From an uncultured Pedosphaera sp. (lineage in GTDB: Bacteria; Verrucomicrobiota; Verrucomicrobiia; Limisphaerales; Pedosphaeraceae), in the NCBI GenBank assembly GCA_903918755.1, contig CAIXFN010000101.1:1-64000 (forward strand): a stretch of 64,000 nucleotides of DNA, given 5' to 3'. Position numbers and translations under genes: made by a program. The notes under the pieces are model-generated. The model was not told where the DNA came from and did no database searches. It saw nothing but the letters and a program-made list of their open reading frames with translations. Positions 1-64,000 of the stretch are shown here, piece by piece (position 1 is the first letter of the stretch; every line of letters starts with the position of its first letter).

Positions 1-125
1 CGCACTAGCTGGGAAGTCGCAACGAAGAGTTCCTGAGGCGGCAAACAATGCGTTTCAAACACATCAACATATTAGCTTACTTATAGTATTAGGCGATACA
101 ATTATCGCGCTTTTTGACGATTATT

Positions 126-854
126 TCAACAGGCTGCTATGTCCAGCACGTTGGTGCTTAACCCGCTTGCCAGGCCGGTGTTTTTATTCAGAACATAGAG
201 TTGGTCATTTATCGCGGCATATAGCGTTCCATCCGGTCCGAAGGTCATGGCCGCAAACGGGCTGCTCATCGCGAGGCCGAGGGCGCCCACCGCCGTCAAA
301 CTGCCGCTGGTCTGGTTGATGGTGTATAAATTGGTCCCATCCTTTTTCAACGCATACAGCGTGTTACTGCTGTCGAACGCGAGTGCTGAAACTGGCTCGC
401 TCGTCGTTCCGATTCGTTGGGAAGTTCCGGCAATGAAATCAAAACTATAAAAATCATTGGCCGGGCTTCCGTTTGTATGCAGGGCCGAAGCGAGAAAACC
501 CGTCCCGTCATCGCGGAAGGCCAAATCTCCTTCACCAGCCAGGTTGGTCACGCCAATGTTGATGGACTGTCCCAACAATCCCGTGCCGGTAACGATTTCC
601 ACGATTTGATCCGTGTTTGGATTGAACGTGTAAAGACGCCCATAACGCGCGGCTATCCCATAACCAGAAACCGTGGCGTTTAATGGTCCCGCCAATGTTC
701 CTGCGCCATTGGTGGTATCAATGGCGATCAGCTGATTGGCAAAGAATGTGATGCCGTAAAGTGCGGGCGGCGCACTCTGAGCCTGGGCCACAACGCAGCC
801 GAGCCCCACAAATATCGACGCCATCGCGGCTGTCTGCCAAGTATTCTTGTTCAT
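126..854 (-). CDS. Secreted propeller-like protein
   Basis: This 242-aa protein starts at ATG and has a signal peptide (residues 1 to about 26, ending ...VVAQAQS). The rest consists of repeated short strands of the form 'LYGITF', 'LYTFNP', 'LYALKK', 'LYAAIND' and 'LYVLNK', spaced roughly 40 to 50 residues apart. That is the pattern of DUF4394/NHL-like beta-propeller blades. No catalytic motif is visible. It lies 25 nt downstream of the ferritin-like gene on the same strand with no promoter or hairpin between, so the two are probably co-transcribed. Both encode exported proteins and may act together outside the cytoplasm. The function is unknown; an extracellular binding or structural role is an inference. 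Confidence 0.75.
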   Translation of the reverse strand: MNKNTWQTAAMASIFVGLGCVVAQAQSAPPALYGITFFANQLIAIDTTNGAGTLAGPLNATVSGYGIAARYGRLYTFNPNTDQIVEIVTGTGLLGQSINIGVTNLAGEGDLAFRDDGTGFLASALHTNGSPANDFYSFDFIAGTSQRIGTTSEPVSALAFDSSNTLYALKKDGTNLYTINQTSGSLTAVGALGLAMSSPFAAMTFGPDGTLYAAINDQLYVLNKNTGLASGLSTNVLDIAAC

Positions 855-879
855 ATGATATAAAAAATGGGTGAAAGGT

Positions 880-1797
880 TTAATGAATTGTTCCGTTCAT
901 TCCGGCCGGATAGAATAGACCGGTGGACGCATTCGCCGCCCCGTAGGCAATATTCAGCACCTGCCTGGTCGTACGGGAAAAAACCAGACTGTTGGCGTCA
1001 GTCGGCACGAGGTTGGCCACTTGGTTGGGGCTCGTGCCACTGAGCACGCCTTGATCATCAGTCGCGCCAGACAACGAAGCGCGTAAGGCGGAAATTTTCG
1101 CAGTATAAGTCTGGGTCGTCGAGCCCATCTGGTAAAGGAGGGTCCGAATTATGGCGGCGTGGTAGGCTTCGACTCCTAAGATGCCAGCAGCTGCGGCCAG
1201 GTAATCCCGATTTGTTATCAAAGGGGCCGCACCATGGTAAGCCGTCACTCCGACGTCTTCAAAAATAAAGGCGCCAACCAGAAAGTTAGTGTCATTGGCA
1301 AAGGGATCGAAACTCGGCCCAATTCCGGCCGCCTGGGCGAGAGTGTTAAAGCTGTTAAGCAAATCGATGGACGGCATCGCCACGGGTTGCTCCCCCGCGC
1401 CGATTAAGGCGGTTCGCAGAAATTTAACATGATTAAGTTCGTCCGTCGCAATTTCCTGCGCATATTGCTGAATGGCTGGAACCGCAAATGGAACTTGCGG
1501 ATTGGGCTTGATCGTCACCGAGCCCTGCGTACCCGAACCCGAAATATCCACTCCCTGCGCTTGAATACTACCCCCGGTGGTCGCATAAATATAATACTGC
1601 GCCTCCAGGTATTCGAGATTAAGGGCGAAGTTCAGGACCGCCGCATCCTGCCCTGGTCCGTTGCCAGCACGGGCCTTCGGAACCAGTGTTCCAAGTGCTC
1701 CCAGGCTCAGCACTCCCGCTCCCATTGTCCGAAAGGCCGAACGACGGGTTCGTTTGGCTGCGATAATCTGCATCAAATCAGAATTTTGCGTTTTCAT
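880..1797 (-). CDS. Exported ferritin-like domain protein (desiccation-related family)
   Basis: This 305-aa protein opens with an Arg-rich stretch (AKRTRRSAF) and a hydrophobic segment ending ...PKARAG, consistent with a Tat-type export signal. The body matches the Ferritin_2 fold seen in desiccation-related proteins: a helix with '[14 protein letters not shown]', a second helix with '[17 protein letters not shown]', and a later helix pair with '[14 protein letters not shown]' and '[14 protein letters not shown]'. The E/H residues in these helices could bind a di-iron site, but family members differ in whether they bind metal. It is the first gene of a probable two-gene unit with the propeller-like gene downstream. 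Family assignment is fairly secure; the physiological role (stress or desiccation) is inferred only from the family name. Confidence 0.85.
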
Positions 1798-1850
1798 AGT
1801 TTAGGTAATTGTGCTTACTTGATTAATGGGTTTTCCATTGCAAGAACCAT

Positions 1851-1856
1851 ATTATA
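1851..1856 (-). promoter_or_regulatory. Candidate -10 element for the ferritin-like gene
   Basis: On the minus strand this hexamer reads TATAAT, a perfect sigma-70-type -10 box, 54 nt upstream of the ATG. No good -35 is found at 16 to 18 nt; TTTACG occurs at 21 nt. The surrounding 100 bp are clearly more AT-rich than the genes. I take it as a plausible promoter only. Confidence 0.35.
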
Positions 1857-1989
1857 GTGTGCGAACGCATTCTATACCGTAAACACCCTACGGAACAGAG
1901 AGGAAGTGCTTAAACGCCAAGAGGCCAGTGCAGGTTCCAAGAAGATGCAGCGGATTGCCACAGGGGTTCTCCCACCGAGGCGCCACCTC

Positions 1990-2862
1990 TCAATGCCGGT
2001 CAATAAAGGCGGCTACATCCTGCAACACGGGCGCAAGCCATTGATACGGCCACACCAGTGCCACCACTACCGAGGCATGACCGCATTTGGCGTAAGTGAC
2101 GTATTCTACTTCGCCACCTGATTGGCGGATGCGCGCCGCGAGGTTAACCGCGTTGGAAGGTGCCACGATCGCATCTTGCAAACCCTGGACCAGCAGCATT
2201 GGCGGTTCCGTGCCGTCCGCAAAAGTGATCGGTTCAATCTCAGGATTGATGGCTGTCTGGTTCGTTCCCATCCCGAACACGGGCCGGTCCCGCGGATTGG
2301 GCGTGAAATCATAAGGGCCTGCCAGCGTGGCGGATGCGCTTATGATACTGCGATCCAACCCCAAATCCTTGAGATAGTGGCCGTCCAACGTGAGCAGCGC
2401 GGCAATGTGCGAGCCAGCTGAATGTCCCATCAAATAAAGGTGGTTCACGTCGCCACCAAAGGTGGCAATATTATTCCGCACCCAGCATACCGCCGAGGCA
2501 CCATCCTCGACGAATCCCGGGAAAATCACCGCCGGATAAACGCGGTAGTTGGGAAGCACCACGATGAATCCGCGCGAGGTCAACGCCTGAGCAACGAAAC
2601 GGTAATCCGTCTTGCTGCCTTCGCGCCAGGAACCGCCATAAAAGAAAATCACCACTTTCGCATTCGGCGCCATTGGTTTGGGAATATATACATCCAGTTT
2701 TTGACGCGGATCGGAACCGTAGGAAATATTTGTGGTGCGGATATAACCCCGGTGCGAAACCGTGGCGTTAAGCAGTTGCAAGCCGGTGCAGCCCGTCAGC
2801 CAAAACGCTGACGCCGGCAGCAACAGGACTAACAGTGAATCCAGCATGCTCTTGATTTTCAA
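1990..2862 (-). CDS. Alpha/beta hydrolase lipoprotein (esterase)
   Basis: This 290-aa protein carries a lipobox (LTGC, Cys25) after a hydrophobic signal, so it is probably an anchored lipoprotein. The alpha/beta-hydrolase core shows the oxyanion-hole motif YGGSW (75-79), the nucleophile elbow GHSAG with Ser148, and a late KCGHAS motif that probably supplies the catalytic His. These are features of the BD-FAE/carboxylesterase group; the substrate is not known. The start is TTG: AGGAG lies 7 nt upstream, and the first two nucleotides after it overlap the stop of the DoxX gene as TTGA, which supports translational coupling. It is the second gene of a DoxX-hydrolase pair. Confidence 0.85.
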   Translation of the reverse strand: MKIKSMLDSLLVLLLPASAFWLTGCTGLQLLNATVSHRGYIRTTNISYGSDPRQKLDVYIPKPMAPNAKVVIFFYGGSWREGSKTDYRFVAQALTSRGFIVVLPNYRVYPAVIFPGFVEDGASAVCWVRNNIATFGGDVNHLYLMGHSAGSHIAALLTLDGHYLKDLGLDRSIISASATLAGPYDFTPNPRDRPVFGMGTNQTAINPEIEPITFADGTEPPMLLVQGLQDAIVAPSNAVNLAARIRQSGGEVEYVTYAKCGHASVVVALVWPYQWLAPVLQDVAAFIDRH

Positions 2863-3260
2863 TGCGGAACTCCTGAAAGGATTTGTGTCTGGTTAGATTG
2901 CCGGATTGCCACAAACCAGACCCAGGCGATGATGACACCTTGCAAGGGCAGACGCACCCACAAAAGCCATACCGCAATATGAATTTCACCAGAATGTTGG
3001 AGCATGGAAATGTTCGCAGGGAGAACCGCGAATAGAAGCGCGATCAATCCCCAGCCCGCGGTGCGGCGGAATGGACGGATTAATAAGCCCACGCCACCCG
3101 CGATTTCGGCCACGCCGCTGATCGCCACCCAGAATTCAGGAAAGCGAAAATATCGCGGCATGATGCGAATATACAAATCTGGCCACAAGAAATGAAGAGT
3201 TCCGGCCACGACGAAAAAAATGACCGCCAGCCAGCGCAACGATGTTCGGATTAATTCCAC
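2859..3260 (-). CDS. DoxX-like membrane protein
   Basis: This 133-aa protein has four hydrophobic helices (about residues 8-25, 43-63, 69-88 and 95-118) and the Gly-rich 'AEIAGGVGLLI' segment of the DoxX/MauE family. DoxX-type proteins are inner-membrane proteins of varied or unknown function, some linked to thiol or quinone redox. The start is GTG, the only plausible start before the first helix. Its stop overlaps the start of the esterase lipoprotein by 4 nt, so the two form an operon. It is divergent from the second esterase, with a 237-nt spacer that should hold promoters for both directions. Confidence 0.8.
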   Translation of the reverse strand: MELIRTSLRWLAVIFFVVAGTLHFLWPDLYIRIMPRYFRFPEFWVAISGVAEIAGGVGLLIRPFRRTAGWGLIALLFAVLPANISMLQHSGEIHIAVWLLWVRLPLQGVIIAWVWFVAIRQSNQTQILSGVPH

Positions 3261-3497
3261 CTCTGAAGGTAATGCACTTTTTCCTCCCCCGGGAATTAAT
3301 TTATTGGGATGGCTTTTTCAGAGCAGAAGAGGGTTCACACTGGACCGCATGGTCGACGAGCGGCTGCCACTTGATTTTGGGTGGGGAAAACACCCTATAG
3401 CAAGGCCGCGATTTTATGAATATGGTAAATGCTCTCAGAAAGAGACATTTCTGCCAGCGATTATTGCGCCATCTCAGGCGGAAGTGGTCACTGCAAA

Positions 3498-4544
3498 ATG
3501 AAGACAATTATGAAAGCATTTCTTACTGTCGCCGCCATGGCACCATCCACTGCCAGGAGTTTTCAGGCGCAAGCACCACAGGAAGCTAACGCGCAAATGC
3601 AAGCCGTGCTTGATCAGCTCTTGGTCTTGGGTGGTAAGCCGATTGAGCAACTAACCCCACAGGAAGCGCGGCGTCAACCCACGCCGGCGGACGCGGTTAG
3701 AGCGCTTTTAATAAAGAGGGGGCGGGGCAGCGAGCCGGAGCCGGTGGCAAGAATAGAAGACAAATTCATCCCCGGTCCAGGCGGTGATATTGAGATCCGC
3801 ATTTACACCCCCGACGGTGTTGGACCTTTTCCGGTGATCCTCTATATTCACGGCGGCGGTTGGGTGATAGCCGACCTCAACGTTTACGATTCCTCGCCGC
3901 GCGCGCTTGCCAACGCGGCGAAAGCTGTAGTGATCTCGACTCATTACCGACTCGCGCCCGAATATCCCTTTCCGGCGTCGCACGAAGATACTTTTGCAGC
4001 GTACCGATGGGCGCTTGACAATGCCAAGACCTTCAATGGCAATGCGAATCGAGTTGCGGTTGTCGGTGAAAGCGCTGGCGGTAACATGGCCGCGTCCATT
4101 TGCTTGATGGCGCGTGAACAGAGCGTCCCGGCCCCCGTATATCAAGTTCTCATCTATCCCGTCGTCGGCACGGACGAGAAGACTCCCAGCTTTCAGGAAA
4201 ATGCCAACGCGAAGCCGCTCAGCAAGGCGATGATGGAGTGGTTCGGCAAGCACGAATTCCAAAAACGTCAAGACAGGCAAGATCCGCGCATTGATTTGTT
4301 GAACGCAAATCTGCGCGGGTTGCCACCGGCCACGATCATCACGGCCCAAATTGATCCCTTGCGTTCGGGCGGCAGAATGCTCGCGGACAGACTCAAAGCC
4401 GCCGGAGTGAAGGTGGTTTACAAAAATTACGATGGGGTGACACATGAGTTTTTCGGCATGGCTGCAGTGCTGGATGAAAGCAAGGAGGCCATTAAACTCG
4501 CGGCAGAGGATCTGCTGAAAGCTTTTAAGCTAGCCGCCAATTAA
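3498..4544 (+). CDS. Secreted alpha/beta hydrolase, HSL-type esterase
   Basis: I place the start at the ATG giving MKTIMKAFLT, because it begins a signal peptide (cleavage near SFQAQA) while upstream codons are not signal-like; this gives 348 aa. The sequence has the full hormone-sensitive-lipase set: HGGGW (118-122) oxyanion motif, GESAGGN with nucleophile Ser192, Asp286 in 'QIDPLRSGG' and His316 in 'GVTHEFFG'. Members hydrolyse short-chain esters; the natural substrate cannot be told. A Gly/Ala/Gln-rich leader of about 70 residues precedes the core. It is transcribed away from the DoxX-esterase pair, so the locus holds two exported esterases of different subfamilies. Confidence 0.88.
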   Translation: MKTIMKAFLTVAAMAPSTARSFQAQAPQEANAQMQAVLDQLLVLGGKPIEQLTPQEARRQPTPADAVRALLIKRGRGSEPEPVARIEDKFIPGPGGDIEIRIYTPDGVGPFPVILYIHGGGWVIADLNVYDSSPRALANAAKAVVISTHYRLAPEYPFPASHEDTFAAYRWALDNAKTFNGNANRVAVVGESAGGNMAASICLMAREQSVPAPVYQVLIYPVVGTDEKTPSFQENANAKPLSKAMMEWFGKHEFQKRQDRQDPRIDLLNANLRGLPPATIITAQIDPLRSGGRMLADRLKAAGVKVVYKNYDGVTHEFFGMAAVLDESKEAIKLAAEDLLKAFKLAAN

Positions 4545-5258
4545 AAGGTAAGGTTGGTCGCGAGAATCTTGTGGACTCGGGATTGGCAATCGATTGATTT
4601 GGGGCGGTACCGGCTAATGGGGGCTCCTGCCTCATCAGATGCGGAAAATGCATCGATGATATGCCCATAGCCTTTACTGACACCTTTTCGACGTGCTATC
4701 CGGTCTGAGGCAATTCTCCCTGGCGTTGGGCTGCCGGCGGGTTTGGATATCAGGCTGTAAGCAACTAACAGTCCGTCCCCAGCAGGAGAAAGTGGAGCAA
4801 AAGTTCTTGCTGGTTTCGCTTCCGAATTTGACCGGATGAACAGGATTATCCCCGCGTCGCCCATAGGGCTTCCGTCTTCGCTGGCAGCTACGCCGGACAG
4901 GATGCAGGGCAGGGAGGACGGGAGGCAGAGGTCGGTTGAGCCGCCAGGCTTTCACGTGCGTTGTCTGCGTAATGGATGCACGGAAGCATCACCCCAGTTG
5001 GAGGATGGGTATTGATGGGGGGATATCCGGCGCGTGATGAGCGGGGGGGAGCAGCGAAGTCAGAGCCTCCCTACGTCGCCAAGAGGCTATGCAGGGCAGG
5101 CGTCAGCTTCTGCTACCATGGGTTGGTCTGGCGCACAGGGGCGAACGCCACGCATGTCGCGAGATTCTTGGTCCCTGTAGGCGCGGGTTCGGAGGACTAA
5201 ATGGCAAAGCCCCAGCCTGGCTTTGGTGGATGGGGGCAAAGGCGGACGATGCGGAACG
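4545..5258. other. 714-bp spacer without a convincing gene
   Basis: Short open frames occur on both strands (the longest, 107 codons at 4541-4864 minus), but none shows a domain, signal peptide or ribosome-binding site, and the longest overlaps the end of the esterase gene. Part of the spacer (4828-4851) reads TTGACCGGATGAACAGGATT followed by ATCC, which resembles the 'GGAT(G/T)AACAGGATT' intergenic repeat I recall from many environmental bacteria. The spacer may be a decayed gene or repeat remnant. The flanking genes converge on it, so no promoter is required here. Confidence 0.5.
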
Positions 5259-6191
5259 CTATTTGGTCTTGCGCAGGTAGATGGCCGCGGGACGGTCTTC
5301 GGCGCCGGGCCAAAGAGAGGACAGCACACTGCGGTGTTCCCGCCAGAGCAGATGCACGGGGAGGATGACTTCCCAGGTGTCGCCGCCACTGATCAGGCAT
5401 TCCAGGGCGTATTGCTCGTTGTTGGCGCCGCGATTCGGATGATCGCCCACCAGCCATTCCCCCGGATAGTCATACGGGGTGAAAATATCGTGGACGTGGA
5501 CGTACACGCCGCGCTGGAGCGAGGGCAGGATGCGCAGCAATTCGTATTCAACGTCGTTCTGGACCTTGAGGATGTGACTGGTATCGATGAACAGCAGGTC
5601 TCCGTCTTCGAGTTTTTGAAAAAGGGGAACGGGCACCTGTTCGACCTTTTTTACGATCAATTCGCCCGGCAATTGGAGTTCCTTGAGGTGGGGGCCGGGA
5701 AAGGGTTCGATGAACCGGGATTCGCAGGGGTGACCCTCCGCCAGATTTTTCGCCAGCGCGGCGGTGCTGGTCCGCGTGCTGTAGCCGCAACCCACTTCGA
5801 TGTAGCGGCGGGGTTTCAGCCGCCGGATCATCGTGTAAAGTGCGGCGGTGTCAAAAGAGGGATAGGTCATGCTCCACGTGACCGAGCCGGTCCGGGGATC
5901 ATGGGGAAAGGACTCCAATTCGCCGGCGAAGGCCGCCAGTTCGCGGGTCAAGCGCAGAGCCGACGGGACGTTCAGATTGATTCCGGGCAACGGGCGGGGC
6001 AACTGGAGGCGGGCCACATCCACTTCGGCCGGGTCGGGGAAGGGATTGTAGAAAACCCGGGGATAGACCTGGAAACCGGCGCGTTCGGCGTAGTTTGGAT
6101 GGTCAAAGAAAGCCTTCAGGAACCCGCGGGCAACCGCGGGAGGGAGGGCGCCGACACCGGCATTGAATAATTTGCGCAACTGGCCTCGCAT
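5259..6191 (-). CDS. Class I SAM-dependent methyltransferase (Methyltransf_24 type)
   Basis: This 310-aa protein has the SAM-binding motif I 'YIEVGCGYST' (about residues 130-139), an acidic motif near 'SRFIEPFPG', 'LLFIDTSHIL' (motif IV region) and 'VYVHVHDIF'. This set is typical of the Methyltransf_24 class often found in glycan, lipopolysaccharide or secondary-metabolite loci. The N-terminal 100 residues ('PALPPAVARGFL...PLPGINLN') are a family-typical extension. An AGGA lies 8 nt before the ATG. No neighbouring gene identifies the acceptor; the gene stands alone between two spacers. Confidence 0.85.
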   Translation of the reverse strand: MRGQLRKLFNAGVGALPPAVARGFLKAFFDHPNYAERAGFQVYPRVFYNPFPDPAEVDVARLQLPRPLPGINLNVPSALRLTRELAAFAGELESFPHDPRTGSVTWSMTYPSFDTAALYTMIRRLKPRRYIEVGCGYSTRTSTAALAKNLAEGHPCESRFIEPFPGPHLKELQLPGELIVKKVEQVPVPLFQKLEDGDLLFIDTSHILKVQNDVEYELLRILPSLQRGVYVHVHDIFTPYDYPGEWLVGDHPNRGANNEQYALECLISGGDTWEVILPVHLLWREHRSVLSSLWPGAEDRPAAIYLRKTK

Positions 6192-6430
6192 CAGAGAGAT
6201 CCTGTTCCGTTAGCCACCCTTCCGGCGCGGCGGATTTCCATTACCCGGCTATTCATGGGGGCGGATTGTTTCCGCAATGCGGGCGGAAGGCCAGCCTAAA
6301 ATCGGGTGGCTTTTCCCCGCTGAATCTGAATGAGGGATGCCGGTGAATCGTCCAAAAACCTAAATTAAGCAACCTCCGGGGATCGTGAAAGCTGGCGCGG
6401 TGGCGCAATTTTGCTGACGATTCCCGGATA

Positions 6431-9400
6431 ATGTCCCAAAGTCTGTTTATGCGATTCAACTTGCCCCGTGCCCGGGCCGCCGTCTTCCTTTTGGTGGCCG
6501 GTTTTGCCCTGCTACCGTTTCACCGCACCCGCGCTGCCGACACCCAACCCATCCGGGCGTTGCTGATATGTGGCGGTTGTTGCCACGATTACGCCCACCA
6601 AAAGAAAATTTTGACGGAGGGAATCTCCGCCCGGGCGAATGTCGAGTGGACGATTGTCCACGAGGGGGATGGTTCGACGTCGCACAAAATGAGCATTTAT
6701 AACGACCCGGATTGGGCGAAGGGTTTCGACGTGGTGGTGCACGATGAATGCTTCGCGGATGTGACTGACGAGGCCTTTGTGGAGGGCATTTTGAAGCCGC
6801 ACCGGGCCGGATTGCCGGCGGTGAACCTGCATTGCGCCATGCACTGCTACCGGGTGAGTTTTGAGAAGTACAAGGGCTGGTTTGAATTCACCGGGATCGA
6901 CACCCGGTTTCACGGGGCGCAATTGCCGATCGATTTGAGTTTCGTGGACCACCAGCATCCGATCACCCAGGGTCTGGCCGACTGGCGCACGATCAATGAG
7001 GAATTGTACAATGCCCGCGAAGTTTTTCCGACGGTCACGCCGCTGGTTTACGGGGCGCAGGGCAAGGACAAAAACCTACTGGCCTGGGCCAATAACTATC
7101 ATGGAACCCGTGTTTTTAGCACGACGCTCGGGCACAACAACGAAACGGTGGCGGACGCCCGTTACCTCGACCTGGTGACCCGCGGTTTGCTGTGGTCCGT
7201 GGGCAAGCTCAACGCCGATTACCAGCACCCGGCCAAACGGGTGTTGGCCGAGGTGAAGCCGGGCAAGATGGTGATGGCCCCGATCAATCTGGCGTTGCAG
7301 AAACCGGCGACGGCGTCGGGTTCGCAAGACGGCCATGCGCCCGGCGACGCCGTGGATGGCGACGGCGACACCCGCTGGTGCGCGCCGGACGGGGGCAACG
7401 GTTACTGGTGGCAGGTGGACCTGCAAAAGCCGGAAGCCCTGACCGGTTGCCGGATTCAGTGGGAGCAGGACGGGGCCGCGTACCAATACAAGATCGAAGG
7501 TTCCGCGGATGCGAATTCCTGGCGTTTGCTGGCGGAGGAAAAAGGCGGGAGCCGGCCGCAGGCGGATACGCACCGTTTCAAGGCCGAGGGGATTCGTTAT
7601 GTGCGGGTGACGGTGAACCGGGCGGCCGACGGGGCTTGGGCCAGCTTTTTTGAGTGCGAGGTTCTGGGCACGCAAATGGTTCCCACGAGCGCGACGCGGG
7701 CCGCCGCCAGCGATCCGCGGTTGGGAGAGGTCAAGGTGCCGGCCGGCTTTGAAAAGACCCTGTTTGCCGGCCCGCCGGACATCAGTTATCCGACGTGTAT
7801 TTCTGCGTCGCCCAGCGGGGAAGTGTTTGTGGGGGTGGATCAAAACGGTTCCCTGGACGCGAAGCCGGACCGGGGTTGGGTGGTTCGCTGCCTGGACACC
7901 GACGGGGACGGGGTGGCCGACAAGTTCAATATTTTCGCGAAGATGGACAGCCCGCGCGGGATCGTGTTCGACCACAACACGCTGTATGTGATGCACCCGC
8001 CCGTCCTGGAGGCCTATTATGATGACAATGGGGATGGGGTGGCGGACCGGTCCGAGGTGCTGGTGAGTGGGCTCGCGCATGATTTGAAATTCCGGGGCGC
8101 GGATCATACTTGCAACGGCGTCCGCATGGGTATCGACGGCTGGTTGTACATCGCCTTGGGAGATTATGGCGCCATCCACGCGGTGGCCAAGGACGGTAGC
8201 GAACTGCAGGTGCATGGGGGTGGCATTGTCCGGGTGCGTCCGGACGGCACGGAACTGGAGTTGGTGGTGCAGGGCACGCGCAACATCTATGACGTGGCGA
8301 TCGACCCGCTGATGAACATTTTCACCTGCGACAACACCAACGACGGGGATGATTGGAATGTGCGGCTGACCCACATGATCCCAACCGGGATGTATGGTTA
8401 TCCGTCATTGTTCCGAAATTTTTCGGATGAAATGATTCCCACCATGGTTGATTACGGCGGCGGATCGCCGACTGGGTCGTTGTTTCTGGATGAACCGGGT
8501 TTTCCCGGCGGCTACGGTTATGGGTTATACACCTGCCAATGGGGTTGGAACACGGTCACCCGGCATCCGCTCACTCCGGCCGGCGCGAGTTTTCAGGCGC
8601 CCAGCAAGGATACCTTTATTGGCATGACCCGCCCGACAGGGATTGATGCCGACGGCCAGGGTAGTGTTTACGCGGCCAGTTGGAAGGGGGCGACCTTTAA
8701 TTATTCCGGTCCGAACGTGGGTTATATCGCGCGCGTGACGCCGGCGAATCTCAAGCCCGCGCCGTTTCCGGATTTTGCCAAAACTTCGGACGAACAGTTG
8801 CTGGGCCACCTGGCTTCCCCCAGCGCGGTCTGGCGGTTGCACATCCAGCGGGAAATCCTGCGGCGGGGGACGAAGCCGGTCTTCCTGACGGGCCTCGAGC
8901 GGCTGGCAGCGGGAACCGCGGGTTTGCCCGTGCGCGTCGCGGCGATTTTCACCCTCAAGCAATTGGGCGGTGTGGCGGCGCAGGAAGCGCTGCTGCGATT
9001 GCTCCGCCAGGATAGCCTGCGCCAGTATGCGCTCAAGGCGCTGGCCGATCGCAAGCCGGAGGCGGCCAAACTGCCGAGCCAGGCTTTTGTGGACGGTTTG
9101 ATGGACTCCAATCCGGCCGTGCGGTTGCAGGCGGTGATCGCGTTGGATCGTTTGGGCCGGGGGGAGGCCGCCGCGGCGATCCTGCCGCTGCTGGCAGATG
9201 GCGATGGGGCGGTCGCGCACGTGGCCTTCCGCGCGCTGGTGGCGCTGAAGGCTTCCGACGTCTGCTTCCAGGCGCTGGACCAATCCAAAACGGCCCTGAT
9301 TCCCGGAGCCACCCGGGTCCTGCGCAATCTGCATGAGCCCAAAGTGGTGGCCGGACTTTTGGAACGGTTGCAAAGTTCGGACATGGCGGCTGGGCGGCGG

Positions 9401-10735
9401 GCGGTGCTGGAAACCCTTTGCCGGCTCTACTATCAGGAGGCGGATTGGGATGGTTCCTGGTGGGGGACGCGGCCCGACACGAGCGGACCTTATTTCAAAT
9501 GGACGACGTGGTCCGAGAGTGAAAAAATTGGCCGCGCACTCCTCACCGCCGTAGCGAATGCCGATGAGGGGACGCTGCATTATCTGCTGGAGGCTTTCCT
9601 GGCGAACAAGATTGATGTGCCAGGCTTGGGGGGCACGCTGATGAAGATTGCCGACCAAAATCCAAAAGCCCGGCCGGCGGTGGTGGAGCTTTTCGGGCGG
9701 CAGACCATGCTGAACCGGGAAAGTCTCGCGTTTCTTGAAGCGGTGGCGAAGGACGCGAAAGCGGAGCCGGCCTTGCGGACCAAGGCATTTGATTCCCTGT
9801 TACGGGCCGCCAATCAGACCGAGGGAGTGGAAGCCGTCGTGCGGGTGCTGGCCGCGGTGGGCGGGGCGCGGGAAGCGGGCAGCCTGGCCGGGCAATGGCG
9901 CGACGGTTTTGTGCGCGACCGCCGGCACGCCCGGAACGCCGGGTATTTCCAAAAACTGGCGACCAGCGGGATTCCCGCCGAGCGGGAGCTGGCCTATGGC
10001 GTGCTGCTGCAAATCGCGGCGACACCGAATAATCAGGCCCGGCAGGCCCGCACCACCGCCCAACAAGCGATCGAGGCAGCCTGGAAATCCACCTACGCGG
10101 CTAGTTTACTGCGCGCGATCGGCGATTACCGGGCCACGAATTATGTGGAGCAGGTCCGGGGGCGCCTCGCGGATGCCAATCCCGAAGTGGCCGTTGCCGC
10201 GGGTTATGCGGCCACCCAATTGGGCTTGAATACCCCGGCCCTCACCGCCGCGGCGGATCGCAAGGACGTCATTGGAAAACTTGTCTACGCCGATGTGCTG
10301 GCAGCCGCCTTGAAGATTCCGGGCGATCCGCAAGCCGGCGCCCAGTGGTTTGAGAAACTCTCCTGTGTGAAATGTCACACGGTTTCCAAGAGTGAACCGC
10401 TCAAGGGGCCGTTTCTGGGCGACATCGCGACGCGGTATGGGCGGCCGGAAATTATTGAATCCATCCTGCGGCCCAGCGCCCAGATCGCCCAGGGATTTGT
10501 CACCACCACCGTGGAGACCAAGGATGGCAATGAATACGATGGTTTTATCGTCAAGGAATCGGGTGATTCACTGGAAATTCGCAACCTCGCCGGGGCCAAC
10601 GTTATCGCGAAGAAGGACATCGCCAAACGCGGGACGCGAACGCTTTCCATCATGCCGGAAGGCCTGGCGGACCAACTGACTCCGGGTGATCTGGCCTCCC
10701 TGGTGGCTTATTTGCAATCCCTGAAGGGACTTTGA
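6431..10735 (+). CDS. ThuA / discoidin / PVC-type dehydrogenase / HEAT / cytochrome c fusion
   Basis: This 1434-aa exported protein has, in order: a signal peptide (1-36); a ThuA-like domain (about 41-255, 'ALLICGGCCHDY', 'AVNLHCAMHCY'); an F5/8C discoidin-like domain (about 284-410, with 'AVDGDGDTRW'); a PVC-type dehydrogenase propeller (about 430-780) with DTDGDGVAD and DDNGDGVAD calcium-loop motifs; a helical HEAT-like region (about 785-1290); and a C-terminal cytochrome c with CVKCH (1312-1316) followed by a PVC-type tail. Such proteins are thought to act in periplasmic sugar or polyol oxidation, with electrons leaving through the haem; the substrate here is unknown. An in-frame ATG at 6449 is an alternative start. 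The pairing of ThuA and dehydrogenase domains, separate genes elsewhere, is notable. Confidence 0.9.
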   Translation: MSQSLFMRFNLPRARAAVFLLVAGFALLPFHRTRAADTQPIRALLICGGCCHDYAHQKKILTEGISARANVEWTIVHEGDGSTSHKMSIYNDPDWAKGFDVVVHDECFADVTDEAFVEGILKPHRAGLPAVNLHCAMHCYRVSFEKYKGWFEFTGIDTRFHGAQLPIDLSFVDHQHPITQGLADWRTINEELYNAREVFPTVTPLVYGAQGKDKNLLAWANNYHGTRVFSTTLGHNNETVADARYLDLVTRGLLWSVGKLNADYQHPAKRVLAEVKPGKMVMAPINLALQKPATASGSQDGHAPGDAVDGDGDTRWCAPDGGNGYWWQVDLQKPEALTGCRIQWEQDGAAYQYKIEGSADANSWRLLAEEKGGSRPQADTHRFKAEGIRYVRVTVNRAADGAWASFFECEVLGTQMVPTSATRAAASDPRLGEVKVPAGFEKTLFAGPPDISYPTCISASPSGEVFVGVDQNGSLDAKPDRGWVVRCLDTDGDGVADKFNIFAKMDSPRGIVFDHNTLYVMHPPVLEAYYDDNGDGVADRSEVLVSGLAHDLKFRGADHTCNGVRMGIDGWLYIALGDYGAIHAVAKDGSELQVHGGGIVRVRPDGTELELVVQGTRNIYDVAIDPLMNIFTCDNTNDGDDWNVRLTHMIPTGMYGYPSLFRNFSDEMIPTMVDYGGGSPTGSLFLDEPGFPGGYGYGLYTCQWGWNTVTRHPLTPAGASFQAPSKDTFIGMTRPTGIDADGQGSVYAASWKGATFNYSGPNVGYIARVTPANLKPAPFPDFAKTSDEQLLGHLASPSAVWRLHIQREILRRGTKPVFLTGLERLAAGTAGLPVRVAAIFTLKQLGGVAAQEALLRLLRQDSLRQYALKALADRKPEAAKLPSQAFVDGLMDSNPAVRLQAVIALDRLGRGEAAAAILPLLADGDGAVAHVAFRALVALKASDVCFQALDQSKTALIPGATRVLRNLHEPKVVAGLLERLQSSDMAAGRRAVLETLCRLYYQEADWDGSWWGTRPDTSGPYFKWTTWSESEKIGRALLTAVANADEGTLHYLLEAFLANKIDVPGLGGTLMKIADQNPKARPAVVELFGRQTMLNRESLAFLEAVAKDAKAEPALRTKAFDSLLRAANQTEGVEAVVRVLAAVGGAREAGSLAGQWRDGFVRDRRHARNAGYFQKLATSGIPAERELAYGVLLQIAATPNNQARQARTTAQQAIEAAWKSTYAASLLRAIGDYRATNYVEQVRGRLADANPEVAVAAGYAATQLGLNTPALTAAADRKDVIGKLVYADVLAAALKIPGDPQAGAQWFEKLSCVKCHTVSKSEPLKGPFLGDIATRYGRPEIIESILRPSAQIAQGFVTTTVETKDGNEYDGFIVKESGDSLEIRNLAGANVIAKKDIAKRGTRTLSIMPEGLADQLTPGDLASLVAYLQSLKGL

Positions 10736-10799
10736 AAGATGCCCGTTGGTGCGGGTGGGGACGCGGCTTCCCCCCGCACCGGCGCGGGGGAGGTTACGA

Positions 10800-10828
10800 A
10801 ATTCGGACACAATTGTCCTTGCCGAATT
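10800..10828. repeat. Nested inverted repeat
   Basis: AATTC is followed by GGACA-CAAT-TGTCC and then, after TTGCC, GAATT. The inner stem is a perfect 5-bp hairpin and the outer 5 bp pair across a 5-nt bulge. It may be an intergenic palindromic element or an operator. Nothing here fixes its role. Confidence 0.45.
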
Positions 10829-10884
10829 CTGGGGGATGGGGCATGGTAATGGTATTCGACAAATGATCCAAAGTGCCTGGTTAC

Positions 10885-10917
10885 GGGGACTGCGCGGAGT
10901 AGCGCACGACCGTCCCC
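10885..10917. repeat. Bulged hairpin (GGGGAC-TGCGC...GCGCA-GTCCCC)
   Basis: An 11-bp two-part stem: GGGGAC pairs with GTCCCC and TGCGC with GCGCA, with a 5-nt one-sided bulge (CGACC) and a 6-nt loop (GGAGTA). A G5 then T6 tract follows about 20 nt later. It could be an RNA element, a terminator relic or a dispersed repeat. Confidence 0.45.
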
Positions 10918-11133
10918 TCGTCCCATGCGCGGGGGATTTTTTGGCGGAGAATTACAACCTAAGATGTTCGCCCGGGTTTTGTGTGAGCCAGGGGTGAGCG
11001 ATTCCATCAAAGCCGGTTAATTGATCAAGAACCTTCCAATCCTGCCGGAGTCGTCCGGTCTGGCTATCTGTTGCTTGGAACTCCCCGTTCCACTCCCGGG
11101 AAAGGAAGCGGTAAATCCAAGAAAGTATTCCAT

Positions 11134-14100
11134 ATGCTAAAACGTATCCTGACAGCGGTCAGCTGCCTATTTGTGGCAGTGATGACCAGCTCCGCGACCG
11201 TCACGGTCCAGGGCTGGTGGCATTACGGTGAAGTCGCGGATCTCTACGGGGATTCCAGTGGTAACGGTCGGCGCTTTGGGAGCGCCTTTTCCCGGGTGGG
11301 CAGCGGTAATGCGGGGGTGGGCATCGAGCCATTTGGCGCGGGCGGTCCCCTCGGAACCTCGGGCTACACCAGCACCAGCTGCCTCTATTGGACGCCCACG
11401 CATGTGGACGCGGCCGGCATGTGGAATATCGGTTATAATCCCCCGGCAACGAATTACGTCATCGAGTGCTGGTGCCTGCCGGAATATCCCGGCACGAAAC
11501 CCGGAAATCGTTCCTGGCTGTTTTGCAGCGGTTCTTCCGGCGGCGTGAAATTCCAACTGACGAACGACAGCGAAGGAATCATGGCGATCTCGGCCGTAAT
11601 CATCGGTTCCGAAATCACCATTGGTGATCCGTGGGTGGTGGACACCAACCATTGGACGCACCTGGCCATCGTCAACGACGGCGGCACCTGCACCTATTAT
11701 GTCAATGGTGTGCCCAATGGCGCGCCGGATGTCGGCCACGCCCTGGCTTCGGTGCCAGCGGGCGATGTCTTTGCCGGTTCCGCCCCCGGGACCCAACCCA
11801 CCTACACCGGGTATCTGGACGAATTGCGGATGTCCACCTTTGCCTCCGGCCAGTTTTCCACCAACGACCTGCTGACGCGCTCCCTGGCTCCCAATATCCT
11901 CGTGCAACCACAAACCACCACGGTTTGGAGCGGTGGTGCCGCCCCGTTCTCGGTGGGCGTGGCCTTCGACAATAGCACGACCTATCAATGGTACCGCGGG
12001 AATGTCGCCATTCCGGGTGCCAACTCCAGTGGTTACACTCTGAACGTGGTCGGAGCGGGTGACAACGGGGCGCAATTCTATTGTGTCCTGAACAATTTCA
12101 CCGGCATTGCGAAGACCACTTCGGTGGCGACTTTGACGGTGCTGGCCACCAATCCTTCCAATATCGCGGCCTATCAGAGCGCCGTGACGGCGGAATCCAG
12201 CCTCGTGGCGTATTATCCCGTGGATGGCAACACCGGCGGCACGCTGACCGATGTCAAAGGCGGTCATAATGGCACGCTGGAAGGCACGGCGGAATATGAT
12301 GGGCGCACCAACCACGCCTTTGGCGTCCGCTCGCTCCGGCTGAAAAATACCGCGGATGGTGACGTTTCGATCCCGAACAATCCCGCTTTTGAGTTCGCCA
12401 GTGGCAACGGCACCATCGAAGCCATTGTGGCTTTGGAACCCGCCATTTCGACCGCCGCTGAAACCATCTTTGCCGAAGCCTCGGACGGTGGCGACCCGGT
12501 TTACTATGCCATTCTGACCAGTCCGGATGGCGGTTCGCTGATTTACACCAACGATTCCCTGACGCAGCCCATCACGTGGGCCTTGCCCGTGTCGCTCCTG
12601 GGCCGGCAGGCGCACGTGGCCGTCGTGTTTAACAACGGCGATGTCACCGCTTACGTCGATGGCCTTTCTTTGGGCACGAAGGTCAACCCGAGCTTCGGTA
12701 TTTATACCGGAGAAAATCTTTGGATTGGCTCGATGGGCCTGAGTGGCCGCGGTGAATTCACGGGTTCGCTCGATGAAGTCGCGGTTTACGGCAGCGCGCT
12801 GAGCGCCAATACCATTGCCATCCACAACTCCAAGTTCCTGTTTGGCACCAACACGGCCGCGCCTTCGATCACGGCCCTGCCCGCGACCGGCACGAAGACG
12901 CTGTTGGCCGGCGGTCTGGCCTCCTTCTCGGTCAAGGCTTCCGGGACCGCCCCGCTGAGCTATAGCTGGACGCGCAACGGGACGCCGATCCCGGGAGCGA
13001 ACGCCGCCACTCTCACCCTGTCGCCGACCGCCGTCGCGCAATCGGGGACCTATGGGGTGACGGTGTCCAACCCTTACGGGTTCACCAACAGCCCGACGTT
13101 TGTTCTGAACTTCACCACGCCGGGCGATCGTTACTCCTCCCTCGTCATGGCGGACAATCCGATGGCCTATTGGCGTTTGGATGAGACCAACGGCACCACC
13201 GCGTTCGATGCCGCCGGTGGTCATGATGGCGCCTATTCCGGCGCGGTGACGCTCGGCGCCGGTGGCGTGCTGCCGGGGATTGCCGATTCCGGGGCGCATT
13301 TCTCGGGCGGCAACGCCCAGGTGCCTTTCTCGGCGACGCTGAATCCCAGCGGTCCCTTCTCCGTGGAATTGTGGGTCAAGCCGGATGACATCAACATCTA
13401 TGTCCCGATTTGTTCCCAATTCCGCAACGGCAATGCCCGCGATGGCTGGTGCTTCTACATGGAAAACGATGCGGATTCCTTTGAGACCCACCTGGGCAAC
13501 AACAGCGGGGTGAGTCACTATGCCTACGGGCAGGGCGGACCGTTGAAGCCCAATTACTGGTACCACCTCGTCGAAGTCTGGGACGGCGTCAACACCTCCA
13601 CGCTCTATTCCGAAAACCAGATCGTGGGACAAAACACCCAGGTGGCGCTCGGCGGCACCTATGTGCCGAATCCTTCCGCCCCGCTGCTGATTGGTGTCCG
13701 CAACGGCGGATCCTTCCCGATTCACGGGGTCCTGGACGAAGTGGCGCTCTACAACTACGCGCTGACCACCGACCAGATCTCCAACCATTGGAGCATCAAG
13801 TTCCAAGCCCCGAACGTCACTACCGCGCCCCTCGGCGTTACGAATGTGGAAGGCAGCACCATCACCCTTTCCGTGGTGGCGGCAGGTTTCCCCAACACGT
13901 ATCAGTGGCTGGCGAACAACAATCCGCTGAGCGGCACCAGCAATCCCGATACCACGCTGCATTACCCGCAGGACGTGACCAATGCCACCCTGGTGATTGC
14001 CGAAGCAACGCCGGCGGATTCCGGCCTTTATCAAGTCACCGTGGCTAACCCCCTGGGCACCGTCACGACGGTGGCGGTCAAGGTGCTGATCGTTCCGGAC

Positions 14101-15177
14101 ACGAACAAGCCGGTCGTGGTTTCGGCGACGGCGCTGGGAACCCCCAATGTCAATGGCGGTACGAGCCCGTACCTCGTCAAGGTGCTTTACAACAAGCGCA
14201 TGGACGTCAACACGGCCTCGGACATCACCAAATACTCGTTCAATCCCGCAGTCGGGATCAGTTCGGTCACGATGTCCACGGACTACCGGGCTTCGGTGCT
14301 GGGTGGTGATTGGAAGGAAGTCTTGATTGCCACCACGGGGCTGACCCCGGGGCAAAAATACGGATTGACCGTCTCGGGCGTCAACGATCAGGCGGTCACC
14401 CCGAACACGATCGCCCCCAGCACGACCTATTTCCGGGCGCCGCTGCTCACCAGCGGCTCCGCGGAACTGGATTACTACTACCTCGGTTCGGGCAGTGGCG
14501 TCGCCAACCTGATTGGCAACGCGCTCTTCCCGAATACCCCGCAGACCAACGCCTATCTCACGGCGTTTGATTCGAGCCTGTTTACGGGCGGCGATCTGAA
14601 CAACGTTGGTGCGTTTGGCGCACTGGGTGATAATTACGGTGTCTCCGTCTCGGGTTGGATCAAGCCGACGGTTTCCGGTGATTACACCTTCTTCCTGTGG
14701 AGCGATGACGCTTCGCAACTGGACCTGAGCACGGACGCGAGTCCGTTGAACTTGTCGACGATCGCCTATGAACCCAACTGCTGCCACTCGTTCACGGAGC
14801 CGGGTTCGGTGACCTACACCTCCGATCCGCAGACGCTGGTGGCGGGTCAGTCCTACTTCATCCGTGCCTTGCAGGTGGAAGGCGGCGGCGGCGATTATGT
14901 CAAGGTGGCCTGGCGTATTTCCACGGATGCAACTCCGGCGGCGAACCTCACTCCCATCCCCGGGTTGTATCTCTCCTCCTACAGCCCAGTGGCCCTGCCA
15001 GTGTTTGGTGTGCCGACCATCACCGGCGGGTCGTTCTCGCTGGGTTGGGTCGGATATCAGGCCGTGTTGCAACAGTCCACGGATCTGAAGACCTGGAGCA
15101 ACGTCCCGGGCAATCCCAATCCGCTGGTCGTCCCGGTCGGAGCGAGCCAGCAGAAGTTCTATCGCCTGGTGCAGTAA
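11134..15177 (+). CDS. Secreted LamG/Ig-repeat protein
   Basis: I start at the ATG giving MLKRILTAVSCLFVAVM, a clear signal peptide; codons upstream are not signal-like. The mature protein (about 1320 aa) alternates domains: LamG/concanavalin-like at about 30-265 and 350-570 ('LVAYYPVDG', 'GSLDEVAVYG'), Ig-like at 270-350 ('TYQWYRGN') and 590-665 ('SYSWTRNGTPIPGANAATL'), a third LamG at 670-895 ('MAYWRLDETNG', 'GVLDEVALYN'), another Ig-like at 905-990, an SbsA/Big-like segment, then a PA14-like domain (from about 1110, 'YTFFLWSDDASQLDLST'). The protein ends in a Thr/Ser-rich Verrucomicrobia-type C-terminal strand domain. No PEP-CTERM tail is seen. It is probably a cell-surface or released polysaccharide-binding protein. 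It closes with a strong terminator. Confidence 0.88.
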   Translation: MLKRILTAVSCLFVAVMTSSATVTVQGWWHYGEVADLYGDSSGNGRRFGSAFSRVGSGNAGVGIEPFGAGGPLGTSGYTSTSCLYWTPTHVDAAGMWNIGYNPPATNYVIECWCLPEYPGTKPGNRSWLFCSGSSGGVKFQLTNDSEGIMAISAVIIGSEITIGDPWVVDTNHWTHLAIVNDGGTCTYYVNGVPNGAPDVGHALASVPAGDVFAGSAPGTQPTYTGYLDELRMSTFASGQFSTNDLLTRSLAPNILVQPQTTTVWSGGAAPFSVGVAFDNSTTYQWYRGNVAIPGANSSGYTLNVVGAGDNGAQFYCVLNNFTGIAKTTSVATLTVLATNPSNIAAYQSAVTAESSLVAYYPVDGNTGGTLTDVKGGHNGTLEGTAEYDGRTNHAFGVRSLRLKNTADGDVSIPNNPAFEFASGNGTIEAIVALEPAISTAAETIFAEASDGGDPVYYAILTSPDGGSLIYTNDSLTQPITWALPVSLLGRQAHVAVVFNNGDVTAYVDGLSLGTKVNPSFGIYTGENLWIGSMGLSGRGEFTGSLDEVAVYGSALSANTIAIHNSKFLFGTNTAAPSITALPATGTKTLLAGGLASFSVKASGTAPLSYSWTRNGTPIPGANAATLTLSPTAVAQSGTYGVTVSNPYGFTNSPTFVLNFTTPGDRYSSLVMADNPMAYWRLDETNGTTAFDAAGGHDGAYSGAVTLGAGGVLPGIADSGAHFSGGNAQVPFSATLNPSGPFSVELWVKPDDINIYVPICSQFRNGNARDGWCFYMENDADSFETHLGNNSGVSHYAYGQGGPLKPNYWYHLVEVWDGVNTSTLYSENQIVGQNTQVALGGTYVPNPSAPLLIGVRNGGSFPIHGVLDEVALYNYALTTDQISNHWSIKFQAPNVTTAPLGVTNVEGSTITLSVVAAGFPNTYQWLANNNPLSGTSNPDTTLHYPQDVTNATLVIAEATPADSGLYQVTVANPLGTVTTVAVKVLIVPDTNKPVVVSATALGTPNVNGGTSPYLVKVLYNKRMDVNTASDITKYSFNPAVGISSVTMSTDYRASVLGGDWKEVLIATTGLTPGQKYGLTVSGVNDQAVTPNTIAPSTTYFRAPLLTSGSAELDYYYLGSGSGVANLIGNALFPNTPQTNAYLTAFDSSLFTGGDLNNVGAFGALGDNYGVSVSGWIKPTVSGDYTFFLWSDDASQLDLSTDASPLNLSTIAYEPNCCHSFTEPGSVTYTSDPQTLVAGQSYFIRALQVEGGGGDYVKVAWRISTDATPAANLTPIPGLYLSSYSPVALPVFGVPTITGGSFSLGWVGYQAVLQQSTDLKTWSNVPGNPNPLVVPVGASQQKFYRLVQ

Positions 15178-15203
15178 TTCAGCGCGCTGAATAAGCCATC
15201 ACC

Positions 15204-15239
15204 GGAGACCAGGGGCAACCCTGGTCTCCGTTTTTTTTT
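15204..15239 (+). terminator. Rho-independent terminator for the LamG/Ig gene
   Basis: A perfect 11-bp stem, GGAGACCAGGG against CCCTGGTCTCC, closes a GCAA (GNRA) loop and is followed by G and nine T residues. It lies 26 nt after the stop and works only in the plus direction, since the opposite strand lacks the T-tract. It is the cleanest terminator in the window. Confidence 0.95.
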
Positions 15240-15259
15240 GGAGCAGGACTTAGAGGAAA

Positions 15260-15284
15260 CCCCCGCCCGGCGGCCTCGCGGGGG
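15260..15284 (-). terminator. Possible terminator hairpin of the SNF2 gene
   Basis: CCCCCGC (15260-15266) pairs with GCGGGGG (15278-15284) just past the SNF2 stop on the minus strand. On that strand it is followed by GTTTCC rather than a run of T, so it is a weak candidate. Confidence 0.35.
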
Positions 15285-15294
15285 CGCGCGCGAA

Positions 15295-18200
15295 TCAGTC
15301 CTCGGCGAAGAGGTATTCGAGATCCGTCTTGGAGAGGCTGCGGGCAAAGCCTTCCTCACCCAGCACGTCGGCGATCGTCTGGGCCTTGCTTTGCTGCAAT
15401 TCCCAGATCTTTTCTTCCACGGTGCCGGGGGCGATCAGGCGGTAGGCGTTCACGGTGTTGACCTGCCCAATGCGGTGAGAACGGTCGATGGCCTGGGCTT
15501 CCACCGCGGGATTCCACCAGGGATCGTACAGGACGACGTAGCTGGCGTTGGTCAGATTCAGACCGGTGCCGGCGGCACGGAGGCTGAGCAGGAAGACGGC
15601 CGCACCGGGTTCGGCCTGAAAGGCGCTGACCACTTCCTGGCGTTGTTTGGTCTGTCCCGTGAGGAGGAAAGTCTTGATCTGGCGTTGCTGGCATTCCGCC
15701 TCCAGCAGTTTGAGCACCTGCACAAACTGGCTGAAGACCAAAACCTTTTGGCCTTCGGTGAGCAGCGGTTCGAGCAATTCAAAAAGGGTGTCGGTCTTGC
15801 CCGAAGCGGCGTCGTTGCCCACCAACTGGGGATGGCAGCAGATTTGTCGCAGACGCGTGAGAGCGGCCAGGACGTGGATTTTGCTCTGGTTGAGCCCGCG
15901 ATCCGAGACGACCTGAAAAACCTGCTCGCGGCTGCGGCGCAGTTCGGCCAGGTATAATTTGCGTTGATCGTCACCCAGTTGGCAATCGCGCCGCTCTTCA
16001 ATGCGGTCCGGCAGATCCTTGGCCACGCGCTGCTTAAGCCGGCGGAGCATCAGCGGCCGCAGTTTGGCGGAAAGGCGGCGGCGGGCGATGCGCTGGGCGC
16101 TTTCGACGCCGTCCCCGCGGGGTTCGTAAGTTTGCGAAAAATGCTCCTGGTTACCGAGGTAGCCCGGCTGGACGAAGTCCACAATACTCCATAAATCCAG
16201 GAGCCGATTTTCCAGGGGGGTGCCGGTGAGCGCCAGGAGATGGTCGGCTTTTAGCTGCTTTACGGATTGCGTCACCTGGGCCGCGGGATTCTTGATAAAT
16301 TGGGCCTCATCCAAAATCACGGCGTGAAAGGCGAATTTCTGGAGGGCTTCCAAGTCCCGCCGCAGGAGCGCGTAATTGGTCACGATCAAATCGTGCTGGG
16401 GGATTTGCTTGCGCAGATTATGCCGCGCGGCACCGCTCTCCAGGACCAACACCTGCAGGTGGGGCGTGAAGCGGTTGGCCTCGCGCCGCCAATTGTGCAG
16501 CACGGAGGCGGGGCAGATGACGAGCGAGGGCTTGGGAGCCGGCCCGTCCTGTTCCCGCAACCAGGCCAGCCAGGCCAGGGTTTGGAGGGTTTTGCCGAGC
16601 CCCATGTCGTCCGCCAGGATCCCTCCGAGCCGGAGGCGGCTCAGGTGGCAGAGAAAATCGAAACCCTCCTTTTGATAGGGCCGCAATTCCGCCGCCACGG
16701 AGGCGGGGAGCGGGGTGGGGGGAGTGCCCTTGAATTCCTTGAGTTGGTCTCGCAGGCCTTGCGCCTGGGGAGAGTCGGCAAAACGCTGCCATCCCGCTTC
16801 ATCCAAATGGGCGGCCTGTTCGATGCCAATGCGGTGGGGGACGGGGATTAATCCCTCCACGCCGAGGTCCGCCATGGTTTCGTGCGCGCTCTGCACCGCG
16901 GCGGAATCCAGTTCCACCCAGCCCGAATCCGGCAATTTCACGAACCGGCCGGTCGCGGTTTGCAGCCGCTGCAAGTCGGCGGCGGTCAATTTCAGGCCTT
17001 CCTGTTCCCACTCGGCGGAAACCGCGAGCCAGTCGATGCCGGTGCCTTTGATCATGACCCGGGGGCGCAATTGGCGCGGCATCAGGAACAGGCGGTGAAA
17101 GGCGGGATTGCCCAGGTACTCCGCGTCGGCCGGGCGATCCGGCCAGGCGGTGGCCAAAGTGCTCAGGAAGGCTTCGGTGGCGTCGCCGACCCAAAGGCCG
17201 GGCTCCGGGGTGAACCAATCCAGTTGCCGCAGCCATTGCGTGACGGGCTCCAGCCGGGGATCATCCAGGATTTCCGGTTTTTCAGCGGTCGACTGGTGTT
17301 TGGCGTCCGGTTGCCAATCATGACCGTTCCATACCCAGAGACTCTGGTCCCGTTCGCTGCGGGCGAGTAACCGGAGCCGGACGGTTTCGTCCAGTAGTTC
17401 GAAAATGAATTGCGGCTGGGCGGAGTGCGCGACACAGAGTTGGGACCAATCCACCCCGGGTACAGAATGATGCTTGCGCAGTTGCTTGAGCAGCCGGTGG
17501 CTCAATTTGCGGACGGGGAGGGAAGGTTTGCCCGCCCAATGTTCCAGCAACGAAGGCGGAGGGGCGTTGCGCAACAGGTAGAAATTCAAGCCCACCAAGG
17601 CCAGGGGGGGGCGGCTGGAGAAGAACTGCACCTCCGTGAGGGGATGCGTTTCGCCGCCCGGCAACGTCAGCCGCTGGGTGAACAGCAACTCCACCTCACC
17701 CGTTTCGAGATGGGGAGTCAATTCGGCCACCTGCCCCAGGAATTTCAACGAGCCCGGCCCGGTGGCGAGTTCCAATCGGTGGCCCTGACCCCACCGGGCC
17801 AGCCAGTGCAACAGCTCCACGTCGGTGAGCAGCAGGGTGCCGTCGCTGTCCTCGCGCGCGCCGTGGGTATCGGCCAGCCATTGGATAAACTCCCAGTCGT
17901 TGGGTTGAAACAACTCCTGCTCGTGCGCCGCCCGGGTGGTCAGTTCGACGAGTTCCGCCAGGGACTTGTGCTTTTCCCCGGTGCGGGAACGGAATAACTG
18001 GAATTGCACGGCCAGGCGCCGGCGGGCGGGATGGTCGGTGTCGGCGAGCGGCCGACAGAGCACGCGCAAAATGGCCCGGGGCGAGTCGAGATGCGCGGGG
18101 GTGGGGGGCGACAACCACTGCTCGAGTTGTTGCACCAGGCGGCTTTCCTGCTCGGCTTCCTCCACCTCGGCAAAATGATCCAGGTTGGCATTGGCCACCA

Positions 18201-18561
18201 GTTCGGTGGGGACCGGCCGGTGCGCGCGCAGGAAAAGGAATGCCAGTTCCTCCAGGCGAGCCTTGCCGAGGACCGCCATCATGCGCGGCCACCAATCCTC
18301 CCCGGGAAAATCCCGCCGGGAAAGCGACAGGTTTTCGAAATAATCCTCCAGCAGGAGCCAGGCCCGCTGGGAATCCTCGCAAGCGGCAAACTGGTTGAGG
18401 GTTTCCTGGCGCTGGGCCACCGCCGCCTTGGAATCCGCGAGTTCGCGGCGCAAGTCGGCGAGCGCGCCATACGTCTTTGAGAGTACCGTATGATGTGCGT
18501 CGTACTTGGTCGCCGCCGGTGAGCGCAAGGCGTTCCCGGTCCGTAACGAAAGTTTGGCCAT
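15295..18561 (-). CDS. SNF2-family DNA translocase/ATPase
   Basis: From the ATG at 18561 (MAKLSLRTG; a TTG eight codons earlier is less likely) the protein has 1088 aa. The C-terminal 480 residues form an SNF2 motor: 'LADDMGLGKT' (Walker A, about residue 650), 'VILDEAQFIKN' (DEAQ box, about 750), 'LLALTGTPLENRL', and 'RSHRIGQ' (motif VI, about 1028), followed by a typical 'APGTVEEKIWELQQSK' stretch. The N-terminal 600 residues are poorly conserved and helical. These proteins remodel DNA-protein complexes; bacterial ones are often tied to repair or RNA polymerase recycling. No restriction-modification or defence partner lies nearby. It is transcribed from the promoter at 18623-18651. Confidence 0.92.
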   Translation of the reverse strand: MAKLSLRTGNALRSPAATKYDAHHTVLSKTYGALADLRRELADSKAAVAQRQETLNQFAACEDSQRAWLLLEDYFENLSLSRRDFPGEDWWPRMMAVLGKARLEELAFLFLRAHRPVPTELVANANLDHFAEVEEAEQESRLVQQLEQWLSPPTPAHLDSPRAILRVLCRPLADTDHPARRRLAVQFQLFRSRTGEKHKSLAELVELTTRAAHEQELFQPNDWEFIQWLADTHGAREDSDGTLLLTDVELLHWLARWGQGHRLELATGPGSLKFLGQVAELTPHLETGEVELLFTQRLTLPGGETHPLTEVQFFSSRPPLALVGLNFYLLRNAPPPSLLEHWAGKPSLPVRKLSHRLLKQLRKHHSVPGVDWSQLCVAHSAQPQFIFELLDETVRLRLLARSERDQSLWVWNGHDWQPDAKHQSTAEKPEILDDPRLEPVTQWLRQLDWFTPEPGLWVGDATEAFLSTLATAWPDRPADAEYLGNPAFHRLFLMPRQLRPRVMIKGTGIDWLAVSAEWEQEGLKLTAADLQRLQTATGRFVKLPDSGWVELDSAAVQSAHETMADLGVEGLIPVPHRIGIEQAAHLDEAGWQRFADSPQAQGLRDQLKEFKGTPPTPLPASVAAELRPYQKEGFDFLCHLSRLRLGGILADDMGLGKTLQTLAWLAWLREQDGPAPKPSLVICPASVLHNWRREANRFTPHLQVLVLESGAARHNLRKQIPQHDLIVTNYALLRRDLEALQKFAFHAVILDEAQFIKNPAAQVTQSVKQLKADHLLALTGTPLENRLLDLWSIVDFVQPGYLGNQEHFSQTYEPRGDGVESAQRIARRRLSAKLRPLMLRRLKQRVAKDLPDRIEERRDCQLGDDQRKLYLAELRRSREQVFQVVSDRGLNQSKIHVLAALTRLRQICCHPQLVGNDAASGKTDTLFELLEPLLTEGQKVLVFSQFVQVLKLLEAECQQRQIKTFLLTGQTKQRQEVVSAFQAEPGAAVFLLSLRAAGTGLNLTNASYVVLYDPWWNPAVEAQAIDRSHRIGQVNTVNAYRLIAPGTVEEKIWELQQSKAQTIADVLGEEGFARSLSKTDLEYLFAED

Positions 18562-18622
18562 CTGGTTGGTCACCCCAAGGGGCAACGGTCAATCATCACA
18601 ACCAACTTGGTCGGTCGGGTCA

Positions 18623-18651
18623 ATTATAAAGCACCGGATTTGGATTGTTAA
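18623..18651 (-). promoter_or_regulatory. Sigma-70-type promoter of the SNF2 gene
   Basis: On the minus strand TTAACA (18651-18646, 5 of 6 to consensus) is followed after exactly 17 nt by TATAAT (18628-18623, 6 of 6). Transcription should start near 18616, leaving a leader of about 55 nt with GGTTGG repeats before the ATG at 18561. It is the best promoter found in the window. Confidence 0.65.
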
Positions 18652-18723
18652 ATCCGCGCTTCGCGGCCTAAAATGCTTGACCGCGGGGGGCGAAGGGGGC
18701 GGGGGATGTAAAACCGGGGGCCA

Positions 18724-18745
18724 AGTTTCCGGTTGCCCGGAAACT
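18724..18745. repeat. Perfect 9-bp hairpin (AGTTTCCGG/CCGGAAACT)
   Basis: AGTTTCCGG and CCGGAAACT are separated by the 4-nt loop TTGC. It lies in the spacer between the divergent SNF2 and DUF486 genes and lacks a T-tract, so it is not an obvious terminator. It may be a dispersed palindrome or a protein-binding site. Confidence 0.5.
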
Positions 18746-18802
18746 GCGGCTCAGAGGGGCGCCGTTCCGTCCCAACCCGACCCCCAATATCAAGCTTGAA
18801 TT

Positions 18803-19159
18803 ATGACGGGAATCACACAAACACGCTGGCTGCCGATCTTGTTGCTGGTGGGCTCAAATTTGTTCATGACGGTGGCCTGGTATGGCCACTTGAAATTCAA
18901 AAGCGCCCCCATCTGGCGGGTCATTTTCATCAGTTGGGGGATTGCCCTCTGTGAATACATCCTCCAAGTGCCCGCCAACCGATGGGGCAGTTCGGTTTAT
19001 ACGGCCACCCAGTTAAAGATCATGCAGGAGGTCATCACTTTGGTGGTGTTTTGCGGGTTTGCCGTGCTTTACCTCGGGGAGAAGGTGCGCTGGAATCATG
19101 CCGCCGCCTTTCTTTGCATCCTGGGCGCGGTGGCCTTCACCTTCCTGCCGAAGAACTGA
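18803..19159 (+). CDS. DUF486-family small membrane protein
   Basis: This 118-aa protein has four hydrophobic helices and the family landmarks 'MTVAWYGHLKF', 'EYILQVPANR' and 'AVLYLGEKVRW', followed by 'LCILGAVAFTFLPKN'. DUF486 proteins are short relatives of the drug/metabolite transporter fold; transport is presumed and the substrate unknown. It is a single gene, divergent from SNF2 and convergent with the pseudopilin gene 24 nt downstream. Confidence 0.9.
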   Translation: MTGITQTRWLPILLLVGSNLFMTVAWYGHLKFKSAPIWRVIFISWGIALCEYILQVPANRWGSSVYTATQLKIMQEVITLVVFCGFAVLYLGEKVRWNHAAAFLCILGAVAFTFLPKN

Positions 19160-19183
19160 GGTCGCCGTCCTGCCGCCCCCGAT

Positions 19184-20002
19184 TCAGCGGGGGCCGGTCG
19201 TGCGCTGGGCCAACCAGACGTAATCGTTGGGCGAGATTCCGGGGACAATCGGTACCGGATGGCCGGTGCGATTGAGCGTGGCGGCGTCCCGCCAATGGTG
19301 GATTTCGGAGTGACCGTCGGCGAAGGACAACGCTCCGGAACCATTGTGGTAGCTGGCCGGGCAATCGTTCATCGCGCCGTTGGCCGGCATCCGGGTGGTG
19401 CCGAGCGGCATCAGGTGAACCAAATAACCGTCATTTAGAGTGGGGCACTCATCGGTGAAAACCCAGCGGTTGGCCGGATCATCGATTTGGCCGAGATTCC
19501 GATACTCCCGCCAGGTGGCCAGGGCGTCGGTGATTTGATACCACTCCGTGCCATCCGCAAAGCCGCCCATGAAGGCATTCATCGAAATGCTGCGCACCCG
19601 CGGCAGCTTGAGGGAGATGTCCATGGTCCGGTCGCCCGGACACTTGAACAATGCGGGCGCGCGAAAATAGGGTCCCAACAAAGCCTTGGTGAAGAGCAGG
19701 GTGTTCGTGTTGTCGGGAGTGGACGCGTCAAATTGCAAGGCCCCCACGCACCAGCTCCGGGTGGGATCCGTTTCGAGGACGGTGTTGAACACGAGATGGC
19801 CGCCAAAATCATCGGCATATAACCGCCAGGCCAGCATCACCTGCCGGAGGTTGTTCAGGCATTGCAGGCTTTGCGCCCGGACCTTGGCCTTGCTCAACGC
19901 CGGGAGCAGGAGGGCTGCCAGGATGGCGATGATGGCCAGCACCACGAGCAATTCCACCAAAGTGAATCCGGCACGGCGGGAACGCGGGAAAGGCGGCTTC
20001 AT
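19184..20002 (-). CDS. Type II/IV pseudopilin-like protein with H-X9-DG motif
   Basis: I start at the ATG at 20002 (272 aa), since it sits directly before the basic leader [12 protein letters not shown]. The type III signal '[33 protein letters not shown]' region is complete: cleavage Gly, then Phe, and Glu at +5. A soluble domain with paired Cys and Tyr/Trp follows. Near the end is '[12 protein letters not shown]', the H-X9-DG motif common in PVC-phylum pseudopilins. These genes occur in dozens per genome in these bacteria, and their roles are poorly known: secretion or surface display is inferred. The HExxH gene is directly upstream, only 24 nt away, so they share a transcript. Confidence 0.92.
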
Positions 20003-20026
20003 GGCGCAATCCGGCGGGCGCACACG

Positions 20027-21016
20027 TCACAACCCGGGCGGGGAAGGGCGACGATAGGGCGCGAAAATTTCCTTCATCTCCGCGATGATTCGCGGCGTGG
20101 CGAGATTCGTGCGGTTGTTGAGCAGCAGCACGAAATTATCCGCCAGGATTTCATCCGGATGGATCACATAGCGGGTGTTGCGGCCCGTCTGCTCGGTAAA
20201 TCCGGTCACTTCCCGGAGCGACAGCAGCCGGGGATGACCGGCAGTCAGTTTGGGGTGCCATTGGCCTCCGGCATTTTCCACCTCGAGGAGGCGGAAAAAA
20301 CTGAAGGGATTCACCACGTTCGTATAGGTAAAATTGGCCGGCGCGAACAAATCGGGCACCACGTTCAGGGTTTCGTCATGGTTCGTCACCTGCAGGCGCC
20401 AACCGTTTTGGACCCCATCCGGATTCGTCCATAACCTTCCGGCCAATTCTGCGGGGACGGGGACCTCATTAATGCGTTGGAATCCGATGACGCCGTAGAG
20501 CTTTTCGCGCAGTTCGGGGTTCGCCCGCGAGAGGACATGGAACAGTTCATGTTGCAGGATGTCCGGACTGAGCGACCGCAACATGCTCACTGGTTGGATA
20601 ATCGCATTTTGCCGGGTATAATCGGCGTCGATCTCCTCGTGGCCCGTGGATTTGATGAGCCAAATCGTTTCGGGAAAGGGCAAATGCCAGGGCGCGAGGC
20701 GTTGTGCCACCGTTTGGAGCGCCCGGGTCAGGCGGTTGGTTTCTTCCGGCGTCCAGGCGAGCACATTGGTGCGGGCGAATTCCAGAAACTCCCGCTCGGA
20801 GACCGCCCGATTCGTCACCATCCGCGCCGCCCGTTCAAAGGGGGTGAGCGCGGCGATGAAATCATCCCGGGTGCCCAGAATCCGATTGCCCGTCGCGGGA
20901 TCGACGAACTGGACCGTCACCTTCCCACCGAGCGCCACGCCGTCCGCCGCCCGGGTGGCAGCCACGGTCAGGGAGAGGCTGCAACCCAGGGCGACGAGGA
21001 ACCGGATGGCGTTCAT
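20027..21016 (-). CDS. Secreted HExxH zinc-protease-like protein
   Basis: This 329-aa protein has a signal peptide (1-24, cleavage near TRAADG) and a gluzincin-like zinc motif HELFH at 156-160 in the context 'SPDILQHELFHVLSRANP'. Late in the protein 'YVIHPDEILADNFVLL' has a plausible third zinc ligand (Glu) and a following Asp/Asn. The fold outside the motif does not match a family I can name. It sits between the GDP-mannose epimerase-like gene (12 nt upstream) and the pseudopilin gene (24 nt downstream) on one transcript. Zinc-peptidase activity is inferred from the motif alone. Confidence 0.7.
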   Translation of the reverse strand: MNAIRFLVALGCSLSLTVAATRAADGVALGGKVTVQFVDPATGNRILGTRDDFIAALTPFERAARMVTNRAVSEREFLEFARTNVLAWTPEETNRLTRALQTVAQRLAPWHLPFPETIWLIKSTGHEEIDADYTRQNAIIQPVSMLRSLSPDILQHELFHVLSRANPELREKLYGVIGFQRINEVPVPAELAGRLWTNPDGVQNGWRLQVTNHDETLNVVPDLFAPANFTYTNVVNPFSFFRLLEVENAGGQWHPKLTAGHPRLLSLREVTGFTEQTGRNTRYVIHPDEILADNFVLLLNNRTNLATPRIIAEMKEIFAPYRRPSPPGL

Positions 21017-21028
21017 GGTTCGGGCGCG

Positions 21029-22072
21029 TTATTCCACCACGCGGTGACCGGCTTTGCGGGCCTCCACCTGGGTCTTGATCCAGTCGTAAGTGGCTTTGAG
21101 ACCGACGTCGAGCGAGGTGTCCGGTTCCCAACCGAGGACCTGCTTGATGAAAGTGTTATCGCTGTTGCGGCCGGCGACGCCGCGGGGGGCGTCCAATTTG
21201 TAGTGGCGTTTGAGGGTGACGCCGGCAATTTTTTCGACCCGGGTGACCAGTTCGTTGATGGTGACGAGTTCGCTGGAGCCGAGATTAATCGGGGTGGCGA
21301 TCAAGTTTTCGCAATGGGTGATGCTGTCAATGCCGCGCAGGCAGTCATCGATATACATGAAGCTGCGCTGCTGGGAGCCGTCGCCCCAGATCTGGATCGA
21401 GAGGTCATTGCGGTCAATGGCTTCAATGACCTTGCGACAGATCGCGGCGGGGGCTTTTTCGCGGCCACCGTCCCAAGTGCCGTTGGGGCCGTATACGTTA
21501 TGGAAACGGGCGATGAAAGTTTTCAAACCACGTTCCGCCCAATACTCCTGGCAGAACATTTCGGACAACAATTTTTCCCAGCCGTAGCCGCGTTCCGCCA
21601 TGGCGGGGTAGGCGTCGGTTTCCTTCAAGGCGCGGACTTGGCCGTCCTTCTGGAGTTCGGTATTATATGCGCAAGCGGAGGAGGAAAAGAAGAAGCGCCG
21701 TGCGCCGGCCTGCCAGGCGGCTTCCACCATGTGGGTATTGACGAGGATGCTGCGCAGGCATTCCACGCGAAAACGCTCGATGAAGCCCATGCCGCCCATA
21801 TCCGCCGCCAGGTTATAGACTTCGACAGCGCCTTCGCAGGCCCGTTTGCAATTATCCTCGTGGCTGAGGTCCAGGGTCAAATTCTGGACGCCGGGCACCC
21901 GCTGATACCATTCGGGAACCGGTTTGCGATCGACTCCACGGATGTTGGTGAAGCCCTGTTCACGAAAGCGACGGGCCAAAGCGCCGCCAATAAAGCCGCC
22001 GGCACCGCCAATGACGATCAAATCGTCCCGTTTCAATTCCGGACCCTTTTCCACAATTCTTTGTTTTTCCAC
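21029..22072 (-). CDS. NAD-dependent epimerase, GDP-mannose 3,5-epimerase-like
   Basis: An open frame continues to 22252, but the first 60 codons lack family similarity. I choose GTG at 22072 (347 aa); GTG at 22054 is also possible. The protein has the Rossmann motif 'GGAGGFIG' (22-29), the catalytic pair Tyr163/Lys167 in 'YGWEKL', and 'SSSACAYN' with Cys134. Long stretches, such as 'ADMGGMGFIE', 'FHNVYGPNGTWDGGREKAPA' and 'GVAGRNSDNTFIK', match the plant GDP-mannose 3,5-epimerase (GME), which makes GDP-L-galactose and GDP-L-gulose. A role in L-sugar exopolysaccharide or capsule is likely, but the exact product is inferred. Confidence 0.85.
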   Translation of the reverse strand: MEKQRIVEKGPELKRDDLIVIGGAGGFIGGALARRFREQGFTNIRGVDRKPVPEWYQRVPGVQNLTLDLSHEDNCKRACEGAVEVYNLAADMGGMGFIERFRVECLRSILVNTHMVEAAWQAGARRFFFSSSACAYNTELQKDGQVRALKETDAYPAMAERGYGWEKLLSEMFCQEYWAERGLKTFIARFHNVYGPNGTWDGGREKAPAAICRKVIEAIDRNDLSIQIWGDGSQQRSFMYIDDCLRGIDSITHCENLIATPINLGSSELVTINELVTRVEKIAGVTLKRHYKLDAPRGVAGRNSDNTFIKQVLGWEPDTSLDVGLKATYDWIKTQVEARKAGHRVVE

Positions 22073-22443
22073 GATATTTAACAATGCTTTGGGTTTTACT
22101 GCATCGGCAACGCCGGGAAGATGCCTGACGTTGACCGCCAAGACAAGTGGGGATTGGCGGGGGCGGGCAAACGGGCAAACCCGGAGAGTCGTTACGAATT
22201 GGGCGCCAGGTTGTAAAGGCGGCGGGCGCCGGAATATGGGATTGTTTGACACATGAACCGGTTGCTGCTAACGATTGCAAGAAGCGCAAAGGGAAGTCCG
22301 GCCGGCGGGCCACCTGCGGCGCGGGCAATGGCTAGGAGACGGTTTTTCAGTGCCCGAAAGCGCGCCGGAAGCGGTTTTCGGAGCCCAGTTGGCAGCCGGG
22401 CGGAGCGCCGGGAAAACAGCGGTAAACTCAACCAGACCACACC

Positions 22444-23199
22444 ATGTTTCGTGCAATAAAAAGATTCTTCATCTGGCTCGGCCTGACGGCCGAAAAGGCA
22501 ACCGAAACCGACGCGATCAACCAGGCGGTGGTGGAGCGCGGCATCCGCGATTCCAAGGCCAAGGCGGACAAGGCGCACTATGCCAACGGGCAACTGGCGG
22601 GACAGGTGGCGCTGCTCAAGGATCAGGTGAAACGCCAGGAACGGCAGCGCAGCGATCTTCAGGGCATGCTCCAGGCGGCGGCGGCGTCTAATGATGAGAC
22701 CAATGGCGCCCATTATGCCGAGGAACTGGCGGCTTTGGAGGCGGAGCTGGAGGATAACAAGTCCCAGTTGACCAACCTGGAGGAGTTATATCAGCAGAAC
22801 ACCTTGATCATCGCGCAAAGTCTGCGCGAAATTCAGAAGTTCCAACGGGAATTCGAGACCGTCAAGGCGCGGGTGGCAACCGGCCGCTCGCTGGAGAATC
22901 TGGCCGGAATCATGAAGAGTTCGATCACGGAACTGCAGGGGATGATGGGTGGGGAATTGGGCCAGTCGATGCAACAATTGCGCCAATCCGCCGCGGGCGG
23001 GGAAGGCCAGATGCGCGCCACCCTGGACCTGGCGAAAGAGATGGGTTCGGGGATCTCCCGCCAACAAGAGCTGCGTAAGACTCGCGGATCAATGCTCTTC
23101 CAGGAGTATAAAAAGAAGATGGGTATGGTGCAGCCCGATGCGGCGGCGACGACCGCCCCCGCGGTGGAAAAACCCGCCCGCCAGAAGATCGTGGAGTGA
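22444..23199 (+). CDS. pspA: PspA/IM30-like coiled-coil protein
   Basis: This 251-aa protein is mostly alpha-helical: a short N-terminal helix (MFRAIKRFFIWLGLTAEKATE) like the membrane-binding amphipathic helix of PspA, then long heptad-like helices ('KADKAHYANGQLAGQVALLKDQVKRQERQR', 'ALEAELEDNKSQLTNLEELYQ'). It ends in a variable, Pro/Ala-rich tail. Members of the PspA/IM30/ESCRT-III family repair or buffer the inner membrane under stress. Assignment is by architecture and composition rather than a diagnostic motif. It is divergent from the epimerase gene and precedes the phospholipase D-like gene; the hairpin at 23212 may terminate it. Confidence 0.75.
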   Translation: MFRAIKRFFIWLGLTAEKATETDAINQAVVERGIRDSKAKADKAHYANGQLAGQVALLKDQVKRQERQRSDLQGMLQAAAASNDETNGAHYAEELAALEAELEDNKSQLTNLEELYQQNTLIIAQSLREIQKFQREFETVKARVATGRSLENLAGIMKSSITELQGMMGGELGQSMQQLRQSAAGGEGQMRATLDLAKEMGSGISRQQELRKTRGSMLFQEYKKKMGMVQPDAAATTAPAVEKPARQKIVE

Positions 23200-23211
23200 T
23201 TCCGGGTTGGG

Positions 23212-23240
23212 ATCAGGGTGCCGGCTGGCGGCGCCCTGAT
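23212..23240 (+). terminator. Hairpin after pspA
   Basis: An 11-bp stem (ATCAGGGTGCC against GGCGCCCTGAT, with one G-T wobble) closes a 7-nt loop just 12 nt after the pspA stop. There is no T-tract, so it may be a pause or a weak or factor-dependent terminator. Confidence 0.4.
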
Positions 23241-23275
23241 TGACGGCGAGAGTTTCGTCGATTAGATAAGGACGC

Positions 23276-25336
23276 GTGCAGGCGCGCCACCAGAACTCCC
23301 CCCTCCCGCCACGGCTTCTCCCCGGATTGCTGACCGGGCTTTTGCTATTGGTTTTGGCTGGATGCTCCACCTCCGGGCAGCGGAGTCGTTACCTGGTCCA
23401 AGTCGAGCCCGCCAGCCTCACCAACCTTTTGGTATACGTGCGCGGCACCAACCTGCAGGTCCGCATTCCCGTGCGGGGGTTGGATGCCTATGCACATGCG
23501 AGTTGGCCGGCTCCGGGTCCGGGAACGCTGACCTATCAGCACCGCTTCGCGGTGCTTACCTTCGATAAACAGCCGCACGCCGAGCTGGCGGCCGCCGTGA
23601 AGCGCACCAACCAGGTGGCCGTGCGTGATGCCCGGCACTGGCAGGACCTGGTTCGGGGAATCTTCGAGGCACTGGTGCCGGCGGCGGCGGGTCATGGGGC
23701 GATTGTTCTCGTGGAAAGTCGTGAAATGGTGGTTTTCCACGATGCCAGCGGCAAACTTGGGGTGGTGAAGCTGGAAGACAAGCCCCCAGGCGTCATCGTG
23801 GACCAGACCTTCAACGATGCGGACTTTTCCCGGGAAGCCATCAAGCTGCTGCAGGCCGGGGTCAATGCCATTTCGCCGGGCGAGAATCAGTATTTGTTTG
23901 TCACTGGCGAGGACCCCGCGTTCGTCCTCATCGATGTGTCCCAAAAATTGATTGTTTTTTTGAGTTACCCGCGGGATCCGGAAATGCTGCCCTTTGAAGT
24001 GCCGGGATGGTTCGCGGTGCGGGCGTTGAACTCGCTCTTCCTCAAAAGCCTGGTGGTGACCGCGGTGAAAAATCCGGTTACCCTCGTGAGTCGCGGGGTG
24101 TGGCAGATTGGCACCTCCAGCGCCGCGGCGCTGCAAGCCGGGACGGAGACGACCTCCGACCCCATCCCGCCGCTGGCCGACGGACCGGGCATGGATTTGG
24201 CCGCTTGGGAAGCCCGGTTGGACCATTTGGTTGCCGCCCGGCGGTTCAAAGGCAAAATCGATTTCTTCATCGATGGGGAGCGGTTTTTTCCCGCCCTCAT
24301 CCAGTCGCTGGAAGCCGCCCGGGAAACCATTGATTTCGCGGTGTACATCTTCGACAACGACGATTACGCGGTGAAAATCGCGGACTTGTTGAAGCGGCGT
24401 TCCGCCCAGGTGCGGGTCCGGGTTTTGCTGGACGCGATGGGATCGCTTTTCGCGGGGCAGTTTAGCGGGCACACACGGGCACCCGTGGACTTCCTGCCGC
24501 CGGGTGACATTATATCCTATCTCGAAGCGGGATCCCGGGCGCGCGCGCGCTCGGCTTCCAATCCCTGGCTGACGGCCGATCATCGGAAGTGCATCATCCT
24601 GGATGGCCGGGAAGCCTACCTCGGCGGGATGAATATCGGGCGCGAGTACCGGTATGAGTGGCACGACATGATGGTGGGATTGAAGGGGCCGATTGTGGGA
24701 CGACTGGAAAAAGATTTTAGCGAGGCCTGGGTTCATGCCGGGCCCTTCGGGGATTACGGCTACGCCTGGGTATCCCTTTTCAGCCGGCTGCATCCCCGCA
24801 AACTGGAGGTGCCCGAGGCGATCGATCTCCGCCCGCTGCGCACCGCCACCGGCAAGGTGGAGATCTACCGGGCCCAATTGGAGGCCATCCAGCGGGCCCA
24901 AAAGTATATTTATCTCGAAAACGCCTACTTCGGCGACGATACCATTCTGCGGGAATTGATCCGCGCCCGCCGGCGGGGCGTGGACGTGCGGGTGATTTTT
25001 CCGAGCGAAAATGACTATATGATCATGCAAACCCGCTGCCAGATCACCGCCAACCGGATGTTGGAAAACGGCATTCGTGTTTATGCCTACCCGGGGATGT
25101 CGCATGTAAAGGCGGCGATTTACGATGGTTGGGCGTGTGTGGGCTCGGCCAACTTCGACAAGCTGAGCCTGCGGATATCGCAGGAATTGGATGTGGGATT
25201 CTCCGATCCGACGGCGGTGGCACAATTGCGGCACGATCTGTTTGAAATCGATTTTCAGCGCAGCCAGGAGCTAAACGGGCCCGTCCCGCTCGGGTGGGAG
25301 GATTTCTTTGTCAAGGCACTGGCGGACCAGCTGTGA
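23276..25336 (+). CDS. Phospholipase D/cardiolipin synthase-like lipoprotein
   Basis: The GTG start gives a 686-aa lipoprotein: hydrophobic signal then LAGC lipobox at about residue 29. Two HKD motifs are complete: HRKCIILD from His436 with 'GGMNIGREY', and HVKAAIYD from His610 with 'GSANFDKLSL'. This is the pair expected of phospholipase D, cardiolipin synthase or endonuclease-like PLD enzymes; two motifs in one chain form one active site. Residues 40-300 form a separate N-terminal domain without recognised homology. Between the HKD motifs a Glu/Asp/Arg segment resembles PLDc_2. It is probably a lipid-headgroup-processing enzyme on the outer side of the membrane. Confidence 0.87.
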   Translation: MQARHQNSPLPPRLLPGLLTGLLLLVLAGCSTSGQRSRYLVQVEPASLTNLLVYVRGTNLQVRIPVRGLDAYAHASWPAPGPGTLTYQHRFAVLTFDKQPHAELAAAVKRTNQVAVRDARHWQDLVRGIFEALVPAAAGHGAIVLVESREMVVFHDASGKLGVVKLEDKPPGVIVDQTFNDADFSREAIKLLQAGVNAISPGENQYLFVTGEDPAFVLIDVSQKLIVFLSYPRDPEMLPFEVPGWFAVRALNSLFLKSLVVTAVKNPVTLVSRGVWQIGTSSAAALQAGTETTSDPIPPLADGPGMDLAAWEARLDHLVAARRFKGKIDFFIDGERFFPALIQSLEAARETIDFAVYIFDNDDYAVKIADLLKRRSAQVRVRVLLDAMGSLFAGQFSGHTRAPVDFLPPGDIISYLEAGSRARARSASNPWLTADHRKCIILDGREAYLGGMNIGREYRYEWHDMMVGLKGPIVGRLEKDFSEAWVHAGPFGDYGYAWVSLFSRLHPRKLEVPEAIDLRPLRTATGKVEIYRAQLEAIQRAQKYIYLENAYFGDDTILRELIRARRRGVDVRVIFPSENDYMIMQTRCQITANRMLENGIRVYAYPGMSHVKAAIYDGWACVGSANFDKLSLRISQELDVGFSDPTAVAQLRHDLFEIDFQRSQELNGPVPLGWEDFFVKALADQL

Positions 25337-25544
25337 ACCGCGCGCCCGGGTGGATCAGCAATAAATACGGGAAGGGCGCATAAGCTTTGAGAATCTGATT
25401 GCTGCAGATTCAAATGGACGGCCGGGGCGGGATGTGATAATTGCATGTTAACTTCTGAACGGCCAGCGGGCCGGACTATTTTGCGTTAATGTCGGTTCGG
25501 CAGGTGGGTGGTCGGCCTGGGGTGGTTTTGAAAGCGTTCAAATC

Positions 25545-26003
25545 ATGAATGTGTTCCGAACTGTTTTTCCCGGTTTTAGCCCCGCGATTCTCCTTCAAGC
25601 GGCGGGGTGGCTCAGTCCGCTGTGGATCCAGGGAGGAATGATGTTTTTCGAAGCACGAAAAATCGCCGTGGATCCGGACTGGGTAATGGCTTTTTTGGCG
25701 GCGAGCCTGATCCTTTGCCTGGTTCGGTTGGTGGCCAGTGGCTTGGCTGGTTTCAAGAAAGTCGTGGCCATCTTGTTTCTGACGGGTCTAACCGGGGCCT
25801 GCTGGCAATACGGCGTGCTTCAAATGGGGGATTATTGGATTATCGTGGCAAGCTTTTATCTGGCCCTGGCGGCGATATTTGACACAGACCCTTCCGCCAT
25901 TCGCGTCCTCGTGCTGACATTTTTTGCACTCCTGGGGATTGGTTTCCAGTTATCCGCGCTGAAGGCCTTCTTGGTGCTCAAGGCCAGTCTGCGAGTGGCT
26001 TGA
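25545..26003 (+). CDS. Four-helix membrane protein, family unknown
   Basis: This 152-aa protein has hydrophobic segments at about 11-30, 45-67, 71-88 and 96-147, which may form four or five membrane helices. I see no family motif. It starts at ATG after a 208-nt spacer and ends 2 nt from the convergent stop of the DUF1810 gene. It is a single gene; the function cannot be stated. Confidence 0.7.
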   Translation: MNVFRTVFPGFSPAILLQAAGWLSPLWIQGGMMFFEARKIAVDPDWVMAFLAASLILCLVRLVASGLAGFKKVVAILFLTGLTGACWQYGVLQMGDYWIIVASFYLALAAIFDTDPSAIRVLVLTFFALLGIGFQLSALKAFLVLKASLRVA

Positions 26004-26005
26004 CC

Positions 26006-26470
26006 TCAACGATTCTCGCGGCCTTTTTTTAGTAGCTCCATAGTTCTTGAATCAAGTTTAGCCTCGAAGTACCGCTCCAGAACCTGGCCAAACTCTGGGG
26101 GCGGCTCCGGAACCAGTGAGAAGAGGGTCATGCTGGAACGGAGCTTCAGGTCATCCGGATAGCCGAAAATCTGGGCGGCCGATCTGTCCCGGACGGCGAG
26201 CAGCGCCCGGCAGCAATCCAGCAACCGCGGTCCGAGAACCGAGTGTTGCAAGTAGGCGCGGGCTGCCGCCAAATTTTGGAGGGCATAATGCCGGGCCGTG
26301 GAACTGCTCCCCAGGCCGTCGAGTTGGGGAAAGATATACCACATCCAGTGGGTTTCTTTCCTCCCGTTGCGCAGTTCCCTCAGAGCGTCGGGGAAGGAAT
26401 GCTCCTGGGCGGCGATAAACCGATCCGGATCAAATGGCTCGCGCGGATTGGCCGGTGGAGTTGGAGGCAT
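26006..26470 (-). CDS. DUF1810 family protein
   Basis: From the ATG at 26470 the protein has 154 aa; an in-frame GTG seven codons earlier is possible. The family signature is clear: 'DPDRFIAAQEHSFPDALRELRNGRKETHWMWYIFPQLDGLG', 'SSTARHYALQNLAAARAYL', 'VLGPRLLDC' and 'KLRSSMTLFSLV'. DUF1810 proteins are short cytosolic proteins of unknown function; some are reported or suggested to relate to ADP-ribose or nucleotide-like ligands, which I cannot judge here. It lies 41 nt downstream of a membrane-anchored L7/L12-like protein, so they are probably one unit. Confidence 0.92.
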   Translation of the reverse strand: MPPTPPANPREPFDPDRFIAAQEHSFPDALRELRNGRKETHWMWYIFPQLDGLGSSSTARHYALQNLAAARAYLQHSVLGPRLLDCCRALLAVRDRSAAQIFGYPDDLKLRSSMTLFSLVPEPPPEFGQVLERYFEAKLDSRTMELLKKGRENR

Positions 26471-26511
26471 CGGGGGATTTGGGCGCTGCACTTTCGACCG
26501 TGCCGTCAGCC

Positions 26512-26859
26512 TTACTGGCCGGACCGGGCAAACCGCTCGATCCGTTCCTTCGCTTCGGCGAGGCCGGTGCCGGGATGTTCCTCCCGGTAGCGCTTGATGG
26601 CGGCAATTTTCCGGGAAGGATCCCGGGCCATTGACTGCAGTTCGGGCGACAAATCGGAGTGGGGCGGCGGGGGCAGGACGATGCCCTGATGTTTGAGCAG
26701 CGCATCCAGTCGCTGGCGCAATTCATCCAACTGCCGTTGCACGTGCAGTAAATTTACCTCGGAGCGCGCCCCAAAAGCCGCGCCGCCGGCAAAGACAATC
26801 ACGATGCAGGCGATGATGGCGTAGTCTCCGAATTCCAGCACCGCCAATAGAGGTGTCAT
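26512..26859 (-). CDS. Membrane-anchored L7/L12 C-terminal-like protein
   Basis: This 115-aa protein has an N-terminal membrane helix (about residues 11-30), a coiled-coil (VQRQLDELRQRLDALLK) and a C-terminal segment 'DPSRKIAAIKRYREEHPGTGLAEAKERIERF'. The last part resembles the C-terminal domain of ribosomal protein L7/L12 (KIxVIKxxR...GLGLxEAKxxVE). Ribosomal use is unlikely given the membrane anchor; a protein-binding domain is inferred. It precedes DUF1810 on the same strand. Confidence 0.72.
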   Translation of the reverse strand: MTPLLAVLEFGDYAIIACIVIVFAGGAAFGARSEVNLLHVQRQLDELRQRLDALLKHQGIVLPPPPHSDLSPELQSMARDPSRKIAAIKRYREEHPGTGLAEAKERIERFARSGQ

Positions 26860-27055
26860 AATCTTTTCTGGGTTGGCCGACTAGTTATGGCCGGCTCACG
26901 GTCTGACCGCGATCATCAGGACCACGCGGTTAATTAACGTCCCCCTGACCAGTCCACCCAGGGCACCCAAGGGCCAACCACCCATGCTCCAACCTACCAA
27001 TACCCCAATCAGCAGAAAATGTAACCGCCTGGATGATGGGTAAACGTGTTCAAGA

Positions 27056-27089
27056 GTCGGTGCCCCGCGGTCACGCCCGGGGCACCGAC
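27056..27089 (-). terminator. 12-bp perfect hairpin after the ThuA gene
   Basis: GTCGGTGCCCCG (27056-27067) is the exact complement of CGGGGCACCGAC (27078-27089), with a 10-nt loop. It lies 17 nt past the ThuA stop on the minus strand. No T-run follows, so termination may be factor-assisted. The 26860-27106 spacer also holds a short open reading on the minus strand (26896 to about 27020) with a membrane-like 'VLVGWSMGGWPLGALGG' stretch, but without a start codon, which I do not call. Confidence 0.5.
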
Positions 27090-27106
27090 CCAACAGGCTG
27101 TCGCGA

Positions 27107-27928
27107 TTATTTCGCCGGGGCGGCCCATTGCACCGCATTGACAAAAATTCGCCGAACCTCCGGGCGATGATAATCATTGTAGGTTTCGTGCCCGGGGGTG
27201 AAATAGAAGACCTTGCCCTTGCCAATTGTCCAGCACATCCCCATGCGACCCGGTTCGGTCTTGCCGTCGGGGCGGGTGTACAGTCCGTCCAGCGGGACGG
27301 ATTCCGGTGTCGGCACGGCGAACGGTTCACCGTAGCGCTCGATTTGGGGCAGCTTGAAGCTGGTCACGCCCTTGCAGATGGGATGATTCGGCTCTTTGAC
27401 AATGATCATCGCCGAAGTGCCGTCGGCCACATATTCCCGCCAACTGCACGCGGTTCCCATGAGGCGTTTGTAGGGTTTGGCGAAATGGCAGGAGTGGGTG
27501 CCGATGAAGCCCATGCCGTCGGATTTGACCCGTTTCTCGATTTTGTCCACGAGGGAGTCTTTCACGTCGCCATGCCGCTTGTGCCCCCACCAGATCAGGA
27601 CATCGGTGCGGTTGAGCAATTCGTCGCTAATGCCCTGCTCCGGATCATTGAGACCCGCTTTCACGATTTCCCAGCCTTCCGCCTCCAGGGGTTTCAGGCC
27701 CTCGGCGATCGCCGAGTTGATGTCATTCGGATAAATTCCCTTGGAGCCCGGATCGATGTTGGCGGTGCCTTCCGACCAGACGACCACGGTCCGTTTGGCC
27801 GGAGCTGCCAGGAGGTTGAGGTCGAGGGCGACCGCGGCGGTCAGAGTGGCGCCGGCTTTGAGGGCGGCACGGCGGGAGAGGAGGGTTGGAGTCCGTTGGG
27901 ACGGACCAGAAAATGGATTGTTGGTCAT
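27107..27928 (-). CDS. Exported ThuA-like protein
   Basis: This 273-aa protein has a twin-arginine signal (LLSRRAALKAGATLTAAVALDLNLLAA). The body has ThuA-family landmarks: 'TVVVWSEGT', 'DVLIWWGHKRHG' and 'GMGFIGTHSCHFAKPYKRLMGTACSWREYV', then 'IVKEPNHPICKGV' and 'FYFTPGHETYNDYHRPEVRRIFVNAVQWA'. ThuA proteins belong to a glutamine-amidotransferase-like fold and are linked to trehalose or other sugar use, though most lack a demonstrated reaction. It is a free-standing relative of the ThuA domain fused in the 6431-10735 gene. It stands as a single gene. Confidence 0.88.
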   Translation of the reverse strand: MTNNPFSGPSQRTPTLLSRRAALKAGATLTAAVALDLNLLAAPAKRTVVVWSEGTANIDPGSKGIYPNDINSAIAEGLKPLEAEGWEIVKAGLNDPEQGISDELLNRTDVLIWWGHKRHGDVKDSLVDKIEKRVKSDGMGFIGTHSCHFAKPYKRLMGTACSWREYVADGTSAMIIVKEPNHPICKGVTSFKLPQIERYGEPFAVPTPESVPLDGLYTRPDGKTEPGRMGMCWTIGKGKVFYFTPGHETYNDYHRPEVRRIFVNAVQWAAPAK

Positions 27929-28259
27929 GGCTCGATAGTGCGTTTTGGCTCAGCGGGAGGCAAGTTTTTTGGTGTTCCAGCGGATCACAGTTTGGGGTTG
28001 TTCCTGGGGCGGCGCGAGGGACGCTTTGCCCCAGGCTGGCGAATGGTGGGCCATTAGACGACGGGAATTCGAAGTTTGTGGTCGGCAGCGGGCGGGAAAC
28101 CCGAACCAAATTCCCCCTTCGCTTGAAAGGTGAGGGGAGCCCGCAGGCCGCCATGCCCTCCGGAACGGGCAAGCGAAAGGCGGACGCTAAACCCGGAGTG
28201 TCAAAAGGGCCTCATTTGCCATTGCCCTGCCGCGGGGGATGGCTCCATAATTTGTGTCT
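27929..28259. other. 331-bp spacer between divergent ThuA and leuS genes
   Basis: No gene is evident. The main structure is a two-part hairpin at 28003-28035: CCTGGGGC pairs exactly with GCCCCAGG, with a small inner GCG/CGC pairing. It must contain promoters for both flanking genes, but I do not see a clear -35/-10 pair. No T-box leader (specifier loop plus UGGN motif) is recognisable upstream of leuS. Confidence 0.6.
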
Positions 28260-30953
28260 ATGGCAATTGGTCGCAGACAGTATCCGTTTGATTTGATTGA
28301 GCCGAAATGGCAGGCGGTTTGGGAACGGCAACAGACGTTTCGGGCGTGGAATCCGGGAGAAAATATCCCGGTGGGGCATCCTTTTGCCCAGCGGCATCCG
28401 GAACCGGGCCTGCCGCCCAAATATTACGTGCTGGACATGTTCCCGTACCCATCCGGTGCCGGCTTGCATGTGGGGCATCCCGAGGGTTACACCGCCACGG
28501 ATATCCTGGCCCGTTACCGTCGGGCCACGGGTTTTAACGTGCTGCATCCAATGGGGTGGGACGCCTTCGGCCTGCCAGCGGAGCAATACGCGATCAAGAC
28601 GGGACAGCACCCGCGCCAGACCACGGAAGCGAACATCGCCACTTTCAAGCGCCAGATCCAGGCGCTCGGGTTCAGCTATGACTGGAGCCGCGAAGTGGAC
28701 ACCACCGATCCGGAGTATTTCAAATGGTCCCAATGGATTTTCCTGCGGTTGTACCAGTCCTGGTTCAATCCGGCCACCAATCGGGCGGAATCGATCGAGA
28801 CGCTGGTTCTGCCGGCCGATTGCGTGACGGAAGAACAGCAACGGGCGTATCGGGATGCCCGGCGGCTGGCCTATGTGGCCAATGCCCCGGTGAATTGGTG
28901 CCCGGAACTGGGTACGGTGCTGTCGAATGAGGAAGTCATTGATGGCAAGAGCGAGGTGGGCGGCTTCCCGGTGGTGCGCAAACCGATGCAGCAGTGGATG
29001 TTGCGCATTACGGCTTATGCGGAGCGCCTGCTGAACGATTTGGACGGCATTGACTGGAGCCATTCGCTCAAGGAGATGCAGCGCAATTGGATCGGCCGCT
29101 CGGAAGGGGCGGAAGTGGAATTTCGCGTAGCGGGCGCCGATTTGGGGATCACGGTTTTCACCACGCGGCCGGACACCCTTTTCGGAGCGACCTACATGGT
29201 GTTGTCACCGGAGCACCGGTTCGTGGAGCAATTGACGACTCCGGCGCAACAGGCGGCGGTGCGGGAATATCAGCGGCATGCCGCGGGCAAAAGCGATTTG
29301 GAACGAACAGAATTGGCGAAAGATAAAACCGGGGTTTTCACCGGCGCCAGCGCGGTTAATCCCGTCAATGGGGAACTGATCCCGATCTGGATCGCGGATT
29401 ACGTCCTGGCTACTTATGGCACCGGGGCGATCATGGCCGTGCCGGCGCATGACGAGCGGGACTTGGAATTTGCCCGGAAATTTAACCTACCGATCCGGTT
29501 GGTGGTGCAAGCGCCGGGCGGGGGGGATGCGACCGGATTTGTGGGTGACGGCGTGAGTGTAAACTCCGGATTTCTCGATGGATTGACCACGCCGGAGGCG
29601 AAGAAAGCCATTACGGCCTGGCTCCAGGAAAAGGGCGTGGGCCGCCGGACCATCAATTACAAATTGCGCGACTGGCTGTTTAGCCGGCAGCGGTATTGGG
29701 GCGAGCCGTTCCCGATCGTGTGGAAGCGGGATGCCACCGGGGCATTGTATCACGAGGCGTTGCCGGACTCGGCGCTGCCCGTGTTACCACCCAAACTGGA
29801 CGATTACAAACCCACTCCGGACGGGCAACCGCCCCTGGCGCGGGCCAGGGATTGGGTGGCCGTGAGCGAGGGCGTGACCCGGGAGACGAACACCATGCCG
29901 CAATGGGCGGGCAGTTGCTGGTATTATTTGCGCTACCAGGATGCGCGGAATCCCGCGGCCATGGTGGATCCCGCGGCGGAGCAATACTGGATGGGCACGG
30001 GAGTGGCCGGAGCCACGCCCGGGGTGGATTTGTATGTGGGCGGCGCGGAGCATGCGGTGCTGCATCTGCTTTATGCGCGGTTCTGGCACAAGGTGTTGTT
30101 TGACTTGGGCCACGTGTCCACCTGCGAGCCGTTTTACAAACTCGTCAATCAAGGACTGATCCTCGGGGAAGACGGGCAAAAGATGTCGAAGTCCCGCGGC
30201 AACGTGGTCAACCCGGACGTGGTTTTGGATGCCTATGGGGCGGACGCATTCCGCCTGTATGAAATGTTCATGGGGCCGTTGGAAATGGTGAAACCTTGGA
30301 ACACCCAGGGAGTGGAAGGGGTGTATCGTTTTCTGGGCCGCGCCTGGCGGTTGTTCGTCGATGAAGACAGCGAAACCGCGTTTGAACAAGGCCTGACGAC
30401 GGGGACCGCCAGCGGGGCGGAACTGCTCGAGCAAGTCCGCCTGAGCGCGGCCATTCAGGATGTTCCCGGCACGCCGGAGCAATTGAAGACCTTGCACGCC
30501 TGCATCAAAAAGGTGACCGAAGATCTGGACGGCATGCGGTTCAACACGGCAATTTCGGCGCTGATGGTGTTTGTGAATGAGGCCATCAGCTGGGAGGTCA
30601 AGCCGCGGGGAATTCTGCGGGATTTTCTCACGTTGTTGCAGCCGTTCTCCCCGCATCTGGCAGAGGAGCTCTTCAGCAAACTCGCGGCGGGGGATCCCGG
30701 GTCGCCGGCGACACTGGCATATGTGCCGTGGCCCAAGTATGACGCCGCCCGGCTGGTGGAAACCACAGTGGAAATCGCGGTGCAGGTGAATGGCAAATTG
30801 CGCGATCGCCTGGTGGTGCCGGTGGACCTGCCGGCCGCGGAACTGGAAGCAGCCGCGTTGGCGAGCGACAAAGTAAAACCCTTCATTGAGGGGAAGACGA
30901 TCAAGAAGATCATCGTGGTGCCGAAGAAGCTGGTGAACATTGCGGTGGCTTGA
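28260..30953 (+). CDS. leuS: Leucyl-tRNA synthetase
   Basis: The ATG at 28260 follows an in-frame GTG by two codons; either gives about 897 aa, close to the normal bacterial size. It charges tRNA-Leu. The class I signatures are present: HVGH (70-73, in '[16 protein letters not shown]') and KMSKS (641-645, in '[12 protein letters not shown]'). The CP1 editing domain shows '[19 protein letters not shown]' and '[13 protein letters not shown]'. The C-terminal end is typical for LeuRS ('[14 protein letters not shown]'). It is the first gene of a five-gene plus-strand operon. Confidence 0.98.
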
Positions 30954-30975
30954 GATTCCGATTAAGCTGGGGACA

Positions 30976-31110
30976 ATGCTTCATCTGACGCGACAGGAAC
31001 AGATGGTATTGTGCGTGGTGCTGGGATTACTGCTGACCGGCTGGGCGGTCAGGAACTACCGACTCGCGCATCCCCCGCCGGCGGCGGGTGAAGCCGTGAC
31101 GCGACCATAA
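30976..31110 (+). CDS. 44-aa single-pass membrane protein
   Basis: The frame begins MLHLTRQEQMVLCVVLGLLL and ends ...EAVTRP: a short polar start, one membrane helix (about residues 10-26) and a Pro/Ala-rich tail. A GGGGACA purine stretch lies just before the ATG, and the gene fits exactly between leuS (22 nt) and the next gene (1 nt). The start resembles the N-terminus of ComEA-type proteins that follow leuS in related genomes, as far as I recall, but the DNA-binding helix-hairpin-helix domain is absent. Function unknown. Confidence 0.65.
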   Translation: MLHLTRQEQMVLCVVLGLLLTGWAVRNYRLAHPPPAAGEAVTRP

Positions 31111-31111
31111 C

Positions 31112-31540
31112 ATGCAAGCCATACTATTCGAAGACGCGCTGGATCAGATCGTGGCGGTGGACCCGCGGTATCCGCGGGATGGCTACCTGTTTTTGCGCGA
31201 TGCGCTGGACCACACGCAGCGGACCCTCGGCCGGGAGTCCAAGGGCGCCCCGCGGCATGTCACGGGGCAGGAGTTGCTGGCCGGCATCCGGGAATGCGCA
31301 CTGGAACGGTTCGGTCCGATGGCCATCACGGTGTTCGAGGAGTGGGGCATCCGGAGTTGCGAAGATTTTGGCGAGATGGTTTTTATACTTGTGAAACACG
31401 AATTATTGGGGAAAACGGAGCGGGATTCCCGCGCGGATTTTGAGGGCGGTTATGCGTTTGAGGACGCCTTCCGGCGGCCTTTCGTGCCGCAAAACAAACC
31501 GGGCGCCCAGCCGCCCGCGACGAAGGTAACCAGCCTGTGA
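31112..31540 (+). CDS. Verrucomicrobia/Planctomycetes-restricted protein (Minf_1886 type)
   Basis: This 142-aa cytosolic protein shows the motifs I associate with this PVC-restricted family: 'RYPRDGYLFLRDALDHTQ', 'RHVTGQELLAGIRECALERFGPMAITVFEEWGIRSCEDFGEMVF' and 'LGKTERDSRADFEGGY.FEDAFRRPF'. The family has no known function. Its ATG follows the small membrane gene by 1 nt, and its stop overlaps the GTG of the M16 protease as GTGA, so all three are coupled. Confidence 0.88.
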   Translation: MQAILFEDALDQIVAVDPRYPRDGYLFLRDALDHTQRTLGRESKGAPRHVTGQELLAGIRECALERFGPMAITVFEEWGIRSCEDFGEMVFILVKHELLGKTERDSRADFEGGYAFEDAFRRPFVPQNKPGAQPPATKVTSL

Positions 31541-34110
31541 ACAGCTTCCAACCGGCCCGGGGCCACGAAATGGGAAAAAGTGAATTGCCGGCGATCCCGG
31601 CGGGCGTGCAGGTGACAACCCTGGACAACGGGTTGACGATCATCGTGCGCGAGGATCACAGCGCGCCGGTGGTTTCGGCGCAGGCGTGGAGCATGACCGG
31701 CAGCATCCATGAGGGCAAATGGCTGGGGGGGGGGATGTCCCACGTGCTCGAACACATGCTGTTCAAGGGCACCAGCACGCGCGGGTCCGGGCGGATCGAC
31801 CAGGAAGTGCAGGCGGCGGGCGGGTACATGAACGCGTACACCTCGTTCGACCGCACGGTGTATCACATCGACGTGCCGAATACCGGCGCGCGGGTGGCCA
31901 TCGACATCTTGTGTGACATCATGCAGCACGCGACCTTGCCCGCCGATGAAATGGCCAAGGAGAAGCAGGTCATCCTGCGCGAGATGGACATGAACCAGGA
32001 TGATCCGGGGCGGCGTTCGAGTCGCCGGTTGTTCGAAACCGCCTACACCCGGAGCCCCTACCGCATGACGGTGATCGGGTACCCGGATATCTACAACGAA
32101 TTGCAGGCCCAAGACATCATGACGTATTACCGGGAACGGTATGCGCCGAACAATGTCTTTTACGTGGTGGTGGGTGATGTGAAGACAGACGAGGTGGTGG
32201 CGCAAATCAAGACGGCCTACGCCGCCTCCAAAGCGCGGGCCATTCCGCCGATGGTGCTGCCCGAAGAGCCCCGGCAAACGGGGTCGCGCGAGATGGTGGA
32301 AGAGGCGCCCATCGAAATGGGGCATCTGCACGTGAGCTGGCATATTCCCGAGTTGCGGCATGCGGACGTGCCGATGCTGGACGTGCTGGCGGTGGTGCTG
32401 GGGCATGGTCGCAGTTCTCGCCTGTATCAGCGCGTGCGCGAGGGATTGGGAGTGGCGCATTCCGCGGACGCGTGGACCTACAATCCCGGCAGCACCGGTT
32501 TGTTCGGCCTGAGCGCGCTCATGGATGCGGACAAATTCACGGCGACCCGGGACGCCCTGTACGTCGAAATTGAGAAGCTCAAGACCGAGCCCATCACCGA
32601 GGCCGAAGTCAAAAAGGCCGTGAAGCAGTTCATCTCGGCGACGTTGGCGACCCGCAAGACCATGCAGGGTCAGGCGGCGGACCTCGGCGGCAACTGGCTC
32701 GCGGCCAATGACCTGAATTTTTCCGAGCGCTACCTCGACACCGTCAAACGCGTGACGCCCGCCGATTTGCAACGGGTGGCGCGGACCTACCTGACGACGG
32801 ACAATCGCACACTCTATGCGTTGCTGCCCGAAGGCACCGCCCCGCGGTCGTCGTCCAGCACGGAAACGAACAGCGAACACGCGGTGCGGAAATTTGACTT
32901 CCCCAACGGCCTGCGCCTGCTGGTGAAGGAAGACCATCGGCTGCCCTTTGTGGAAATCCGGGCATCGTTCAAAGGCGGCGTTTTGTTGGAAACCGCCGCG
33001 AACAACGGCCTGACCCAACTCACCGGCAAGATGCTGCTGAAGGGCACGTTGACCCGGTCCGCGGAAGAAATCGCGCGGGAGATCGAGTCGGTGGGCGGGA
33101 GTATCGATGCGTTTGGCGGCAACAATTCCTTTGGCGTGAGCGCGGAGGTATTGAGCAGTGATTTTGCGACCGGCCTGGGATTGGTGGGGGATGTGTTGTT
33201 GCAACCGTCCTTTCCCGCGGCCGCGCTGGAGCGCGAACGGGAAATTCAACTGGCCAGCCTCAAGGCGCAGCGGGACCAATTGCTGCGGTGCGCGAGCCTC
33301 GCCATGCGGCGCGCGCTCTTTGGCAACGGTGGCTACGGACTCGACACGCTTGGCACCGAGACCAGCGTGGCGGCCTTGCAGGTGGCGGATTTGCAGGAAT
33401 TTCACCAACGCTTGGCGGTGCCCAATAATTGTGTACTCGCGATCTACGGCGATGTGCAGGCGGAAGCCGTGCGGGCGGCCGTGGAAGCGACCTTGGGCGC
33501 GTGGGCCGCGGGCGCCGCTGTGCCGGCCCCGGCGGTGCCGCCGCCGGCTCCTCCGGGAGTGTTGCGTGAGCGCGAGACCCGGGACAAAAAGCAGGCGGTC
33601 TTGATCGTCGGGTTCCGGGGCACCACCGTGTTTGATCCGGACCGGTATGCACTGGAATTGCTGCAGGAAGCCTGCAGCGACCTGGGATCCCGGCTGTTCC
33701 TGCGCATTCGCGACAACTTGGGTCTGGCGTATTACGTGGGCGCGCAGAATTTCCTCGGACTCGTGCCGGGCTATTTCGCCTTCTACGTGGGCACGGCGCC
33801 GGACAAAGTGGAACAGGTGGAGACCGAACTGCTGCGCGAGGCCGAGTTGCTGCGCGCGGAAGGATTGAGCGAGGAAGAATTGCAGCGCTCGAAGGCCAAG
33901 GTCATCGGCCAGAAAAAGATCGCCCAGCAGGACCTTGGCGGGCTGGCGCTGACGGCCTCGCTCGATGAATTGTTCGGGTTGGGTTACCGGTATGGCGACC
34001 AGGATGACGTGCGCTATGAGGCCGTGACCCGGGAGCAAATCCAGGCGGTGGCCCGCAAATATTTGACGCCGGACGCGCTGGTGATTTCCAGCGTGGTGCC
34101 GGAGGAATAA
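31537..34110 (+). CDS. M16-family zinc metalloprotease, two repeats in one chain
   Basis: The GTG start overlaps the upstream stop by 4 nt and gives 857 aa. Residues 25-430 form an active M16 repeat with the inverted zinc motif HVLEH (69-73) in 'MSHVLEHMLFKGT'. The second repeat (about 445-850) keeps the fold ('FDFPNGLRLLVKEDHRLPFVEIRASFKGGVL') but has 'NNGLTQLTGKMLLKGT' where the metal motif should be. So this is a one-chain version of the PqqL/YmxG-type enzyme with one catalytic and one inactive half. No signal peptide is seen; the site of action is probably the cytoplasm. Substrate unknown. Confidence 0.93.
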   Translation: MNSFQPARGHEMGKSELPAIPAGVQVTTLDNGLTIIVREDHSAPVVSAQAWSMTGSIHEGKWLGGGMSHVLEHMLFKGTSTRGSGRIDQEVQAAGGYMNAYTSFDRTVYHIDVPNTGARVAIDILCDIMQHATLPADEMAKEKQVILREMDMNQDDPGRRSSRRLFETAYTRSPYRMTVIGYPDIYNELQAQDIMTYYRERYAPNNVFYVVVGDVKTDEVVAQIKTAYAASKARAIPPMVLPEEPRQTGSREMVEEAPIEMGHLHVSWHIPELRHADVPMLDVLAVVLGHGRSSRLYQRVREGLGVAHSADAWTYNPGSTGLFGLSALMDADKFTATRDALYVEIEKLKTEPITEAEVKKAVKQFISATLATRKTMQGQAADLGGNWLAANDLNFSERYLDTVKRVTPADLQRVARTYLTTDNRTLYALLPEGTAPRSSSSTETNSEHAVRKFDFPNGLRLLVKEDHRLPFVEIRASFKGGVLLETAANNGLTQLTGKMLLKGTLTRSAEEIAREIESVGGSIDAFGGNNSFGVSAEVLSSDFATGLGLVGDVLLQPSFPAAALEREREIQLASLKAQRDQLLRCASLAMRRALFGNGGYGLDTLGTETSVAALQVADLQEFHQRLAVPNNCVLAIYGDVQAEAVRAAVEATLGAWAAGAAVPAPAVPPPAPPGVLRERETRDKKQAVLIVGFRGTTVFDPDRYALELLQEACSDLGSRLFLRIRDNLGLAYYVGAQNFLGLVPGYFAFYVGTAPDKVEQVETELLREAELLRAEGLSEEELQRSKAKVIGQKKIAQQDLGGLALTASLDELFGLGYRYGDQDDVRYEAVTREQIQAVARKYLTPDALVISSVVPEE

Positions 34111-34144
34111 ACGATCCGTCCGCCGCCGCCCAGCGTTGCCCGCG

Positions 34145-36247
34145 ATGGTGAACCTCAACACATTGAATCCGCAGCAGCGGCTGGCGGCGGAGACCATCCA
34201 TGGGCCGGTGCTGATCCTGGCCGGCGCGGGCACGGGCAAGACGCGGGTGATCACTTTCCGCATCGCGCACCTGATGGACAAGGGCGTGGCGCCGGACAAC
34301 ATCCTGGGGGTGACGTTCACCAACAAGGCCGCCCGCGAGATGCAGGAGCGCGTGAGCAAATTGCTGCCGCGCGCGCCGCGGCGTCGGGACCCGAACGCCG
34401 AACGTCCGCCCCGGCCCACGATGTGCACCTTCCATTCCCTGTGCGTGCGCATTTTGCGCGAGCACATTGAGAAGCTGGGGTACAAGCGGAATTTCGTCAT
34501 TTACGACACTTCGGACCAGTTGGGGGCGGTGCGCAAAATCCTCAGCCACATTTCCACCAAAGGCGAGAAGACCGATCCCTCGGCCATCCTGAGCCTCTTG
34601 AGCCGGTACAAAAACGGCGGGTCCCGGGCGGCGGCGCTGGACGATCCCAGCCTCACCGCGCTGGCAGAGCACATTCGGAAACATTACGATTCCGCCCTCC
34701 GGGCCTGCAACGCGGTGGATTTCGACGATTTGATCCTGCTCACCCTGCGGCTGTTCCAGGAGCATCCCGACGCGCTCGAAGCCTGCCGGGCGAAGTACCG
34801 GTATGTGATGGTGGATGAGTACCAGGACACCAACGCGAGCCAGTTCAAGCTGGTGAATCTACTCACCAAGGAGCATCGAAATTTGTGCGTGGTGGGCGAC
34901 GATGATCAGAGCATCTATGGCTGGCGCGGAGCGGAGATCTCCAATCTGCTCGACATGGAGAAGCATTACCCGGAAGTAAAAGTAGTAAAGCTCGAGCAGA
35001 ATTACCGCTCCACCACAACGATCCTCCAGGCGGCCAATGCGATCATCAAGCACAACGTGCGGCGGCGCGGGAAGTCGTTGTGGTCCGAGAAAGGGCAGGG
35101 GGAAAAGATCCAGTTGCACACCTTTTCCGACGACGAAGTGGAGGCGCGCACGGTGGTGGAAGGCATCGAATTCGCCCGCGTGGCGCGGCACATTCCGTGG
35201 TCCCACCAGGCCATCCTGTTCCGGACCAACCAGCAGGCACGCGTTCTGGAAACCGCGTTGCGGCAGGGCGGGGTGCGGTACCATTTGATCGGGGGCCAAA
35301 GCTATTTTGACCGGCGGGAGGTGAAGGACTTTCTGGCATATCTGAAAGTCTTCATGAATCCGAATGACGACATCAGCCTGCTGCGCATCGCCAACGTCCC
35401 GGCGCGGGGCCTGAGCGAAGTGACGATGGAACGGTTGCTCGGCGCCAGCCATGAGCGCAGCGTTTCGGTGTATTCCGTGATGCGGAATCCCCTGGTGACA
35501 ACCACCTTCATGGCCCCGGCGCGGAAGGCCATCGAGGCCTTCGTGGAATTCATTGAGCGGACGCGGGGGATGCTCCACGGCGGGCACTGCACCTCGCTGC
35601 AAACCTGGGCGGATGCCTTTCTGGAGGAGACGGGTTATTTGAACGAGGTGCGGCATTCCGAAAAGACCTTGGAAGCGGGCGACAACCGGGTGCGCAACAT
35701 CAAGGACTTGATCAATATCCTGGAGCGGACCGAGGCGGAGCCGGAAGGTCGGGGCAAGGGCAAAGGGGCGGAGACCGCCGCGCTCCCGGGGGAAGGCTTT
35801 CACAAAACCTCCTCGGCGGCCGAAAAATTGCAGGTGTTTCTGGAAGACCTGACCCTGGACAGTGACCGGGCGGAGGAAAAGGAAGTGGAGGGCGAATTTG
35901 TCACGCTCATCACCATGCACAGTTGCAAGGGGTTGGAATTTCCCCATGTCCACATTGTGGGCATGGAGGATGGCCTGTTGCCGCATTCCCGGTCCATCCT
36001 GGAAGGGACGATGGATGAGGAGCGGCGGCTGTTCTATGTGGCCATCACGCGCGCGATGGAAAGCCTGAACATCAGCCACTGCGCCACCCGGAAGAAATAC
36101 GGGCAGGCCACGACGTGCATGCCTTCGCCGTTTCTTAAGGAACTGCCGATGGAACTGGTAGAACTGGCCGATGAGAAGGCCAAGCAGCCCGTGACCGTCA
36201 ACACCGGAAAAAGCTTGTTCGATATGATGCGCTCCTCGCTCGACTGA
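34145..36247 (+). CDS. UvrD/Rep/PcrA-type superfamily 1 helicase
   Basis: From the ATG at 34145 (a TTG three codons earlier is less likely) the protein has 700 aa, the usual size of Rep/PcrA. It unwinds DNA 3' to 5' in repair and replication restart. Motifs are intact: 'ILAGAGTGKTRVI' (Walker A), 'MVDEYQDTNASQ' (II), 'GDDDQSIYGWRGA' (III), 'LEQNYRST' (IV), 'LITMHSCKGLEFPHV' (V) and 'RRLFYVAITRA' (VI). The absence of RecB/AddA nuclease parts and the length fit UvrD/PcrA. Last gene of the leuS operon, 34 nt after the protease. Confidence 0.95.
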   Translation: MVNLNTLNPQQRLAAETIHGPVLILAGAGTGKTRVITFRIAHLMDKGVAPDNILGVTFTNKAAREMQERVSKLLPRAPRRRDPNAERPPRPTMCTFHSLCVRILREHIEKLGYKRNFVIYDTSDQLGAVRKILSHISTKGEKTDPSAILSLLSRYKNGGSRAAALDDPSLTALAEHIRKHYDSALRACNAVDFDDLILLTLRLFQEHPDALEACRAKYRYVMVDEYQDTNASQFKLVNLLTKEHRNLCVVGDDDQSIYGWRGAEISNLLDMEKHYPEVKVVKLEQNYRSTTTILQAANAIIKHNVRRRGKSLWSEKGQGEKIQLHTFSDDEVEARTVVEGIEFARVARHIPWSHQAILFRTNQQARVLETALRQGGVRYHLIGGQSYFDRREVKDFLAYLKVFMNPNDDISLLRIANVPARGLSEVTMERLLGASHERSVSVYSVMRNPLVTTTFMAPARKAIEAFVEFIERTRGMLHGGHCTSLQTWADAFLEETGYLNEVRHSEKTLEAGDNRVRNIKDLINILERTEAEPEGRGKGKGAETAALPGEGFHKTSSAAEKLQVFLEDLTLDSDRAEEKEVEGEFVTLITMHSCKGLEFPHVHIVGMEDGLLPHSRSILEGTMDEERRLFYVAITRAMESLNISHCATRKKYGQATTCMPSPFLKELPMELVELADEKAKQPVTVNTGKSLFDMMRSSLD

Positions 36248-36293
36248 GTGCGGTGGCGGCAAAAGGCGCAGTCCGCCTGGACGGCGGTTTAAG

Positions 36294-36737
36294 TCAGTAC
36301 GCCTCGACCGTCCAATCCACCGAAGAACCAGTCACAAAAACCTTGGATGATTTCAGTTCAGCGAGGTCATCGGGCGGGTCAACAAACTGGCCGAAGTCGA
36401 GACCAACAACTCCACCGAACCAAGAAACGTGAACCCCGTTGCTGATAACAGAAGCAGTCGTATTAGCTGCATCAGCAAAGCAGAAGTCGCGCGCTCGTGA
36501 GACGACTAGACGGACGCAGACCCAACCATCGCTCGCGGTTTGCTTGGTATCACGGGTTCCGACCCAGACTGTGACGCTTCGTTCACCATCTCTCGTGTAG
36601 GAGATTTCAAGCTTCCGAAGCACCGCATCATTGAACGAATAAAAGCGGGCGAGGAACTCACCGGCTGTTGTTTGATCAAGTGTATTCATGTTGTTGGCCA
36701 ATGGGTGGTGGAGCGGGCCGGGGAGTGGAGGTGCCAT
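36294..36737 (-). CDS. Small orphan protein, possible immunity-type fold
   Basis: The frame starts at ATG 36737 (147 aa); an internal ATG at 36689 (131 aa) is equally plausible. It reads '...AGEFLARFYSFNDAVLRKLEISYTRDGERSVTVWVGTRDTK' and '...VHVSWFGGVVGLDFGQ', with regular beta-strand character. The 'F(N/H)DA' stretch recalls small beta-rich proteins such as immunity-type families, but I cannot assign one. Codon use is less GC-biased than its neighbours. It lies between the UvrD stop and the ppdK terminator and is transcribed on its own. Confidence 0.6.
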   Translation of the reverse strand: MAPPLPGPLHHPLANNMNTLDQTTAGEFLARFYSFNDAVLRKLEISYTRDGERSVTVWVGTRDTKQTASDGWVCVRLVVSRARDFCFADAANTTASVISNGVHVSWFGGVVGLDFGQFVDPPDDLAELKSSKVFVTGSSVDWTVEAY

Positions 36738-36776
36738 CCCTCCTTCGCCCCCGTCACAATTCCCGGCGCAGAGACG

Positions 36777-36805
36777 AAAAAGGCCGCCCGGCGAACCGGG
36801 CGGCC
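36777..36805 (-). terminator. Rho-independent terminator of ppdK
   Basis: On the minus strand GGCCGCCCGG-TTCG-CCGGGCGGCC is a perfect 10-bp stem with a UUCG tetraloop, followed by five T residues. It lies 40 nt past the ppdK stop and just upstream of the next minus-strand gene. Confidence 0.92.
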
Positions 36806-36844
36806 TGATGAATTTACGAGGTGAGCGAGGGGCTCACCAATGGC

Positions 36845-39634
<2,790 letters not shown>

Positions 39635-39697
39635 AGATTTCAACTGTTCGTCGGTCGCTTAACTTTCTTTGGAAAATTCCAGGAAAATTGAGCGGTT

Positions 39698-39725
39698 ACC
39701 CTAACAAACAGGGCCGGGGTGTCAA
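39698..39725 (-). promoter_or_regulatory. Candidate promoter of ppdK
   Basis: On the minus strand a perfect TTGACA (39725-39720) is followed 16 nt later by TAGGGT (39703-39698), a weak -10. The distance to the ATG at 39634 is about 64 nt. The -35 is convincing, the -10 is not. Confidence 0.35.
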
Positions 39726-39804
39726 TGACGAGTTGGCGGGTGGGGGAAGGCGCTGAAAATGGAATGTCCCCGGGCCATTGCCATGGTAAAAATGCGCCCC
39801 GGGT

Positions 39805-42800
39805 TTACTTGCCTGCCGGCAACGGCACCTGCGCCGGGCGCGTCAGATAAAACAGCAATTCCTGGACTTCCTGGGGCGTCAGGGATTGCAGCAGGCCCTC
39901 GGGCATCATGGAAAGGGCGCTTTGCTGGAGGGAGGCGAGGTCGCCGCGGGGGATGACCAGGGTTTCGTTTTGGGTGAGGACGGTCACGGATTTGTCGTCC
40001 TGTTTGGTGACAATGCCGGTGATGTTGCGTCCGTCCTTTGTTTCCAGGTTCCAAGCCCGGTAGTCGTTCGGGATCACGGCATTGGGGTCGATGATGTTTT
40101 CGAGCAGGTAATTGATGTCGCCACGGTTGGAGCCGGTGAGGTCGGGGCCAACTTTGCCGCCGGTGCCGAAGAGGGTGTGGCATTGCTGGCAGGTTTTGAC
40201 AAAAATGGCCCGGCCGCGGGAATCCCGGCCATCGCCAGCCACGGTGGCCCCGGCGTGGTAGATGCCCAGGTATTTTTCGATCTCAGCCTTTTTGTCGGCG
40301 GAGCTGTCGTGGACGACGCCCCAGACGCGGGCGACGGTTTGCTCAATCTCGGGATTTTTCAGCGTGCGCAACTGGCGTACCAGGTCGGCGGTGAGGTCTT
40401 TGGTGGGAACAGTTCCGTTACCTATCGAAATCAGCAACTGTTTCGCGAAAGAGACACGGGAAACCAGAGTGTTGAGGACATCCCGACGTGAAGCGGGGGT
40501 AAGGGTTGTAAAACCACAAAGGAGCGTGGCAGGCACCAAAGGATCGTCAAACGTGGCGAAGGCGCGTATCGCCGGACGCTCGTACTCCGGATCCAACAGC
40601 AGTTCCGACAAGTCATGCAGCAAAGTCTGGTCGCGCGCGGCGACCAGGGAATCCAGTGCGATATGTCGCGCCGCGGCGTCCAAATTGGTATTCAACAGGG
40701 TCTGATGCAGGGCGGGGAGGGCGGTGGGGCTGCCAAAGGTCAGGGAGAGGGCCAGCAGTTTGGCTCGGATGATACTTCCGGCACTTTCGCCCAGCCTGGT
40801 TGCCACAGCGTTCCAGCCCGTAGGGAGCGGAACGGAACGTTGGCCGCGCAATGCGAGGGCGAGTCCGTCGAGGATGTCGAGGCGGTGGGCATCGTCTTTG
40901 GCGCGACCGAGGGATTCGGTGATGGCGGCGAAGGCGGCGGGCGTGCCGAGGGCGGCGGTACGGCGGATGGTGAATTCCAGCAGGCGCGGCAGCGGGGAGG
41001 CCTCGGCCAGGGCGAGCGCGCGCGGGGTATCGATGGTCGGGAGCGGTTCGGCGGCGTACCAATACATCAGGGGCAGATTGTGATCGTTGGCATCTTCGGT
41101 GTGCGCGACCAAGGCGCTCAGGGTGTCCCAGCGGTCGGCCGGGGGAATCCGCTGGAGGAGGGCGCTCAAGTAAAGACGGACGACGGGCGAAGCGTCGGTG
41201 CGGGCGAGGCGGGCGCATTCCGTCAAGGCGGCGGCGGAAACCGGTCCGCGTTCGGCGAGCAATTGGAGCGTCCAGGCGCGCACGTATTCGTCCGCGGCGT
41301 GGAGTTGGCGGAGGGCGATGGCCTCGGTCAATCCGCCCGTGGCATGCAGGGCCCAGAGGGCGCGCAGTTGGCGGGAGGCATCGGGATGATGCTCCAGGAT
41401 TTGCAACAGGGCCTGGTCGACGGCGGGATCGGGTCCGCGTTCCTGCAACGCGCGCCGGGCGTGGCGGACATACCATTCATTCGGGTTCAACGTCAAATCG
41501 ACGAGAGCCGCGCTGGAGAGCTTTTCCAGATTGACCGGGGTGGTTTTGGTGGCGCCGTAAACAATCTTGAAGATGCGGCCGTTGGAGCGGTCATGGCCGT
41601 TCGGATCATTGTGATGGCATTGATTCTTGTCATACCAATCGATCAGGTAAACCGAGCCGTCCTGGTCGGATTCCAAGTTGAGGACCTGCGACCACGAATC
41701 ATTGAAATTGATGAAATCCGCCCCGTGATGGCCGATGAAACCGGAGCCCGCGCGTTCCGGTCGATCCATGTTGATCCGGGAGCCATGGATGTTGTTCATG
41801 AAAAACTGGCCGCGATATTCCTGCGGCCAACTATTGCCTTGGTAAACCAGTAGGCCCGCGTGCGCATGGCCACCGCCGAGGGCATCACTGCCGAGGCGGT
41901 CGGCGTCGTTCCATTGATTGCCCAGATAATGGAGGTGGTCGGCGATGGTTTTGATGTCGTCGAAAATGTACGGGTTGACATGCTGGCCGCCCTGCCGTTC
42001 GTAACGGCCGCCCTGGATCATGTGGAAGAGATGCGGAATGACGCAGGCCTCGATCACGCATTGGCCGTGCGCATCGAAGTCCACGCCCCACGGATTGCTG
42101 GAACCTTCCGCAAAGCGTTCCAGGACATGGCGGGTGGGGTGGTAACGCCAGACGGCGGCAGTGACGTTGAGACGATCCTTGGCCAGGGTGCCGGGCGGGC
42201 CGACGTTGGAGTGGGTGAAGACGCCGTGGCAGCCATAGAGCCAGCCGTCAGGTCCCCAAGTGAAGGTGTTCAAGGTTTCGTGCGTATCCTGATAACCCCA
42301 ACCGTCGAGCAGGATCTGGGGCGGTCCGGCGGGTTTGGGTTCATCGCCGTCCTGAATGGGGATGAACATCAAGTAAGGGGCCGCGCCCACCCAGACACCG
42401 CCAAAGCCGACTTCCAGTCCGCTGATCAGGTTGAGGCCCTCCATGAAAACCGTGCGCTTGTCGAATTTGCCGTCGCCATTGGTGTCCTCGAACACCAGGA
42501 TGCGGTCCTTGCCCTGACCTTCGGCGGCGCGGATGGGATAAGTGTAGGCTTCGGCGACCCACAAGCGGCCCCGGTGATCAATGGCAAAGGCGATGGGTTG
42601 TTTGACATCCGGTTCCCCGGCGAACAGGGTGGCCTGGAAACCCGGCGGCAAAATCATGGCGGCGGCGGCGGCCTCCGGTTCGAGGCCGGCGTATTTTACA
42701 GCGCCGGACGGGGGGACGGGATCGGCTGGCGACGGGGCGGCGGGTAGCCAGGGGGCCAGGAGCAATCCGCCGACGAGGCCGACGAGTTGGAGGACGGGGA

Positions 42801-42828
42801 GTAGAAAACGAGGGGAGCGTGATTTCAT
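39805..42828 (-). CDS. PVC-type dehydrogenase / HEAT / cytochrome c protein
   Basis: I start at the ATG giving MKSRSPRFLLPVLQLVGLVG, which begins a signal peptide (1007 aa); the open frame continues 30 codons upstream without a signal-like sequence. Order: dehydrogenase propeller (about 50-430, 'LPPGFQATLFAGEPDVKQP', 'FEDTNGDGKFDKRTVF'), a helical HEAT-like region (about 450-830), and a C-terminal cytochrome c with CQQCH from Cys880 and the 'VGPDLTGSNRGD.NYLLENIIDPNAVIP' signature of PVC haem-binding domains. It lacks the ThuA and discoidin parts of the 6431-10735 protein but is otherwise a paralogue. It lies 118 nt after pabC. Confidence 0.92.
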   Translation of the reverse strand: MKSRSPRFLLPVLQLVGLVGGLLLAPWLPAAPSPADPVPPSGAVKYAGLEPEAAAAAMILPPGFQATLFAGEPDVKQPIAFAIDHRGRLWVAEAYTYPIRAAEGQGKDRILVFEDTNGDGKFDKRTVFMEGLNLISGLEVGFGGVWVGAAPYLMFIPIQDGDEPKPAGPPQILLDGWGYQDTHETLNTFTWGPDGWLYGCHGVFTHSNVGPPGTLAKDRLNVTAAVWRYHPTRHVLERFAEGSSNPWGVDFDAHGQCVIEACVIPHLFHMIQGGRYERQGGQHVNPYIFDDIKTIADHLHYLGNQWNDADRLGSDALGGGHAHAGLLVYQGNSWPQEYRGQFFMNNIHGSRINMDRPERAGSGFIGHHGADFINFNDSWSQVLNLESDQDGSVYLIDWYDKNQCHHNDPNGHDRSNGRIFKIVYGATKTTPVNLEKLSSAALVDLTLNPNEWYVRHARRALQERGPDPAVDQALLQILEHHPDASRQLRALWALHATGGLTEAIALRQLHAADEYVRAWTLQLLAERGPVSAAALTECARLARTDASPVVRLYLSALLQRIPPADRWDTLSALVAHTEDANDHNLPLMYWYAAEPLPTIDTPRALALAEASPLPRLLEFTIRRTAALGTPAAFAAITESLGRAKDDAHRLDILDGLALALRGQRSVPLPTGWNAVATRLGESAGSIIRAKLLALSLTFGSPTALPALHQTLLNTNLDAAARHIALDSLVAARDQTLLHDLSELLLDPEYERPAIRAFATFDDPLVPATLLCGFTTLTPASRRDVLNTLVSRVSFAKQLLISIGNGTVPTKDLTADLVRQLRTLKNPEIEQTVARVWGVVHDSSADKKAEIEKYLGIYHAGATVAGDGRDSRGRAIFVKTCQQCHTLFGTGGKVGPDLTGSNRGDINYLLENIIDPNAVIPNDYRAWNLETKDGRNITGIVTKQDDKSVTVLTQNETLVIPRGDLASLQQSALSMMPEGLLQSLTPQEVQELLFYLTRPAQVPLPAGK

Positions 42829-42946
42829 AACTCGATTCAAATGGCGATGGACCATGGGGCGCAAAAAATGACCGCCTGGTTCCCGGACTGTTACTTGGCG
42901 GGAACCAGCCGGCAACATACCGGTTTCCGCGACGGACGGGCAATGA

Positions 42947-43807
42947 CTAGTTTTGGAGCGCTAACAATCGGATCTCCGAGCACCAGGCCTGGTGCAACGC
43001 CGGGACGATGGGTGATCGGCGCATGGGACAACGATCCAGCTCGATGACTTCAACGATCCCCCAGCTGGACAGGGTCAGGAAGACGGCATCCGCGATGAAA
43101 AGTTCCGGCCGGAGCAGGGTGGTTTCCCGCACCGCGATTCCGAGCGGCCCGGCCAACTCCGCCACGATTGAACGGGTGATGCCGGGATGCGCCCCGCTTG
43201 CCAGGGGCGCCGTGCTGATTCTGCCTTCGCTGATCCAGAACAAATTCGCGGCGCACGCCTCCACCACCTCCCCGGCCGCATTGAGCAGGAGGGCTTCCTC
43301 GACCCCGGCATCCAGGGCTTCCGCCCGGGCGAGCACCTGGATCAGTTTGTTCGCCGTCTTGGCCGCCGCGATGGGTGAATGGGTCGGCAAGGTCTGGCTG
43401 GCGGTGATCATGCGCCAAGCCGGAGGGTGGCCGGGGAGGACCGCCGGGGAGGGATGCAGGGAGAGCATGAAGGTGGGGTGGGTGGCCCCTTCCGGGGAAT
43501 ACCCGCGGACGCCGACACCCCGGGAGATGGTGATCCGGAGGAGGGAGTCCGGCTGGTCGTTGAGCGTGACCAGTCGGGCCACGAGGGAACGCAGCTTGGG
43601 GCGCGAGTAGGGCTTGGTAATGTTGAGCAGGCGCAGACCGGTCTCGAAGCGCCGAATGTGTTCGTCCCACAGGACCGGCTCGCCGCCCACCAGACGGAGG
43701 GTTTCAAAGATCCCGTCCCCGTAGAGAAACCCACGATCAAAAGCTGATACTTTTGCCAGGTGCTCGGGCAGGAATTTTCCATTCAAAAAAACGATTGAAG
43801 AAGCCAT
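42947..43807 (-). CDS. pabC: Class IV aminotransferase, probable aminodeoxychorismate lyase
   Basis: This 286-aa PLP enzyme has the class IV core: 'SAFDRGFLYGDGIFETLR', an Arg in 'EHIRRFETGLRLL', the PLP lysine Lys150 in 'AAAKTANKLIQVLARAEA', and 'SGAHPGITRSIV'. Family members act as branched-chain aminotransferase (IlvE), D-amino-acid aminotransferase or 4-amino-4-deoxychorismate lyase (PabC). The presence of pabB two genes upstream on the same strand favours PabC, which releases p-aminobenzoate for folate, but sequence alone cannot exclude the others. Confidence 0.8.
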   Translation of the reverse strand: MASSIVFLNGKFLPEHLAKVSAFDRGFLYGDGIFETLRLVGGEPVLWDEHIRRFETGLRLLNITKPYSRPKLRSLVARLVTLNDQPDSLLRITISRGVGVRGYSPEGATHPTFMLSLHPSPAVLPGHPPAWRMITASQTLPTHSPIAAAKTANKLIQVLARAEALDAGVEEALLLNAAGEVVEACAANLFWISEGRISTAPLASGAHPGITRSIVAELAGPLGIAVRETTLLRPELFIADAVFLTLSSWGIVEVIELDRCPMRRSPIVPALHQAWCSEIRLLALQN

Positions 43808-43823
43808 GGGTGGGGTCTGGTGC

Positions 43824-45500
43824 TTAAGAGGGTTGCTTGGGCAGTTTGTCGTTCAACGGTTGGGGTGGCGCAGTGGGGAATTGCGCCTCAGGGAAGGCGC
43901 CGGATTCGGCGAGCAGGGGAGGCAGGGGACTGTATTGACGCCGCGCCAGCGACCACCACCGCGAGGAAGGGGGGGGCGGCAGAAAGCGCTGGCCGGCCAG
44001 GGTGCGAAATTGATATTGGAGTTTTTGTTTGGCGATGGCCTGGCAGAGGAGGGGCCAGGCGATCGCGGCGGGCAGGTAAAAAAACCAGAGGATGAAGGTG
44101 GCCACCGGCAAGAGCGGCAGGAACAGCACGTAACCGATGGTCTTGAAAATGGCCGCGCTTTCCTTGGGGGAGGAGATTCCCTGCCACATGCCGACCCAAG
44201 CCAGGGCCCGGGCGTCGAGATAAAAGCCCACGAGGTAACCCACGCCAATCACTCCCAAAAACAGGGCGCCAATGCCCGCGGAAAGCGCGCCACTCAAGGC
44301 CCAGGTCAGTCCGATAATGCCGCAGGCTTCCACGAGGAGAATCAGCAGCACCGGCACCCCGAAAGTGCGCCACAAGGCTTGCAACTGGCCGCTGATGATC
44401 TGCTGGAGCGTCAAGGGGGTGCACAGCAGCATCTCCAGGGCGGCGTTCGAGCGGGCGGTGGCGAGAAAATGGCAGGAGTCGGCGGCCAGGCGCATTTTGA
44501 TGATAAAGTTAAGCACCAGAGCGCAGGCCACAAAAAGGCCGACCATTCCGGAGCCGCCCACCGCGGCGAACAGCACCGCCACGGCACAGACCAGGGCGAC
44601 CAGCAGCCAGAGCAGCAAACGCATGCCCTGATCCCGTCCGGCCAGCCAGAAGATGGGATTGCGATCCAGCATCTCCGCCCGCCGGCGGCGGCGCTCTCCG
44701 GGGGAGCCGAATCGCCAGCGGGTCAGGCGGTTCTGCCAGGCGGGGGAGGTAGTGAACGAGGCGGATTCAGATTGGCGAAAACGGGTGACGATCAGCGCCG
44801 TGAGACTGAGCAAGATCCACGAGACGAACTGGGTAACCAGCAGGCTCCGCCAGTAGCCGGCCGCATCTCGAAAATAGGCCGACGCGAACGCCAGGTTGAA
44901 AGCGTGGCCGGGGCTCAGTGGCTCCAGCACCCGCAGGGTCGTCAGGGCGGGGAGTGCCAGCATGATCAGGACCACCGCGAGCGTGCCCGCCATGGCCCGC
45001 CGCTCCTCGTGGCTGAGGGACGAGATGAACAGGCCGGCCGTCAGGGAAAAGAACTGGGTATTCGTGAGCACCAGGGCCATGCGCCAGTATTCCCCGGCGG
45101 TCACCCCGCCGAGCAACAGGGCGAACGCTAGAATCGGGAGCATTCCCAGCAGTCCGTAAATCGAACCCAGGGAGGACGCCGCCAGCTTGCCGAGCACGAT
45201 GTCGTAACCGCGGAGGTCCGTCAGGAACAGCAACCCCAGGGTGCCTTCCCGTCGTTCCTCACTGAGGCAGTCCGCCGTCTTGCGGACCCCTTCCAGCAGG
45301 CAATAGGCAAACATGCAGTAAGCCAGCACCGAGAACATGGTTTCGGCGATGCGCAGCGAAAACGGCAGCAGCAGGCTAAGGCAGAGCATGGCCAGGGCAA
45401 TGAGGCCGAGGCCGCCCGCCGCGAGGGCGCGATTGCGGTAGGTTGCCGGCAGGCGCGCCGCCACCCGCATTTCCCGATCCACGATGGGTAGAAAGGTCAT
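43824..45500 (-). CDS. ABC-2-type transporter permease
   Basis: From the ATG at 45500, which overlaps the pabB stop as ATGA, the protein has 558 aa. It has about 12 hydrophobic segments arranged as two similar halves. The first half carries the ABC-2 signature 'EERREGTLGLLFLTDLRGYDIVLGKLAASSL', and the second 'NAALEMLLCTPLTLQQIISGQLQALWR' in the same place. The centre holds a basic loop ('RRRRAEMLDRNPIFWLAGRD'). No ATP-binding subunit is encoded nearby; it must be elsewhere. Its place between pabB and pabC is odd, and the transported substrate is unknown. Confidence 0.85.
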   Translation of the reverse strand: MTFLPIVDREMRVAARLPATYRNRALAAGGLGLIALAMLCLSLLLPFSLRIAETMFSVLAYCMFAYCLLEGVRKTADCLSEERREGTLGLLFLTDLRGYDIVLGKLAASSLGSIYGLLGMLPILAFALLLGGVTAGEYWRMALVLTNTQFFSLTAGLFISSLSHEERRAMAGTLAVVLIMLALPALTTLRVLEPLSPGHAFNLAFASAYFRDAAGYWRSLLVTQFVSWILLSLTALIVTRFRQSESASFTTSPAWQNRLTRWRFGSPGERRRRRAEMLDRNPIFWLAGRDQGMRLLLWLLVALVCAVAVLFAAVGGSGMVGLFVACALVLNFIIKMRLAADSCHFLATARSNAALEMLLCTPLTLQQIISGQLQALWRTFGVPVLLILLVEACGIIGLTWALSGALSAGIGALFLGVIGVGYLVGFYLDARALAWVGMWQGISSPKESAAIFKTIGYVLFLPLLPVATFILWFFYLPAAIAWPLLCQAIAKQKLQYQFRTLAGQRFLPPPPSSRWWSLARRQYSPLPPLLAESGAFPEAQFPTAPPQPLNDKLPKQPS

Positions 45501-46945
45501 GGAGTGGCAACGGGTGAGGAACACGCCCGGGGAGACAAAGCAGCCAGGAAACCGCCGGCCTTTGTCAGGGTCTCCTGGTATTCCGCGGTCGGCGCGGAAT
45601 CCGCCACAATCCCGGCCCCCGCATGGAAATGGGCCTCGCCATCCCGCACCACCGCGGTGCGAATGGCAATCGAGAGCTGGCTTTCCCGGTTGAACCCGAG
45701 GTAGCCCAGCGCACCGGTATAGGGACCGCGGGAGACCGGTTCCAATTCATCGATGATTTCCATGGCCCGGATTTTGGGCGCCCCGGTGATGCTGCCACCG
45801 GGAAAACAAGCGGCGAAGGCGGCGAAGTGGGTGACGTCCGGTCGCAGGCGACCTTCGACGGTGGAAACCAGATGCTGCACTTGCGGATAACGCTCCAGCC
45901 GGACCAATTCGGGCACGGAGACCGAGCCATATTCGCAGACGCGGCCCAGGTCATTGCGCAGGAGATCGGTGATCATGACGAGTTCCGCCATTTCCTTGGG
46001 GCTGGTCTGGAGCTCGTAGCTCAATTGGGCATCGCGGTCCGGTTCCGGCGAACGGGGCCGCGTGCCCTTGATGGGACGGGTGCGGATATGGCAGCCGCTC
46101 AGGCGCAGGAAGAGTTCGGGGGAGGAGGAAGCAATTTGGAAATCACCGCAGTCCAGATAGGCCGAAAACGGGGCCGGCGAGATCGTCGCCAGTTTTTCAT
46201 ACAATTCCCAGCCCGAGAGTCGACAGGGTACGGTAAGCCGATGCGAAAGGTTGGCCTGGTAAATGTCGCCGGCGCGAATATAGCGCTGAATGCGCGCGAC
46301 CCGCGCCAAAAACTCGTTGGCCGTAAGATCGGAAGTCACCCGGCCGGCCGGTTCGGCTTCCCGCGCGGGGCGGGCGTCGGAACTGGCGGCGGGGGCGGAT
46401 TCCAAATGCGCGAGCCAAAACCGGGTTTGTTGGTCGGCCAGCGCATCGCTCCGGGAGCCGTCTTCCGCCAGGCCGGTGCTGATGATCCAGGCTTTGCCGA
46501 GCAGATGGTCAAAGGCCACGAGGCTGTCGTAGAAGCCGACCTGGCAGTCGGGAAGTTCCAAATCATTGACCGAGGTGCGCGGCAGGCGCGGTTCCACGAA
46601 GTTCTTCAGATCATAGCCCCAATAACCAAAACATCCCCCGAGGGGGAACGGGAGATCCACCTCGTCCAGCAATTCATAGCGGGCCATGAGGCGGTCGAGG
46701 GTCTGCCAGGGGTTGCCATATTGCACATGCCGCCCGCTTTTTCCCATGATCTCGCACCGGGAACCGGTGGAACGAAAGTTCAGGAATGGCCGGGCCGTAA
46801 CAAATGAATGCCGCGCCTGGTTGGCGTCATACAGGGTGCTGCGCAGGAGCACGGTGCCGGGCTCGCCGCGCAATCGCTCGACCAGCGATTCGGGCGTGTG
46901 CGCAGTAGCAATTTCCAGGTGGAGCGGATGCAAGCTAGCTGCCAA
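45497..46945 (-). CDS. pabB: Aminodeoxychorismate synthase component I
   Basis: This 482-aa chorismate-binding enzyme starts at TTG (the only in-frame start near the family N-terminus). It aminates chorismate to aminodeoxychorismate. The family core is plain: 'GDIYQANLSHRLTVP', 'SSSPELFLRL', 'RTRPIKGTRPRSPEPDRDAQ' with Lys293, 'KEMAELVMITDLLRNDLGRVCEYGSV' and 'GGSITGAPKIRAMEIIDELE'. Lysine in 'PIKGT' separates PabB from anthranilate synthase TrpE. The glutamine-amidotransferase subunit PabA is not in the window. First gene of the pabB - permease - pabC - dehydrogenase unit. Confidence 0.92.
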   Translation of the reverse strand: MAASLHPLHLEIATAHTPESLVERLRGEPGTVLLRSTLYDANQARHSFVTARPFLNFRSTGSRCEIMGKSGRHVQYGNPWQTLDRLMARYELLDEVDLPFPLGGCFGYWGYDLKNFVEPRLPRTSVNDLELPDCQVGFYDSLVAFDHLLGKAWIISTGLAEDGSRSDALADQQTRFWLAHLESAPAASSDARPAREAEPAGRVTSDLTANEFLARVARIQRYIRAGDIYQANLSHRLTVPCRLSGWELYEKLATISPAPFSAYLDCGDFQIASSSPELFLRLSGCHIRTRPIKGTRPRSPEPDRDAQLSYELQTSPKEMAELVMITDLLRNDLGRVCEYGSVSVPELVRLERYPQVQHLVSTVEGRLRPDVTHFAAFAACFPGGSITGAPKIRAMEIIDELEPVSRGPYTGALGYLGFNRESQLSIAIRTAVVRDGEAHFHAGAGIVADSAPTAEYQETLTKAGGFLAALSPRACSSPVATP

Positions 46946-47118
46946 GCATCCGGCATTGCGCTAATAAAGGCAAGTTTAAGTCACGACATTTTGAGTCATG
47001 GCCGTTCCCACGCTGGGAGTTACAAATTAGGGAGGGAATTGCAATTGCGGCGCCGATCGACTTGTTGCACGATCCAATTAATGGAACCCGTCCGTTGTAA
47101 ATCAGCCCCGGGAGTGCG

Positions 47119-49053
47119 GTGAGTGCCGTTTCCTCATGCCCGCATTGCGGAGGCGAGGTCGTCTTGCAAGCGGTGCCGGCGGCTTTTTCCGTGTGCCCGG
47201 CCTGCGGCACCATGCTGGCGCGGGGCGATTCCGGCATTGCCGTCATGGGCGTGGCCGCCCAACTGCCGGCCGACCATTCGCCCTTGCAGATCGGAACCAA
47301 GGGGGAATTTGAAGGCGAGAGCTTTACTCTGATCGGCCGTTGGCGGGTGGGGTATCCGGAAGGCGCCTGGACGGAGTGGTGCGCCCTGTATCTCGACGGG
47401 CACTATGGCTGGGTGACCGAGACGCAGGGTTTTTTCATGGCGGGCTTTGAAACACTGCCCCCGGCCGATTTTCCACCGGTGCGTGATCTAAAATCGGGTA
47501 AAGTGGTCTGGTTGGATCAGGAATTGTACCGGTTGACCGACCGGAAGGACACGGTTTGCCTTGGGGTGGAGGGAGAAATGCCTTTCGCCGCCCCGGCCGG
47601 GCGGGAGGAACTGAGCCTTGATTTTACCGCTCCCGCGGGCAAGTTTCTCACGGTCAAGTCCAGCGGTGACCAAATTCGCCTGATCACGGGGAGAATCCTG
47701 ACGTTTGCGGAGCTGAAGTTCTCGAATTTGCGCGCCGTGCCCGGTTGGGAAGACGCCACGGCGGAGACAGCCCCAGCACCCCCTGCGGCGGTGGACTGTC
47801 CCTACTGCGGGACCGCCGTCAGCTTGCGGGCGGCGGGTTTGACGTTGTCGGTGGCCTGCCCGCGGTGCGGTTCGGGCTTCGCCAACACCGACCCCCGTCG
47901 GCGGATCTTATGGTCGACCCCGGGCGAGCGACGGGTCCAGCCCCGGATTCCTTTGGGTGCCCGGGGCACCCTCTTTGGCGTTTGCTACGAGGTGATTGGA
48001 TTTCAGCGTATCCGGGTCGGGTCCGAAGTGAGTTGGGAAGAGTATCTCCTTTTCAATCCCTGGGCGGGTTTTGTGTGGCTGATCCAATCGGACGGGCATT
48101 GGACCTTTGTGCGCCGGTTGCTGGCGCCCCCGGAGATCCAGAAAACGGGACTGGCGCCGTGGCAGCCCCGGCTCATTTTTCAGGGAGAGAGCTACCGTTT
48201 CTTTTCGACGGTCCGGGCGGTGACGGATTCCGTGCTCGGCGAGTTTTATTGGCAACTGCGGCCGGGCGATGTCACGCAGGTAACCGATTACGTTTGTCCG
48301 CCCAAGATTCTTTCGAGCGAAGAATATCCGGGACTGGGCGAGGCCACTTGGTCGCTGGGGGAATATGTGGAACCCAAGCTGATCCGCCGGACTTTTGGCG
48401 CCGGTGTGCGGCTGACGGCTCGCACCGGGGTCTACCTGAACCAGCCCAACCAGTTTGCGGTGTCCGGGTGGCAACTGGCCTGGCTAGTGCCGGTCCTCGT
48501 GGTGCTGTTCAGTCTGCTTCATTTTGCGGTGGCTCACCAGGCCGAGAACCGGAAGATCATCGAATTCAACGGACAATACCAGGCGCTCGGCACAAATGAG
48601 ACCCGGCTCACGGACACGTTTACCATGCCGGGACGCCGGGCGGTGGAGGTGCAACTGCGGGCGCCCGTGGACAACCATTGGCTGGAGTTCGAAGTGGAGG
48701 TGGTCAACGCGGATACCCACGAACTGGCGGCTTCCCTCACCCAGGAGGTCGCTTACTACGAGGGCTATGACGACGGAGCGTGGAGCGAGGGCCGTCAGAT
48801 GGTGCGCCGCCTGATTCCAGCCCTGCCGATGGGGAGGTACTACCTTGCGTTGGCAGTGTCCGCCGACCCGGGAATCAGCACGATCCCGTTTTCCGTGACG
48901 GTCATCCGCGATGTGGTTCCGCGCGCCAATTATATTATCGCTTTGCTGCTGCTGCTCGTTTATCCGGTTTATGTCTGGATCCGCGCGGCCTTCTGGGAAC
49001 AGGCGCGGTGGCGGGGGAGCGGGCCGGTCCCGCTCGGAATGGCACGAAAATGA
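47119..49053 (+). CDS. Double DUF4178 protein with zinc ribbons and membrane helices
   Basis: This 644-aa protein starts at GTG with GGGAG nearby. Two zinc-ribbon-like Cys sets (CPHC/CPAC, residues 7-29; and CPYC/CPRC, about residues 226-250) each precede a DUF4178 domain. The first has 'GRWRVGYPEGAWTEWCALYLDGHYGWVTETQGFF', the second 'GFQRIRVGSEVSWEEYLLFNPWAGFVWLIQSDGHWTFV'. Two membrane segments follow: about 455-475 and near the C-terminus. DUF4178 is known from operons with polyamine enzymes and PspA-like proteins; no biochemical function is established. Its stop overlaps the next start as ATGA. Confidence 0.88.
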   Translation: MSAVSSCPHCGGEVVLQAVPAAFSVCPACGTMLARGDSGIAVMGVAAQLPADHSPLQIGTKGEFEGESFTLIGRWRVGYPEGAWTEWCALYLDGHYGWVTETQGFFMAGFETLPPADFPPVRDLKSGKVVWLDQELYRLTDRKDTVCLGVEGEMPFAAPAGREELSLDFTAPAGKFLTVKSSGDQIRLITGRILTFAELKFSNLRAVPGWEDATAETAPAPPAAVDCPYCGTAVSLRAAGLTLSVACPRCGSGFANTDPRRRILWSTPGERRVQPRIPLGARGTLFGVCYEVIGFQRIRVGSEVSWEEYLLFNPWAGFVWLIQSDGHWTFVRRLLAPPEIQKTGLAPWQPRLIFQGESYRFFSTVRAVTDSVLGEFYWQLRPGDVTQVTDYVCPPKILSSEEYPGLGEATWSLGEYVEPKLIRRTFGAGVRLTARTGVYLNQPNQFAVSGWQLAWLVPVLVVLFSLLHFAVAHQAENRKIIEFNGQYQALGTNETRLTDTFTMPGRRAVEVQLRAPVDNHWLEFEVEVVNADTHELAASLTQEVAYYEGYDDGAWSEGRQMVRRLIPALPMGRYYLALAVSADPGISTIPFSVTVIRDVVPRANYIIALLLLLVYPVYVWIRAAFWEQARWRGSGPVPLGMARK

Positions 49054-49208
49054 AAATTCACAATCCTTTTTACCTGGCTTTTGCCTTGCTGGTCATCGGC
49101 TTGGCGGCGCTGGCGGATTGGGGCGGCTGGGATGCCACCCAAATGTCCCCTGATCCGGGGCAACTGAGTGGCGCGCGGGTCCATGTCGGCGGAACTTTTC
49201 ACAAGTAA
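49050..49208 (+). CDS. 52-aa membrane protein between DUF4178 and speE
   Basis: The frame reads MKIHNPFYLAFALLVIGLAA..., with one membrane helix (about residues 7-22), then a Trp/Gly-rich and polar C-terminal tail ending GGTFHK. It overlaps the upstream stop by 4 nt (ATGA) and stops 23 nt before the SpeE-like gene. In other polyamine/DUF4178 operons this position is often held by a DUF350 membrane protein; this protein is too short to be one and has no recognised family. Confidence 0.7.
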   Translation: MKIHNPFYLAFALLVIGLAALADWGGWDATQMSPDPGQLSGARVHVGGTFHK

Positions 49209-49231
49209 ACGCCTCCCCGCATCCCCCGGCC

Positions 49232-50743
49232 ATGACTGATCGTCGCCTGAAAATCCTGCTCCTGCTGTCTGTCTTCGCGATCGCAACCTGCGGACTGATT
49301 TACGAGCTGATCGCGGGAACCCTGGCGAGTTATTTGCTCGGAGATTCGGTTACCCAGTTTTCCACGGTCATTGGCACCTACCTTTTCGCGATGGGCATTG
49401 GTTCCTATCTTTCCGGGCATATCCGCAGGAACGAGGTGGCTGTTTTCATCCAGGTGGAGATGCTGGTGGGGATGGTGGGTGGTTGTTCGGCGGCCTTGTT
49501 GTTTCTGCTTTTCGGGCAGGTGGATTCGTTCCGGGTGTTGCTTTACGCCTTGGTGACAGTTGTCGGCACCTTGGTGGGACTCGAAATTCCGCTGCTGCTG
49601 CGGATACTCAAGGACCGGCTCGAATTCCGCGAATTGGTCGCGCAGGTCTTTACGTTTGATTACGTGGGGGCGTTGCTGGCGTCGCTGCTCTTTCCCCTCA
49701 TCCTGGTGCCGCGTTTGGGATTGGCGCGGTCGGGCTTTCTCTTCGGCGCCGTGAATGTGGGGGTGGCGCTGGCGACGCTGCACCTGCTGCGGGAACATGT
49801 GCCGCGACCGCGCGCCCTGGCCGGGGCGGGTTGGTTACTCCTCGCGGGACTGGCGGTGGGTTTCGGGGCGTCGGACCGTTTGCTGGCGTGGTCGGAAAAG
49901 TCCGCCTACGTGGATCCGGTGATTTTTGCGCGCACCACGCCCTACCAACGCATCGTGCTGACGCGCGAGGCGAACGACCTGCGGCTCTACTTGAACGGCA
50001 ACCTGCAGTTCAGTTCCCGGGATGAGTACCGTTATCATGAGGCGCTCGTTCATCCCGGGTTGGCGCGTCTGCGGGCGCCCCGCACGGCCCTGGTGCTGGG
50101 CGGCGGGGACGGGTTGGCGGTGCGCGAATTGCTCAAATATCCCAGCCTGGAGCACATTACCTTGGTGGATTTGGACCCCGCGATGACCCGATTGTTCGCG
50201 ACGCAGGAGTTGCTGCGGCGGATCAATGATTCCTCCCTGCTGTCCCCGCGCGTGACGGTGATCAACGAGGACGCGTTCACCTGGCTCAAGGGCAATACGA
50301 ACCAGTTTGATTACCTGGTGGCGGATTTTCCCGATCCGTCCAATTTCTCCATTGGAAAATTGTACACCACGGCATTTTATGCCCGGGTGCGGGCAGCGAT
50401 GCGGCCGGGGTCGGCATTCGTGGTGCAATGCACCTCTCCCTGGGTGGCGCGAAAATCATTCTGGTGCGTGGACGCGACGTTGCGGGCCAGCGGTTTCGTG
50501 ACGGAGCCTTATCACCTCTACGTGCCCTCGTTTGGGGAGTGGGGATTCATCTTGGCTTCGCTCGCTCCGTTGCCGCAGAGCTATCATTTCCCCCCGGGCC
50601 TGAAATTTCTGGATGAGGCGAGCGTGCAGGATTTATACCACTTCCCGCCAGACATGGGGCCGGTGATGGTGGAGGCGAACCATTTGAACAACCAGATGCT
50701 GGTTCGTTATTTCGAGGAGGAGTGGGCGCATTATGTGCACTGA
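49232..50743 (+). CDS. speE: Membrane-embedded polyamine aminopropyltransferase (SpeE-like)
   Basis: This 503-aa protein has an N-terminal membrane domain with about seven helices (residues 7-225) and a C-terminal catalytic domain. The latter transfers an aminopropyl group from decarboxylated AdoMet to a polyamine acceptor. It has 'SSRDEYRYHEALVHPGL', the SAM-binding motif GGGDG (290-294), 'ITLVDLDPAM' and the DxxDP pair Asp365/Asp368 in 'VADFPDPSNFSIGKLYTTAFY'. Membrane-fused members exist in many bacteria; the acceptor and product are not established. It sits with speD and an amine-oxidase-like gene. Confidence 0.9.
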   Translation: MTDRRLKILLLLSVFAIATCGLIYELIAGTLASYLLGDSVTQFSTVIGTYLFAMGIGSYLSGHIRRNEVAVFIQVEMLVGMVGGCSAALLFLLFGQVDSFRVLLYALVTVVGTLVGLEIPLLLRILKDRLEFRELVAQVFTFDYVGALLASLLFPLILVPRLGLARSGFLFGAVNVGVALATLHLLREHVPRPRALAGAGWLLLAGLAVGFGASDRLLAWSEKSAYVDPVIFARTTPYQRIVLTREANDLRLYLNGNLQFSSRDEYRYHEALVHPGLARLRAPRTALVLGGGDGLAVRELLKYPSLEHITLVDLDPAMTRLFATQELLRRINDSSLLSPRVTVINEDAFTWLKGNTNQFDYLVADFPDPSNFSIGKLYTTAFYARVRAAMRPGSAFVVQCTSPWVARKSFWCVDATLRASGFVTEPYHLYVPSFGEWGFILASLAPLPQSYHFPPGLKFLDEASVQDLYHFPPDMGPVMVEANHLNNQMLVRYFEEEWAHYVH

Positions 50744-50746
50744 GCC

Positions 50747-52390
50747 ATGAAGTGGACCCGGCGAAAATTTCTAGCGGCGGGGGGAGCGACCGCAGCGGCC
50801 ACCAGCCTGGCGGGCGCGGGTGCGTGGCGGGCCGCGCGGCCGCCCGTCCGGCGATTCAGCGGTGGAATCGTGGGGGGGAATTCCAACCTGGGTCATGCGC
50901 TACGCGACGGGAAATTTCCACCGCCAGACGGGATTCGGGACGTGGAAGTGGTGATTGTCGGCGGTGGGATAGCAGGTTTGGCAGCGGCGCGGCGTTGGCG
51001 GCGGGCGGGCGGGGAAGATTTTGTTTTGCTCGAGTTGGAAGCGCGGGCCGGCGGCAATGCCATCAGCGGACGCAATTCGGTTTCGGCCTTTCCCTGGGCC
51101 GCCCATTATGTGCCCATTTCCGGCAGTGACGCCGCGGAGGTCACCCGGCTGTTTGAAGAATTGGGCGTCATAACTGGCCGGGATCCGACGGGCACGCCGG
51201 TGTACGCCGAGGAGTTTCTTTGTGCCGATCCGATGGAGCGATTGTTCATTCATGGACGCTGGCAGGAGGGCTTTGTGCCGCAGACGGGCCTGCGGGCCGG
51301 CGATGAGCCGATCATCCAGGCGTTTTTGGCGGAAATGCAACGCCTCAAAAACTTCCGGGGGCGGGACGGGCGGCGGGCGTTTACGATTCCGGTGGATCAA
51401 AGTTCCGGGGACGAAGCGTTTCGGAAGCTCGACCGGATGACCATGGCCGACTACCTGGCCAGCCAGGGATGGCTGACTTGTGAACCACTGCGCTGGTATG
51501 TGAATTACTGTTGCCGGGATGACTACGGTGCGGGTATCAGCAGAATCTCCGCCTGGGCGGGAGTGCATTACTTCGCCGCCCGGGATGGCCGGGCGGCCAA
51601 TGCCCCGGATCACGCGGTGGTGACCTGGCCCGAGGGCAATGGCTGGCTCGCGCAGCAATTGGAGGCCGGGGTGGCTGGTAAAGTGCAATCCGAGTGCGCG
51701 GTTTGGAACGTGGAGACCGCGTCGGACGGTTTCTTGGTGGATTATTATGACGCCCGGGCGCGAAAGAGTTTTCGCTTGCGCACCCGGGGGGTCGTGTGGG
51801 CGGCCCCCGCTTTCATTGCCCAGCGGGCGATCCAGGAGTTGCGCGAAGCGGGGAACCGACCCGCCGTGGTTTATTCCCCCTGGCTGGTGGCAAATTTGAC
51901 CCTGGACGCCGTGCCGGACGGGCGTGGCATGGCTGCGGCGTGGGACAATGTCATTTACGGCAGTGAGACTTCCTTGGGATACGTGGTGGCCACCCATCAG
52001 AATGTGCGACCGGTGCCCGGGCACACGGTCATTACTTATTACCTCCCATTAGACGCGGATGAACCCGCCCTCGCCCGGACCAAGGCACTCACGCGGAGTT
52101 ACGATTCGTGGTGCGAACAGATCCTCGCGGAATTGGCGGTGGCCCATCCGGAAATCCGCGCGCAGGTGCGAAATTTGGACATCTGGTTATGGGGTCATGC
52201 CATGGGGCGACCGGTGCCTGGTTACATTTGGGGGGGCGGCCGGGAGCGGGCGCAGTTGCCGCTGGGTAACCTCGTTTTCGCCCATTCGGACCAAAGCGGC
52301 GTGGCACTCTTCGAAGAGGCTTATACCCGGGGAGTAAGGGCGGCGGATGAACTCTTGGGGAGGCTCGGCGGTCCGCCCGGGCAAGCTTGA
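50747..52390 (+). CDS. Tat-exported FAD-dependent amine-oxidase-like protein
   Basis: This 547-aa flavoprotein begins with a twin-arginine signal (MKWTRRKFLAAGGATAAATSLAG). The FAD dinucleotide motif is 'VVIVGGGIAGLAAARRWRRAG' (GGGIAG at 72-77), followed by 'LLELEARAGGNAISG'. The C-terminal part has 'GNLVFAHSDQSGVALFEEAYTRGVRAADELL', the usual end of flavin amine oxidases. Candidate substrates are polyamines made by the neighbouring SpeE/SpeD enzymes; the reaction is inferred. It starts 3 nt after speE and ends 4 nt before speD. Confidence 0.88.
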   Translation: MKWTRRKFLAAGGATAAATSLAGAGAWRAARPPVRRFSGGIVGGNSNLGHALRDGKFPPPDGIRDVEVVIVGGGIAGLAAARRWRRAGGEDFVLLELEARAGGNAISGRNSVSAFPWAAHYVPISGSDAAEVTRLFEELGVITGRDPTGTPVYAEEFLCADPMERLFIHGRWQEGFVPQTGLRAGDEPIIQAFLAEMQRLKNFRGRDGRRAFTIPVDQSSGDEAFRKLDRMTMADYLASQGWLTCEPLRWYVNYCCRDDYGAGISRISAWAGVHYFAARDGRAANAPDHAVVTWPEGNGWLAQQLEAGVAGKVQSECAVWNVETASDGFLVDYYDARARKSFRLRTRGVVWAAPAFIAQRAIQELREAGNRPAVVYSPWLVANLTLDAVPDGRGMAAAWDNVIYGSETSLGYVVATHQNVRPVPGHTVITYYLPLDADEPALARTKALTRSYDSWCEQILAELAVAHPEIRAQVRNLDIWLWGHAMGRPVPGYIWGGGRERAQLPLGNLVFAHSDQSGVALFEEAYTRGVRAADELLGRLGGPPGQA

Positions 52391-52394
52391 ATAA

Positions 52395-52751
52395 ATGAAC
52401 GCACTTTGCCGGCATACGTTGTTGGAATATCACGGTTGCGATCCGGAACAGTTAAAACGCCCGCACGAAGTCCGGGCCTGGATGCGCGCCGCCGTGCGGG
52501 CGGGCGGGGGCACGATTGTCAAAGCCGTGTTCCATGCCTTCAATCCGTACGGGGTCAGCGGGGTGTTGGTCATCACCGAATCCCATGTGACCATTCACAC
52601 CTGGCCCGAGCACGGCTATGCGGCGGTGGATATTTTTTCCTGCAACCCGAAATTGGATCACGGGTTGATCCGCCGACGGATCAAGGAAATGCTCGGCGCC
52701 AAGCGGGTGACGGCCCGCTCGTTTCGCCGCGGGGTGGCGCCCGGCCTTTAA
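52395..52751 (+). CDS. speD: S-adenosylmethionine decarboxylase proenzyme, prokaryotic type
   Basis: This 118-aa protein is the short bacterial/archaeal form. It self-cleaves before Ser63 (ITESHVTIHTW) to form a pyruvoyl group; His68 and Cys83 ('VDIFSC') are the other family catalytic residues, at the same numbering as in the Thermotoga enzyme as I remember it. 'HAFNPYGVSGVLV' is also conserved. It makes decarboxylated AdoMet, the donor used by the SpeE-like enzyme encoded two genes upstream. The stop overlaps, tail to tail, the stop of the convergent beta-helix gene by 4 bp. Confidence 0.95.
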   Translation: MNALCRHTLLEYHGCDPEQLKRPHEVRAWMRAAVRAGGGTIVKAVFHAFNPYGVSGVLVITESHVTIHTWPEHGYAAVDIFSCNPKLDHGLIRRRIKEMLGAKRVTARSFRRGVAPGL

Positions 52752-54415
52752 TCCTGCTTCGAACTCGGGGCGGGTTGCCCAATGGCGCCCAAAAGGGAAT
52801 TGCCCGCGGGGGGCAGCGCGAGGCCAAAGAAATCGCAGAAGCCGGGTTCCACGCCAAATTTGCCGCGCAAATCCAACCCGGCGGTGAGGGCGGGCGAACC
52901 AGGGAGGGGACGGAACGCCGCGAGTTGGTTCAGCGCGGGCAGCGCTTCCGGTTGCGGCTCGGCTGGCGGCGGGCTAAGCGCCGGATTCTTCGCCATTCCG
53001 ACCGGTGCCCCCTGAATGGATTCCTGCCCCGTGTTGTTCCGCCATTCCTCCAGGCTCGCGAACTCCTTGCCCTCCCAGGCGATTTGGAAAGGGGCCTGGT
53101 CGCGCCAATAGAGGTTGTTTTCGAAACGCAGGTGCTCCTTCGCCTTCTCGGCGCGCAGCGGCACCGCGCGGCCCTTGGCGATGAAGATGTTGTTGCGCAA
53201 GTGCGCCTCCACCCCGTTGCCATCCACATACACGGCCTGGTCCGTCCAGGGACCGACCTGGACGGTATTGTTGTAAATTTGCACGCCGGTCATGCCCTTG
53301 CCGTCACTGCGCACCCAAAGGCCGGCGTAGGTGCGGCTTTTGCGGGAATCATTTTCGGAAATATTGAAACGCACCACGTTGTCGCGATCCGGATGCTGGG
53401 CGTAAGGATAGGTGTAAACCATCAAACCGGGGCCGTCATTGTCATGACTGTAATTATACTGGAGCACGCAGTTTTCGCTGCCGCCATCAATGTCAAAGCC
53501 GCCGCCATCCGCGCTGCTGGTGCGGTTGCGAAAGCTCTCGCAGTGCTGGATCACCACGCGCCGGGAGGAGCACGTCCAGAGCCCCACCCCGCCGCCGGTG
53601 CGGGAACGGCACAGTCCGCCGTTGTTCCAGGCGGTGCAATGATCCATCAGTCCGCCGTCCACCTGGTAAAGCACAATGCCGCTGCCGGAATGATTTTTCA
53701 TGTAATTAGGATCGCCCGTGTTATCGAAGGCCCGGCACTGGGTTACGGTGACGTCGGCATGCACGTAGGCGGGGGAGTCATAGGGCAGGCGCCCGGCTAT
53801 TTCCATGCCGCCCCGGAGATTCTCGCGGGCCACACAATTGGTGATCAACACATGACGGAAGCCGCCGCGTTCCCCGCCCACCAGAATCCCTTGCTGACCG
53901 AAGCCGCGCACTTCCAGGTTCACGAGGCGCAGATAATCCAGCGGCACAGATTCCGGCCGCGTGTTGTCGCAACGGACTCCATACCCAACATTGGTGGTGG
54001 AGCCGGCTCCTACGATAATGAGATTCTCCAGGGCGCACCCCCCGGCATTTTCGATCAGGATGCCCGTGCCGGTACCGGCCAGGAGGGTGGCGGGTTGATC
54101 GCCGGTTGAGTTAATCACCACCGAGGCATTGGTTGCTCCGGAGCATTCGGCGGTCAGGTGGAGATTGCCCGCGAAGGATTCGCCGGATTGGAACGCCACT
54201 CGGTCCCCCGGATGGAGGTGGGCTTGATTCACCCGGCCAATGGTGCGCCAGGCGGTGGTGGGCGAGTCCCCGCCAGCGGAGTCGTTGCCGGTTTCGCGGA
54301 CGAAATAGGTGGTCGCGCCAGCGGGCGTGCTCGCGATGACGAGCAATAGAATTCCCAGGCGGGCCAGGTTCGCGGGCGCGCGGGAATGCCCCGGTTTCAG
54401 CCAGGAAGTTGTCAT
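52748..54415 (-). CDS. Secreted right-handed beta-helix protein
   Basis: This 555-aa protein has a signal peptide (1-35) and a start typical of these proteins, 'TYFVRETGNDSAGGDSPTTAWRTIGRVNQAHLHPGDRVAF'. The middle is made of short parallel strands with repeated Asn and Gly turns ('ALENLIIVGAG', 'LVNLEVRGFGQQGILV', 'VLITNCVARENLRGGMEI', 'VVIQHCESFRNR'), the pectate-lyase/polysaccharide-lyase-like beta-helix. No catalytic set is identifiable. Probably extracellular and carbohydrate-related. The C-terminus is a short Ala/Pro-rich region. Confidence 0.87.
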   Translation of the reverse strand: MTTSWLKPGHSRAPANLARLGILLLVIASTPAGATTYFVRETGNDSAGGDSPTTAWRTIGRVNQAHLHPGDRVAFQSGESFAGNLHLTAECSGATNASVVINSTGDQPATLLAGTGTGILIENAGGCALENLIIVGAGSTTNVGYGVRCDNTRPESVPLDYLRLVNLEVRGFGQQGILVGGERGGFRHVLITNCVARENLRGGMEIAGRLPYDSPAYVHADVTVTQCRAFDNTGDPNYMKNHSGSGIVLYQVDGGLMDHCTAWNNGGLCRSRTGGGVGLWTCSSRRVVIQHCESFRNRTSSADGGGFDIDGGSENCVLQYNYSHDNDGPGLMVYTYPYAQHPDRDNVVRFNISENDSRKSRTYAGLWVRSDGKGMTGVQIYNNTVQVGPWTDQAVYVDGNGVEAHLRNNIFIAKGRAVPLRAEKAKEHLRFENNLYWRDQAPFQIAWEGKEFASLEEWRNNTGQESIQGAPVGMAKNPALSPPPAEPQPEALPALNQLAAFRPLPGSPALTAGLDLRGKFGVEPGFCDFFGLALPPAGNSLLGAIGQPAPSSKQD

Positions 54416-54603
54416 TTATCCAGCTTATCACGGGTTGCGCTGGTTGTCATCCGATTAGAATCCCGCGGTGCCGGAAGGCGCGAAAGCAAGGTGGAAAAAT
54501 GTTTGCGCCCGGGGCGGTGTTGCTTCATTATTTCGCCCAGCACCAATTTAACAACCAACGGGAACAGTTCCCCGCGAGCCGTTCCCCCGCAAACATTCAA
54601 GCC

Positions 54604-56028
54604 ATGAAAAAGACTTCGTCAACGACTGGAATCAGCCGCCGCAACTTCCTGGCCGCCGCCGGTGTGGCTGGCGCCGCGGTCGGGCTCCCGACCTTTATCC
54701 CGATGCGCGCCCTGGGAATCCAGGGAAACCCCTCCCCGAACGGCCGCATCACGATGGGCGTGGTCGGTTGGGGCATGCAAGGCCCGGGTGATACCCAGAA
54801 TTTTCTCCGGGAAACGGATTGCCAGGTGGTCGCCGCCTGCGACCTCGACAAGGGACACTTAGGGCAGGCCGTCAATACCATCAACAATCATTACAAGAAT
54901 CAGGACTGCAAGGGGTATCACGACTACAAGGAGATGATGGCGCGGACCGACATTGATACCGTGCTCCTCGCGGTGCCGGATCATTGGCATGCCTTGGTGG
55001 CTATCGAAGCCTGCAAGAATAAAATGGACATTTATGGGGAAAAGCCCCTGGCCCGCACCATCGCCGAGCAACAAGCCATCGTTCGCGCGGTGCAGAATGC
55101 CAAGCGGATCTGGCAGACCGGTTCCTGGCAGCGTTCCGAGCGGAATTTTCATTATGGCGCCGAAATTGTGCGCAACGGATTGATCGGCAAGATCACCCGG
55201 GTGGAAGTGGGCTTGCCCAGCGGACACAACGATTTCGCCGGGACTGCCCCCGCGTTGAAGAAAAAGCTGGCCACGTTACCCGACAAACCGCAGGACCTGT
55301 CCAAGGTGCTGCCCGGTACCCCCGCGTGGGACCTGGCGGTCAGCGCGGCCCCCGAGGCCCTGGATTACCAGACTTGGATCGGGCCTTCCTCGGACGAGCC
55401 CTATATCGAAGCCCGGGTCCACAAGAACTGGCGCTGGAACTACAATACCGGGGGCGGGCAATTGCTGGATTGGATCAGCCATCACAACGACATCAACCAT
55501 TGGGGTCTGGGGAATGATGACCATATCGGGCCCCTGTCGATTGGCGGCACGGGTGATTTCCCGGACCGGCGTGCGATCTGGAATACCTGCACCAAGTACC
55601 GACTCACCGCCAAATATCCGAATGACATCGAAGTGATCATCGCGGGCGGTCATCGGGACATCCGGAGCGGCACCAAGTGGATTGGCACCGAAGGCTGGGT
55701 TTGGGTCGATCGCGGCAATGCCTTCGAAGCCTCGAACAAGGCCTGGGAAGATACCCGCACCCTCCCGGACGATCTCCGCAAAGTGCAGTTGCATTTCACC
55801 AAAGGTGGACATTACCGCAATTTCCTGGATTGTGTGAAATCCCGCCAGCCCACGGTCACGCCGGTGGAAGTGACCCATCATTCGTCCCTGCCGGGTCATC
55901 TCGGTTTGATCTCCCTCCTGGTCGGTCGTGAGATCAAGTGGGACGCGGCCAAGGAACAGATCATTGGCGATCCCGAAGCCACGAAGCTGATGACCCGCGG
56001 CTATCGCGCGCCGTATTCCTTCGCGTAA
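54604..56028 (+). CDS. Tat-exported Gfo/Idh/MocA family oxidoreductase
   Basis: I use the ATG at 54604 (474 aa) because it directly precedes the twin-arginine signal 'GISRRNFLAAAGVAGAAVGLP'; the upstream frame has no such feature. The Rossmann part has 'MGVVGWGMQGPGDTQNF', 'AACDLD' and 'EKPLARTIAEQQAIV', and the C-terminal half 'WRWNYNTGGGQLLDWISHHNDINHWGL'. This is the exported type common in PVC bacteria, thought to oxidise sugars or polyols with a tightly bound cofactor. It is one gene, followed by a hairpin, and converges on the Agl23-like gene. Confidence 0.95.
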   Translation: MKKTSSTTGISRRNFLAAAGVAGAAVGLPTFIPMRALGIQGNPSPNGRITMGVVGWGMQGPGDTQNFLRETDCQVVAACDLDKGHLGQAVNTINNHYKNQDCKGYHDYKEMMARTDIDTVLLAVPDHWHALVAIEACKNKMDIYGEKPLARTIAEQQAIVRAVQNAKRIWQTGSWQRSERNFHYGAEIVRNGLIGKITRVEVGLPSGHNDFAGTAPALKKKLATLPDKPQDLSKVLPGTPAWDLAVSAAPEALDYQTWIGPSSDEPYIEARVHKNWRWNYNTGGGQLLDWISHHNDINHWGLGNDDHIGPLSIGGTGDFPDRRAIWNTCTKYRLTAKYPNDIEVIIAGGHRDIRSGTKWIGTEGWVWVDRGNAFEASNKAWEDTRTLPDDLRKVQLHFTKGGHYRNFLDCVKSRQPTVTPVEVTHHSSLPGHLGLISLLVGREIKWDAAKEQIIGDPEATKLMTRGYRAPYSFA

Positions 56029-56038
56029 ATCTTGGTTG

Positions 56039-56065
56039 GGGGACCGGTGCGGTGCACCGGTCCCC
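56039..56065. terminator. Bidirectional hairpin between convergent genes
   Basis: GGGGACCGGTGC pairs perfectly with GCACCGGTCCCC over a 3-nt loop, 10 nt after the Gfo/Idh stop and 12 nt before the end of the Agl23-like gene. It could end transcripts from both sides; there is no T-tract. Confidence 0.55.
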
Positions 56066-56077
56066 GCTCCCGGCTTA

Positions 56078-57676
56078 CTATTCCGACGGCCGCGGACGTT
56101 TGGCGAGGTAATCGCGCCAAACGTCCTTGGCCACGTACAGTTGCAGAAATACCTGGGGCCGAAGTTCGAAGATGCCCACCATCAAGTGGGTTTTCTGCTC
56201 ATCCAACTCCGCGTTGAGCTTGGCGGCCACAATCATGATCGGGGCATAGGGGTCCGCCGGGAGGTTGCCGTAATAGCCGACTTGATCGAACTGGCGGAGA
56301 TACCAGGGCAGGGGCCAATAATCGCTCTCCGGGGCCATGACTTTGAGCAGGAGATGATCCCCCGCAGCCGTAGTTTGGGCCACCGCTTTCACCTGGTCCA
56401 CCAACTCCAACAAACTCGCGGAAGTTTGGGAGTAAATATAGGGATTGCGCCGGTTAGTGGCATAATTGGTGTTTAATTGCCCGGCTTGCCACGCGAGGTG
56501 ACCGACTCCGGCGGCAATGCCCAGGCCCAGGAATGCCTTCGCGGGAATGCTTTTCGCCGAGCGCCACAGCGTGACCGCCCCAACACCCGCCAACAGGATG
56601 GCGCTGTGCCAAAAACTAAGCAGGCACCATGGGGTTTTGTAAGCCAGCCCGCTGTACATACCGGCCAGTAACAGGGTGTAGCTGGCCAGCACGCGCAGCA
56701 GGGCCGGGTTCGCCCCGGATAGCGGGACACGGCGAAACCCGGACAGACCGCCAACCAAGGCCAGGAGCGCGATCAAAGCTTCGCTGAAAACCGGGCCTTT
56801 GCGGGGATGGAACCACAGCAGGTGCTCGAAATAGTAGTTCCACGGATGCAGGTGGGGCGAGGCGCCGGCCGCGCGATTCACCCACGGCGCGTAGGTGCGC
56901 AGGGAATCCAGCGGGCCACTCGCGTTGGTGAAAAAGGAGGAAAACAGCAGGACAGCCACCACCAAACTCATGCCCAGACCAGCGACTATATCCGTCACGG
57001 CGATTCCGGCGATCCTGCGGCGCTCCGAGTGGGAAGCCGACGCGGGGTCGGTGTGCAGCCAGGGTGGCGTCGGCACTCTAGTCCAACGCAACCAAAGATG
57101 GTTGCACACCAGCGCCCCGGCGAAAGCCGCCAGCGTCAGAACGAACGTTTCTTTCGTGGCCTGCATCAGCCCCAATGCCGCCCCGGCCAACAGCGCCCAC
57201 TTCAGTCCGGGCCGCACGTGATAACGCCAGGCGGCCCCCAAGGCCAGCAGGGTGAAAAAAGCCAGCAACATCTCATGGATGTAGTAGCGGCTGTAAAAGA
57301 CCAAGGCGGGAGAAACCGCGGTGAGCACCGCCGCCATCGCCGTGCCACCCCGCCCGAGACCGTCCGCCACCAGGGGCAGCAGGAGGAGGAGTCCGATGCC
57401 GAATATCACGGTCACCATCCGGAAGCGTGCCTCCCCCATTTGGGCAAAGGTTGGGGCGCTCGTCAGCCGGGTCCACGCGAGCGTGGCGTAAAACAAGGTG
57501 GGACCGTGATGCTCGTTGGGATCGTACCGATACTGGCCTTTTTCCCAAAGGTCGCGGAATTTGATGGCGTTGACCGCCTCGTCATTGTGGAGCGGACGCT
57601 CCGCCAATTCCGGGCAGCGCAACCAGAGCGCTCCGCCGATGACGAGCAGCATCAACAGCGGCAGCGCCCGGTTCAT
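56078..57676 (-). CDS. GT39/Agl23-like membrane glycosyltransferase
   Basis: This 532-aa protein has about 11 membrane helices and the first-loop motif 'LRCPELAERPLHNDEAVNAIKFRDLWEKGQYRYDPNEHHGPTLFY', the acidic/catalytic region of the Agl23-type family I recall as 'flippase-associated'. 'SRYYIHEMLLAFFTLLALGA' and 'GLMQATKETF' fit too. It probably transfers a sugar from a lipid carrier on the outer face of the membrane. Its ATG overlaps the stop of the upstream gene as ATGA. The C-terminal end (about 100 residues) is soluble. Confidence 0.88.
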   Translation of the reverse strand: MNRALPLLMLLVIGGALWLRCPELAERPLHNDEAVNAIKFRDLWEKGQYRYDPNEHHGPTLFYATLAWTRLTSAPTFAQMGEARFRMVTVIFGIGLLLLLPLVADGLGRGGTAMAAVLTAVSPALVFYSRYYIHEMLLAFFTLLALGAAWRYHVRPGLKWALLAGAALGLMQATKETFVLTLAAFAGALVCNHLWLRWTRVPTPPWLHTDPASASHSERRRIAGIAVTDIVAGLGMSLVVAVLLFSSFFTNASGPLDSLRTYAPWVNRAAGASPHLHPWNYYFEHLLWFHPRKGPVFSEALIALLALVGGLSGFRRVPLSGANPALLRVLASYTLLLAGMYSGLAYKTPWCLLSFWHSAILLAGVGAVTLWRSAKSIPAKAFLGLGIAAGVGHLAWQAGQLNTNYATNRRNPYIYSQTSASLLELVDQVKAVAQTTAAGDHLLLKVMAPESDYWPLPWYLRQFDQVGYYGNLPADPYAPIMIVAAKLNAELDEQKTHLMVGIFELRPQVFLQLYVAKDVWRDYLAKRPRPSE

Positions 57677-58404
57677 TGGGCCGGCCGCCCGTAAATCTCC
57701 ACTTCGGTGTACTCGTTCAGGGCGCTGTCCGTGCTGCCTTTGGAGTAAGTCCGCACATACCGCGCGCGCGCGCCCTTGGCGTCCACCAACCGGCCTTCGT
57801 GGCTTTCAAAATATTCCCTGTCCGTGCCCGCGCCCAGGTGCGAACTGTCATCAAAATCATTGTTGAAGAGGGTGCGGACGTTGGTCTTGAACTCCGCGTC
57901 ATCGGCCACCCGCACAATCACATCGTGATACACCTTGGGCGAGTCGTGGGAATGCCAGATCACGACCGCAAACAAATCGTAGGCGGCCCCGAGATCAAAC
58001 TGCAGAAATTGCGTGCCTTTGCGCAACATCACCGTGCCGGCATCCGACGGCTCCTTGCTGCCGTCCACAATCTTGCGCAGATTCGCGGCGGTGGCATTGG
58101 TCGAGCTGGTGGTCACCGTGCTGGCGGGGGCCAGGTTGCTGACGCCTTTGGGGACCAGCAGGGGAGGGCGCGGTTTATCGGAAGGCTTTTCCAGATTCGG
58201 ACTGGCGGGCATGTCCTTGGGAGTGCCGATGAACATCGGGGCCGGGAGTTTCAAAACCAGCGGGACTAATTCATCTGCCGCGCCGGCCCGGCCGGCGAGC
58301 AGGGCGGTGAGCGTCAGCAGCCCTGCCGCCACGGCAAGCCCGCGAAGCTTCCGGCGGGGTGGGAGTTGGAAATCCGGCGGACTGGTTTTACGCACACTAT
58401 TCAT
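57673..58404 (-). CDS. Secreted discoidin-like protein
   Basis: This 243-aa protein has a signal peptide (about 1-43) and a proline-rich stretch, followed by a beta-sandwich: 'ATAANLRKIVDGSKEPSD', 'QFLQFDLGAAYDLFAVVIWHS', 'YHDVIVRVADDAEFK', 'RARYVRTYSKGSTDSALNEYTEVEIYG'. The pattern of an ordered F5/8C-like fold with a final 'EVEIYG' strand is clear, though identity to the family is limited. It is translationally coupled to the glycosyltransferase gene and may bind the same glycan. Confidence 0.72.
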   Translation of the reverse strand: MNSVRKTSPPDFQLPPRRKLRGLAVAAGLLTLTALLAGRAGAADELVPLVLKLPAPMFIGTPKDMPASPNLEKPSDKPRPPLLVPKGVSNLAPASTVTTSSTNATAANLRKIVDGSKEPSDAGTVMLRKGTQFLQFDLGAAYDLFAVVIWHSHDSPKVYHDVIVRVADDAEFKTNVRTLFNNDFDDSSHLGAGTDREYFESHEGRLVDAKGARARYVRTYSKGSTDSALNEYTEVEIYGRPAQ

Positions 58405-58455
58405 GTGCCCACCATTACCGCCAAGGCGCGCCGATTGACAAGCAAGATTGCCACT

Positions 58456-61400
58456 TCACCAGCGAAAATGCCGGTAGGGATCATCCCATTCCTCGGGCTG
58501 ATCCAAATAGAAGCCGGTCAACCACCGCTTTTCGGTTTTGGGCGCGCTCACGGCCTGATGGAACCGGTTGATCAGCGGCGAAGGCGCCGCGACTCCCAGG
58601 TTCGCCAGCAGGCGCGAGAGCAGGAAGGAAGTGCGACGAAACGTGCGCTTGGTATTGGGCTGGGCGACGGAGAATTGCCAGGGTTCCAGTTGGCAAAAGA
58701 CGATGTTCTCGGGCTTGCCCTGGGCGAGCACGCCATCGCCGAGGACCGTGGCGCCACTCACGACCAGCGGGAGGTTGCGGGGAGCGCGGACGTGCACATC
58801 CGCCGGCCCGATGCCGGCAAACGGCGTTCCGGGGCCGGACGAAGCAAAGGTCGTGGAAATGTGTTCCAGCGGTTTCAAGGTGATCGGCAAAGGAAACAGC
58901 GCCGTGACGTCTTTGGGGTCCAAGCCGATGGCCAGGGCGTTGCCGCCCGCCTTCAGCCAGGTTGCGATGGCCGGATTGTGACCGGCCCCGGTCGCCCCGG
59001 ATCCCGGACCGAGGATCAGCACCTGGTTGGCTGAAAGTGCCCCCCCGGTGTATTCGGGCGCCGCCAGTCCCAGTGACGCCAAGTGCTGCCGACCCGCCGG
59101 GGAACCGGCATAGACAGCTTCACGCCGCGGCGACGGGTTCGTCCAGGTGGCCGCATACTGGAGCAGATTGCGGGTCAGGAGTTCCGCGGCCGGCTCGGCT
59201 TCCGTGCGTCCGGTGACATCCAATTGGCAGAATACCACCAGGCCGCGGCCTTCGCGGAATTCCAGCAACGGAGAGAATTGCAAGCTGTAGCCGCCGTCCA
59301 GCACGGGGAGGAAATCCCCCACGGCGGGCTTTTCGATCAAAACCGACGCGAGGTTGCCGCGATTGCCGCAGCGCCAGAGATGGGACACGGGAATTCCCGC
59401 CCACGGCACCGTGGTGCCGTATCGTGGACCGGTTTCATAGGTCAACCGGGTTGGCGTCAGGGTGGCGGCGCCGTGCCAGTCGTTCAGGCTTTCCGGTGTC
59501 AAGCCCGCCAGGACGGGGTGTCCGGGAACCCGGGGAAAGAGCCGGCGCAAACCGTATTCCTCCACGCGAAAGCCAAAACGCTGTTCCAGGACGGCGGCGG
59601 TCTGCTCAAACAGCAGTACCTTGAGCCCCTCGCGTACGCGGCTGATATCGGGTGCCGCCCCGCCGACCGAGAGCGCGGACTTGCCCACAATCAGCAGATC
59701 GTAACCCGCCAGGTTGGCGTCGGCGGTTACCGCTTCAGTGGCCAGTCCCAACTGCTTGAGAAGCGCGGTGGTTTCGCCGGGCGGATCGAAAAGCGCAATC
59801 CGGGCGTTCGCCGCCGCTACAGGTGATGGCGGCAGGACGTCAATCAGGAATTCATCCGCCTGGATTTCATCGCTGCCAAATTTGACCGTGGCGCTGAGTT
59901 TGTAGCGGCCGGGCGCCAGGGCGGCGGGCAATTCGAAACTGAGCGGCAGGCGGGCCTGTTGGCCGGGGGCGATGTTGGTGGATTGATGATCGCTCCGGGG
60001 CTGCGGGAGGCTCAGCGTCCACGTGCATTCCGCGGCCACATTGGTGCGGGAATTGTTGATGAGGATCAGTTGTTTGGTGAAAGCCTGACCCGGACGGAAG
60101 TTATGCTCCTTGTCCGTGAAGGCCGCCGCGGGACCGGCAATCCAGGCCAGCTGCGGACGGTTGTTCCGGAGCAGGGCGGTGGCGGCCGGGGTGGTGACCC
60201 AATCGGCGCGTTCGAACGCCATATCCATGCGCTCGAATCGGACACCCCGGTAATCCGCGCTGTATCCCGGACGTTGCAGGTGGGCCCAATCGACCGGCAA
60301 TTCCTTGCGGCGCCGGTCCACGCTCGCCCGGAGGATCCAAAAATGCTCGTATTCCCACGGCGAAATCCCCGAGACGCCCCAGGTGCGGAACGATCGCCAA
60401 TTATCCGTGAGGTATTCGGCAAAGACCGGGAATCGCTCCGTGAATTTTTGGGAGCCAACCTGATTGGGATAATCCCAGCGGTGCCAGCCCGGGCTGGTTC
60501 CGAACTGGCGGGCTTCCCAGCGCAGATTCGACTTTTCGGGTTCACTGGCGGGAAAGGCCCGGTCCCCGAGGAATTGCGCATTCCATTCGGCGAGGCAGAA
60601 CTCCCAGGGCACCACCGCGCTGCCGAATTCGCGTTTGTCCTTGTACCAGCCCCGATACATGGTCCAATCCCAGGTAAACGGGGCGCCGTATTCGCACATG
60701 AACGCCGGTTTCACGCCCGCCGTTGCCCAGTGGCCAAACCAATCGGAAAGTTCCTGCACGGGCACAAAGTTGGGATAGAAATTCATCACGTGCATGCTGC
60801 CCAGATTGCCCGAGGCGTGGTGGTAGATGACCCGGTCCGGATCCAAACGGTGCACGATGGCTTCGGCACGGTTGGCGAGCGCCACGGTGCGCGCGCCATA
60901 TTTGTCCCGGACATCATGCTGGCCATCGAGCAGGTCCGGATTCATGTCCTCGTCATAGGCGGCGGCATTGTGGCTTAGGGAATACATCACCACGGCCGGG
61001 TGATTTTGGGCGGCGCGGGTGAAGAATTCCGCGTGGCTGGCATAGCCGTTGTTGCGGTCCGCCGCGGCGTCCGTCCACTCATAATGGCTGAAGTGGGGCT
61101 GCGAAAAGGAGACCAGCATGCCGGTGTCATCCGCCGCGCGCAGGATCTCGGTAAACGCCAGGTGCGCCCCGGGTTGGCAGCCGTAGTTGTGCGTGTAAAC
61201 AAAGTTGATGCCGATGGCCTTCAGCCGTTCCAGGCTTTCCCGGGCTGCGGCATACGACGCCATTTCGGCATTCACCTGCGCGTTGTCGAGCGGCACGGCG
61301 CTCAGGAAAATCCGGCTGCCGTTGAGATAAAAGTCCCGGCCTTCGATCCAGAACTCCCGGAAGCCGAACTCCAGGGGCTCTGCCGTGTCCACGATTTGGG

Positions 61401-62394
61401 CCGCCTCATCCAGCAGCGACAATTCGAGTTGGCAGAGGTTTTTGGGGGTATGGGTGTCCCACAGCCGTTCCGGCATCCACTGGGCGGTGAACTTGAACCG
61501 GCCGTCGGCCAGTTCACGCGCCGTGAAGGGCGGGCTGGTCAACACTTTGCCCGGGCTTCCCTTCTGCGCGAAGGTGGCGCGGAGGCGGTACGATTTGCCC
61601 AGGGCGAGTTCGGTTACCGCGGCGTCGATGGTGCATTCCTGATGGCGGACGGAAGGCGCGGTGCGGATGTCCGTGACCCGGGGACCACGCGGGGTGCTCG
61701 TCAGGAAAACATCACCACAAAGCCCGCGGCGGTTAACCGCGCCTTTGACCTGCCGGGCGGAGGCGCTATCCGTGTAGGATAAGATCACCCCTTTGAGCGG
61801 CATCGCCACCACCAACATCGCCAGCGTGTGGGTTGCCCCGGGGCGGCAGGCCGCGGAAAGATCGACTTCCCCGCCCGGGAAATGCAATTCCCCGATCCGG
61901 TTGCCGTCCACGTAAACCGTGGCAAAAGAATTGAGATACTCGATCGCAAGCGCGATCCGGCGGTTGGACCACTCCCGGGGCACCTGGAATTCGCGGCGAT
62001 ACCAGGCCCCGGTCAAGCCGGGCAAATCGCGTTGTGTCCAAACCGGGTGGGCGAACACCGTCTGGCAATCCTTCTGCAGGTAATCCGTGATGCCCGGCCA
62101 CGATCCAGGCACCTTGAAGTAGCCCCACTGGCTGACGGGGACGGACGCAGTGTCCGTCCCGGCGGGTTGCCACTGCCAAAGACCATTCAGGCAAAACCGC
62201 TCCCGCGTGGGGGTGGTGGCGCGCCAGGCGCGAGCGGAGTCCCAAACGGCAGTGACCCCGGGCGGCAGGGCCACGGCTTCCGGCGCGTCCGCCGCTCCGG
62301 CGCTCCCAGTGAGAAAAACCAGGCAGATACAGGTCCCGAGCAGCCACACTTTGAGGCGGCGAACCGGGCCATGAATTCGGAATCGCGTGAACAC
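58456..62394 (-). CDS. Large secreted GH2-like glycoside hydrolase
   Basis: The GTG start gives 1312 aa with a signal peptide (1 to about 34). Order: GH2 sugar-binding domain (about 50-230, 'WQWQPAGTDT', 'FKVPGSWPG', 'GAWYRREFQVPREWSNRRI'), immunoglobulin-like domain, TIM-barrel (about 355-640), and C-terminal domains with a GATase-like segment. In the barrel the acid/base position of the motif (W/Y)SLGNE reads 'YSLSHN' with Asn476 where Glu is expected, while the nucleophile Glu568 ('FMCEYGAP') is kept. It is either inactive, uses another residue, or works by a changed mechanism. It is a large single gene in the carbohydrate-related end of the window. Confidence 0.87.
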   Translation of the reverse strand: MFTRFRIHGPVRRLKVWLLGTCICLVFLTGSAGAADAPEAVALPPGVTAVWDSARAWRATTPTRERFCLNGLWQWQPAGTDTASVPVSQWGYFKVPGSWPGITDYLQKDCQTVFAHPVWTQRDLPGLTGAWYRREFQVPREWSNRRIALAIEYLNSFATVYVDGNRIGELHFPGGEVDLSAACRPGATHTLAMLVVAMPLKGVILSYTDSASARQVKGAVNRRGLCGDVFLTSTPRGPRVTDIRTAPSVRHQECTIDAAVTELALGKSYRLRATFAQKGSPGKVLTSPPFTARELADGRFKFTAQWMPERLWDTHTPKNLCQLELSLLDEAAQIVDTAEPLEFGFREFWIEGRDFYLNGSRIFLSAVPLDNAQVNAEMASYAAARESLERLKAIGINFVYTHNYGCQPGAHLAFTEILRAADDTGMLVSFSQPHFSHYEWTDAAADRNNGYASHAEFFTRAAQNHPAVVMYSLSHNAAAYDEDMNPDLLDGQHDVRDKYGARTVALANRAEAIVHRLDPDRVIYHHASGNLGSMHVMNFYPNFVPVQELSDWFGHWATAGVKPAFMCEYGAPFTWDWTMYRGWYKDKREFGSAVVPWEFCLAEWNAQFLGDRAFPASEPEKSNLRWEARQFGTSPGWHRWDYPNQVGSQKFTERFPVFAEYLTDNWRSFRTWGVSGISPWEYEHFWILRASVDRRRKELPVDWAHLQRPGYSADYRGVRFERMDMAFERADWVTTPAATALLRNNRPQLAWIAGPAAAFTDKEHNFRPGQAFTKQLILINNSRTNVAAECTWTLSLPQPRSDHQSTNIAPGQQARLPLSFELPAALAPGRYKLSATVKFGSDEIQADEFLIDVLPPSPVAAANARIALFDPPGETTALLKQLGLATEAVTADANLAGYDLLIVGKSALSVGGAAPDISRVREGLKVLLFEQTAAVLEQRFGFRVEEYGLRRLFPRVPGHPVLAGLTPESLNDWHGAATLTPTRLTYETGPRYGTTVPWAGIPVSHLWRCGNRGNLASVLIEKPAVGDFLPVLDGGYSLQFSPLLEFREGRGLVVFCQLDVTGRTEAEPAAELLTRNLLQYAATWTNPSPRREAVYAGSPAGRQHLASLGLAAPEYTGGALSANQVLILGPGSGATGAGHNPAIATWLKAGGNALAIGLDPKDVTALFPLPITLKPLEHISTTFASSGPGTPFAGIGPADVHVRAPRNLPLVVSGATVLGDGVLAQGKPENIVFCQLEPWQFSVAQPNTKRTFRRTSFLLSRLLANLGVAAPSPLINRFHQAVSAPKTEKRWLTGFYLDQPEEWDDPYRHFRW

Positions 62395-62486
62395 TCCGAA
62401 ATACTATTCCGAACGGCGGAGATGGCAACGTTTTTGGCGCCAATGCAAATACCCGGCGTCGCCGGGCGGAGGGGCATAACGCGCGC

Positions 62487-64000
62487 TTAGGGCCTGGCCT
62501 TCATCTGCTTCAATTGCTGGACCAAACCGCCCACGGGAGCATTGCCTGAATCCAACTTTTGTGTGGTTTCAGCCAGGAGCAGGGCATCTGCCACGCGGTT
62601 CACCTCCGGGGAGGCCAGCAGTTGGACAAAGCGGTAGAGCGCTTCGGGACTGTTCGGACACAGCGCGTAGGCCTGCCGGAACGCGAAATCCGCTTGCGCG
62701 ACCATCTCTTTGCGTTCCTCGGGGTTCTTCGCATGGCTGATCCTCCAATAATACACTCCGCCGATGGCGCTCCGGAGTTTGGAATAGGCTTTTTGGGCCG
62801 GTTGATCCGCCACAAAATCCCGGTCACCACTGAATCCAGCGAGATCGTGCTGTCCGTGTACTTTCTCGGCAAAAGCGGTCACCGCGGCGACGGAAGTTTC
62901 GGGTTTGAGCCAATCACCCAGCAGTCTACCGCATTGCTCGGACCAATAGTCATGGTCCTGGCGAACCACGTCGGCGGGGAGGGCACTCAAGGGTTCCCGG
63001 TTCACCTTCATGATCAGCCCATTGGGGGTAAGATGGGGATACATCCAATCCAGCGGAAAACTCTCCTCGAGGTAAAAATCCTTCGTCGCATTGCGATCGA
63101 ATATCGTCCGTGCGATCAGGGAGTTGATGGCCATGACGGCGACCTGGCCGCTGACTTGGACGGAATCCCCTTTCTTGGTGACGTCCTCGCCGGGCCGGAT
63201 TTGTCGCGGCTCCTTGGGGAATTGCGTATCGTGCTCGAGCCGTTTCCCCGCATCCGCCACGTAATCGGCAAAGGCCTTTTCCGAATCCGCTTTCGCCGGC
63301 AGGTCCAGTTGCGCCCCATACATTTTCCGGACGTAATCCAGATAGGTATTATCGGCCAGGGCGTTTTGGGTGATCGTGAAGAACGGTTTGCCGCTGGCAT
63401 GCGCTTCACTCATGGCCGTGATGACGCCCCGACCGGGATCCGTTCCGCCAAAATAGATGCTGCCGGGTGGGATGGAACGGATGATGTCATTCCCGTAGGC
63501 CAGCACATCCTTTTCCTGCCAGTTAGCGAACTGTTCCCAGGCCAGTTCCGTCTCCAAGATCGGGGACCAGACGGCATCGATTCGCGCATCCGCCTTGGTT
63601 CCTTCGTATTGATGCGCCCGCGCCCGGAGTGCCTGCCACAGATTGGTGGCTTTCGTCCAATTCCCCTGGTTGCCGGCCGCAAAATAGCGCCAGACATCCT
63701 CGGTGGGCGTCAGGTCGGACGTTTTTGCCAATTCCCGGGCTTGCGCCTCTTTAGCAGAAAAGAAGGCCCGCAACCGGTCATCATACCACGGCTTGCCCGG
63801 GGGGGCGGATTTTTGCGCCGCGACCGACAGGACGAAAGCCGCCCCGAGGACACAATAAAGTGCCCCCAGGAGAGCGGAAGTTGGCCGCCGGGTGCGGGAA
63901 CTGTCGACGATGGCCTCAATGCGGTTTTGCAATTGGGAAGGACGCGCCATCGCGATGGCGGCGGCTGAACGGACGGGCCGAAAACCCCGAGCAATCGCCA
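62487..64000 (-). CDS. M56/BlaR1-type protein, C-terminal part (partial at window edge)
   Basis: The first internal ATG is at 63950, but the frame is open to the right edge and reads '...VRSAAAIAMARPSQLQNRIEAIVDSSRTRRP' around it. That is the last part of an M56 (BlaR1/MecR1) metalloprotease domain as I know the family ('...ALAMARPSxLExRVxAILDxxRxRR'), so the true start lies outside. A membrane helix (about residues 24-45 from the ATG) and a soluble domain of about 430 residues follow ('GVITAMSEAHASGKPFFTITQNALADNTYLDYVRKMYG' and a TPR-like end). The soluble domain has no family I can name. Bacterial BlaR1-like proteins sense signals and release a repressor; here the sensor part is new to me. 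Confidence 0.72.
   Translation of the reverse strand, partial: AIARGFRPVRSAAAIAMARPSQLQNRIEAIVDSSRTRRPTSALLGALYCVLGAAFVLSVAAQKSAPPGKPWYDDRLRAFFSAKEAQARELAKTSDLTPTEDVWRYFAAGNQGNWTKATNLWQALRARAHQYEGTKADARIDAVWSPILETELAWEQFANWQEKDVLAYGNDIIRSIPPGSIYFGGTDPGRGVITAMSEAHASGKPFFTITQNALADNTYLDYVRKMYGAQLDLPAKADSEKAFADYVADAGKRLEHDTQFPKEPRQIRPGEDVTKKGDSVQVSGQVAVMAINSLIARTIFDRNATKDFYLEESFPLDWMYPHLTPNGLIMKVNREPLSALPADVVRQDHDYWSEQCGRLLGDWLKPETSVAAVTAFAEKVHGQHDLAGFSGDRDFVADQPAQKAYSKLRSAIGGVYYWRISHAKNPEERKEMVAQADFAFRQAYALCPNSPEALYRFVQLLASPEVNRVADALLLAETTQKLDSGNAPVGGLVQQLKQMKARP

Follow-up and report, generated by a model that had tools for sequence, protein, structure and literature searches.

A bacterial operon joining a membrane aminopropyltransferase-family enzyme and a putatively exported flavin oxidase to a small protein with a conserved C-terminal lysine, a candidate aminopropyl acceptor

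The window analysed here, a stretch of 64,000 nucleotides from an uncultured Pedosphaera sp. (assembly GCA_903918755.1, contig CAIXFN010000101.1), contains five consecutive genes with junctions of -4, +23, +3 and +4 nt (Table 1); the ORF coordinates confirm the order, common strand and spacing given in an earlier note on this DNA. The 52-aa gene shares its first 4 nt with the end of the DUF4178 gene, and the unit is flanked by a divergent gene on one side and by a convergent gene on the other, whose stop overlaps that of SpeD by 4 nt (52748-52751). A sigma-70 promoter scan, uninformative in itself, found none. The gene set is also present in loci from eight phyla and one candidate division, as judged by record titles; because of this recurrence, the arrangement is more than chance.

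Table 1. Features of the five-gene unit in the window
Feature	Position	Strand	Basis
DUF4178 protein, 644 aa, GTG start	47119..49053	+	Pfam PF13785, two stretches
52-aa single-helix "lysine-tail" protein, end GGTFHK, proposed acceptor	49050..49208	+	relatives have a counterpart between DUF4178 and SpeE
Codons CAC AAG for the C-terminal His51-Lys52	49200..49205	+	Lys last in 72/75 counterparts
Predicted membrane aminopropyltransferase (SpeE-like), 503 aa	49232..50743	+	NF002956, structure model
FAD amine-oxidase-fold protein with Tat-type start, 547 aa	50747..52390	+	fold, Arg-Arg conservation
Predicted S-adenosylmethionine decarboxylase SpeD, 118 aa	52395..52751	+	AdoMet_dc, TIGR03330

Gene clusters centred on the fusion of a spermine/spermidine-synthase-like domain with a 7TM domain are described by Ravi et al. 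(2024, PMC11237479), including an operon type that combines this membrane-fused enzyme with an AdoMet decarboxylase, DUF4178 and DUF350. The window operon is a DUF350-less variant of this cluster type. It shares with the clusters the grouping of a membrane SpeE and DUF4178 with an anchored partner protein in an operon; it differs in having no adjacent DUF350, PspA or band-7 gene, and in carrying a transmembrane lysine-tail protein in the place of their lipoprotein. A word search of the main text of PMC11237479 did not return "lysine". No DUF350 gene is found within the unit, where only 23 nt separate the 52-aa gene from SpeE, and no Pfam match to a PspA/CesT-Tir or band-7 partner was obtained in the five genes and the five flanking genes scanned. 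The DUF350 matches of the assembly lie on contigs 39 and 49; that on contig 39, considered as the missing partner of the unit, has as its neighbour a 242-aa ORF without Pfam match.

The SpeE-like protein belongs to the aminopropyltransferase family by its fold and by its GGGDG (residues 290-294) and DxxDP (DFPDP, 365-369) motifs, and transfer activity is predicted on this basis. It matches Pfam Spermine_synth with 116.4 bits and the NCBIfam polyamine aminopropyltransferase model NF002956 with 649.4 bits (cut-off 472) over residues 6-501; D365 and D368 are present in all 42 rows of the alignment. An anti-phage defence role was considered and discarded, since PADLOC gave three matches of which the largest, mad2, covers the Rossmann part of SpeE at 57.3 bits, a score far short of the 649.4 bits of the aminopropyltransferase model. 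In the structure model (mean pLDDT 90), seven predicted membrane helices (residues 3-212) precede the spermidine-synthase fold, so that the SpeE domain follows, in one chain, an N-terminal membrane domain of several helices, which contains invariant acidic residues within these helices. The modelled transferase domain superposes on the Thermus aminopropyltransferase 1uir with Z 35.7 and rmsd 1.8 over 268 aligned residues. Soluble aminopropyltransferases, such as the Thermus triamine/agmatine enzymes (1uir/3anx) and thermospermine synthase (6bq2), share the catalytic fold and the GGG-type and DxxDP motifs; the window protein is distinguished from them by the seven-helix domain and by a motif P[ST]FG(E/D/Q)WG.

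SpeD is a prokaryotic-type AdoMet decarboxylase by family, with predicted activity; it matches Pfam AdoMet_dc (123.7 bits) and the NCBIfam adenosylmethionine decarboxylase model TIGR03330 (113.4 bits, cut-off 75.65), and it contains Ser63, His68 and Cys83, which we take to be the processing serine and the catalytic histidine and cysteine. The translations agree with the earlier note on these three residues and on the two SpeE motifs. The operon copy is the sole SpeD match of the assembly, in which a single further SpeE-domain match exists, to an 821-aa protein; a 646-aa arginine decarboxylase is encoded elsewhere in the genome, so ordinary polyamine synthesis may still occur. A classical spermidine operon was weighed on these same facts; the arginine decarboxylase leaves that reading some room. 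The DUF4178 protein contains two DUF4178 stretches (Pfam, 104.6 bits) and two zinc-ribbon-like motifs, followed near the C-terminus by two hydrophobic stretches about 130 aa apart, identified by eye; in a whole-genome search, DUF4178 matches were found at this locus only.

The flavoprotein (Pfam NAD_binding_8, 40.7 bits) belongs by fold and by its FAD-binding Rossmann motif to the flavin amine oxidase superfamily, and amine oxidation is the activity predicted from the model. Its fold resembles monoamine oxidase 8p84 (Z 28.0, rmsd 3.5, 420 aligned residues) and putrescine oxidase (Z 27.9), and the first Foldseek row is a spermidine dehydrogenase. Two plasmid rows were taken out of the first fold alignment. 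Unlike putrescine oxidase 2yg3, monoamine oxidase 8p84 and spermidine dehydrogenase SpdH 7d9f, with which it has the fold in common at 15-19% identity in the alignments, it bears the motifs YCCRDDYG and TWPEGNGW and a Tat-type start. The N-terminus, MKWTRRKFL, carries a twin-arginine motif, in which Arg5 and Arg6 each reach 90% conservation or more across 46 rows, and export is therefore predicted. The exported oxidase had been regarded as distinctive of this version of the operon; relatives are instead numerous, 479 having been matched in genome contigs, and among the best 80 loci kept, which are rich in Bacteroidota, 72 also hold a membrane SpeE. The remaining eight lack a full SpeE, which is found elsewhere in the genome in six and nowhere in two; linkage is incomplete in this respect. 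The refuting condition that the earlier note set, unlinked genes in neighbouring genomes, did not overturn its reading: in 288 sampled genomes of the same phylum, all five that have the oxidase also belong to the 12 in which SpeE was matched. Matches to the membrane SpeE-like enzyme, a few of them partial, turn up in 39 of 398 genomes sampled from one phylum and in 53 of 297 from another. Recurrence, folds and Arg-Arg conservation together support the proposal that aminopropyl genes are linked in a membrane-associated set, together with an exported flavoprotein of amine-oxidase fold.

The 52-aa protein has no Pfam or NCBIfam match. The family to which it belongs is separate from DUF350 and is marked by a conserved lysine at the C-terminus, which in this operon takes the form His-Lys. 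An unbiased pick, in which the neighbour was selected by position and hydropathy with the C-terminus ignored, covered loci L016-L095, L098-L102 and L158-L209. In 92 of these, DUF4178 lies on the same strand as SpeE and precedes it; a candidate emerged in 75, and the 17 without one were passed to curation. Lysine is the last residue in 72/75 picks, against 136/1667 among other ORFs of at least 200 aa taken as background, and each of the three exceptions (L074, L167, L176) has another Lys-ended ORF in its locus. Lysine ends are rare among the neighbours of the tail loci: DUF350 1/114, SpeE 1/134, SpeD 0/87, FAD 4/96, DUF4178 4/139, the 363-aa gene 3/51 and SPFH 4/32.

Curation of 150 loci with a SpeE match gave a lysine tail in 132, among them 127 of the 129 that also hold DUF4178 or DUF350; the 132 were entered by hand and most were found by searching for Lys ends, so that only the unbiased picks and the ORFs adjoining DUF350 are bias-free sets. 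His-Lys ends account for 85 of the 132. The carriers comprise 112 small membrane proteins, seven C-terminal fusions to DUF4178 and 13 larger anchored proteins adjoining DUF350, nine of which have a lipobox by our own pattern. DUF350 is matched in 114 of the 132 tail loci, and in 101 it occurs together with DUF4178, contrary to the suggestion that the small protein stands in place of DUF350. The tail was not found in the other 18 of the 150 loci; six have SpeE within about 1.1 kb of the contig start, two (L192, L193) are at contig ends, and the remaining ten, among which L095 and L200 are one place and L022 has SpeE fragments only, contain neither DUF4178 nor DUF350. The oxidase accompanies 95/132 tails in this sample, drawn largely by oxidase; its presence was determined genome-wide for 52 genomes and locus-wide elsewhere. 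It was not found genome-wide in 33 genomes, of which 27 nevertheless have a lysine tail; in the other six the tail was not found (G129, G189, G354, G359, G466) or the genome was seen only as a short locus (G269). One genome, G644, encodes two membrane enzymes, and a separate Lys-ended tail lies next to each. The lysine tail is almost certainly a conserved component of the system. A C-terminal lysine conserved in this way may serve other uses, which speaks against reading it as an acceptor.

In our proposal, SpeD would, by its family membership, supply decarboxylated AdoMet, and the membrane SpeE would move the aminopropyl group onto the 52-aa protein, at the side chain of its last residue, lysine. 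The lysine side chain is a 4-aminobutyl group and could thus act as a putrescine mimic; the product, N-epsilon-(3-aminopropyl)lysine, would be a side chain resembling spermidine, held at the external face of the membrane, and the Tat-type flavoprotein, with its polyamine/monoamine oxidase fold, may oxidise this amine. DUF4178 and, in relatives, DUF350 may hold or gate the tail protein, as linkage and the DUF4178-tail fusions suggest, and a likely role would be envelope or membrane maintenance. We consider the chances roughly balanced that the C-terminal lysine is the aminopropyl acceptor, and put the explanation as a whole, which draws on sequences and models, at about an even chance.

The earlier note had suggested that the pathway produces a free aminopropylated amine at the membrane, which is then oxidised outside the cytoplasm, perhaps for modification or protection of the envelope. 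The linked gene set stood, and the enzyme folds and the arginine decarboxylase agree with this view; the free amine itself is replaced here by the lysine as a more specific candidate, and it leaves the conserved C-terminal lysine without a role. In addition, fusion enzymes of this kind reportedly fail to complement a spermidine synthase mutant, and spermidine is said to be absent (Li et al. 2019, Biochem J). To the free amine we attach very little probability.

Alternatively, SpeE may aminopropylate a small amine or a lipid headgroup, while the unmodified lysine tail serves as a structural or sensor subunit docking on acidic lipid or on DUF350/DUF4178. This agrees with the existence of tail-DUF4178 fusions and with the presence of the tail in 127/129 SpeE loci with DUF4178 or DUF350 (the two misses, L029 and L193, being contig ends), against only 5/21 loci without either. 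However, docking by charge should tolerate arginine, which ends none of the 75 unbiased picks. The second objection comes from two E. coli operons, ygiBC and yjfIJKLMC, whose YgiC and YjfC are said, in work attributed to Pederick et al. in 2023, to be peptide-spermidine ligases. By RefSeq product names, YgiB adjoins YgiC and YjfM adjoins YjfC; as in the window, a protein with a tail rich in Ser, Thr, Gly and Arg lies beside an enzyme able, in the window putatively, to put a polyamine on a peptide, and one of the two operons has a DUF350 partner. In this control of only two proteins, the tails of YjfM and YgiB are rich in Ser, Thr, Gly and Arg and end in GHWGG and SMGG. Similar tails beside a ligase end in Gly-Gly, against the docking reading, which we regard as unlikely. 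The E. coli operons have an ATP-grasp ligase and Gly-Gly ends where the window has a SpeE-like enzyme and a Lys end, and neither gene run has an annotated SpeE, SpeD, DUF4178 or oxidase.

The lysine-acceptor proposal places the transferase domain, the oxidase and the tail outside the cytoplasm, as predicted in part from the model. In SpeE, Lys plus Arg average 9.5 in the N-terminus and loops 2, 4 and 6 (47 columns) and 2.0 in loops 1, 3 and 5 (22 columns), the former being larger in 42/42 rows; with seven helices, this bias would put the N-terminus inside and the catalytic domain outside. The lipobox on nine tail carriers points to an external position for their tails. The donor, made in the cytoplasm, would then need a way across the membrane, possibly the seven-helix domain of SpeE itself with its invariant acidic residues; this is the weakest step of the scheme. 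A cytoplasmic donor is more simply accommodated if the same chemistry takes place on the inner side, with transferase domain and tail facing the cytoplasm and the oxidase acting outside on a different substrate. The count of seven hinges on a short last helix (193-212), and the tail protein itself has a weak charge bias (25 proteins; Lys/Arg average 1.1 on the N-terminal side of the helix and 2.8 on the longer C-terminal side), both of which favour the inner side; the confident seven-helix model, the uniform charge bias of SpeE, the lipobox carriers and the conserved twin-arginine motif oppose it, and we give it little credence.

Read more widely, the data tentatively suggest, at somewhat less than even chance, a widespread modification in which an extracytoplasmic aminopropyltransferase makes a C-terminal lysine spermidine-like and, in many operons, a dedicated exported flavin oxidase oxidises it. 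The acceptor of membrane spermidine-synthase-like enzymes is reportedly an open question since Li et al. 2019; the conserved free end lysine offers a single-residue candidate for this common membrane enzyme and, if correct, would supply the acceptor that this orphan enzyme has lacked. It would also represent a new kind of protein modification, with tethered envelope polyamines arising by two independent bacterial routes, lysine tails and Gly-Gly-tail peptide-spermidine ligases, and would give a clear reason for the repeated link of polyamine enzymes to PspA/band-7 membrane-stress genes and anchored small proteins. The proposed product would have a parallel in deoxyhypusine of eIF5A, where a lysine side chain is also extended from a polyamine; the enzyme, donor, added group (aminobutyl), protein and cell place are different.

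Two narrower correlations were abandoned. A rule tying His-Lys ends strictly, in both directions, to the presence of the oxidase was near perfect at first (Fisher test on four hand-entered counts), but failed in a further genome set, where 14 loci with oxidase have ...GGK or ...SGK ends, and was confounded by descent, the association amounting to three independent pairs on the tree. Arg267 of SpeE was proposed as a general carboxylate clamp; it is Arg in 42/42 members of one group and Ile in the distant L187, L188 and L194, the three distant enzymes whose motif could be read, and it is retained as a feature of that group only.

The five-gene polyamine operon that the earlier note had described in the window was borne out in all its sequence details, from the open reading frames and their order to the plus strand; it is flanked by one divergent and one convergent gene. 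SpeD has a single match in the window assembly (7.19 Mb), DUF4178 occurs there only in this operon, and, apart from the operon's own SpeE, the SpeE domain is matched only in a protein of 821 aa on contig 40 (L015:5642-8107), which has a long N-terminal part. The convergent gene (52748-54415, minus strand) encodes a beta-helix protein, and its stop shares 4 nt (52748-52751) with that of SpeD.

Coordinates of the window operon and of the E. coli proteins used for comparison
Feature	Location	Strand	Remarks
DUF4178 protein	47119-49053	+	window operon, gene 1
52-aa tail protein	49050-49208	+	window operon, gene 2
Membrane SpeE	49232-50743	+	window operon, gene 3
FAD oxidase, twin-arginine start	50747-52390	+	window operon, gene 4
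SpeD	52395-52751	+	window operon, gene 5
YjfM	L282:7388-8026		E. coli K-12; adjoins peptide-spermidine ligase, Gly-Gly end
YgiB	L283:745-1416		E. coli K-12; adjoins peptide-spermidine ligase, Gly-Gly end

Among candidate genome contigs, 479 relatives of the oxidase were matched, and in 72 of the best 80 loci a full membrane SpeE, an aminopropyltransferase domain fused to a seven-helix domain, is present in the same locus; when the genomes of the other eight were searched, it was found elsewhere in six, with no match in G293 and G294. In the window's phylum, 12 of 288 genomes have a SpeE match and five the oxidase, all five within the 12; the enzyme was matched in 39/398 genomes of a second phylum sample and in 53/297 of a third (a few matches being partial), drawn around the genome of locus L084, whose record title names Acidimicrobiia. 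An annotated plasmid has the gene order SPFH, DUF4178, DUF4178, hypothetical protein, DUF350, aminopropyltransferase, FAD oxidoreductase, SpeD. Thus, this kind of operon is neither rare nor new; its new element is a tail protein ending in lysine. Named records exist for 62 tail loci, which belong, by NCBI phylum, to Bacteroidota (28), Verrucomicrobiota (11), Pseudomonadota (10), Bdellovibrionota (4), Myxococcota, Nitrospirota, Chlorobiota and Acidobacteriota (2 each) and a candidate division (1). Downstream of the oxidase, 40/80 oxidase loci encode a multi-helix protein of about 360 aa (e.g. L032:4097-5194), for which the one member scanned gave no Pfam match; the window operon lacks it.

In the relatives, two small proteins are usually encoded between DUF4178 and SpeE: one is DUF350, of about 67-79 aa and recognized by Pfam, the other a distinct protein of about 44-83 aa. 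The latter is the tail protein, in which a single hydrophobic helix is followed by a loose N-x-[RN]-G-[WY] motif, a variable linker and the C-terminal lysine; neither the window's 52-aa protein nor its L179 counterpart gave a Pfam match. Of the two, the window operon retains only the tail protein, the adjacent DUF350 having been lost, yet DUF350 persists elsewhere in the genome: on contig 39 (L284:7826-8748) a 79-aa DUF350 gene is followed by a 242-aa ORF without Pfam match.

To avoid choosing by result, the non-DUF350 hydrophobic neighbour was picked by position and hydropathy only, ignoring its C-terminus. A candidate was obtained in 75 of 92 loci, and 72 of these end in lysine (58 HK, 8 GK, 4 VK and 2 IK, as last two residues); the other three are mis-picks, each in a locus with another lysine-ended ORF. 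Lysine is the last residue in 136/1667 other ORFs, and the other gene products of the tail loci have no such conserved end (0-13%). With further genomes added, a lysine tail is present in 132/150 loci having a SpeE match, although most of these 132 were located by searching for lysine ends; among SpeE loci also holding DUF4178 or DUF350 it is found in 127/129, both misses being at contig ends.

The carrier is a small membrane protein in 112 cases, a larger anchored protein adjoining DUF350 in 13 (nine with a lipobox by our own pattern) and the C-terminus of DUF4178 itself in seven (L161, L164, L166, L167, L171, L173 and L184), where the tail is Gly/Ser-rich, ends in HK and, in six, is preceded by a hydrophobic helix. 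Of the two membrane enzymes in genome G644, one is accompanied by a small membrane tail with the end GGK, the other by a lipoprotein with the end RGK. That the anchors differ while the end stays the same argues for the terminal lysine as the functional part of the tail. In E. coli, YjfC and YgiC carry the RefSeq product name peptide--spermidine ligase, and the proteins encoded beside them, YjfM and YgiB, have Ser/Thr/Gly/Arg-rich tails ending in Gly-Gly instead of lysine; this control, small as it is with two proteins, suggests that the lysine end tracks the aminopropyltransferase and not DUF350-type operons at large. YjfC and YgiC may have the C-termini of YjfM and YgiB as their natural substrates.

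The enzyme model (mean pLDDT 90, pTM 0.70, 40 rows) shows seven long helices followed by a transferase domain, which superposes on a Thermus aminopropyltransferase with Z 35.7 and rmsd 1.8 over 268 residues. In 42/42 enzyme sequences Lys and Arg are more numerous in the N-terminus and loops 2, 4 and 6 than in loops 1, 3 and 5, the first set being longer (47 vs 22 columns) and about twice as dense in these residues. Given the seven-helix model and this bias, the enzyme probably has its N-terminus inside and its transferase domain outside; the lipoprotein tails are outside the membrane, and the oxidase is Tat-type. Its model (mean pLDDT 88.5, 46 rows) matches monoamine and putrescine oxidases with Z about 28 over about 420 residues, and spermidine dehydrogenase is at the top of the Foldseek list. 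Arg267 (DEYRYHE) of the window SpeE is shared by all 42 membrane enzymes compared from the DUF4178 group; in the aligned soluble aminopropyltransferases this position holds Ile, Val or Tyr.

Beside the observed gene content and linkage, conserved terminal lysine and predicted folds and topology, a mechanism with a putative envelope role can be proposed. With its 4-aminobutyl group, the side chain of lysine reaches as far as putrescine, and a lysine at the very C-terminus of a flexible tail would be the one most easily able to enter a spermidine-synthase pocket. Aminopropyl transfer from SpeD-derived dcAdoMet would turn it into a spermidine-like side chain, and a spermidine-dehydrogenase-like oxidase would pair naturally with such a product. 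Speculatively, the invariant acidic residues within the membrane helices, E25, E118 and D143, would be suited to letting a cation such as dcAdoMet through. If confirmed, lysine aminopropylation of the tail would be a new modification. Li et al. 2019 reportedly proposed an acceptor other than putrescine for such enzymes. That work is cited in Ravi et al. 2024 (PMC11237479), the only paper in which our full-text literature search, thin for subscription journals, found DUF4178 or Ctha_1186; the same search, whose coverage makes it weak evidence of absence, returned none on aminopropyl-lysine or protein aminopropylation.

Among 52 genomes encoding the membrane enzyme, the oxidase is present anywhere in 19; in the 33 where a genome-wide search did not find it, 27 have a lysine tail. 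Of 132 tails, 85 end in HK (84 with oxidase), 41 in GK (15 with oxidase) and 6 in VK or IK (none). A strict rule, by which HK and oxidase would each require the other, was broken by the third genome set, with 14 loci combining the oxidase and GK-type ends; what survives of it is the rarity of HK without oxidase, L184 being the sole case. On the SpeE tree (100 rows) the two traits change only four times each, with three independent pairs.

A biosynthetic-type arginine decarboxylase (646 aa) is predicted on contig 90 of the window genome (L261:1243-3183); therefore, agmatine or putrescine may be made by this organism.
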